DNA of 35,471 nt from Acidipila sp. (GTDB lineage: Bacteria; Acidobacteriota; Terriglobia; Acidiferrales; UBA7541). This document shows positions 1 to 35,471 of this stretch, piece after piece. The position numbers and the translations under genes were made by a program. The notes beneath the pieces are model-generated. The model was not told where the DNA came from and made no database searches. It saw only the letters and a program-made list of their open reading frames with translations. The stretch's first letter is position 1, and each line of letters begins with the position of its first letter. The DNA lies in contig JAAFGT010000041.1 in NCBI GenBank assembly GCA_010365215.1, positions 1 through 35,471 of the forward strand. The letters run 5' to 3'.

Positions 1-100
1 GCGCGGCGGGCGCGAGCAGGCCCAGCGCAAGCGCCAGCATTGCTGCAATGGCCAGGAGAAAGTTGCGGCGCGGAATGGATCTCTGGGGGTGTAGTTTCAT
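1..100 (-). CDS. N-terminal fragment of an exported protein (runs off left edge)
   Basis: Only the first 33 codons are inside the window. They read MKLHPQRSIPRRNFLLAIAA and continue into a Leu/Ala-rich hydrophobic stretch, which is a typical export signal. The RRNFL segment resembles a twin-arginine (Tat) signal but lacks the full consensus, so Sec export is equally possible. The start is supported by GAGGTGA on the minus strand, eight bases before the ATG. The gene is divergent from the lipocalin-like gene at 247. The mature protein cannot be identified because it lies outside the window. Confidence 0.6.
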   Translation of the reverse strand, partial: MKLHPQRSIPRRNFLLAIAAMLALALGLLAPAA

Positions 101-246
101 GGATGAAGTCACCTCGTAAAAAATCCCAAAGGGATTTGCGACGCGCACACCGGTAAGCAAGTTACAATGCCGCAATCTTGCGCGCGACACAAGGCCTTGA
201 AAGATTGGCCGCGGCCGCGAAGATGATTCCTGCAATGGAGGTCACC
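101..246. promoter_or_regulatory. Divergent intergenic region with a short perfect inverted repeat
   Basis: This spacer must hold the promoters for the divergent genes on both sides. A perfect 7-bp inverted repeat, AAATCCC at 121-127 and GGGATTT at 131-137 with a three-base loop, sits just upstream of the minus-strand ribosome binding site. It could be an operator or a leader hairpin. TACAAT at 163-168 is a good -10-like hexamer for the plus strand, but no well-spaced -35 box was found. The regulatory role is inference only. Confidence 0.25.
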
Positions 247-756
247 ATGAAGCGTCCCTTCCTTTTTGCGCTGCTGTTTCTGATCTTGTTTATGCAAAGT
301 TCAACCGGACCGCGGGCCCGGGCGGATGCCGGCGACCGGCAGCGATTTATCGGCGCCTGGCGACTGGTTTCCGACGAGACCATGCTCCCGAATGGCGAGA
401 AAAAATTTCCCTACGGCGAGCATGGCGCGGGCTACCTGGTCTACGATCCTACCGGGCACATGTGCGTGGGTCTTATGAATCCGGACCGGCCGAAATGGAC
501 CGAGGCGAAAAAGCCCACGGACCCGGAAAAGATCCAGTTGTTCGACTCGTTCTACGCCTACTGCGGGAAGTTTGAAGTGAACGAAGCGCAGCACGTGATG
601 ATGCATCTTCCGGAACTGGCCTCGACGCCGGACTATGTGGCCAGCCATCAACCGCGCCCTTACAAGTTCGAGGGAGACCGGCTGACATTTGCCGGCCCGA
701 ATAAGGACGAAGGTGAAGGTGGGCGCTTTCAGATCGTCTGGGAGAAAGTGAAGTAG
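247..756 (+). CDS. Secreted lipocalin-like domain protein
   Basis: The product is 169 residues. It starts with a clear Sec signal peptide (MKRPFLFALLFLILFMQSST, with likely cleavage after an ARA motif near residue 27). The mature part has the pattern of the lipocalin-like family (Pfam Lipocalin_5 type): an opening IGAWRLVSDE strand, then GYLVYDPTGHMCVGLM, and a closing GGRFQIVWEKV strand. Such proteins fold as small beta-barrels, and their ligand is generally unknown. A start at 178 is possible in frame, but the ATG at 247 follows GGAGG at ideal spacing and places the signal peptide at the N-terminus. No gene partner is evident, and the next gene lies 166 bases downstream. Confidence 0.75.
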   Translation: MKRPFLFALLFLILFMQSSTGPRARADAGDRQRFIGAWRLVSDETMLPNGEKKFPYGEHGAGYLVYDPTGHMCVGLMNPDRPKWTEAKKPTDPEKIQLFDSFYAYCGKFEVNEAQHVMMHLPELASTPDYVASHQPRPYKFEGDRLTFAGPNKDEGEGGRFQIVWEKVK

Positions 757-922
757 GGACGATTAACCGGGCTGGCGGGATCGCGCCGCGGATTTTCGGG
801 TAGCGCTTCCGTGCGCAAATCTGAGAATCCCACTGCATGGTCCGGCCGGGCCAAGCCTCGTTTCCCCCGCCGGAATCCGGTAAGATAAAGGTATCTCAGG
901 AACCGCAAGAGGAGGAGTGCGC

Positions 923-1675
923 ATGGCTCTCGGCTTTGGGTCGTCCAATCCGGTGTTGAAGGAAAGCACATTTAACGACACGCGCGCGCTTACGGGCGAC
1001 CGCGGCATGACCGTGGAGGGGACGGTCAACAGGACCGGAGTCTTGTTGATCTGCGTGATCGCCACGGCAAGCTGGACGTGGCATCTGGCGCGGTCGGAGA
1101 ATCCTTCCGCGGTAATGATGCCGCTGATGGCGGGGCTGATCGGTGGCTTAATTCTGGGCATGGTCACTGTCTTCAAGCAGGCCTGGGCGCCGGTCACTGC
1201 GCCGGCCTACGCGCTTTTGCAGGGCCTGGTGCTGGGCGGGATCTCCGCGCTGCTGGAGGTGCGGTTTCCCGGGATTGCGATACAGGCGGTGGGGCTGACG
1301 CTGGGAACGCTGGTGTGCATGCTGCTGGCCTATCAAGCGGGGATGGTGCGCGCCACGGAGAATTTCAAGCTTGGCGTGGTGGCGGCTACGGGCGGAATCT
1401 GCCTGCTTTATCTGGTGACCATGGGTCTGGGATTTTTCGGCGTGCAGGTGCCGCAAATCTACGCGGCCGGGCCGATAGGAATTGCCTTCAGCCTGTTTGT
1501 GGTGGTGATTGCGGCGCTGAACTTGGTCCTAGATTTCGATCTTATCGAGCGGGGCGCGGCGCAAGGCGCACCGAAATACATGGAATGGTATGGCGCGTTC
1601 GCGCTGATGGTTACTTTGATCTGGCTGTATATGGAGATTCTGCGGCTGGTCTCCAAGCTGCGCGGCCGCCGCTAG
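923..1675 (+). CDS. Bax inhibitor-1/YccA family membrane protein
   Basis: The 250-residue protein has seven predicted membrane spans, at about residues 36-55, 62-83, 91-110, 115-137, 148-170, 181-203 and 218-240. The N-terminal SSNPVL segment and the C-terminal pattern LDFDLIERG, KYMEWYGAFALM and LIWLYMEILRLVSKL match the bacterial Bax1-I (YccA-like) family. Relatives are pH-sensitive calcium leak channels or regulators of membrane proteases; the role here is unknown. GGAGGA at 911-916 gives six-base spacing to the ATG at 923. An in-frame GTG at 917 touches the Shine-Dalgarno sequence and is unlikely. The HD-domain gene follows 41 bases downstream, perhaps co-transcribed. Confidence 0.85.
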   Translation: MALGFGSSNPVLKESTFNDTRALTGDRGMTVEGTVNRTGVLLICVIATASWTWHLARSENPSAVMMPLMAGLIGGLILGMVTVFKQAWAPVTAPAYALLQGLVLGGISALLEVRFPGIAIQAVGLTLGTLVCMLLAYQAGMVRATENFKLGVVAATGGICLLYLVTMGLGFFGVQVPQIYAAGPIGIAFSLFVVVIAALNLVLDFDLIERGAAQGAPKYMEWYGAFALMVTLIWLYMEILRLVSKLRGRR

Positions 1676-1716
1676 CGGTATCGAGTGGAAAGAAGCAGCT
1701 CCGCCGGAGAGATCAC

Positions 1717-2325
1717 GTGTCTTCCTTTGCGAAAGCGCCACGCGAGCCGAAACTCGGCGAGCGCTTCGAGCGCGCCGTAGCCTTCGCCAACCAGATGCAC
1801 GGGGACCAGCGGCGCAAAGGCACGGACCGCCCTTATATCAGCCATCTGCTTGGCGTGGCGGCGATCGTGCTGCAGCACGATGGCGACGAGGATCAGGCTG
1901 TCGCCGCGATGCTCCATGACGTGGTGGAAGATTGCGGCGGAGCGCCGCGGCTGGAAGAGATCCGCGAGAAATTTGGCGAGCGCGTGGCGCATATCGTCGA
2001 GGGCTGCACCGATTCGCTGGAGACGCCGCGGCCGCCGCACGAGCAGCGCAAAAAGAAGTACCTGGAACGCCTGCGCGGCGAAAGCGCCGAGATCCGGCTG
2101 GTTTCCGCCGCCGATAAGCTCTATAACTCCCGCGAAGTGCTGATGGACTTGCGCAGCCACGGCGAGGAAGTATTCGCGCGATTCAAGGGCGGCCGCGAGG
2201 GGACGCTGCGCTATTACCGCGACTTGGTGGGCGCTTTTCGCCAGGGTGCGCCGGTGCCGAAGGCGCTGGTGGACGACCTGGAGCGCGTGGTGCGCGAGCT
2301 GGAAACTCTGGCCGCAGGTGGTTGA
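1717..2325 (+). CDS. Stand-alone HD-domain phosphohydrolase, possible (p)ppGpp hydrolase
   Basis: The product is 202 residues, starting at a GTG preceded by GGAGA. The sequence follows the hydrolase half of RelA/SpoT proteins: QRRKGTDRPYISH (His43), MLHDVVED (His67-Asp68), FGERVAHIVEGCTD and SAADKLYNSRE (Asp133). These give the His...His-Asp...Asp metal-binding set of the HD superfamily. The synthetase, TGS and ACT domains of full-length Rel proteins are absent, so it resembles small alarmone hydrolases (MESH1 type). Mn2+-dependent removal of the 3'-pyrophosphate of (p)ppGpp is therefore a reasonable guess, but related HD_4 proteins with other substrates exist. It stands alone between a membrane protein and a KAS-like gene. 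Confidence 0.75.
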   Translation: MSSFAKAPREPKLGERFERAVAFANQMHGDQRRKGTDRPYISHLLGVAAIVLQHDGDEDQAVAAMLHDVVEDCGGAPRLEEIREKFGERVAHIVEGCTDSLETPRPPHEQRKKKYLERLRGESAEIRLVSAADKLYNSREVLMDLRSHGEEVFARFKGGREGTLRYYRDLVGAFRQGAPVPKALVDDLERVVRELETLAAGG

Positions 2326-2368
2326 CACGCAGAATCCGTTTTCTCGATAGATGTAAAGGCAGCTGCGG

Positions 2369-3706
2369 ATGAACGACGCGCAATCGCCAAAAGGGGGTGG
2401 CCACCGGGAGCTGGTGGTGGAGTGTGTGCGCCGGGCGTTACGGGCGAAGCCAGCGTTGCCATCGTTCCCTGCGGACGATGAGGACCTGCTGAAATCCGGA
2501 GCGCTGGACTCGCTGGGTTGGTTGGCGGTGCTGGAGAGTATCCAAGAAAAAGCTGGTGTGGGCGGCATTCCAGACCCCCCGGAGATTGGGGAGCCATGCT
2601 CGATTGCTGCGCTTATTGCTGTGCTGGAGAAAGGCGCCGTGCTGGAAAAAGGCGCCGCGCCGAGGAAGCAAGAGGGCCCGCAAACGGATGAGTTTCCGTT
2701 GTCTCTGCGTGCGCCGCTCGAGGCCGCGTCGACTCCTGTGGTGGAGATTGCCGGGTGGGGGGCGGCGCTGGGCAGTTTGCGCATCACCGCGGAGGAGCTT
2801 GACGGCGAATACAATCTTGCCGAGGGCACGCTGCGCGAGCGCGCCGGCATCGAATCGGTGGCGCGCGCGGGCGAAGCGGAGAATGAATTGAGCCTGGCGA
2901 CACAGGCGGCGGAGACGGCGCTGCGCGCGGCGGACATCGGAATCGCGGAGATCGACTGGCTGATCGCCACCAGCGAGACATTTGTGGGTTTTCCGTCGTT
3001 TGGCTCGCTGCTGCACACGCGCCTGCTGGCGCGGGGCACGTGCGGCGTGCTGGACGTGGGCGGCGCGTGCGTTGGATTACTCAACGCGCTTTCGGTGGGA
3101 AATTCTCTTCTGGCCGCGGGCACGGCCAGCCGCGTGCTGATTACAACGGCTGAGGTGCACAGCAGGCGGTTGACGCCACAGTGCGTCGCGGGCGAATTCG
3201 GCGGCCTGTTTGGCGACGGAGCCAGCGCCTTCGTGATGACGCGCGGCGATTCCGCGGCCCAGGCGGGACGATATCGCGTGCGCGATTTTCAGTTTGGCTG
3301 CGCGGGTTCGGTCTCTTCGGCGCTGGCGGTAGGGATGCGCGCCAACGGCCAGGTGGCGCTGGAATTCCGCGGGGAAGCGCTGGCGCGAGCCGCTCTGGTG
3401 CGCCTGGAAAAAATCATCGCCGCGCTCGAACTACGCACTGGATTTGACCGTCGCACCGCCAGCAGTTTTGCCACGCATCAACCCAACCCGCGGATCATTG
3501 AAATGCTCGCGCGCCAGGCGAATCTGCCGCTGGAAAAATTTCCGGTGGTCTCGCGCGTCTTTGGAAATTTAGGATCTTCCACGTGCGGCGTGGCGCTCAG
3601 CCTGGCGTTGAGCCAGCACGCCGGCAAACCCGCTCCCCAACGAGGCCCGATCTTTCTTGCCGGGGTCGGCCCGGGGATGCTGTGGGGCGGCGGGCTGCTG
3701 TGCTGA
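2369..3706 (+). CDS. Fused acyl-carrier-like domain plus 3-oxoacyl-ACP synthase III-like protein
   Basis: The product is 445 residues. Residues about 12-88 look like an acyl carrier protein, with LLKSGALDSLGWLAVLESIQ placing a candidate phosphopantetheine-accepting serine at 48 (DSL motif). After a short linker, residues about 122-445 form a thiolase-fold KAS-III (FabH-like) domain. The expected catalytic triad is visible: Cys234 in VGGACVGLLNAL, His370 in ATHQPNPRIIE and Asn400 in FGNLGSSTCGVAL. FabH-type enzymes condense an acyl-CoA with malonyl-ACP. A covalently attached carrier suggests a specialised condensation, for example in a secondary or signalling lipid, rather than the housekeeping FabH step. 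No other fatty-acid gene lies nearby. The ATG at 2369 has only a weak upstream AAGG. Confidence 0.75.
   Translation: MNDAQSPKGGGHRELVVECVRRALRAKPALPSFPADDEDLLKSGALDSLGWLAVLESIQEKAGVGGIPDPPEIGEPCSIAALIAVLEKGAVLEKGAAPRKQEGPQTDEFPLSLRAPLEAASTPVVEIAGWGAALGSLRITAEELDGEYNLAEGTLRERAGIESVARAGEAENELSLATQAAETALRAADIGIAEIDWLIATSETFVGFPSFGSLLHTRLLARGTCGVLDVGGACVGLLNALSVGNSLLAAGTASRVLITTAEVHSRRLTPQCVAGEFGGLFGDGASAFVMTRGDSAAQAGRYRVRDFQFGCAGSVSSALAVGMRANGQVALEFRGEALARAALVRLEKIIAALELRTGFDRRTASSFATHQPNPRIIEMLARQANLPLEKFPVVSRVFGNLGSSTCGVALSLALSQHAGKPAPQRGPIFLAGVGPGMLWGGGLLC
2621..2656 (+). repeat. 18-bp tandem duplication in the interdomain linker
   Basis: Two adjacent 18-base units (2621-2638 and 2639-2656) differ at one base and encode VLEKGA twice. 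They lie exactly between the carrier-like domain and the KAS-like domain, so the duplication lengthens the linker without disturbing either fold. Confidence 0.8.
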
Positions 3707-3998
3707 AGTTGCGAAGCTAAGTTAGGTGAAGCAACGCTAGGTTGGCAAAGCGAGGTTGGCACGTCGGGCACGCCGCGCCGGTGAAACACTTCCCAGTACG
3801 TATTTTTCTGTTACCTTTCTACCCATCAAGTCTGTAGGGCCGGCCGCGAGTTCGCGCGCGTGGCTTGTTACGTATTCATTCACCAAGACTTAGCGGGTCG
3901 TCCCGCGTGGCTGTGGACGTGCTAATTCAACCATGGGTTACGCCCCGCAGACCCTGAATCGCAGAGGTCCTGGGGAACACACCCGAGAGGAGCTTACC
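3707..3998. other. Intergenic leader upstream of the pseudopilin operon
   Basis: No gene is supported here. GCTAGGTTGGCA (3736-3747) and GCGAGGTTGGCA (3750-3761) form a near-identical direct repeat with a 14-base period. A small hairpin, GCGGG-TCGT-CCCGC, spans 3893-3906. The spacer presumably contains the promoter of the pilin operon. A c-di-GMP riboswitch was looked for because such switches often precede pilin genes, but the conserved motifs were not found. Confidence 0.4.
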
Positions 3999-4577
3999 GT
4001 GCACGACAAGAGAACTAAGGCGACAAACGGGCGGGCGTCAGGCTTCTCCCTGGTAGAGATGTTGATTGTGGTGGCCGTCATCGGCGTGATTGCCGGTATG
4101 GCCATGTACAGCATCATCGGGGCGCTACCCAACATCAAGGTGAATAACGGGCTCAACGTGGCCATCGGAGTGGTCAAGAAGGGCAGGTATCTGGCAATGT
4201 CGCAGCGCCGCAATTACCAGTTGATGTTCAATGGGACCACGCAGGTCTGGCTTCGCCGCCTCGAAGTGCCGAACGGATTCACCGATTTGTTGCCGGTGAG
4301 TGCCCTGCCGGGCGAGGTGCGATTCACACTTTTCGCCGGGCTTCCTGACACTCCGGACAACTACGGCAACGCCACAGCAATCAATTTCGGCGGTACGCTC
4401 ACGCAGACCTTCCTCAGTAACGGGGAATTTGTGGATTCCGCGGGAGCGCCGCTGAACGGAACGATCTTTCTCGGCATCCCGGGCAATTCGGCAACGGCGC
4501 GCGCGATTACCATCTCCGGAGAAACGGGCCGCGTGCGCGCATATCGTTGGACCGGCGCAGCCTGGCTGGAATATTAA
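3999..4577 (+). CDS. Type IV pilus minor pseudopilin, GspH/FimT-like
   Basis: The product is 192 residues with a class III prepilin signal. A short basic leader ends in Gly15, followed by FSLVEMLIVVAVIGVIAGMA, with Phe16 as the mature first residue and Glu20 as the conserved Glu5. The rest (residues about 45-192) is a beta-rich globular domain ending in a GRVRAYRW-type segment, as in GspH/FimT. Minor pilins of this type prime pilus or pseudopilus assembly at the inner membrane. The GTG at 3999 follows GAGAGGAG at six bases; an in-frame ATG at 3933 would give an unusually long leader. It is the first gene of a four-gene cluster, with the PilV-like gene six bases downstream. Confidence 0.85.
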   Translation: MHDKRTKATNGRASGFSLVEMLIVVAVIGVIAGMAMYSIIGALPNIKVNNGLNVAIGVVKKGRYLAMSQRRNYQLMFNGTTQVWLRRLEVPNGFTDLLPVSALPGEVRFTLFAGLPDTPDNYGNATAINFGGTLTQTFLSNGEFVDSAGAPLNGTIFLGIPGNSATARAITISGETGRVRAYRWTGAAWLEY

Positions 4578-4583
4578 GAGGCT

Positions 4584-5144
4584 ATGAAAATGAAAACAAA
4601 ACTGAAATTGCGCAACCGCCAAGCGGGCATGACTTTGATTGAAACCATGATCGCCGCGCTGGTGCTGACCATCGGCGTGGCCGCGGTCGCTGCGGTTTAC
4701 ACGCAGGGCGTAGTGTTCCTGGGCAGCTCCCAGGATGACTTCATCGCCAAACAGAAGGCGCAAGAAGCGATCGAAAGCGTGTTCACGGCGCGCGATACGG
4801 GCGTCCTGCTGTGGAAGGATATCCGCAACCAGAGGGGAGCGTCCGGAGCGGACGGTGGCGTGTTTGTCGACGGGCCACTGCCGCTCAACGACCCCGGCCC
4901 GGACGGGCTGATCAACACGAACGATGACGGCGCGTTGGAATCCATCCGGCTGCCTGGCCCGGACAATATCCTTGGAAACGCCGACGACGTTTTGGTTCCG
5001 CTTACAAAATGGCGGCGGGAAATTCAGATTCGTGATGTGGCGGGCTATCAGAACCTGCGCACGCTGACGGTCATCATGACCTACACCTCGGGACGCCTGC
5101 AGCGAACCTATCGATTAAACACTCTGATCTCGCAGTATTCCTGA
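4584..5144 (+). CDS. pilV: Type IV pilus minor pilin, PilV-like
   Basis: The product is 186 residues. It has a prepilin peptidase site after Gly15, followed by MTLIETMIAALVLTIGVAAV with Glu20 at mature position 5. The globular part contains an unusual Asp/Gly-rich stretch at residues 103-136 in which the pattern GPDxxxxNxDD occurs twice (GPDGLINTNDD, GPDNILGNADD), reminiscent of calcium-binding loops. A second ATG at 4590 has better spacing from AAGAGG (4576-4581) and may be the real start, shortening the leader by two residues. The position between FimT-like and PilW-like genes matches the usual minor pilin order. PilV-like proteins belong to the tip/priming complex of type IV pili. Confidence 0.8.
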   Translation: MKMKTKLKLRNRQAGMTLIETMIAALVLTIGVAAVAAVYTQGVVFLGSSQDDFIAKQKAQEAIESVFTARDTGVLLWKDIRNQRGASGADGGVFVDGPLPLNDPGPDGLINTNDDGALESIRLPGPDNILGNADDVLVPLTKWRREIQIRDVAGYQNLRTLTVIMTYTSGRLQRTYRLNTLISQYS

Positions 5145-5244
5145 GGCAGGGTCTGGTGTGGACAACGGCAGGTCGGAAACGAGCTTACGAGCGGGCGAAA
5201 AAAACGGCGCGAATAAAGCTGTGGAGAACGGTGCGGAGAAAACG

Positions 5245-6333
5245 ATGAGAGAGCTGAAATCGACGAACGGGCAGGCGGGCTTCACGCTGGTGGAACTCAT
5301 GGTGGCCATGGGCATCACGCTGGTTCTGGTGATCGGAACCTTGAGCGTGTTCGACAGCGCCACGCGCGCCAATGAAGCCGGAACGCAGCTGGCAAACATG
5401 AACCAAAACCTTCGCGCGGGCATGAACCTGATGGTGCGGGATCTTATGCAGACCGGCCAGGGCATCCCCACGGGCGGAATTCCGACCCCGAATGCCGGAG
5501 GAGCCGCACCGATGAACCGGCCGGGTAAGATGCCGCCGGGGACACTCACTTTCCCGATTACGTACACGTTTATGCCCGCGGTGATCCCGGGCGCGGGGCT
5601 GGGCGCAAATGACGTGAACACGTTGAGCGTGCCTACCGATATCCTCACCATTCTTTACGCCGATGCGAACCTTCCGCTGGTGTCGACGGTGGCACCGCCT
5701 AATTCGCAATGGGTGGTGCTCGCCGCCAACGGCTCGACCATGACGGTGGACGCGTCCAACCCGATTACCGGCGCGGGAGTAAATAATCCGATCGCCAAGG
5801 GCGATATCGTGATGATCACCTGCCCGCAAGGGAGCCGCATCCAGACGGTCACCGACATCAACGGCCAGGTGATTACCTTCGCGAACGGAGCGGGAGACGA
5901 CTTCAAGTTCAACCAGCGCGGTGCGGCGAACGGTTCGGTGATGGACCTGATCGCCACCTGCGGCGCGCCGCAACCACCCACGCCGAGTCCGTATACGGCG
6001 GTGCGTCTGAACATGTTTACCTACTATCTGGATACCACGGCGCGGGCGCGCATTCCCCGCCTGATGCGCCAGTACAACTTTCAAAGGGCTCGCGCGGTGG
6101 CAGAAGTTATCGAGAACCTGCAGATTTCTTTCGACCTGGTGGGCGGCGTAGGCAACCAGGTGGACCAGAAAACCGTACCTGCGGGCCAAACCGAGAATCA
6201 GATACGCAAAATCAATCTGTTCATGGCGGGCCGCTCGGACCAGCAGTTCTCGAAGAATCAGCAATATTTCCGCAACAGCTTTGAGACCCAGGTCAGCTTG
6301 CGCAGTCTTTCGTTCTTCGACAAATACAACTAA
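5245..6333 (+). CDS. pilW: Type IV pilus minor pilin, PilW-like
   Basis: The product is 362 residues starting at an ATG just after GCGGAGAA. A 12-residue basic leader ends in Gly and is followed by FTLVELMVAMGITLVLVIGT, the canonical type III cleavage site with Glu5. Residues about 35-75 continue the N-terminal helix, with LRAGMNLMVRDLMQTGQG typical of PilW-like proteins. The remaining 280 residues form the periplasmic globular part, ending in FRNSFETQVSLRSLSFFDKY. A longer reading from 5158 would add 29 residues before the leader and is not typical of prepilins. The gene sits between the PilV-like and PilX-like genes, consistent with a single transcript. Confidence 0.85.
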   Translation: MRELKSTNGQAGFTLVELMVAMGITLVLVIGTLSVFDSATRANEAGTQLANMNQNLRAGMNLMVRDLMQTGQGIPTGGIPTPNAGGAAPMNRPGKMPPGTLTFPITYTFMPAVIPGAGLGANDVNTLSVPTDILTILYADANLPLVSTVAPPNSQWVVLAANGSTMTVDASNPITGAGVNNPIAKGDIVMITCPQGSRIQTVTDINGQVITFANGAGDDFKFNQRGAANGSVMDLIATCGAPQPPTPSPYTAVRLNMFTYYLDTTARARIPRLMRQYNFQRARAVAEVIENLQISFDLVGGVGNQVDQKTVPAGQTENQIRKINLFMAGRSDQQFSKNQQYFRNSFETQVSLRSLSFFDKYN

Positions 6334-6379
6334 TTTTCTTGCGCCATAAACGGGTAGAACCGAAATGAGGAGCGAGGTC

Positions 6380-8902
6380 ATGAACAGCAATTCAAGAAAG
6401 AACGGCGAACAAGGCATCGCGCTGGTCACAGCGATGCTCATCCTGCTGCTGCTTAGCGCACTGCTGGCGGCATTCAGCATGCTGGTCATGACCGACCAGG
6501 GCGTCAACGGAATGGACCGCGACCAGTCCGTGGCCTTCTACGCGGCTTACGGCGGCATGGAAAAGATGACTGCCGATCTAGGCGCGTTGTTCAACGCCAA
6601 CTATGCGGCCAGCGCCGCGCAGGTCAACGCCATCACCGCCATTCCACCACCGTTTACCGGCATCAATTATATCGACCCTAGAATCGGCGGAGCCGGCTCG
6701 GGTTACGCGGTTACCTTCCCGGTCGACCCCAACGGTAATCCGCTGGCCAGCAACGGCACCATCAGCAAGGGTCCGTATCAGGGTTTCATCGGGCTGATTA
6801 CTCCGTTCACCATGACGGTTACGGCCAGTTCCCTGACCGGCTCTGAGGTTCGCCTGCGCCGCACACTGGAGACCGTGGCAATTCCGGTATTTCAATTCGG
6901 AATTTTTTCGCAGACCGATCTGAGCTACTTTCCGGGTCCGGTCTTCAATTTCGGCGGCCGCGTGCACACCAACGGCAACCTCTTTTTGGCCAGCGGCGCC
7001 ACGCTGACTCTTTCCGACAAGGTTTCGGCGGTGGGCGAAGTCGTCCGCACCAATCTGTCGAATGGCTGGCTGACCAGCGCAAACTACACGGGCAACGTGG
7101 ACATTACTACGGCCCCCGGAACGCCAGCGGTTCGCACGTTACGGATGAATGAGGGCAGCCTGGTGGGCACGCTCGGATCGGCGGCAAATCCGAATTGGCC
7201 CAACATCTCCTATTCCAACTACAACTCCAACCTGCGAAACGGACTTACCGGCGCCAAACCCTTGAACCTGGCGCTGACGATGTTTGGCGCGAACCCAATC
7301 GAGATGATCAAATTGCCTTTGGCCAATGAAAACGTCAACAATCCGCAGCTTTTTGCGCTGCGCTACTTCACGCAGTCCAGCTTGCGAATTTTGCTGGCGG
7401 ATACGGCGGCGGAGCTGACCGGTTTGCCAACCGCGTGCGCGGCGCCAGTGGCGTTGTCCGGCGTGGTGCCCGGCGCCTTAGCGAGCGTACCTCCCTTCGC
7501 CAAGTCCGGCGGCAATGCGGCCAACGGCGACTGGACGGTGGTTAACACCCCGTTGATCGGAGGATTCATAACCATCGAGATGCAGAATAACGCAGGAAAC
7601 TGCGTGGACGTCACCAAGGAAATTCTGCGGCTGGGCATCGCCGGCCGTAATCTTTCCAATGGCACGCTAAATACCCCAGGCGGCGGCTGCGCCGACCCCA
7701 ATCCGAACGCGGTGATTCGAGTGCAGCGCGTGCAGGACGTTCCGCAGTTTGCCGGCGCTTTGGGATTCTGCGGAGTTAACGGCGGCGTGGTGGATACAGA
7801 CGGCAGAGACTACTGGCCGAACGTGCTCTATGACACGCGCGAGGGCACGCTGCGCGATGCCGCGCCAGCGTTTGCTCCCAATGTAATGTACGCGGGCATC
7901 ATGAGCTATATCGAGCTGGACGTGAACAACCTTGCGCGGTGGTTTACGGGCAACATCGGAGCCAGCGGCCCGAACGCCATCAACCTCACCGGCTACACGG
8001 TTTATTTCTCCGACCGGCGCAACAACGTGGTGGACCCGGTGGTGAACCGCAAGACCGGCGAGTTCGGCTTCGAGGACTTCGTCAATCCCGGCAGCGCTAC
8101 CGGCCAGCCAAACAACAATCTGGATACGGGTGAAGATCTGGACGGGACGGGCAACCTAGTGACCTACGGTCAGGTGCCGTCGCCGCTCTCGCCTTCGATG
8201 TCCAACCAGCTTGCCGCCAACACGCCTGCGGCAAATACAACGGTGTGGAGCGGAATCGACGTTCTGCATGCGCGCGGGAATGCACCGATTTTCTTCCGGC
8301 GTGCATTAAAGATGGTGAACGGCCAGACCATCAACCTGGGCAACTGCAGCGGCGGCACGGTGCCCTGCGGGCTCACCGTGGCGGCGGAGAACCCCGTGTA
8401 CCTGCAGGGCAGCTACAACGCCACCGGCAATTCGTTCAACGGAGCACACGTCGCCACGGCGGTGCTGGCCGACGCGTTTACTCTGCTCTCCGGCGCCTGG
8501 AACGACATCCAGTCGTTCACGTCGCCTTATCTTCAGACCAACCGGAATGCCATCACATCGTGGTATCGCGTAGCGGTAATCGCGGGCAAAGGGATCAGCT
8601 TCCCGCAGCCTGCCGGCACCGCGCAGGACTTCGGAACCGACGGAGGAGTGCACAACTTCCTGCGCTACCTGGAAGACTGGAGCGGCCAGACGCTGAACTA
8701 TCGCGGTTCCATCGTCAGCTTCTACTACAACCGCCAGGCCGTGGGCACGTTCAAGTGCTGCAACACGGTATATAGTCCGCCCACCCGCGGCTACAACTTC
8801 GACGTGGAATTTCTGCAGCCCAGCCTGCTGCCGCCGAAGACGCCGATGTTCCGCGATGTGGACATCACCGGCTTCAGCCAGCTGATCATGCCTAACCAGT
8901 AG
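6380..8902 (+). CDS. Very large PilX-like minor pilin with a long C-terminal region
   Basis: The product is 840 residues. The N-terminus has the PilX pattern: a short polar leader, EQG, then IALVTAMLILLLLSALLAAFSML, and an early helix with DQSVAFYAAYGGMEKM. As usual for PilX, the mature Glu5 is missing. Typical PilX proteins have about 180 residues, so more than 600 residues are extra. This region is Asn/Gly/Thr-rich, predicted beta-rich, and includes FGGRVHTNGNLFL near residue 190 and a C-terminal GYNFDVEFLQPSLLPPKTP segment. No PilY1 gene follows, and a terminator lies directly downstream, so this protein may itself serve as the pilus-tip or adhesive component (inference). The start at 6380 is preceded by AGGAGCGAGG; an ATG at 6365 is an alternative. 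Confidence 0.75.
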   Translation: MNSNSRKNGEQGIALVTAMLILLLLSALLAAFSMLVMTDQGVNGMDRDQSVAFYAAYGGMEKMTADLGALFNANYAASAAQVNAITAIPPPFTGINYIDPRIGGAGSGYAVTFPVDPNGNPLASNGTISKGPYQGFIGLITPFTMTVTASSLTGSEVRLRRTLETVAIPVFQFGIFSQTDLSYFPGPVFNFGGRVHTNGNLFLASGATLTLSDKVSAVGEVVRTNLSNGWLTSANYTGNVDITTAPGTPAVRTLRMNEGSLVGTLGSAANPNWPNISYSNYNSNLRNGLTGAKPLNLALTMFGANPIEMIKLPLANENVNNPQLFALRYFTQSSLRILLADTAAELTGLPTACAAPVALSGVVPGALASVPPFAKSGGNAANGDWTVVNTPLIGGFITIEMQNNAGNCVDVTKEILRLGIAGRNLSNGTLNTPGGGCADPNPNAVIRVQRVQDVPQFAGALGFCGVNGGVVDTDGRDYWPNVLYDTREGTLRDAAPAFAPNVMYAGIMSYIELDVNNLARWFTGNIGASGPNAINLTGYTVYFSDRRNNVVDPVVNRKTGEFGFEDFVNPGSATGQPNNNLDTGEDLDGTGNLVTYGQVPSPLSPSMSNQLAANTPAANTTVWSGIDVLHARGNAPIFFRRALKMVNGQTINLGNCSGGTVPCGLTVAAENPVYLQGSYNATGNSFNGAHVATAVLADAFTLLSGAWNDIQSFTSPYLQTNRNAITSWYRVAVIAGKGISFPQPAGTAQDFGTDGGVHNFLRYLEDWSGQTLNYRGSIVSFYYNRQAVGTFKCCNTVYSPPTRGYNFDVEFLQPSLLPPKTPMFRDVDITGFSQLIMPNQ

Positions 8903-8951
8903 AACGCCGATCAGCGGAACGGCCAGACGGATGCAGTCGAAACGCAAACGC

Positions 8952-8987
8952 GAACGGCTCCCGGAAACAAGGGAGCCGTTCTTTTTT
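8952..8987 (+). terminator. Rho-independent terminator of the pilin operon
   Basis: GAACGGCTCCC (8952-8962) and GGGAGCCGTTC (8971-8981) make a perfect 11-bp stem with an 8-base loop. Six T residues (8982-8987) follow immediately. It lies 49 bases after the stop of the PilX-like gene. Confidence 0.95.
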
Positions 8988-9129
8988 CATGGCGCTGATT
9001 TCTTGCAAAATTCCCGGGGGGAACAGGGACGGTCTCATTGCTGATTGCGGCCCTAGTCCATGAACCGGCATCTAATTTTTGAAGGACCCACTGTTTCTAC
9101 ACCCCGCCTGGGGATAGGATAGAGCCATT

Positions 9130-9714
9130 ATGAAAAAGACGATGCCCGTTCCACGAAGCGGAGTTCTAGCGTTCTTGCTCGGAGCCGTGCTGTGGTCGGG
9201 CGCGGTTGCGGCCGCACAGGCTCCTCCGGCGCGCAGGCCGACGCGCGCGAAGAAAGTATGGACGGAGGATGACCTGACGGCCCTGCGGACGCCGGCGGAT
9301 CGTTACGAACGCCGGCAAGCGCAGAAAGCCGAGGCCGAACGCATGTTGCGCGAAGCCGAAGAGGCCTCGCGCAAAGATGCGGCTGCGCGTGCGCAACCCG
9401 CTGACGCGCTCGGTACCGCCACCACGCCGGAAGTCGTGAAGCCGGATGCCGTGGCACCCGCGACACCTTCGGCGGACTCCATTCCCGCTCGACTTGAAGA
9501 TGTGCAAAAACGAATCGAGGTAGTCCGCAAGCAGGTGGCCGACCTGGAACTGGAGGCGCGCAAACGCCTGGACGACTTGAACACGGCGCGCGAAGACCAG
9601 AAAGCCGCAGCGTCCACGCGCAACGCCGATGCGAATGCCCGGCTGGATAAGGCGCGCGTCGAACTGCAACTGCTCGAAGCCAGACTGCAGGAGCTGAAGC
9701 CCGCGGGGAATTAA
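9130..9714 (+). CDS. Secreted coiled-coil protein of unknown function
   Basis: The product is 194 residues, not recognised. Residues 1-30 form a signal peptide (MKKTMPVPRSGVLAFLLGAV, cleavage near AAAQA). The mature part opens with KKVWTEDDLTALRTP, then a charged Arg/Glu/Ala-rich helix (about 55-90), an Ala/Pro/Thr-rich spacer (about 90-115), and a second long heptad-like helix (about 118-190) ending in LLEARLQELKPAGN. This layout suggests a periplasmic rod-like or scaffolding protein. It stands alone: a terminator lies upstream and the matrixin operon converges on it from the right, with 54 bases between the stops. The function is unknown. Confidence 0.7.
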   Translation: MKKTMPVPRSGVLAFLLGAVLWSGAVAAAQAPPARRPTRAKKVWTEDDLTALRTPADRYERRQAQKAEAERMLREAEEASRKDAAARAQPADALGTATTPEVVKPDAVAPATPSADSIPARLEDVQKRIEVVRKQVADLELEARKRLDDLNTAREDQKAAASTRNADANARLDKARVELQLLEARLQELKPAGN

Positions 9715-9768
9715 CACAGCTCGCAGAGGTTGAGGCGGGATCGGAAGAGCCGGCCCCTCTTAAAGCTT

Positions 9769-11010
9769 TTACGGCCTTACCTTTGTCGTAAAATTCGTAT
9801 TGAGCGCCGGTGGAAAGCAGTTATTCGCAGTGCCCGCGCGGCAGGGCTCGGTATTGAGCGGCTCGGCCACCTCGGCAGGCGGCACCGGCCCATTGAGCGG
9901 CTCGACGTAAATCTTATAGCGATGCCCGAGCGGCAGCCCGCCAATCTCATAACTTCCGTCAAAGATGGAAATCTGCATCAACGCGTCGCAGGAATATCCG
10001 CCCAATGTTCCGGCTATCGTCTGTCCTGAGTCCGCATCCACGGCTACGACGTGCGTGCCGTAGTAGCCGGTGACCGCGTGACCCGCGGAGGTGGCGGGGA
10101 AACTTTGCAGCGAGAGCGGATTGACGGGAAGAATACGCCCGCGAATCACACCGAAAGTCACTCCACCGGGATACAGCACGCGCAGGCCGGCACGGTCGTC
10201 ATCGCCGAGCGGAGCATCGGGCGCGCCATTGCTGGGGCGGCTGCCGGTGAAGCTGCCCACGGGTGGCGCGAAGGGATACATCATTGCGCCTACCACCAGC
10301 GAATGGCTGAAGCCGAAAAAGTGCCCGAGCTCGTGAATGAGAATGGACTCCAGGTCATAAGCCCCGGGATTGCCGGCGAGCACTGTGGGGGTGGCGAAAG
10401 TATTTTTTGGGTCGGGATTGACCAGCAGGTCGGCGTCGAGGATCTCTCCGACAAAACTTGCCGTTTTGGCCCCGGCTTGCTGGCCTACCACGTCCGCGGC
10501 AAGCACCTGTGTGAATGCCAGCACTCCGGTGGCGAAGGCCGCGGGCTGCGTAAAGCATATGGAATTGACGCCATCGCCGGAGCTGCAGCTGCCGCCGCCG
10601 GTCACTTGCGTGAGCGGCCCGAGCGAACCCACCGCCAGGGCGGTTCCTTGCACGTGCGTCCACACGCTGAACGATTCCTGGATGACGCCGTCCACTTCAC
10701 TCACGCCTGCGCCTAAGGTGATGATGTTGTTGCCAAGCGTGGTATCCCACCGCCGGTCAATTGTGCCCGCGGAGACCACGTCGAAATGATTCGGCATGGG
10801 GCAGAACGGCACACCATTATTCCTCGGGTCGGGAGCGGCGATGGTGCGATGGAGAACATATCCCGATGCGGTGAAAGGGCTCAGGCCTGGCGTCAGACAG
10901 ATCGCCAGCACCACAGCCGCGAATTGTTTTGTAACCGTGCGTAGGTTCACGACGCATATGTTTACTGCTCGTTTGTTTACTGCTCGCGTGTTCATTGCTC
11001 GTTTGTTCAC
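9769..11010 (-). CDS. Exported matrixin-family zinc metalloprotease
   Basis: The product is 413 residues. The metzincin zinc motif HELGHFFGFSHS occurs at residues 226-237 (His226, Glu227, His230, His236), followed by the Met-turn AMMYPF at 242-247. This identifies an M10-type (matrixin) endopeptidase. The region after about residue 285 resembles an appended beta-rich domain. The N-terminus is odd: five tandem five-residue units precede the hydrophobic signal segment (FAAVVLAICLTPGLSPF, about 30-46). The GTG start at 11010 follows GGGGAGG eight bases upstream and overlaps the stop of the preceding gene by four bases, so translation is probably coupled. It is the last gene of a three-gene exported operon. 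Substrates are unknown. Confidence 0.85.
   Translation of the reverse strand: MNKRAMNTRAVNKRAVNICVVNLRTVTKQFAAVVLAICLTPGLSPFTASGYVLHRTIAAPDPRNNGVPFCPMPNHFDVVSAGTIDRRWDTTLGNNIITLGAGVSEVDGVIQESFSVWTHVQGTALAVGSLGPLTQVTGGGSCSSGDGVNSICFTQPAAFATGVLAFTQVLAADVVGQQAGAKTASFVGEILDADLLVNPDPKNTFATPTVLAGNPGAYDLESILIHELGHFFGFSHSLVVGAMMYPFAPPVGSFTGSRPSNGAPDAPLGDDDRAGLRVLYPGGVTFGVIRGRILPVNPLSLQSFPATSAGHAVTGYYGTHVVAVDADSGQTIAGTLGGYSCDALMQISIFDGSYEIGGLPLGHRYKIYVEPLNGPVPPAEVAEPLNTEPCRAGTANNCFPPALNTNFTTKVRP
10936..11010 (-). repeat. Five 15-bp tandem repeats forming the start of the matrixin gene
   Basis: Reading the minus strand from 11010, five consecutive 15-base units begin GTGAAC, ATGAAC, GTAAAC, GTAAAC and GTGAAC. 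The first three are nearly identical and the last two diverged. They encode MNKRA, MNTRA, VNKRA, VNICV and VNLRT. Units 1 and 2 start with usable initiation codons (unit 5 also begins with GTG), so the exact translation start could vary between them. Confidence 0.85.
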
Positions 11011-11642
11011 GAGGGGTTCCTCCCCGCGCCGGCCGAGGCCCGCAGCACGCGCTGATGAAGTTCCGCCACAGGAATTCGCCGCAAGCCCCCGGCGCGAACC
11101 GCCCGCGTGGCGGGTTCAAAGACGCGCAGGCCGCTGGTGTCCTGAACGGCGATTTCTTCGTGAGTGTGGCGATCGCGGCGAACGCGGAAAGTGCCCTGGG
11201 CCCAACTGGTGACGGTCAACTCGCCCATTGCGGAGGGCGTTGCTGACGGCGCGGCGGATGGCTCGAGAAAGAGCACTACTTCCTCACCGGGGTGAAACTG
11301 CGGAACGCCATCCACCAACACGGTGCCGCGGCGATCGCGCCCGCCCACCAACCTCACCGTGATCGTCCGTGGCGCAGCGGTCCGCAGCGCGGTGCTTTTC
11401 CAAAGTTCGAGCACATCAAAAGTCGTCAGCGTCCACAGGTGGCCATCTTCCCAGCGAGTCGTGTTGGCGCGGCAGCGCGCACGGGCTACCACTTGCGCGG
11501 AGTGCGTAAGGTCCACCACGTCCATGTGCACGAGCGTGGTGCCGCGGGCGCCAGGAGCCGCGACGAGCAGGAGAAGAATGAAGATTGGCGCGCGCGTCTT
11601 CAATTGAAAATTCGATTGAAAGAACGAACCGGGCTTTAACAT
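11007..11642 (-). CDS. Small exported protein of unknown function, partner of matrixin
   Basis: The product is 211 residues. A basic N-terminus and a hydrophobic core (PIFILLLLVAAPGARG) indicate a Sec signal cleaved near residue 35. The mature part is beta-rich with VVARARCRANTTRWEDGHLW, ITVRLVGGRDRRGTVLVDGV and FHPGEEVVLFLEPS segments. This overall pattern is one I associate with conserved proteins beside matrixins in Acidobacteria, from general knowledge and not checked. The function is unknown; an inhibitor, chaperone or substrate-binding partner of the protease is possible. Strong GGAGGTG lies eight bases before the ATG. The gene starts two bases after the lipoprotein stop and overlaps the matrixin start by four bases. 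Confidence 0.7.
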   Translation of the reverse strand: MLKPGSFFQSNFQLKTRAPIFILLLLVAAPGARGTTLVHMDVVDLTHSAQVVARARCRANTTRWEDGHLWTLTTFDVLELWKSTALRTAAPRTITVRLVGGRDRRGTVLVDGVPQFHPGEEVVLFLEPSAAPSATPSAMGELTVTSWAQGTFRVRRDRHTHEEIAVQDTSGLRVFEPATRAVRAGGLRRIPVAELHQRVLRASAGAGRNPS

Positions 11643-11644
11643 TT

Positions 11645-14266
11645 TTATTTCACCTCCAGGCTGCCGGTCAGCACGGCTTTCTGGCTGTTGACGCCGATTA
11701 CGAACACGCTGCGCAAGCCGGGTTGGGCGTTGGCCGGCACCGTCATGGTGAAGCCCAAAATGATGCTTCCCAGGCTGACATTCAGATTTGCCGCGGAAAC
11801 GTCGGGGACGAGCGGCTGAGAAAAATCCACTGCGTTGGCGGCACTCAGATTGGTTCCTACCAGGCAGAGCGAGAAAGTCATGGTGCCGGTAATTGGTCGC
11901 GTGACAGCCACAACGTTGGGACCAACCTGGCAAGCATTCCCCACGACGTCGAACAGCCCAATCCTCTGCAGCGTCAGCGCCACCACGGAGGGATCTCCCG
12001 CCGTAGGCGGTTCCACGACAACAATATCTTTGCCCGTAGCCACGGGATTCCCTGCGGTCAGGGAAATAATGTCTTCGGTAGTGTCCGGCGCGACCACCAC
12101 CAGATTCACCGCATTGCTGCCCACGGGCGGGGGGCCGGGATTCTGCATGGTCACCGCGACCATGCCCGCCGATGCCACGTCTTGTGGATTGACTGTCACA
12201 TCGCACTCCGTCGTGTTCGGGCAGTTCGTGCTCTTGGGGATTCCCGCGAGCATTACCGTAGAGCCCACGCCAGAGCCGCCCGCGAGGAATTGCACTCCCT
12301 CCACACGCATCGGGAATGGCTGGGTGACGCTGGTGCTTACGCTTGCAGGAAGAAGCAGGAAGATGAAAGGCCCGGAGCCAACGGTGACAGCAGCGGCCTG
12401 AGAAATACTCGCTCCCAGCTCGCTAGTGGCGCGAACCATAACCGTATTGACCGGCGCTGGCGGAATCGATGGCGCGCGGTATTCCATGGGGCCGGAGATA
12501 GCGCCAGCAGGCGCCTGGCAGGGACTACTGCCGGGAAGGCAGATGACGCCAAGGTTCACAGCGCCATTGATGAAACCGTTCACGTCCCAGATGACGTTCT
12601 GATCGGCAGTTCCCATGACCGTCGCCAAAAAAGTCTGCGTGCCGGTAGGAGGAATGGTGGCGCTGGAAGGGCTGAGGCTTAACGCAAGCCGGGAGAGGAT
12701 GGTGAGACTAGCGCTGGCAAACTGCGTGGGGTCTGCGACGCTCGTGGCTTGCACGGAGACGATGGGCGAAGACGGCACAGAGGCAGGAGCGAGGTAGTCC
12801 ACGCTGCCCGGTGCCACGCTCAACGAAGGCGGCACGCAGGGGCTGATTCCGGTTACGCAGATTTGTCCAAAAATCGCGTTCCCGTTGGGAACACCGTTCA
12901 CCGTCCAAGAGATGTTGGGATTCGAGGTGCCGGTCACCGCGGCGGTAAATGTTTGAACGGTTCCGGTAGTCCGCGAAGCCGTGAGAGGCGTCACCCGCAC
13001 GGAAATATTGCTGGTTAGCTGCACGGCCACAGAAGCGGATAAGGTCATGTTCGAAACGCTTTTCGCGGTCACCGTCACCATTCGCCCCGCAACCATATTC
13101 ACTGGCGCGGCGTAGAGACCGTTCGAAGCGGCATTGGAAATCGTGCCTACCGTGGCCGGATCGCCACCGGAAATGCCATTCACGGACCACAGCACGGATG
13201 TATTGGCCAAGCCGCTGACCACAGCAGTGAACTGCCGGGTCTGTTCGAGCGCCACGGAAGCATTGGTTGGGGTGACGACAACTGCCGGCTGCGTGACCAC
13301 GCTGGTGAGTGCGCTGGCGCTTTTACTGGGGTCGGCCACGCTGGTGGCGGTCACAGTAATGCTATTGGGCTGCGGAGCCGCGGCTGGCGCGGTGAACACA
13401 CCGGCGCTAGTAATCATTCCGCAGGGATTGCCTGAGCCGGCGCAGCCCACTCCGCCGATGGTCCAGGTCATTTGTGTATTCGGATTTGAGCCCGGTAGCG
13501 GCATAAGCGTGGCTACAAATTGGGCGGTGGCCGCGGGGTTCAGGCTTGCGGGGCCGCTCACGGAAAGGGTGAAGTGGCTGGTGATGACGACAGCCGCCAA
13601 GCCGGTTTTAGACGAGTCGGCGTCGCTGGTTGCGGTGACCGTCGCAGTTGGCGATGCCGGCAAAATTCCCGGCGCGGTATAGACCGTGGAAGTCGCACCG
13701 CTGGTCACTGTTCCGCACGCCGCTCCTGTGCAGCTTGTTCCCGTGACCGCCCAAGTGACGGTGGGTAAAGGGCTGCCCGAACCGGTGACCACCGCTGCAA
13801 AGTTCTGCACGGCGCCTAGTTCGACGCTGGCTGTCGCGGGCTGCACGACGACAGTGACGTCGCTGATTACGGTGACCCGGGCGTTGCCGTCGCGGATCGG
13901 GTCGGCATGGCTTGCCGCAGTGACCGTCACCACGGCAGGCGAATGGATGATCGGGGGAGCCGTGTAAACGCCGCTCGCGTCGATCGTGCCGGTCGCCGAT
14001 GCGCCTCCGGTGACGCCATTCACTTTCCAAGTCACGCCGGTGTCGCTGGAGCCGCTTACAGTGGCATGGAAGGTCTGCGTGCCACCTAAGGGCACCGTTG
14101 CAGCCATTGGGGTCACGCTGACGGTTATTGTCGGTGGTGGTGGTGGAGGAGGGGGTCCGCTGCCACCTCCACCGCCGCAACCACTCAGCAGCACCACTGC
14201 AACGAATGCGGTAAGTCTTTGCGCGAGATGGGAAGTGCGGCGCGGTTTTTTGCTGTTGTTCAGCAT
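11645..14266 (-). CDS. Large lipoprotein with about six tandem Ig-like repeats
   Basis: The product is 873 residues. A basic N-terminus and VAVVLLSGC lipobox (lipidated Cys30) are followed by five Gly and a run of eight Pro, a flexible spacer. Six tandem Ig-like (bacterial Ig/invasin-like) domains of about 90-110 residues follow, recognisable by V.P..A.V..G..Q.F.A.V.G and .V.W.VNG signatures and ends such as VTVTA.S.ADP. Two more divergent beta domains complete the C-terminus (about residues 620-873). Such proteins project adhesive or ligand-binding domains from the outer membrane. It heads a tight operon with a small exported protein and a matrixin. The ATG at 14266 has a weak ribosome binding site; an in-frame GTG at 14284 is an alternative. 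Confidence 0.85.
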   Translation of the reverse strand: MLNNSKKPRRTSHLAQRLTAFVAVVLLSGCGGGGGSGPPPPPPPPTITVSVTPMAATVPLGGTQTFHATVSGSSDTGVTWKVNGVTGGASATGTIDASGVYTAPPIIHSPAVVTVTAASHADPIRDGNARVTVISDVTVVVQPATASVELGAVQNFAAVVTGSGSPLPTVTWAVTGTSCTGAACGTVTSGATSTVYTAPGILPASPTATVTATSDADSSKTGLAAVVITSHFTLSVSGPASLNPAATAQFVATLMPLPGSNPNTQMTWTIGGVGCAGSGNPCGMITSAGVFTAPAAAPQPNSITVTATSVADPSKSASALTSVVTQPAVVVTPTNASVALEQTRQFTAVVSGLANTSVLWSVNGISGGDPATVGTISNAASNGLYAAPVNMVAGRMVTVTAKSVSNMTLSASVAVQLTSNISVRVTPLTASRTTGTVQTFTAAVTGTSNPNISWTVNGVPNGNAIFGQICVTGISPCVPPSLSVAPGSVDYLAPASVPSSPIVSVQATSVADPTQFASASLTILSRLALSLSPSSATIPPTGTQTFLATVMGTADQNVIWDVNGFINGAVNLGVICLPGSSPCQAPAGAISGPMEYRAPSIPPAPVNTVMVRATSELGASISQAAAVTVGSGPFIFLLLPASVSTSVTQPFPMRVEGVQFLAGGSGVGSTVMLAGIPKSTNCPNTTECDVTVNPQDVASAGMVAVTMQNPGPPPVGSNAVNLVVVAPDTTEDIISLTAGNPVATGKDIVVVEPPTAGDPSVVALTLQRIGLFDVVGNACQVGPNVVAVTRPITGTMTFSLCLVGTNLSAANAVDFSQPLVPDVSAANLNVSLGSIILGFTMTVPANAQPGLRSVFVIGVNSQKAVLTGSLEVK

Positions 14267-14507
14267 CCCAAAGCGCTCAATCACTTTGCGGAAACCCGTT
14301 CGAACACACTATCGGCTGCAAAACCTCTTGTGGGGTTCCAAGTTGGAGTAAGTATGCACCCAGTACTTAAGAGATTTATTAGAATACTCTAATCTACCTG
14401 GGCGGACCTTCCCCTGGCGCACCGGCGGCGCGTCTGAGGCGGGCCCGCTGCCAAGCGGCGATCTGCCATGGTTGACAAAATTCCGGCAGAAGGAAAATAA
14501 TGCGGTG
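14267..14507. promoter_or_regulatory. Divergent promoter region with AT-rich core
   Basis: This spacer separates the minus-strand Ig-lipoprotein operon from the plus-strand gene at 14508. A distinctly AT-rich stretch at about 14361-14393 stands out from GC-rich surroundings. It contains an inverted repeat, TTAGA at 14379-14383 and TCTAA at 14388-14392. Promoters for both directions are expected here, but no convincing -35/-10 pair could be chosen. Confidence 0.3.
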
Positions 14508-14873
14508 ATGACCAAACCGGAAGTAGCGCGAAGGGTGAAGAGCTATTCGGCGGCAGCCGGGTACACCTACCAGTACGTGTTCGAGGAAGTGCGCAAAGCG
14601 CGACACGGGTTCAGTTCTGGTAATGAATATGTCTACCGCGTTTCGGCTGACCGGAAGACCTCATTTCCGGTGGCCATTTTCATTCGCCAGGATGCGGTGC
14701 GCGCCTGGGACAAGAAAAGCGGCCGAAAGCTGAATGGCACCGAAGAATATGCTGTCGCGAAGATGCGGCTGTTTCAGGCTCTGGATGAAGTGGATGATTT
14801 CCCAACGCAGCGTCCGGAGCTGATCGTGGACGAATCGAATCTTCAGGAACTGCTCGGCCGCCTCGATCTTTAA
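14508..14873 (+). CDS. Small cytosolic protein of unknown function
   Basis: The product is 121 residues and is not recognised. It has no signal peptide or membrane segment. The N-terminus MTKPEVARRVKSYSAAAGYT is followed by a likely helix (YQYVFEEVRKARH) and a strand-rich middle (NEYVYRVSADR, FPVAIFIRQDAVRAWD), then an acidic C-terminal helix (NLQELLGRLDL). Composition and codon use are those of a normal expressed gene. The start is uncertain: the ATG at 14508 gives a plausible N-terminus but the Shine-Dalgarno sequence is distant (AAGGA at 14490-14494), and a TTG at 14472 would add 12 residues. It is divergent from the Ig-lipoprotein operon. Confidence 0.6.
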   Translation: MTKPEVARRVKSYSAAAGYTYQYVFEEVRKARHGFSSGNEYVYRVSADRKTSFPVAIFIRQDAVRAWDKKSGRKLNGTEEYAVAKMRLFQALDEVDDFPTQRPELIVDESNLQELLGRLDL

Positions 14874-15074
14874 GCATTAACGGGAGCGCCGCTGAGGGGC
14901 GGAAGTGCCCACAGCCGGCAGCCCAGCTTCCCTCCGCGGGCACGATTTTTACCACTCTACGACACATTTTTTCATACTGTAAATTCCCATTGTCGATTGG
15001 CAAAATGCCGTATGCGCGCCGCCGGTGAAATGTGTTCCTATCTCGTCGGGTGTTTCAGAGAGGAAGAGCAGGCC
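14874..15074. other. Intergenic spacer before the TonB-like operon
   Basis: GTGCCC (14905-14910) can pair with GGGCAC (14938-14943), followed by GATTTTT, which could be a weak terminator of the upstream gene. The loop is long, so this is uncertain. The AT-richer stretch 14945-14995 is where a promoter for the downstream set would be expected, but no clear hexamers were found. Confidence 0.25.
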
Positions 15075-15299
15075 ATGCGGGAGCACCACAATGGATTAAA
15101 GGACACTCCCGGGTCTGCCGATGCTTTCGACCTGGAACATCTCAGGAACATGGGAGTACATCTAACGAATGGGTGCCTGTTGGCGAATGGGGTGCCTGGT
15201 GGGAACGTAGTACTAAAGTTCTATTTTGACGGTACTACCCCGCGGGATAGTCTGAATATCCCAGCGGGAATGCCGCCCGGCCTCAGGATAGGTAGATAA
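15075..15299 (+). CDS. Small protein translationally coupled to the TonB-like gene
   Basis: The product is 74 residues, unrecognised, beginning MREHHNGLKDTPG and ending MPPGLRIGR. No signal or membrane segment is seen. Three facts support a real gene: AGAGGAAG lies about eight bases before the ATG at 15075, its TAA overlaps the next ATG by one base (TAATG), and it lies on the same strand directly before an expressed gene. It could be a short regulatory leader peptide or a small cytoplasmic protein. In-frame starts further upstream (ATG 15012, 15030) lack a good ribosome binding site. Being short and without known relatives, it remains provisional. Confidence 0.45.
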   Translation: MREHHNGLKDTPGSADAFDLEHLRNMGVHLTNGCLLANGVPGGNVVLKFYFDGTTPRDSLNIPAGMPPGLRIGR

Positions 15300-16480
15300 T
15301 GAACGATAGGGATAAACAGGTTACGCTACTTTCCGGCTCCTTCCCGGCGATGGAGACCCTCGTGATGTCGGAAGGGTATGTACGGATGAAGTCTAATGGC
15401 GGCTCCAGCCCCCGGCAGCCGGGGCAGCCTGGGCCCAGGCGTACTATTGCTATCGCTCCCGGCCCCGCGCCTACATTCGCCTTGTTACCGCAACCCGCAT
15501 CGCGCTGGCAGTCACTGACCGCCAGCCTGCTGATGCAGATACTGGGCATCGCGGTTCTAATGATCATCCCCATGATCATTGTGGATAATCTGCCCAATCA
15601 TGAGTACCAGACCATGGCGCTGTTGCCGCCGCAGCCCCTGACTTTGAGGCCTGATCCGGCGCCTTTGCCGCCGCCAAAACCCAGAATCGCGCAACCGAAA
15701 CCCGCAGAAATCAGGAAGCCGGTCTTTTTGAGCCCGCCGAAAATGGTGGCGCCCAAGCCTGTAGTAGTGCCCGCGCCCGAAGTTAAGCCGGTTTTCCAGC
15801 CCACGCCGCTGGAGATGGCTCGCCCGGCCAAGCCGCGCGCAGAAGTGAAAACCGGAGTCTTGCCTGACGCGAATATTCCGCTGCCCACAGTGGCCAAGCC
15901 TGCTTCGAAGGTGCAGACCGGAGGATTCGGCAATCCCCTGGGCCAGTCTGGAGACGCGAAACCCGGCAGCCTGACGGTTGCCCGCGCCGGCTCTTTTGAC
16001 CTGCCTCCGGGCAAAGGCCTTGGAAACGGGACGGGCGGCGCCAAGGGCACGGCAGGAATTGTGGCCGACGCAGGATTTGGCAAAGCCGTAGGGCCAGTGT
16101 CCGCTGGATCGCCCGGAGGCGGGAGTCCAGCAGTTCGCACCGGCGGATTTGGCACGGCCAGCGCTAGTGGCGACGCCGGGAAAAAGGTGTCCGCTCCGGC
16201 TGGTCCCACAATGGTGCCGGTGGAGATTCTCTCCAAGCCCGCTCCTGCTTATACGGCAGAAGCGCGCCGGCTGAAGAAAGAAGGCGAGGTTTTGCTGGAG
16301 GTGGTTTTCACCGCCAGCGGCGAAGTCCGCGTGATCAGCGTGCTGCAGGGGCTGGGCTACGGCTTGGATGAGTCCGCCGTGGCTGCCGCAAAGCAACTAA
16401 AGTTCCGGCCGGCGAAGCGCGACGGCCAGCCTGTGGATTCCACAGCGAAGCTGCACATCGTATTTCAATTGGCCTACTAA
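15299..16480 (+). CDS. TonB-family energy transducer-like protein
   Basis: The product is 393 residues. A cytoplasmic N-terminus of about 70 residues precedes one membrane span (about 72-95, SLLMQILGIAVLMIIPMIIV). A Pro-rich rigid periplasmic segment follows (about 108-190), then a Gly-rich linker with repeated TGGFG motifs (about 205-300), and a TonB C-terminal domain (about 308-393: PAPAYTAEARRLKKEGEVLL, LKFRPAKRDGQPVDS). TonB couples the proton motive force to outer-membrane transport. The usual ExbB/ExbD partners are not nearby, so the role may be specialised. The start could also lie further in (ATG at 15364 or 15385), since the first 30 residues are not needed for the family. The M48-like gene follows immediately. 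Confidence 0.8.
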   Translation: MNDRDKQVTLLSGSFPAMETLVMSEGYVRMKSNGGSSPRQPGQPGPRRTIAIAPGPAPTFALLPQPASRWQSLTASLLMQILGIAVLMIIPMIIVDNLPNHEYQTMALLPPQPLTLRPDPAPLPPPKPRIAQPKPAEIRKPVFLSPPKMVAPKPVVVPAPEVKPVFQPTPLEMARPAKPRAEVKTGVLPDANIPLPTVAKPASKVQTGGFGNPLGQSGDAKPGSLTVARAGSFDLPPGKGLGNGTGGAKGTAGIVADAGFGKAVGPVSAGSPGGGSPAVRTGGFGTASASGDAGKKVSAPAGPTMVPVEILSKPAPAYTAEARRLKKEGEVLLEVVFTASGEVRVISVLQGLGYGLDESAVAAAKQLKFRPAKRDGQPVDSTAKLHIVFQLAY

Positions 16481-16492
16481 ATGGGAGACATC

Positions 16493-18184
16493 ATGCAAAA
16501 GCCGCGGATCCTCATGCTGGTGGTGACGCTACTGGCCGCCATTCCAGTGTTTGCCGCAGACGGCAGCGACGCGACATTAGACCAGTCGATTGACCGCATG
16601 ATCGGCCAGGAGAACGCGCTGATCACCAGGATGCGCGACCTCCATCCCATCGCGGAAATTTACATCCAGAACCTGCGCAACGACAAGGATTTCGGCCTGG
16701 TGCCCTCGAGCGACGAATACTATCTGGGCAAGACTTACGTCACCGGCGAAATTGGAATGAAGTCGCTGCTGGCCAAGCCCGACAAGAAGAAATCCACTTT
16801 CGGTTTCTTTCATATGCCTACGCTTTCGCTGCTGGCCATCTTCAAGACGCATCCGGGGATGCGCTATCTTCCCAACGGTTTCGTGGGAATGAGCTACATC
16901 GACTCCAAGGGCTTCAATCGCGCGACTTACAACTTCGAATACGTGCGCCGCGAATTCCTGGGCGAAGTGCGCTGCCTGGTATTCGATGTGAAGGCGAAAA
17001 ACGACAAGGAAGTGGGCCGGTTCGAGGGACGTATCTGGGTGGAAGATCAGGAAGACAACATCGTCCGATTCAACGGCGTGTTCGGTCCCGTAGCGAAGAA
17101 GGGGCTGTGGTACTACCACTTCGATAGCTGGCGCGTGCAGATGGGCCCTGGCCTGTGGCTGCCAGCCTATGTCTATACCGAAGAAACCGCCCTGAAATAC
17201 GGCCAGAAGAGAGACCTGCAGTTCAAGGGGCAGGTGCGCTTCTGGGGATACAACCTGAAGACGGCCGGACGGGAGTCTGAATTCAGCACCGTGCGCGTGG
17301 ATGCGCCTGCGCCGGTGCGCGACTCGAGTACCGCGGCGCCCGACACTTCTCCCGTGGAAGCGACGCGCCTGTGGGATCGCCAGGCAGAAGACAACGTGCT
17401 GGAGCGGCTGGAAAAGGCCGGTCTGCTTGCGCCAGAAGGCGAGGTAGACAAGGTTCTCAGCACGGTGGTGAATAACCTGGAAGTGACCAACAAGATCGAG
17501 GTGGAGCCCCCGGTGCGCTGCCGCGTGCTGCTGACCTCGACGCTGGAATCCTTCAGCGTAGGCCATACCATCATCCTCAGCCGCGGGCTGCTCGATGTGC
17601 TGCCCGACGAGGCCAGCCTGGCCTCGATGCTGGCATACGAACTGGGGCACGTGCTGCTGGTGCACAATGAGGATACCCAGTACGCTTTCGCCGACCGCAT
17701 GATGATTCCCGACGAAGATGTAATGTCGAAATTCCGCTTCCACCGCGACGACGCGACAAATGCACTGGCCGAGGCGAAGGCCATTGAACTTCTGCGGAAT
17801 TCGCCTTACAAAGGCACACTGGCTACCGCCGGACTGTTCCTGCGCGCGCTGGATGCGCATTCCAAAGAACTGTCGCACCTGATCAGCCCGCACCTCGGCA
17901 ACCGCGTATCCAACATGAAGGAATTGATGGCGGGCGCGCCGGCGCTGGAAGCCAACCGTACGGACCAAATCGCTGCGCTGCCGCTAGGCGGGCGTATCAA
18001 GCTCGAACCGTGGAACGATCACGTGGAACTGAGCAAGCCCAAGGCGGTGGCCCTGCTCTCTCCTCGTGAGAAGCTGCCCTTTGAGATTACGCCGTTCTGG
18101 CCTTACCTCTCGCGGCAAGGCGCCAACCCGACTCCGCAAACGGCAACCACCGATCCGAAGGCACCGACGCCGCCGCAGAACTAG
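16493..18184 (+). CDS. Exported M48-like peptidase homologue with altered zinc motif
   Basis: The product is 563 residues with a signal peptide (MQKPRILMLVVTLLAAIPVF, cleavage near AADG). Residues about 25-265 form a beta-rich N-terminal domain found in acidobacterial-type M48 proteins. Residues about 290-470 resemble the M48 catalytic region: LSRGLLDVLPDEASLASMLA followed by YELGHVLLVH (382-391). In active M48 enzymes this reads HELGH; here the first zinc ligand is Tyr382 (codon TAC at 17636-17638). The downstream glutamate region reads AEAKAIELL in place of the usual EAD..A. The protein is probably catalytically impaired or inactive. The ATG at 16493 follows GGGAGA; it starts 12 bases after the TonB-like stop. 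Confidence 0.75.
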   Translation: MQKPRILMLVVTLLAAIPVFAADGSDATLDQSIDRMIGQENALITRMRDLHPIAEIYIQNLRNDKDFGLVPSSDEYYLGKTYVTGEIGMKSLLAKPDKKKSTFGFFHMPTLSLLAIFKTHPGMRYLPNGFVGMSYIDSKGFNRATYNFEYVRREFLGEVRCLVFDVKAKNDKEVGRFEGRIWVEDQEDNIVRFNGVFGPVAKKGLWYYHFDSWRVQMGPGLWLPAYVYTEETALKYGQKRDLQFKGQVRFWGYNLKTAGRESEFSTVRVDAPAPVRDSSTAAPDTSPVEATRLWDRQAEDNVLERLEKAGLLAPEGEVDKVLSTVVNNLEVTNKIEVEPPVRCRVLLTSTLESFSVGHTIILSRGLLDVLPDEASLASMLAYELGHVLLVHNEDTQYAFADRMMIPDEDVMSKFRFHRDDATNALAEAKAIELLRNSPYKGTLATAGLFLRALDAHSKELSHLISPHLGNRVSNMKELMAGAPALEANRTDQIAALPLGGRIKLEPWNDHVELSKPKAVALLSPREKLPFEITPFWPYLSRQGANPTPQTATTDPKAPTPPQN

Positions 18185-18224
18185 CAGCGGGCGGAAGGAA
18201 ACTCACTCCCCGATATCCTGGGAA

Positions 18225-18266
18225 AATAAAGAGGCCCGCGGGATGTTTCCAGCGGGCCTCTTTATT
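18225..18266. terminator. Bidirectional intrinsic terminator between convergent operons
   Basis: AATAAAGAGGCCCGC (18225-18239) pairs perfectly with its complement at 18252-18266, giving a 15-bp stem and 12-base loop. T-rich ends occur on both sides (TTTATTT on the plus strand, the same on the minus strand). It lies after the M48-like stop and just beyond the rplQ stop, so it can end both convergent transcripts. Confidence 0.9.
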
Positions 18267-18286
18267 TGCGGGACGGTAAATTGCGC

Positions 18287-18721
18287 TCAGGCTTTCGCTT
18301 TGGCGGTCTCGGCCGGCTCGGCTTCTTCCACTTTTTCTTTCTTCTTGGTCTCTTTCTTCTTCAGCTTATAGCCCACCAGCTCGAGGATGGCTTCGTGCGC
18401 GCCATCACCGAAGCGGTAGCCGGCTTTGATGATGCGCGTATAGCCGCCATTGCGCTGCGAAAAGCGCGGAGCGATGTCGGCGAAAAGTTTCTTGGTGGCG
18501 AGCGGTGTCATCAGGAACGCCGCGGCCTGACGGCGGGAGTGCAAAGTATCGCGCTTGCCGAGCGTGATCATATGCTCGACCAGCGGACGAGCGGCGCGGG
18601 CGCGAGCGATGGTGGTGCAGATGCTCTCGTAGATGATCACGTTGGTGACCAAGGCGCGCAGCGTGGCCCGACGGTGGGCGGGCTGGCGTCCAAGCTTGGA
18701 ACCGGAGTTCAGATGTCGCAT
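18287..18721 (-). CDS. rplQ: 50S ribosomal protein L17
   Basis: The product is 144 residues. MRHLNSGSKLGRQPAHRRATLRALVTNVI opens the family-typical sequence, followed by LVEHMITLGKRDTLHSRRQAAAFL and a C-terminal RIIKAGYRFGDGAHEAILELVG segment. L17 lies near the exit-tunnel side of the 50S subunit. A Lys/Glu/Ala-rich tail of about 25 residues extends beyond the usual end. It is the last gene of the superoperon, 14 bases after rpoA, and its transcript ends at the terminator 18225-18266. Confidence 0.97.
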   Translation of the reverse strand: MRHLNSGSKLGRQPAHRRATLRALVTNVIIYESICTTIARARAARPLVEHMITLGKRDTLHSRRQAAAFLMTPLATKKLFADIAPRFSQRNGGYTRIIKAGYRFGDGAHEAILELVGYKLKKKETKKKEKVEEAEPAETAKAKA

Positions 18722-18735
18722 GGCGTAATCCCGGC

Positions 18736-19764
18736 CTAGAGCGCCGTGGTCTCCTCGGCGGTCGGTGGCGCCGTCTGGCTGGCGAGCGGCGGCCAGATGA
18801 TGCGGCCGTGCTCGTCGATCTTCATCCCCAGGGTGAGGCTCATGCGTCCGAGGATTTCCTTGATCTCGTTGAGCGACTTGCGGCCGAAGTTTTTAGTCTT
18901 CAGCATCTCGTTTTCGCTCTTGATGACCAGCTCGCGGATGGTCTGAATGTTGGCGTTCTTCAAGCAGTTGTAGGAGCGCACGGAAAGCTCCAGCTCCTCG
19001 ACGGAGCGGTCGAGGTGCTCGACGCGCGTGTCGTGGTAGGGCTCGGAAATCTCCTCGGGCATCTCGGGCTGCTCTTCAAAGTTGATGAAGATGCCCATGT
19101 GGTCCTTGATGAGCTTCGAAGCCAGGCCGATGGAATCCTGCGGAGTGATGGCGCCGTTGGTCCAGACTTCCAGCGACAGCTTTTCGAAGTCGGTCATCTG
19201 ACCGAGGCGCGCGGCTTCCACCGCGTAATTGACCTTGCGCACCGGCGAGTGAACGGAGTCCACAGGAATGTATCCGATGGGCAGGTCTTCGTCGAAGTTG
19301 CGGTCCGCGCCCACGTACCCGCGGCCGTTCTTGACGCGCATTTCGATCTGCAGGTTGCCGCCCTCGCCCACGGTGGCGATGTAGACGTTCTTGTCGAGCA
19401 CGGCGATGTCGGAGTCCTCGGCGATCATGGCCGAGGTTACTTCGCCGGGCTGCTCGACGTGCAGGGTGATGGTCTTGGGCTGATCGGTCATCAGCTTCAA
19501 GGGCACCTGCTTGAGGTTGAGGATGATGTCGGTGGCGTCTTCCACTACGCCGGGGATGGGCGAAAATTCATGCAGCACGCCTTCCACTTTGACCGCGGTG
19601 ATGGCCGCGCCTTCGATGGAGCTGAGCAGCGCGCGGCGAAGCGCGTTGCCCACGGTGGTGCCCCAGCCGCGCTCAAAAGGCTGCGCGCTGAAACGCCCGA
19701 ATTTGTCCGTCAAGGTCTCGAGTTCCGCTGCCAACCGCTTGGGCTTCTGAAATCCTTTCCACAT
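18736..19764 (-). CDS. rpoA: RNA polymerase alpha subunit
   Basis: The product is 342 residues, of normal length. Residues 1-230 form the dimerisation/assembly domain ([33 protein letters not shown] is diagnostic). An acidic linker follows, then the C-terminal DNA- and activator-binding domain at about 255-316, with [18 protein letters not shown] and [17 protein letters not shown]. It nucleates the core enzyme and contacts UP elements. The ATG is preceded by GGAGGAGGT. A 114-base gap separates it from rpsD, the largest in the 3' half of the operon, where an internal promoter or translational control site could lie. Confidence 0.98.
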
Positions 19765-19878
19765 GACTGCTAACCTCCTCCCTACTTACCGGGAAAATTC
19801 GAAAATGGTTTTTCTCAGCGAAGGGCGTCCCGCCGGGCGGGCCGCGGCTTCATGAAATTGCGCGACGGACTGGAATAC

Positions 19879-20511
19879 TTACTTCGAATACAGCTCGACG
19901 ATGAGCTGTTCGTTGATCGACGGCGTCTGCACGTTCTCGCGCTTGGGGAGTGCAATCACTTTGGCTTTGCCGGCGTCGCGGTCGATCTCCATCCACGGCA
20001 CCATGTTCAGGCTCTGGGAAACGTTGCGCGCTTCCATCACCATGGTGTTCTGCAGCATGGTTTCCTTCAGGCTGATTTCATCGCCCACGCTGATCTGGAA
20101 CGAGGGAATATTGACCTTGCGGGCGTTGACGCGCACGTGGCCGTGATTGACCATCTGCCGCGCCTGCGCGCGCGAGCCAGCCAGACCCATGCGGTAGACC
20201 GCGCTATCGAGACGCCGCTCCAGCATGACGATCAGGTTTTCGCCGGTGGGTCCCTTGGCGCGCTCGGCCTTCTCGAAATAGTTGCGGAACTGCCGCTCCA
20301 GCAGCCCGTAGGTGCGCTTGGCCTTCTGCTTTTCGCGCAACTGGATTCCGTAGCCCTGCATTTTGGGACGGCGGCTCTGCCCGTGCTGCCCGGGCACGAA
20401 GTTGCGCCGCTCGATGGCGCACTTGTCGGTGAAGCACCGCAGTCCCTTCAGAAAGAGCTTCACGCCCTCTCGACGGCACAAACGGCATACTGCATCGCGA
20501 TGTCTTGCCAC
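19879..20511 (-). CDS. rpsD: 30S ribosomal protein S4
   Basis: The product is 210 residues, starting at a GTG preceded by GGAGAG. The N-terminus carries four cysteines (Cys9, Cys12, Cys26, Cys31), the zinc-binding C+ form of S4. The S4 RNA-binding domain is recognisable at RLDSAVYRMGLAGSRAQARQ and VNHGHVRVNARKVNIPSF. S4 is a primary 16S rRNA binder that nucleates 30S assembly, and in many bacteria it represses its own operon. It lies between rpsK and rpoA as in the classical alpha operon. Confidence 0.98.
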   Translation of the reverse strand: MARHRDAVCRLCRREGVKLFLKGLRCFTDKCAIERRNFVPGQHGQSRRPKMQGYGIQLREKQKAKRTYGLLERQFRNYFEKAERAKGPTGENLIVMLERRLDSAVYRMGLAGSRAQARQMVNHGHVRVNARKVNIPSFQISVGDEISLKETMLQNTMVMEARNVSQSLNMVPWMEIDRDAGKAKVIALPKRENVQTPSINEQLIVELYSK

Positions 20512-20554
20512 GTACTTCTCTCCTTTAAATTTCTTCCCGAAGGAAGAAAAAAAA

Positions 20555-21007
20555 CTACACGCGCCGGCGCTTGGGCGGACGGCAGCCGTTGTGCGGAATC
20601 GGGGTCACGTCCCGTATGGACTTGATCATGATGCCCGCGGTAGACAGCGCGCGGATGGCCGATTCGCGGCCGGCGCCCGGCCCCTTCACGCGGACATCGA
20701 CGGACTTGACGCCAAACTGGTCGCGCGCCGTACCCGCCGCGGTGACGCAGGCCTGCTGCGCGGCGTAGGGAGTGCCTTTGCGCGAGCCCTTGAAGCCCAC
20801 CGAGCCGGAAGACGACCAGCTGAGCGTGCGGCCTTCGAGGTCGGTGATGGTCACCAGGGTGTTGTTGAACGACGCCTGGATGTGCACCAGCCCGTGCGGC
20901 ACCACGCGCTTTTCGCGCTTCTTCTTGAATTCCTTCTTCTTCTTGGTCGGCTTAGCCCCAGCCTCTGCTGCTCCGGCTGCCGCCTTCTGTTTGGGTTCTT
21001 TGGCCAC
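20555..21007 (-). CDS. rpsK: 30S ribosomal protein S11
   Basis: The product is 150 residues, about 20 longer than usual. The conserved core starts at about residue 30 ([20 protein letters not shown]) and contains [20 protein letters not shown] and the C-terminal [18 protein letters not shown]. The extra N-terminus is rich in Lys, Ala and Gly. The start is GTG, supported by AAAGGA eight bases upstream. S11 forms part of the mRNA exit platform. It lies 41 bases after rpsM and 43 before rpsD. Confidence 0.97.
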
Positions 21008-21048
21008 TGCGTTTTTCCTTTGTCGGAATCTGCTTTAAGAAACCAATT

Positions 21049-21435
21049 CTACTTCTTGAGCGCGGTCTTCTTCTTATTGGCCACTGCGCCGCGCCGCGGA
21101 CCCTTGCGAGTGCGCGCGTTGGTGTGCGTGCGCTGCCCGCGGACGGGCAGATTCCTGCGGTGACGCATGCCGCGATAGCATTGAATATCGATCAGCCGCC
21201 GCACGTTCATCTGCGTCTCTTTGCGCAGGTCACCCTCGACGCCGCCCTGTTCTTCAATGGTGGCGCGAAGATGGGTGACTTCGTCCTCGGTGAGGTCCTT
21301 GATCTTTTTGGTCTCCTCCACCTTGGCCTGCTCGCAGATGGCGCGCGCGCGCGCCTGGCCGATGCCATAAATGGCCGTCAGACCTATCCAGAGCCGCTTC
21401 TGCGGATTCAAATCAACGCCTGCAATTCTTGCCAT
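21049..21435 (-). CDS. rpsM: 30S ribosomal protein S13
   Basis: The product is 128 residues, normal length. [20 protein letters not shown] and [20 protein letters not shown] followed by RTRKGPRR are diagnostic of S13. It sits in the 30S head and contacts the P-site tRNA and the 50S bridge B1. The ATG follows AAGGAG with ideal spacing, among the strongest ribosome binding sites in this operon. The Lys-rich C-terminus ends in KKKTALKK. Confidence 0.98.
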
Positions 21436-21472
21436 AACTGCTCCTTCTTGGGCTGTGCGGTTACGCCCGCGG

Positions 21473-21586
21473 TTAGCCCTGGCGCTGCTTGTGCTTAGGA
21501 TTGGCGCAGATGACGCGCACCACGCCGCGCCTCTTAACCACTTTGCACTTATCGCAAATTTTTTTGACCGACGACCGAACCTTCAT
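21473..21586 (-). CDS. rpmJ: 50S ribosomal protein L36
   Basis: The product is 37 residues, normal for the smallest ribosomal protein. It reads [20 protein letters not shown] and continues with a [13 protein letters not shown] end. Cys11, Cys14, Cys27 and His32 form the zinc ribbon of the C+ type. It lies between infA (52 bases) and rpsM (37 bases), its classical position at the spc/alpha junction. Confidence 0.97.
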
Positions 21587-21638
21587 TCCCTGCCTCCGCT
21601 ATCACTTGCGCGGGCTACCCGCCTTCCGGAAGAGCGCC

Positions 21639-21902
21639 TCACTTGAAACGGTACACAATGCGCCCGCGCGTCAGATCGTAAGGCGAGAGCTCCACCTGCA
21701 CGCGATCGCCCGGCAGGATGCGGATGAAATTCTTGCGCATCTTGCCCGAAATGTGCGCCAGCACGCGGTGCTTGTTCTCCAGCTCCACGCGGAACATGGC
21801 ATTGGGCAGCGGCTCGATCACCGTGGCCATCACTTCGATGGCATCCTCTTTGGGATTGCCGTCGGTGGGCTTTTTCTTCGCTTCGTTAGGCCGTTTCAAC
21901 AT
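21639..21902 (-). CDS. infA: Translation initiation factor IF-1
   Basis: The product is 87 residues against about 72 usually. The OB-fold core begins at [20 protein letters not shown] and includes [20 protein letters not shown] and [16 protein letters not shown], all diagnostic of IF-1. The extra 15 or so N-terminal residues are Lys/Pro-rich. No later start codon can give the normal length, and the ATG at 21902 is preceded by GGAG, so the extension is probably real. IF-1 binds the 30S A site during initiation. It lies 58 bases after map and 52 before rpmJ. Confidence 0.96.
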
Positions 21903-21960
21903 TCACTCCTGCCGCTGGCTCTAAAATCCGCGCGCCGCCAATTCGCCAGAATTTCTTTCT

Positions 21961-22737
21961 CTACCAAGACGGCCCGGCCATTTCTCTGGGCCGCGTCAAA
22001 ATCCAAGGACCATTTTCCGTGACCGCCACGGTGTGCTCGAAATGCGCCGAGCGGCTGCGGTCCGCGGTTACCGCCGTCCATTTATCGCCCAGCACCACCA
22101 CCCCGGCGGCGCCGGCATTGACCATCGGCTCGATGGCCAGCACCATGCCCGGCTGCAAACGCGGCCCACGTCCCGGCTCGCCGTAATTGGGCAGTTGCGG
22201 CTCCTCGTGCATACGCGTGCCGATGCCGTGACCCACGAACTCGCGCACTACCGTAAAACCGTGCTGTACCACCCAACTCTCCACGGCGTGAGAGACGTCG
22301 CTCAGGCGATTCCCGGGGCGAACCTTATCGATCGCCCGATCGAGCGACTCGCGAGTCACCTGCAGCAGCGACTCCGTTTCCGGCGCCACTTTCCCCGCCG
22401 GAACCGTGACCGCCGCATCGCCGTAATAGCCGCCGAGCTCGACGCCGAAGTCGATGGAAACTATATCGCCCTCGCGAATCTTGCGCGCCGCCGAGGGAAT
22501 CCCGTGCACCACTTCTTCATTGATCGAAGTGCACAGCACGCAGGGAAAACCAAGATATCCCTTGAATGCCGGCCGTGCTCCCAGCTCCGCAGTGCGCCCT
22601 GCGGCAAAGACCTCAAGATCCATGGTGCTGACGCCAGGCTGTACTTTTTCTTTCAACGCCGCCAGCACTTGCCAGACGACCTGCCCGGCCCGGTACATCG
22701 ACTCGAGCTCCGCAGGCGACTTGCAGACGATGGCCAC
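21961..22737 (-). CDS. map: Methionine aminopeptidase type I
   Basis: The product is 258 residues. It removes the N-terminal methionine from nascent proteins. Expected residues are present: His78 (EEVVHGIP) and the five metal ligands Asp96 (SIDFGV), Asp107 (YYGDAAVT), His170 (VGHGIGTRMHEEP), Glu203 (LAIEPM) and Glu234 (HFEHTVAVT). The start codon is GTG; GGAGG lies 11 bases upstream, somewhat far. The gene lies 33 bases after adk, and the secY-adk-map-infA order is classical. Confidence 0.97.
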   Translation of the reverse strand: MAIVCKSPAELESMYRAGQVVWQVLAALKEKVQPGVSTMDLEVFAAGRTAELGARPAFKGYLGFPCVLCTSINEEVVHGIPSAARKIREGDIVSIDFGVELGGYYGDAAVTVPAGKVAPETESLLQVTRESLDRAIDKVRPGNRLSDVSHAVESWVVQHGFTVVREFVGHGIGTRMHEEPQLPNYGEPGRGPRLQPGMVLAIEPMVNAGAAGVVVLGDKWTAVTADRSRSAHFEHTVAVTENGPWILTRPREMAGPSW

Positions 22738-22770
22738 CAGCTCAATATCCTCCGCTCCCGATGAGCGCGG

Positions 22771-23502
22771 TCAGGACAGGCGCCCGAGCACGTCCATCAA
22801 CTCCCGGCGCACCGTCTCGACCGGTTTGGTGCCGTCCAATTCATTCAACTCGCCGCGCTTGCGGTAGAAGTCGACCAGCGGCTTGGTCTGCCGCTCGTAC
22901 ACGGCCAAGCGCTCGCGCACTACTTCTTCGCGATCATCGGCGCGCTGTGCCAGCGGCCCGCCGCAGCGGTCGCACTTAGCTGTTTCGCGCGGCGGTTGCA
23001 CGGTCAAGTTATAGGTGGTCCCGCACTTCGCACAGGCCAGGCGGCTGCCCATCCGGCGAACCAATTCTTCGGGCTCGGCCTCGAGCAGCAGCACCACCGG
23101 CGAGCCAAACCTGGTGCGTTCCAGAATCTTTCCCAATTTTTCCGCCTGGGCGATGGTGCGCGGAAATCCGTCGAATACGAACCCGCCGGCGCAGTCCGGC
23201 TGAGAGATACGCTCTTCCACCATTCCCAATACGATGTCATCGGGCACCAACTGCCCGGCATCCATGATCGGCTTGGCGCGGCGCCCCAGCTCGGATCCGC
23301 GCGCCACATGGTCGCGGAACATGTCGCCGGTGGAAAGATGCGGCAGGCCGTACATCTGCGCGATCTCTTTGGCTTGGGTTCCCTTGCCCGCGCCCGGAGG
23401 CCCGAGAAAAATCAGCGCGCGGCGCAGCTTCTTCGGTTGCGCACTTCCGCCGGGATTCCCTTCCGGCGCGCCTTGCGGATTTACCGAACCGCCGCTAACC
23501 AC
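22771..23502 (-). CDS. adk: Adenylate kinase, zinc-lid type
   Basis: The product is 243 residues from a GTG start at 23502. It interconverts ATP + AMP and 2 ADP. The P-loop GPPGAGKGT is at 34-42, the AMP-site region LSTGDMFR at about 56-63, and DGFPRT at 111-116. The lid contains Cys157, Cys160, Cys177 and Cys180, a zinc site of long-type Adk. About 26 residues of Gly/Pro/Asn-rich sequence precede the P-loop strand. Its GTG overlaps the secY 3' end by eight bases, suggesting translational coupling; an AGGGGG just upstream supports this start rather than a longer reading to 23604. Confidence 0.95.
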   Translation of the reverse strand: MVSGGSVNPQGAPEGNPGGSAQPKKLRRALIFLGPPGAGKGTQAKEIAQMYGLPHLSTGDMFRDHVARGSELGRRAKPIMDAGQLVPDDIVLGMVEERISQPDCAGGFVFDGFPRTIAQAEKLGKILERTRFGSPVVLLLEAEPEELVRRMGSRLACAKCGTTYNLTVQPPRETAKCDRCGGPLAQRADDREEVVRERLAVYERQTKPLVDFYRKRGELNELDGTKPVETVRRELMDVLGRLS

Positions 23503-24913
23503 GGCGCCCCCTGAGCCGGCCTTTCTTGACGAAGCCGTCGTAATTGCGCATGACCAGCTGGGCTTCGATCTGCTGCACCGTATCCATGGCCACGCCGACC
23601 ACAATCAGCAGCGAAGTGCCGCCGAAGTAAAACGTGACGCCCAGCCCATCGAGAATCCATCGCGGAAAATGCTGGTCAAACCAGATGCCCACGCCGCCAT
23701 ACAGGTGGTGGAGCTTCAGCCCGGCAATCATCCATTCCGGAATCAGGCAGACCAGCGCCAGATACACGCCGCCGACGAAGGTCAAGCGCGTGAGAATGCG
23801 GCTGACGTGCTCGGAGGTGTTGCGCCCCGGACGTATGCCGGGAATAAACCCGCCATGCTTGCGCATGTTGTCGGCCAGCTCGGTGGGATTGAATACAATG
23901 CCCACGTAAAAAAATGCAAAACCAATAATCAGCGTTACATAGAGCAGCGTATACAGCGGCTCGCCCCAGCTGATGGCCCGGAAAATATCCTGCGTGCGCT
24001 GCGACTTGGCCTGGAACAGCAGCGCCAGGGTCTGCGGAATGGTCAGCAGCGAGCTGGCAAAAATAGGCGGGATCACGCCGCCGGCGTTGACGCGCAGCGG
24101 GAGATAGGTCATCTGCCCACCCATCATGCGCCGCCCCACCACGCGCTTGGCATACTGCACGGGGATGCGCCGCTGGCCACCCTCCACCAGGACGATGAAG
24201 GCCACCACCGCCACCATCACCACCAGCAGGACGATTACGGCGATGGCGGTAAAATTTCCCCAGTCGTTATTCACTACTTTGCGCGACAAATCTTCGATGG
24301 CTCTGGGCAGGCCCACTACGATGCCGGCAAAAATAATCAGCGACATGCCGTTGCCGATACCGCGCTCGCTGATCTGCTCGCCGAGCCACATGATGAAGGC
24401 GGTGCCCGTGGTCAGGGTGAGGATGGTCATGAGCACGAAGCCGACGCCGGGGTGGTAAACCAGCGCTCGCGCGCCGCCCGTGGAATCCACGGTCTGCTTC
24501 ATCAGCGTGAAGGAGATGGTCATGGACTGGAAGATGGCCAGCCCTACGGTGAGGTACCGGGTGTACTGGGTAATTTTGCGGCGGCCCAGCTCGCCTTCCT
24601 TTTGCAAACGTTCCAAGTACGGGAACACCACGGTCATCAACTGCAAAATAATCGACGCGGTGATGTAGGGCATAATGCCCAGCGCGAAAATCGTCAACCT
24701 GCGGAAATTTCCGCCGCTGAACAGATCCAAAACGCCCAGTACGGACCCGCGCCCCTGCTCGAAAAGCTGCTGCAGCAGCTCGGTGTTGATCCCCGGCGTG
24801 GGAATAAACGCGCCCAACCGGTAGACGGCCAGGAGCCCGAGCGTAAACAGCAGCCGGCGGCGAAGATCCGGTATCCGGAAAATATTCGCAATCGCGTTGA
24901 GGAAGCGGTCCAT
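23495..24913 (-). CDS. secY: Protein translocase subunit SecY
   Basis: The product is 472 residues, slightly long. It is the ten-span channel of the Sec translocon in the inner membrane. Diagnostic stretches include FIPTPGINTELL (first span and plug region), LTIFALGIMPYITASIILQL, RGIGNGMSLIIFAGIV and QAKSQRT, with a final SLLIVVGVAMDTVQQIEAQL before the basic C-terminal tail RNYDGFVKKGRLRGRRG. It lies 19 bases after rplO and overlaps adk by eight bases. The ribosome binding site is weak, so coupling to rplO is likely. Confidence 0.98.
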   Translation of the reverse strand: MDRFLNAIANIFRIPDLRRRLLFTLGLLAVYRLGAFIPTPGINTELLQQLFEQGRGSVLGVLDLFSGGNFRRLTIFALGIMPYITASIILQLMTVVFPYLERLQKEGELGRRKITQYTRYLTVGLAIFQSMTISFTLMKQTVDSTGGARALVYHPGVGFVLMTILTLTTGTAFIMWLGEQISERGIGNGMSLIIFAGIVVGLPRAIEDLSRKVVNNDWGNFTAIAVIVLLVVMVAVVAFIVLVEGGQRRIPVQYAKRVVGRRMMGGQMTYLPLRVNAGGVIPPIFASSLLTIPQTLALLFQAKSQRTQDIFRAISWGEPLYTLLYVTLIIGFAFFYVGIVFNPTELADNMRKHGGFIPGIRPGRNTSEHVSRILTRLTFVGGVYLALVCLIPEWMIAGLKLHHLYGGVGIWFDQHFPRWILDGLGVTFYFGGTSLLIVVGVAMDTVQQIEAQLVMRNYDGFVKKGRLRGRRG

Positions 24914-24932
24914 TCTTAGTATTCCACAGTGT

Positions 24933-25382
24933 TTACTTCAACAGCTCGATCTTGCCCCCGGCAGCCACAATTTTCTGCTCCGCCGATTTGCTGAAGCGAT
25001 GGGCGCGCACGGTGAGCGCCACTTTCAGCTCGCCAGTGCCCAGAACTTTCACGCCCAGAGCCGCCTGGCGCACGATGCGGCGCTCCAGCAGGCCTTCCGG
25101 CGTGACGTTGGCGCCGGCGGCAAAGACATTCAGCGATGCCACGTTGACGATGGCATAGTCCGTGCCAAATGGATTGCGGAAGCCGCGCTTGGGAATGCGC
25201 CGGTGCAGCGGCATCTGGCCGCCTTCAAATCCCCAGCGGCGCGAATAGCCGGCGCGCGATTGCTGGCCCTTGTTGCCTTTGCCCGCGGTCTTGCCGAGCT
25301 TGGAGCCCATTCCGCGGCCTACGCGCACTTTTTTGTGGCGCGAGCCTCGCGGGGGACGCAAATTGGAAAGTTTCACCGTCAT
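24933..25382 (-). CDS. rplO: 50S ribosomal protein L15
   Basis: The product is 149 residues, normal length. LSNLRPPRGSRHKKVRVGRG near the start and GKTAGKGNKGQQSRAGYSRR are diagnostic of L15. It binds late in 50S assembly. It starts at an ATG preceded by GAGG and lies seven bases after rpmD. secY follows 19 bases downstream, the canonical order. Confidence 0.98.
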   Translation of the reverse strand: MTVKLSNLRPPRGSRHKKVRVGRGMGSKLGKTAGKGNKGQQSRAGYSRRWGFEGGQMPLHRRIPKRGFRNPFGTDYAIVNVASLNVFAAGANVTPEGLLERRIVRQAALGVKVLGTGELKVALTVRAHRFSKSAEQKIVAAGGKIELLK

Positions 25383-25389
25383 GATGGCC

Positions 25390-25596
25390 TCAATTTTTTG
25401 CGTGGACGCCGTCCACTTCCACCAGGTGCCTGACCTTCAGCAGCATTCCGCGGTTTGACGGCGTATCCGGCAGCTCCAGCACCTGATGCATGCGCCGAAA
25501 CCCCAGGCCGCGAATGGTCTGGCGCATGTCGCGCGGGCAGGCGATGAAGCTCACCACCCACTTGATGCGCAGCATATTTTCTTTTTTCTTGGTCAT
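25390..25596 (-). CDS. rpmD: 50S ribosomal protein L30
   Basis: The product is 68 residues, slightly long for L30. The core MLRIKWVVSFIACPRDMRQT with IRGLGFRRMHQVLELPDTPS NRGML is the L30 signature; the seven residues before MLRIK could be an extension or the true start may be the later ATG. It lies between rpsE (53 bases) and rplO (7 bases). L30 is absent from some bacteria, so its retention is a minor taxonomic character. Confidence 0.95.
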   Translation of the reverse strand: MTKKKENMLRIKWVVSFIACPRDMRQTIRGLGFRRMHQVLELPDTPSNRGMLLKVRHLVEVDGVHAKN

Positions 25597-25649
25597 GGCT
25601 AGTTTCCCGCCCGCTTTCCACTTTCCGGATTCTTTCCTCTTGCGCCGCG

Positions 25650-26186
25650 CTAGGCGGTCATGTCCGAGGCCTGCTTGCCGCGCGTTTCCGCCACTTTCGC
25701 GGCGTCTTTGAGCCTGACCAGCGCGTCGAACGTGGCCTTGATGACGTTGTGCGGATTCGAAGTGCCGATGGATTTGGTGAGCACGTTGTGCACCCCGGCC
25801 ACTTCCATCACCGCGCGCACCGGCTTGCCGGCGATGATGCCGGTGCCTTCCGAAGCCGGCTTGAGCAGCACGGAACCGGCGCCGTAGCGGCCCAGCACGA
25901 TGTGCGGCACGGTGCCATTCTTCAGGTTCACGCGGATCAAATTCTTTTTGGCCTGCTCGACGGCTTTGTGAATCGCCATGGGCACTTCGCGCGCCTTGCC
26001 CATGCCGAACCCGGCATGGCCGTTCTGATCGCCCACCACGACCAGCGCGGAAAAGCTCATATTTTTTCCGCCCTTGACCACTTTGGTGACGCGGTTGATG
26101 GCCACCACCTGTTCCTTCAGGGAATTGGGGTTGGCGTCAACCTGCCGGCGAACTGCAAGAATGTCTCTTAGAATGTGTTTGGACAT
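25650..26186 (-). CDS. rpsE: 30S ribosomal protein S5
   Basis: The product is 178 residues. The double-stranded RNA-binding segment [20 protein letters not shown] and [19 protein letters not shown] are diagnostic, as are the later [19 protein letters not shown] and [15 protein letters not shown]5 helps translational fidelity and lines the mRNA entry. The gene starts four bases after the rplR stop and has little Shine-Dalgarno sequence of its own, so coupling to rplR is likely. Confidence 0.98.
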
Positions 26187-26190
26187 GTCG

Positions 26191-26571
26191 CTAGAATTTC
26201 AACCCCGCTTCGCGAGCCGCATCGGCCAGCGCCTTTACCCGTCCATGATATCTGTAGCCGCCGCGGTCGAAGACCACCTGGGTGATCCCCGCTGCGAGCG
26301 CGCGCTCGGCGGCAATTTTCCCCACTATTTTCGCGGCCGCCACGTTGCCGCCGCCCTTCACCGATTTCGCGGTTTCCTTGTCGTGCGAGCCGGCGGAACA
26401 CAGCGTGCGTCCGGTCGCGTCGTCGATGACCTGCACGCTGATATTGCTGAGCGAGCGGTACACGCTCATGCGCGGACGGTCCATGGTGCCCTGCACGCGC
26501 CGCCGCAGGCGGTGATGAATCCGCTGGCGGTGCGCGTCGCGCGAAAGTTTTCGGACGGGTACGATAGCCAC
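26191..26571 (-). CDS. rplR: 50S ribosomal protein L18
   Basis: The product is 126 residues from a GTG preceded by [31 protein letters not shown] and the C-terminal [20 protein letters not shown] with REAGLKF identify L18, a 5S rRNA binder. It lies 15 bases after rplF and four before rpsE, as in the standard spc operon. No unusual extension is present. Confidence 0.98.
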
Positions 26572-26586
26572 GCTTCTTCTCCCTTA

Positions 26587-27129
26587 TTAAGCGCCGGTCT
26601 TGGCGCCGGCCTTTCCAGCCTTTTTCTTTAGAGGCTCGCCGCTGATGCGCACGCCTTTCTGCTTGTACGGATCGGGCGGACGCAGGCTGCGCATGTTGGC
26701 GGCGACCTGGCCCACCTGGCCCTTATCCGCGCCGGAGACGGTGAGGTGGGTTTGCGCGCCCACGGTAACCTGAATCCCTTCGGGGATGGGGAACTGCACG
26801 GGATGCGAAAATCCCAGGCTGAACACCACGATCTTGCCTTTCACTTCGGCGCGGTAACCGACGCCCACGATGTCGAGCTCCTTCTTGAACCCGTCGGTGA
26901 CTCCGGTGACGGCATTGGCCACCAGCGCGCGGGTCAGTCCATGCAGCGCGCGCTGTTCGTCGTTTTCGCGCACGGCTACGAGCTGCTTGTCCTGCTGCTC
27001 CATCTTGATGCCCAAGGGCACGGGAACGGTCAGCTTGCCTTTGGGACCCTGCACATCGATGTGCCCCGCGGCAATCTGCACTTTGACGCCCTGGGGAATC
27101 GGAATCGGTTTTCGTCCAATCCGTGACAT
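26587..27129 (-). CDS. rplF: 50S ribosomal protein L6
   Basis: The product is 180 residues, normal length. It opens MSRIGRKPIPIPQGVKVQIA and shows the duplicated L6 fold, with HGLTRALVANAVTGVTDGF in the first half and PDPYKQKGVRISGEPLKKKA near the end. L6 lies near the factor-binding site of the 50S subunit. The gap to rpsH is 59 bases and to rplR 15 bases. Confidence 0.98.
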   Translation of the reverse strand: MSRIGRKPIPIPQGVKVQIAAGHIDVQGPKGKLTVPVPLGIKMEQQDKQLVAVRENDEQRALHGLTRALVANAVTGVTDGFKKELDIVGVGYRAEVKGKIVVFSLGFSHPVQFPIPEGIQVTVGAQTHLTVSGADKGQVGQVAANMRSLRPPDPYKQKGVRISGEPLKKKAGKAGAKTGA

Positions 27130-27188
27130 TTATTTATCTATCCTCTAGCTAAACGAACTCGCTTTTTCAAAACCCGAAACTACCCGTG

Positions 27189-27587
27189 CTACCAAATTTC
27201 GCAAAGAACTTCGCCGCCCACTCCGGCCTTGCGCGCCGAACGTCCGGTCATCAACCCGCGCGGCGTGGTGAGAATGCTGACGCCCATGCCGCCGAGCACC
27301 TTGCGGGTGTCGTACTTGCCGGCATACACGCGGCGTCCCGGGCGGGAGATGCGCTTCAGCCCGGAAAGCACGCAATGGCGGTCGGGCGTATACTTCAGGA
27401 AAATTCGCAGCGTGCGCTTCACTTTATTTTCTTCCGCCACTTTGTAGGTGGCGATGAAGCCTTCTTCCTTGAGGATCCGGGCCAGCTCGGTCTTCAGCTT
27501 GGAAGAGGGAATGTCCACGCGCGCGTGCTTGGCCAGCGCGGCGTTGCGGATGCGGGTGAGCATGTCGGCTACGGGATCGGTCTGCAT
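27189..27587 (-). CDS. rpsH: 30S ribosomal protein S8
   Basis: The product is 132 residues. DPVADMLTRIRNAALAKHAR opens the protein and STRKVLGG-like segment appears as YDTRKVLGGMGVSILTTPRG, followed by the GEVLCEIW end typical of S8. It binds helix 21 of 16S rRNA and in several bacteria represses the spc operon. It lies 12 bases after rpsN; 59 bases separate it from rplF. Confidence 0.98.
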   Translation of the reverse strand: MQTDPVADMLTRIRNAALAKHARVDIPSSKLKTELARILKEEGFIATYKVAEENKVKRTLRIFLKYTPDRHCVLSGLKRISRPGRRVYAGKYDTRKVLGGMGVSILTTPRGLMTGRSARKAGVGGEVLCEIW

Positions 27588-27599
27588 AGTCTCTCGTCC

Positions 27600-27785
27600 T
27601 TACCAGCTCGCCTTGGTCACTCCGGGAATCTGACCCACCAGGGCCAGCTCGCGGAAGCACAGGCGGCACATCTTGAACTTGCGCAGAAACGCGCGCGAGC
27701 GCCCGCACAGCAGGCAGCGGTTGCGCACGCGCACCTTGAACTTCGGCTTGCGCTTCATTTTTGCAAATGCACAGGTACGGGCCAT
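27600..27785 (-). CDS. rpsN: 30S ribosomal protein S14, type Z
   Basis: The product is 61 residues, the short zinc-containing form (type Z). Cys24, Cys27, Cys40 and Cys43 form the zinc site within [20 protein letters not shown]. The end, [15 protein letters not shown], is typical. The ATG is preceded by GAGGAG. It lies between rplE and rpsH as expected. Confidence 0.98.
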
Positions 27786-27808
27786 CGATTCTCCTCGCCT
27801 TTCTCCGG

Positions 27809-28357
27809 CTAGCTCTGCGTGCGCAGCGGCACGCCCAGCAGCTTGAGCAGCTCGCGAGCCTCTTCATCGGTGCGCGCGCTGGTGGTGAGCGTGATGTTCA
27901 TTCCCTTGATCTTGTCCACACGGGTGTAATCGATTTCCGGAAACACCAGCTGATCCTTCAACCCCAGCGTGTAATTGCCGCGCCCGTCAAACGAATTGGC
28001 GGGCAGGCCTTTGAAGTCGCGCACGCGCGGCAGCACGAAGCTGCACAGCCGGTCGAGAAACTCGTACATGCGCTCGCCGCGCAGGGTTACGCAGCAGCCG
28101 ATGGGCATGCCTTTGCGAATCTTGAAATTGGCGATGGACTTCTTGGCGCGCGTGACCACGGGCTTCTGTCCGGCAATCAGGCCCAGCTCGATGACGGCCA
28201 CATCCAGCAGCTTGATGTTCTGGCTGGCTTCGCCCATGCCGATGTTGACGGTAATCTTCTTGAGCTTCGGCGCGGCCAGCGGGTTCGAATAGTTGAACCG
28301 CTTGACCAGCGCGGGAAGCACCTCTTTGCGATAGCGTTCGTTGAGTCGCGTGATCAT
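27809..28357 (-). CDS. rplE: 50S ribosomal protein L5
   Basis: The product is 182 residues, normal length. It shows [20 protein letters not shown], then [20 protein letters not shown] and [20 protein letters not shown], all diagnostic. L5 binds 5S rRNA and contacts the P-site tRNA. The 92-base gap from rplX is one of the larger intergenic spaces of the operon, with no clear structure seen. rpsN follows 23 bases downstream. Confidence 0.98.
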
Positions 28358-28449
28358 GTACCTGGTTTCCTTGTGTCTACGGTTCTTGCTTTTATCTCCG
28401 GCGCGAACTAATTATCAGGAACTCGTTATCCCGAACTACTTCTCCATAG

Positions 28450-28818
28450 TCACTTCTCAATGGTCACGCCGCAGCGCTTGCAGACGCGCGTACTCACGCG
28501 GTGGGTACCTTCCATGTGCACGGTGTGTCCCACGCGGGTGGGCTTGTTGCATCCCGGGCAGACCAGCATCACGTTGGAGACGTGGATGGCCGCTTCCTTC
28601 TCCACGATGCCGCCCTTCACGTTTTTCGAGGGGTTGGCGCGGGTGTGGCGCTTGATCATGTGCGCGTGCTCCACGGTGACGGTCATATTCACAGCGTTCA
28701 CCGACAGCACGCGCGAGGTTTTGTTGGCCATCTGCTCGCGGTCGCGCCCGCTCATCACCCGCACCAGGTCGCCCTTGCGGATGCTCATCTTGGCTCGAAT
28801 TTTTCTCTCTCGATTCAT
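28450..28818 (-). CDS. rplX: 50S ribosomal protein L24 with C-terminal zinc-ribbon cysteines
   Basis: The product is 122 residues from the ATG at 28818 (an in-frame GTG at 28827 and ATG at 28788 are alternatives). The KOW motif MSIRKGDLVRVMSGRDREQ and the segment MIKRHTRANPSKNVKGGIVE identify L24. The C-terminus has Cys87, Cys90, Cys113 and Cys116 in two CxxC pairs (CPGC and CKRC), suggesting bound zinc. L24 starts 50S assembly near the exit tunnel. It starts two bases after the rplN stop, so it is probably coupled. Confidence 0.96.
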   Translation of the reverse strand: MNRERKIRAKMSIRKGDLVRVMSGRDREQMANKTSRVLSVNAVNMTVTVEHAHMIKRHTRANPSKNVKGGIVEKEAAIHVSNVMLVCPGCNKPTRVGHTVHMEGTHRVSTRVCKRCGVTIEK

Positions 28819-28820
28819 GG

Positions 28821-29189
28821 CTACCACACTTCCGGAGCAAGCGAGACAATCTTGGTGAACTTGCGCTCGCGCAGTTCGCGCGCCACCGGCCCGAACACGC
28901 GCGTGCCCACCGGCTCGTTGGCGTCGTTGATCAGCACCGCGGCATTGTCGTCAAAGCGGATGTACGAGCCGTCGCGCCGGCGATGTTCCTTGCGCATGCG
29001 CACGATCACCGCTTTCACCACCGTTCCCTTCTTGACCTGGCTTTCCGGCGCGGCCTCTTTTACCGAAGCGGTGATGATGTCGCCCAGGCCGGCTTTGAGC
29101 CCGGTATGGCCGCCGATGGGCAAAATGCACATCAGCTTCCGCGCGCCGGAATTGTCGGCCACCATCAGCCACGTACGCATCATGATCAT
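28821..29189 (-). CDS. rplN: 50S ribosomal protein L14
   Basis: The product is 122 residues, normal length. [20 protein letters not shown] near the start and [20 protein letters not shown] in the middle are diagnostic of L14, a highly conserved protein in the intersubunit bridge. The ATG at 29189 has GGAG seven bases upstream; later Met codons at positions 3 and 4 are possible. It is 23 bases downstream of rpsQ. Confidence 0.98.
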
Positions 29190-29212
29190 GACTTGGCTCC
29201 GTTTCCTTTACG

Positions 29213-29554
29213 CTACGCGCGCGCCGAGCGCGCCACGATTTCCGCCAGCCGCCAGCGCTTGAGCTTGGAAAGCGGCCGGGTTTCCACGATGCGCACTTTG
29301 TCGCCGGTGCGCGCCTCGCCATTTTCGTCGTGCGCGTAGAATTTCTTGGTGATGCGCATGGTGCGCTTATAAAGATTGTGCTGCACGGTGCGCGTCACCT
29401 TGACCACGATGGTCTTCTGCATCTTGGCGCTGGTGACGAAGCCTACCTTGGTCTGCCGCTGGTGGCGTTCGGGCTTTTGGCCGGCGTCGTGCTTGCCCGC
29501 TTCGTGCTTGCCCGCGTCGTGCTTGCTGGCGTTCTTGGCTGCTTCATTTTCCAT
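29213..29554 (-). CDS. rpsQ: 30S ribosomal protein S17 with repeat-containing N-terminal extension
   Basis: The product is 113 residues against about 85 usually. The core begins near residue 34 ([20 protein letters not shown]) and continues with [16 protein letters not shown] and [17 protein letters not shown], typical of S17. The first 33 residues are Lys/His/Ala/Gly-rich and contain [15 protein letters not shown] in tandem. S17 binds 16S rRNA early in assembly. Its start lies inside the rpmC 3' end, an 11-base overlap, so coupling is likely. Its own Shine-Dalgarno sequence is within rpmC. Confidence 0.96.
29486..29530 (-). repeat. Three 15-bp tandem repeats in rpsQ
   Basis: Three consecutive 15-base units (29486-29500, 29501-29515, 29516-29530) differ at a few bases. 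On the minus strand they encode repeats of the five-residue KHDAG type in the N-terminal extension of S17. The same period is seen at the start of the matrixin gene and in the unknown gene at 31796-32245. Confidence 0.8.
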
Positions 29555-29756
29555 GCTTGATCCCCAATTCCTTCTGGCGCAGCAGTGTCTTTACGCGGGC
29601 CAGGTCGCGGCGCACTTCGCGCATGCGCTTGAGGCTTTCCGCCTGCCCGGTGACCATCTGAAAACGCAGCCGGAAGAGCTGCTCGCCAAGCTCTTTTTCC
29701 TGCAATTCCAGCTCTCGCGCATCGAGCTGCTGAAGTTTTTCCACGCGTCGCGGCAT
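29544..29756 (-). CDS. rpmC: 50S ribosomal protein L29
   Basis: The product is 70 residues. The two-helix pattern [40 protein letters not shown] and [18 protein letters not shown] is typical of L29, which sits at the polypeptide exit and helps dock trigger factor and SRP. Its ATG overlaps the rplP stop by one base (TAATG), and its 3' end overlaps rpsQ by 11 bases, so rplP, rpmC and rpsQ form a chain of overlapping genes. Confidence 0.96.
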
Positions 29757-30172
29757 TACAACACCCCCGCGCGGGCGATGAACTTGGTTTTGATGGGCAG
29801 CTTGTGCGAAGCGATTCTCATGGCCTCTTTGGCCGTGGCCAGGTCCACGCCTTCCAGCTCAAACAGCATGCGCCCGGGCAACACCACGGCGACCCAGTAT
29901 TCCGGCGAGCCTTTTCCTTTTCCCATGCGCGTTTCCGCGGGCTTCTTGGTGAAAGGCTTATCCGGAAACACGCGAATCCACAACTTCCCTCCGCGCTTGG
30001 TGAAGCGCGAAATGGCTACGCGGGCTGCCTCGATCTGGCGGTTGGTGAGCCACACGCATTCCAGGGCTTTCAATCCATACTCACCGAAGGCCAGCGAGCT
30101 GCCGCGCCAGGCCTTGCCGGTGCGGCGTCCGCGCATCTGCTTGCGGTACTTAACTTTTTTCGGCATCAACAT
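29756..30172 (-). CDS. rplP: 50S ribosomal protein L16
   Basis: The product is 138 residues, normal length. [20 protein letters not shown] and the central [20 protein letters not shown] with [20 protein letters not shown] are diagnostic. L16 helps position A-site tRNA near the peptidyl transferase centre. It lies 36 bases after rpsC and overlaps rpmC by one base. Confidence 0.98.
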
Positions 30173-30208
30173 AAATTATTTTCTCACCTGAAATTCCGCC
30201 GCGGCTTT

Positions 30209-30898
30209 TTACCGCGGGCGCGCCAGCGGCGCAATCGGCTCCATAACCCCGCGCGATACCGGACCGGACCGCGCCGGTATACTTTCGCCCTGATAGACCC
30301 AGCACTTCACGCCGATGACGCCGTAGGTGGTGTACGCCTGAGCGAAACCGTAATCGATGTCCGCGCGCAAGGTCTGCAGCGGTAAGCGCCCTTGCAGATA
30401 CCATTCCGTGCGGGCGATTTCTTTTCCGTTGAGGCGCCCGGAGACACGCACCTTGATGCCCTTGCAGCCGAAGCGCAGCGCCGAATCCACCGACTTGCGC
30501 ATGGCCCGGCGGAAGGCGGTGCGCTTCTCCAGCTGCAACGCAATCGATTCGGCGACGAGCTGCGCGTTGAGTTCCGGGCGGTGCACTTCCTGAATCTCGA
30601 TGTGCACTTCGCGCTTGGTGCGCAGTTGAATTTCGTTTTTCAGCTTGTCGATCTCCGCGCCTTTGCGGCCGATGATGATGCCCGGACGCGCGGTATCGAT
30701 GCGGATCACCAGCTTGTTGGCGGCGCGCTCGATGTCGATGGAGCTGACTCCGGCGGAGCGCAGGCGCTGCTTGAGCTCGCGGCGCAGTTTCACGTCCTCG
30801 TGCAACAGCTCGGCGTAGTCGCGGTCCGCGTACCAGCGCGATTTCCACGTCTTGTTGTAGCCCAGCCGGAACCCGTAAGGATGTGTCTTCTGCCCCAC
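30209..30898 (-). CDS. rpsC: 30S ribosomal protein S3
   Basis: The product is 229 residues. [20 protein letters not shown] is the family start, from a GTG preceded by AGGAGG. The KH domain includes [20 protein letters not shown], and the C-terminal domain has [20 protein letters not shown] and VYQGESIP. S3 guides mRNA entry into the 30S subunit. It starts eight bases after the rplV stop. Confidence 0.98.
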
Positions 30899-30906
30899 GC
30901 TGCCTC

Positions 30907-31431
30907 CTACCCCTTTTTCTTTTTGGGCGCGGGCTTTTTGCCCTCGAGCGCCTTGCGCGCGCGGCGCACCGCGCCACGCACGCCTTTCGATTTGGTCTCT
31001 TCCGCCGCCGCTTCCGCCGCGCGATGGGTGGCCGCGGTCAGATGCTCGGCTACCGCCACCAGGATGTGCGCGGTGCGCTTCTGATAACGGAAGGCCCGGC
31101 CAAACGGAGCCGGGCGGATACGCTTCCAGCGCGAGCCTTCGTTGACGAAGCAGCGCGAAACGTACAGATGATCCACGTCGAGCGCGGCCCCGGAATCTTC
31201 CGCTTTGCGCTCGGCATTGGCGATGGCGCTGCGCAGGACTTTTTCAATGTCCTTGGCAATGCGCTTCTTGGTAAACCGCAGGATGTGCAGAGCATCCTCG
31301 GCGCGCTGCCCGCGGATCAGGTCAATCACCAGCCGCGCCTTCTGCGGCGAAACGTGCTTGTAGCGCAGCAGGGACTGCGCCTCAATCACCGCCGGTGCCG
31401 CCGCGTTTGCCGTCATATGCTGTGTAGCCAT
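30907..31431 (-). CDS. rplV: 50S ribosomal protein L22 with long C-terminal tail
   Basis: The product is 174 residues, against about 110-120 usually. The core includes [20 protein letters not shown], then [20 protein letters not shown] and the tunnel-lining beta-hairpin region [20 protein letters not shown]. The last 50 or so residues are Ala/Glu/Lys/Arg-rich and end [11 protein letters not shown], a low-complexity extension. L22 lines the nascent-chain exit tunnel. It lies 12 bases after rpsS and eight before rpsC. Confidence 0.97.
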
Positions 31432-31443
31432 CAGATTTCCGCC

Positions 31444-31788
31444 TTACGCCTTGGGGCCCGACGGCGCCGGAGCGCCCGAAGAGCCGCCGCTCGGAGCCGG
31501 CGCCGATCCTGCCGCCTTCTCCAGAGCTACCTTCACCGAATGGCCTTTAAAGGTGCGCGTGGGCGCGAATTCGCCCAGCTTGTGTCCCACCATCTGCTCG
31601 GTGATGTACACGGGAATAAACTTCCTCCCGTTGTGCACCGCAATGGTGTGGCCCACCATTTCCGGGGTGATGGTGGAGCGCCGCGACCACGTCTTGATTA
31701 CTTTCTTGTCGTTGCGCACGTTCAGCGCTTCGAGCTTGGCGTTCAAGTGCGCGTCGATAAACGGGCCTTTCTTGACTGACCGCGGCAT
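31444..31788 (-). CDS. rpsS: 30S ribosomal protein S19 with Ala/Pro-rich tail
   Basis: The product is 114 residues, about 20 longer than usual. [20 protein letters not shown] is the family start, and [20 protein letters not shown] with [20 protein letters not shown] completes the core. The tail after about residue 90 is Ala/Pro/Gly/Ser-rich ([17 protein letters not shown]). S19 contacts S13 in the 30S head. The ATG at 31788 was chosen because a longer in-frame reading to 31902 has no family similarity. GAGGG lies directly upstream, overlapping the end of the preceding unknown gene's spacer. Confidence 0.97.
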
Positions 31789-31795
31789 GCTCCCT

Positions 31796-32245
31796 CTATT
31801 CCGCCACGCGGCGCAGTTTGATCCACTGCGCGCGGCGCATTTTTCTAAATCCACGCACGGGTCCAGGAACCCGGTGCGATACCGTGCAGAACGGGCAGAC
31901 AAATCGCGTGCCCAGCGCGGTGGAAATCTTCTCTACAATCACCGCCCAACCCGGCTTGCAGAACCGGAAGGGCACCTGCTCGGGCGGCTGTGCCACGGCC
32001 CGCACAACCGGCTTCAATGCTTTGGCCGGCGGGGCCGCCACGACGCTTTTGCGCGCCGAAATTTTCCCCGCGGAAATTTTCGCCGGCGCAATTTTCCGCT
32101 CCGCAGCGCCATGCGCGGAGCTGCTGCGCGCCGAACTCCGGCTGGCACCGCTCCGGGTCGAGCTGGTACGTGCTGAGCTGCTGCGTGCTGAACTGCCTAG
32201 AGCCCTCCGGCGACTTGCCGGCCGTGCCGATCTGCTCGCACTCAT
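31796..32245 (-). CDS. Unknown basic, cysteine-containing protein inserted between rplB and rpsS
   Basis: The product is 149 residues and is not recognised. Residues 1-66 are low complexity and very basic: Ser/Ala/Arg-rich, then the five-residue repeat [15 protein letters not shown]. Residues about 90-149 look globular: [20 protein letters not shown], then VCPFCTVSH and a very basic end ([16 protein letters not shown]). Cys96, Cys117, Cys120 and His124 could bind a metal. The ATG has AGGA seven bases upstream, the C-terminal half shows GC-rich third codon positions like its neighbours, and the stop lies seven bases before rpsS. An RNA- or ribosome-binding role is inferred only from charge and location. 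Few S10 operons carry a gene here. Confidence 0.65.
32058..32096 (-). repeat. 15-bp-period repeats in the unknown S10-operon gene
   Basis: GAAATTTTC at 32058-32066 and 32073-32081 and GCAATTTTC at 32088-32096 recur every 15 bases. In the coding frame (minus strand) they give AAA-ATT pairs, producing the [15 protein letters not shown] series. They stand out in otherwise GC-rich sequence. Confidence 0.75.
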
Positions 32246-32348
32246 CTGTCGTCCTTTCCCTGAAACCCGCCGCGCCAGGCTTAGTGGGGTTTCTCCGTCC
32301 GCAGACGGGATTTTCCTGTGACTTCCGCTGTGACTTGCGCCGCAGCCG

Positions 32349-33170
32349 CTACGGCTTCCGCCTCTGCACTACATACTTATCCGCCCGGTGACTACGCCGC
32401 GTCTTCGCGCCCAGGGTGGGAAAGCCCCAGGGCGTCTGCGGATGGTTTCCCTTCACGCGGCCTTCTCCGCCGCCGTGGGGGTGGTCTACTGGATTCATGG
32501 CTACGCCGCGCACCGTGGGCCTGCGGCCCATCCAGCGCGTCTTGCCGGCTTTGCCGTACGTCACGTTTTCGTGGTCAAGGTTGCCGATCTGCCCGACCGT
32601 GGCGATGCAGTCCAGATGGAATTTCCGGATTTCGCCGGAAGGCAGCTTGATCAGCGCGATGTCGCCTTCTTTCGAGAGCAACTGCGCCGACGAGCCCGCC
32701 GAACGCACCACCTGCCCGCCTTTTCCTGGAAACAGCTCCAAGTTGTGAATCGGCGTGCCCGGAGGAATCAGGCGAATGGGCAGAGCGTTGCCCGGCAAAA
32801 TGTCCGCGCCCGCACCGCTTTGCACGGTCATGCCCACTTCAAGCCCCACGGGATGGAGGATGTAGCGCTTCTCGCCATCCACGTAGTGCAACAAAGCGAT
32901 GCGCGCCGAGCGGTTGGGGTCGTATTCAATCGACGCCACCTTGGCGGGGATCCCCGTCTTGTCGCGGCGGAAATCGATGCGCCGGTACTGGCGCTTGTGC
33001 CCGCCACCGCGATGCCAGATGGTGATTTCGCCGTGCGAGTTTCTGCCGCCCGAGCGCTTCTTCGGCTCCAGCAGCGATTTTTCCGGCGTCTCGCGGGTGA
33101 GATCGCTCTTATCGAGAGCGGTCAGAAAACGCCGCGATGCCGTGTATGGTTTAAAACTCTTTAGCGCCAT
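32349..33170 (-). CDS. rplB: 50S ribosomal protein L2
   Basis: The product is 273 residues, normal length. It has [20 protein letters not shown] at the start, [20 protein letters not shown], and the C-terminal signature [15 protein letters not shown] with [18 protein letters not shown]2 is required for subunit joining and peptidyl transfer. The ATG follows AGAGGG. The 103-base gap to the next gene is the longest in the S10 part of the operon and contains two short hairpins (32262-32293 and 32295-32308) without T-tracts. Confidence 0.98.
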
Positions 33171-33203
33171 GATTCCCTCTTGCCCGCTGCCAATCTCCGC
33201 AGA

Positions 33204-33500
33204 CTAGAGACTCTCGCTGTACTCGATCATCTTTTCGCCGGCCGCCAGCTTGACGTAGGCCTTCTTCCAGTCACGCCGGTAGCCTTCGCTCTTGCCGCGC
33301 CGCCGGAACTTCCCGAAATACTGCGCGGTGCGCACGGAATCCACTTTGACTTTGAAAATCTTCTGCACCGCTTCCTTGATCTGCGTCTTGGTCGCGGCCG
33401 GAGCCACTTCGAATACCACGGTGTGCTGCGTCTCTTTTACGCCCAGCCCTTTCTCGGTGATGATGGGCCGGCGGATCACGTGATAAGAATTCGTCAACAT
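33204..33500 (-). CDS. rplW: 50S ribosomal protein L23
   Basis: The product is 98 residues, normal length. NSYHVIRRPIITEKGLGVKE and the KTQIKEAVQKIFKVKVDSVR segment are typical. L23 sits at the exit tunnel and docks trigger factor and SRP. It starts three bases after the rplD stop and lies 33 bases before rplB. Confidence 0.97.
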   Translation of the reverse strand: MLTNSYHVIRRPIITEKGLGVKETQHTVVFEVAPAATKTQIKEAVQKIFKVKVDSVRTAQYFGKFRRRGKSEGYRRDWKKAYVKLAAGEKMIEYSESL

Positions 33501-33503
33501 GCG

Positions 33504-34331
33504 CTAATCCTTCTTCGCTTTGGGTGCTTTGGCCTTCTTTTTCTTTGCCGGAGCTTTCTCCGCTTTCGCGGGCTTGGCTTTTGCCGCGGGCTTGGCGGCT
33601 TTCTTTACCGGCTTCTTCGGAGCAGGCTCAATCTGCACGGTCTGCGAAGGGGCGGCAGTGCGCGTGTCCGAGCGGCCTTCGGCGCGCGCTTCGCCGCGCT
33701 TATGCGGCTCGAGCGATTCGGAGAGCCGCAGCGCGGCGTCCTTGGATACCAGCAGGCGGTCGTGCAGCAGCAGGTCGTAGGGCCTGAGCTCTTGCGGTGC
33801 CACCATTTTGGTTCCATGCAGGTTGCGGCTGGCCAGCTCCAGATTACGGTTGCCCGGTTTTTCGACAATCAGGAAAGACTGGCTCTGGCCATTCAACTTC
33901 CCCAGCGTCTCGCGGAAAATCTTGGTGCGGTGCGATTCGAGCGCCCAATCTTCCACCACGGTTAATTTCTGTTCTTCCAGTTTCGCGGTGAGCGCCGAAC
34001 GCAGCGCGCCCAGCAACACTTTGCGCGGCAGCCGGTAAGAGTAATCGCGCGGCTTGGGGCCATGGACGATGCCGCCCTTGCGCCAGATCGGCGAGCGGAT
34101 CGAGCCCACGCGCGCACGGCCGGTGCCTTTCTGCTTCCAAAGTTTTCGGCCTGAGCCGGATACTTCTCCGCGCCGCTTGGTGCTGTGCGTGCCCGCGCGT
34201 TCCCCGGCCAGCTGCCAGCGTACCGCTTCGTGCAGCAGGTGAGGCTTGACCGCCACGGCAAACACCGCGTCAGACAGCTCGACCTGTCCCACCGTCTTGC
34301 CTTCCAGATTCACTACGTCAACACTCGCCAT
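33504..34331 (-). CDS. rplD: 50S ribosomal protein L4 with Lys/Ala/Pro-rich tail
   Basis: The product is 275 residues, about 65 longer than usual. The core has the L4 features GTHSTKRRGEVSGSGRKLWK and QKGTGRARVGSIRSPIWRKG, with PKPRDYSYRLPRKVLLGALR. After about residue 210 the sequence is low complexity and basic (KKPVKKAAKPAAKAKPAKAE and KKKKAKAPKAKKD). L4 lines the exit tunnel and in some bacteria autoregulates the S10 operon. It lies 32 bases after rplC and three before rplW. Confidence 0.97.
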   Translation of the reverse strand: MASVDVVNLEGKTVGQVELSDAVFAVAVKPHLLHEAVRWQLAGERAGTHSTKRRGEVSGSGRKLWKQKGTGRARVGSIRSPIWRKGGIVHGPKPRDYSYRLPRKVLLGALRSALTAKLEEQKLTVVEDWALESHRTKIFRETLGKLNGQSQSFLIVEKPGNRNLELASRNLHGTKMVAPQELRPYDLLLHDRLLVSKDAALRLSESLEPHKRGEARAEGRSDTRTAAPSQTVQIEPAPKKPVKKAAKPAAKAKPAKAEKAPAKKKKAKAPKAKKD

Positions 34332-34363
34332 GGTCTTCTCGCCTTCCGTTACGTCGCCTTCCG

Positions 34364-35011
34364 TTACGCCGCGGGCCGCGCACGGCGAATCATCACGTAA
34401 CCGCCGTTCGGACCGGGAATGGCTCCGCGCACCAGCAGCAGATTCTCTTCCGCATCTACTTTCACCACTTCAAGATTCTTGACGGTTACGCGCTCGTGGC
34501 CCATATGCCCGGGCATATGCTGTCCCGGCCACACGCGCGAAGGAAACGAGCTGCCGCCAATCGAGCCGGGCGCGCGGTGGAACATGGAGCCGTGAGAGGC
34601 GTCGCCGCCGCGGTAGTGCCAGCGCTTTACGCCGCCCTGAAAGCCTTTACCCTTGCTAATGCCGCAGACGTCGACCACTTCGCCCAGCTTGAAATGTTCC
34701 GCCAGCACGCGGTCGCCGACTTTGGTTTCTTTCTCGGACTCTTCCAGGCGGATTTCGCGCACAAAGCGCATGGGCGCGGCGTCGGCCTTTTTGAAATGCC
34801 CGGTCATCGCTTTGTTGACACGCTGCGGCTTGATGAATTCCACCAGGCCCAGTTGCGCGGCTTCGTAGCCGTCGGTTTCCATGCTGCGCCGCTGCACCAC
34901 CACGCACGGGCCGGCCTGCACTACGGTGCAGGGAATGGCGGTGCCGTCTTCGGTATAGATCTGCGTCATACCGAGCTTGATGCCGAGAATGCCGTTGACT
35001 GCCATGTTCAT
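34364..35011 (-). CDS. rplC: 50S ribosomal protein L3
   Basis: The product is 215 residues, normal length. [20 protein letters not shown] opens the core, and [20 protein letters not shown] with [20 protein letters not shown] and [20 protein letters not shown] are diagnostic. L3 nucleates 50S assembly near the peptidyl transferase centre. The ATG at 35011 lies close to AGAGGT; the second Met at 35005 has better spacing and may be the start. It begins six bases after the rpsJ stop. Confidence 0.98.
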
Positions 35012-35017
35012 CGACCT

Positions 35018-35353
35018 CTACTTGACGCCATGCTCGCGCCCGAACGCTTTGATTTCCACGTCCACGCCCGGCGGAAGATCCAGTTTCATCAGCGCGTCCA
35101 CCGTATCCGGCGTAGGCTCCAGAATATCGATCAGGCGCTTGTGCGTGCGCATTTCGAACTGTTCGCGCGATTTCTTGTCCACGTGCGGCGAACGCAGCAC
35201 CGTCCAGCGATTGATGGTGGTGGGCAGCGGAATGGGCCCCGCAACATTGGCGCCGGTACGGCGAGCCGTGTCTACGATATCCCGCGTGGACTGATCCAGC
35301 AGGCGGTGGTCGTAGGCCTTCAGGCGAATGCGAATTTTTTCTCCGGCTGACAT
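35018..35353 (-). CDS. rpsJ: 30S ribosomal protein S10
   Basis: The product is 111 residues, slightly longer than the usual 103. [20 protein letters not shown] and [20 protein letters not shown] with [20 protein letters not shown] are diagnostic. S10 lies in the 30S head and also acts as NusE in antitermination. It is the first gene of the S10 group, 23 bases after the tuf stop, so tuf and S10 are probably on one transcript. Confidence 0.98.
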
Positions 35354-35376
35354 AAGCTCCCTATTCTCGTTGACGC

Positions 35377-35471
35377 CTACTCAATAATATCGGTGACCGC
35401 GCCTGCGCCCACGGTGTGGCCGCCTTCGCGAATGGCGAAGCGCAGGCCCTTCTCGAGCGCTACCGGCGTAA
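35377..35471 (-). CDS. tuf: Elongation factor Tu, C-terminal end (runs off right edge)
   Basis: Only the last 31 or so codons are in the window. They read [20 protein letters not shown] followed by AGAVTDIIE and TAG, which is the EF-Tu C-terminus. EF-Tu delivers aminoacyl-tRNA to the ribosome. Position just upstream of rpsJ matches the str-S10 arrangement. A histidine stands where many EF-Tu proteins have arginine in EGGRTVGAG; this is a tolerated variant. Confidence 0.95.

Follow-up and report, generated by a model that had tools for sequence, protein, structure and literature searches.

A conserved gene between rplB and rpsS in one Acidobacteriota family, a candidate clade-specific ribosomal protein

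The composition of the ribosome and the gene order of the S10 operon are close to textbook constants. What, then, is the 450-base reading frame that separates rplB from rpsS in an Acidipila sp. contig (JAAFGT010000041.1 of assembly GCA_010365215.1), the whole 35,471 nucleotides of which form the window analysed here? The original prediction had seen in it a lineage-specific gene for a metal-binding, RNA-associated protein of the ribosome or of its assembly. The frame is present as described, with 149 codons and a stop, and begins with ATG on the minus strand, the strand that also carries rplB and rpsS; read on the plus strand, positions 31796-32245 are broken by stops. The elements of the locus are listed below.

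32349-33170, minus strand: rplB (uL2), the upstream neighbour (NCBIfam TIGR01171, 415.5 bits)
32263-32282, minus strand: AAGCCTG-GCGCGG-CGGGTTT, a possible hairpin in the leader ahead of the start (seen when a 44-nt stretch was folded)
32252-32255, minus strand: AGGA ribosome-binding site of the inserted gene (read from the sequence)
31796-32245, minus strand: inserted gene, 149 aa, ATG at 32243-32245 and TAG at 31796-31798 (sequence, open reading frame list and orthologues)
31976-32245, minus strand: N-terminal tail, residues 1-90, basic and of low complexity, differing in length among genera
31799-31975, minus strand: conserved C-terminal domain, residues 91-149, with a putative Cys3His metal site (alignment A1)
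31958-31960, minus strand: Cys96 codon (Cys at 79/79 loci)
31886-31897, minus strand: Cys117-Pro-Phe-Cys120 codons (both Cys at 79/79 loci)
31874-31876, minus strand: His124 codon (His at 79/79 loci)
31789-31795, minus strand: 7-nt gap between the inserted gene and rpsS, with an AGGGAG site (read from the sequence)
31444-31788, minus strand: rpsS (uS19), the downstream neighbour, ATG at 31786-31788 (NCBIfam TIGR01050, 148 bits)

The frame has its own AGGA site ahead of the ATG, and its stop does lie seven bases before rpsS, the gap reading AGGGAGC on the coding strand. NCBIfam models confirmed 10 further genes in the window cluster (uS14 type Z, uS8, uL6, uL18, uS5, uL30, uL15, bL36, IF-1 and uL29), the remaining genes between uL3 and bL17 being assigned by eye only. 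The claim that codon use in the second half resembles that of the neighbours was partly right: GC3 is higher in the C-terminal part (0.73) than in the N-terminal part (0.67), but stays below the 0.78–0.83 of rplB, rpsS, rplV and rpsC.

Is the frame conserved? A search with the C-terminal 63 residues returned 95 genomes of the order and found the domain in 77 of the 89 that belong to the window's own family (f1), and in 0/6 genomes of the sister families f2 and f3. In the 12 f1 genomes without the inserted gene, rpsS was not found either (0/12), so that these assemblies probably lack the locus. In the 76 other genomes, orthologues are 66–87% identical to the window's domain. At all 79 loci of the 77 genomes (a count that leaves out L061, which occupies the same place as L032) the gene stands between rplB and rpsS, within an interval of 330–673 nt (median 404). 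Between its stop and rpsS lie 7 nt at 35/79 loci and 4–10 nt at 64/79, with an overall range of 0–126 nt; since 14 of the 79 have a gap of 16–126 nt, tight coupling to rpsS is not universal. Two genomes (G036 and G075) hold the rplB-insert-rpsS locus in two copies each (L056, L057, L058 and L059); both show about 4% contamination and the bins may be mixed, and the protein of L059, from G075 of genus g11, resembles by eye the version of genus g2.

In a high-GC genome, an N-terminus of low complexity and the lack of a recognised homologue might point to a frame left open by chance in a spacer. The original prediction had named as marks of such a frame an rplB-rpsS interval without a conserved frame in relatives, or a dN/dS of about 1. 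Instead, the frame is conserved at 79/79 loci, and the C-terminal domain shows dN/dS values far below 1: 0–0.055 for the 15 closest pairs above a dS of 0.05, and a median of 0.17 when all 474 pairs with dS of 0.05–1 are taken (52 distinct domains from 56 loci; pairs with dS of at least 1 or below 0.05 excluded). Mean entropy at codon positions 1, 2 and 3 of the domain is 0.42, 0.30 and 1.20 bits, and Cys96, Cys117, Cys120 and His124, at the positions originally claimed, are invariant. The chance frame is thus refuted, its remaining probability being negligible: the inserted gene is a real gene under purifying selection. Constraint on the domain also fits a level close to that of ribosomal proteins, with a mean pairwise identity of 0.79 against 0.86 for uS19 across 47 distinct loci. 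Over the same loci, distances in the domain follow those in uS19 (Mantel r 0.64; 0/2000 permutations as high), as expected if the gene has been passed on vertically along with the operon.

How far does the gene extend beyond the family? Twelve outside genomes in which rpsS was found (five f2, one f3, five others of the same class and one other of the same phylum) lack the inserted gene, and rplB and rpsS are spaced there by 0, 0, 3, 3, 3, 3, 4, 5, 5, 8, 23 and 130 nt. Searches with a 32-row profile, scoring at most 15 candidates per genome, covered 399 genomes of the class and 396 of the phylum, two partly overlapping samples. The class search returned the 77 family members and two short matches among the 310 genomes outside the family; the phylum search returned the window's own and one short match elsewhere. 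Matches in G104 and G130 (E 7e-4, 21 positions) and in G432 (E 7e-4, 37 positions) were rejected, as they lie on contigs other than that of rpsS, and no convincing homologue outside the family was found in either sample. A scan of 84,980 species with exact peptide patterns from the window protein, which yields the matches listed and no proof of absence, included among them a Candidatus Acidiferrales bacterium (L002) and an Acidobacteria bacterium (L003) that carry the gene; NCBI places Candidatus Acidiferrales in the class Terriglobia. Within the genomes searched, then, the gene is restricted to one family, and the predicted lineage specificity was upheld.

Databases of known families and mobile elements gave no relative. 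The window's 63 residues had no match in phages or plasmids at E 0.1, and an origin from either was rejected on that ground; two matches in viral contigs reduce to segments of 23 residues, not spanned by any frame of at least 60 aa on the same strand, and were taken as chance. Nothing significant was found for members of A1 in Pfam (best E 0.015), nor for the gene in PHROGs (best E 0.065), NCBIfam (best E 0.57–0.59) or Rfam (best E 0.68, below gathering). Because no Pfam or NCBIfam model matches significantly, automatic annotation has no name for the gene, and no paper among the matches listed in the literature searched, mostly open-access, names it. Sequences of the PDB gave nothing significant either; the top match, at E 0.052 over 20 positions, was eL43 (60S L37a), a zinc ribbon whose likeness to the inserted protein is a CPFC knuckle. 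But eL43 has two CxxC knuckles where the inserted protein has one, and the match does not place the protein in that family. The weak matches for which a position was given (eL43 and a Pfam zinc-ribbon family) both take in this knuckle.

The protein is small and strongly basic (149 aa in the window), as would be expected of a lineage-specific ribosomal protein. Its tail, taken to start at the last candidate ATG and to stop just short of the first conserved Cys (residues 1–95 in the window), is 38–95 aa long among 51 distinct sequences; L036, which lacks a candidate start codon and whose open frame includes an ambiguous residue, was excluded. The N-terminus had been described as basic and of low complexity, and so it proved: the tails consist chiefly of Arg, Ala, Pro, Val and Lys, carry a median net charge of +15 and hold, among 2668 residues, 32 Glu and 0 Asp as acidic residues. 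Orthologues mostly begin M-(R/S/T)-A-(T/S)-R after a GAGAG-like site, this site being mostly GAGAG or a similar purine run at the same distance as AGGA in the window. The C-terminal domain has a consensus of 63 residues in alignment A1, and its four potential ligands, present at 79/79 loci as one Cys, a CxxC pair and a His, suggest a single metal site, putatively of the Cys3His type. Structure prediction from three-row alignments (the window, L002 and L003 sequences only) gave models too poor to use, with mean pLDDT of 47.4 and 58.4 and strands only. A Foldseek search with the better of these poor models (58.4) found no structural match (best E 3.1); its list included six 80S chains of 80–84 residues at E 3.3–8.4, which we take to be eS27 and to which we give no weight.

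A metal site of this kind raises the question of whether the gene replaces a known zinc ribosomal protein (bL31, bL32, bL33, bL36, uS14 or bL28) or is a diverged copy of one. The nearest candidate is bL31 (rpmE), a small ribosomal protein of metal type with a similar spacing, C-x20ish-C-x2-C, that is, one Cys followed by CxxC. However, bL31 has a CxC...CxxC four-Cys site, whereas the inserted protein has one Cys, the CxxC and a His as putative fourth ligand, and the canonical bL31 is encoded elsewhere in the same genome. The inserted protein matched no bL31 family profile in Pfam or NCBIfam, and hhalign gave the bL31 and inserted-gene profiles a probability of 0.1%, from shallow alignments (Neff about 1.7). 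Moreover, bL31 is present in 84/89 family genomes, and a four-Cys motif search could read it in 28/30 loci (27 of the family and one of f3). Homology to bL31 was rejected on the profile comparison and on this normal presence. The other candidates are also accounted for: uS14 type Z and bL36 lie within the window, and bL33, bL32 and bL28 occur in 10/10 tested family members, as does bS21 (the bL33 match of G034 is cut by the contig end). Outside the family, a search for bL33 found none in G005, which belongs to a sister family and lacks the inserted gene. As the family members tested have lost none of the zinc ribosomal proteins that were looked for, replacement of a lost one was rejected as well, and we hold a divergent copy or replacement to be very improbable. 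Because all those examined are retained, the product looks like an addition.

What could such an addition be? From the four invariant Cys and His residues, the basic tail, the operon position and a conservation like that of ribosomal proteins, we infer ribosomal and metal-binding roles, and with them co-transcription, a bound metal (presumably zinc), rRNA binding, and membership of the ribosome and one of its subunits. On this evidence the product is probably a ribosomal protein peculiar to this clade, or else a protein in tight association with the ribosome. Operon position is no proof of ribosome membership, because infA shares the window cluster; secY and adk are also common in this cluster of ribosomal protein genes. 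The same genetic and sequence evidence would serve a ribosome-assembly factor, a protein of transient subunit maturation that binds pre-rRNA during assembly and then leaves, and a metal-binding knob with a basic tail suits such factors too. Yet the site among genes of structural ribosomal proteins, with a mostly short spacing to rpsS, and a conservation near that of ribosomal proteins slightly favour a stoichiometric component, and we consider an assembly factor rather unlikely.

For the ribosomal protein that we favour, the following course can be proposed. (i) The gene would have arisen, or been captured, a single time in the ancestor of one large Acidobacteriota family of soil bacteria (class Terriglobia; members called Candidatus Acidiferrales), and then become fixed between rplB and rpsS. 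(ii) Its product would be made together with uL2 and uS19, by virtue of the shared operon orientation and the close spacing to rpsS. (iii) Cys96, Cys117, Cys120 and His124 would hold one metal ion, presumably zinc, that stiffens the compact C-terminal domain. (iv) The domain would dock on rRNA by a conserved surface (a stretch of 11 residues, then RRAQW..LRRV) and the basic tail, like those of known ribosomal proteins, would thread into rRNA. To the whole of this proposal, a new zinc-binding component of the ribosome core, gained once in the family ancestor, encoded between the genes of uL2 and uS19 and perhaps under the control of a hairpin before its own gene, we give an even chance.

Lineage-limited bacterial ribosomal proteins that were overlooked until ribosomes were solved are described in two reports, bL37 in PMC5876184 and bS22 and bL38 in PMC10618245. 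Like them, the inserted gene is small, unannotated or overlooked, and restricted to certain lineages; it differs in its putative metal site, its S10 operon position and a ribosome presence that is presumed, and the likeness is one of description. PMC10764239 infers that rRNA can capture a new protein if it is small, positively charged and unfolded, a proposed route for a small basic newcomer into the ribosome that it gives for msL1/msL2 of microsporidia, an unrelated organism that we liken to ours by description only. The same paper calls the way in which ribosomes acquire proteins unknown. A gene fixed in the S10 operon of one family, and absent from the sister families examined, offers a before/after comparison for the gain of a ribosomal protein; if the reading is true, it would be a well-bounded case, within one order, of a bacterial ribosome gaining a protein. 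The gene could also be a family-level marker.

Is the gene controlled by its leader? The product might be a regulatory RNA-binding protein for the S10 operon or for translation more widely, acting perhaps through a hairpin before its own start. In genus g2, 13 leaders, chosen by eye from 15 listed (33 g2 loci in all), can form a hairpin just before the ribosome-binding site in which 85.5% of cells are paired; its covariation score was reached by 1/500 shuffles. Four of its nine pairs have changed on both sides, but 24/500 shuffles match that number, and the RNAalifold covariation term for g2 leaders is small (−0.46). Single-sequence folding gave a mean z of −0.63 over 51 leaders against 0.00 over 152 rplB windows, with mixed values within and outside the genus: z is below −2 in several g2 leaders and in L003, L030, L038, L062 and L063 outside g2, and near 0 in several other g2 leaders. 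Leaders of differing sequence in g2 are able to fold alike.

In other genera a GC-rich block stands at the same place. It occurs in the leaders of 33/79 loci and 10/13 genera (in g10 and g11 at only some loci), a count made with a pattern that itself fixes most bases and so cannot measure their conservation. In the window the block (32266–32279) falls inside the possible hairpin; a different 50-nt stretch of the window leader takes another fold, no better than shuffles (z +0.96). At 27 of the 33 loci the block is open and in frame with the gene, and at six it is out of frame; it may be coding, perhaps as an alternative N-terminus (MNPARR...), or it may be an RNA element, perhaps an autoregulatory leader. 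The leader data hint that part of the family has a regulatory element. Autoregulation would be expected from a ribosomal protein as well. We think it improbable that the product is primarily a regulator.

Low-complexity sequence in this operon is not confined to the inserted gene. At its end, the gene assigned by eye to uL4 (33504-34331, minus strand) has a long tail rich in Lys, Ala and Pro, and uS19 carries a terminal tail of Ala, Pro, Ser and Gly (31444-31530, minus strand). Thus, low-complexity extensions are found on other ribosomal proteins of the window operon as well. A uS17-like frame (29213-29554, minus strand, also by eye) has a repetitive N-terminal extension, seen in a string of 14 residues.
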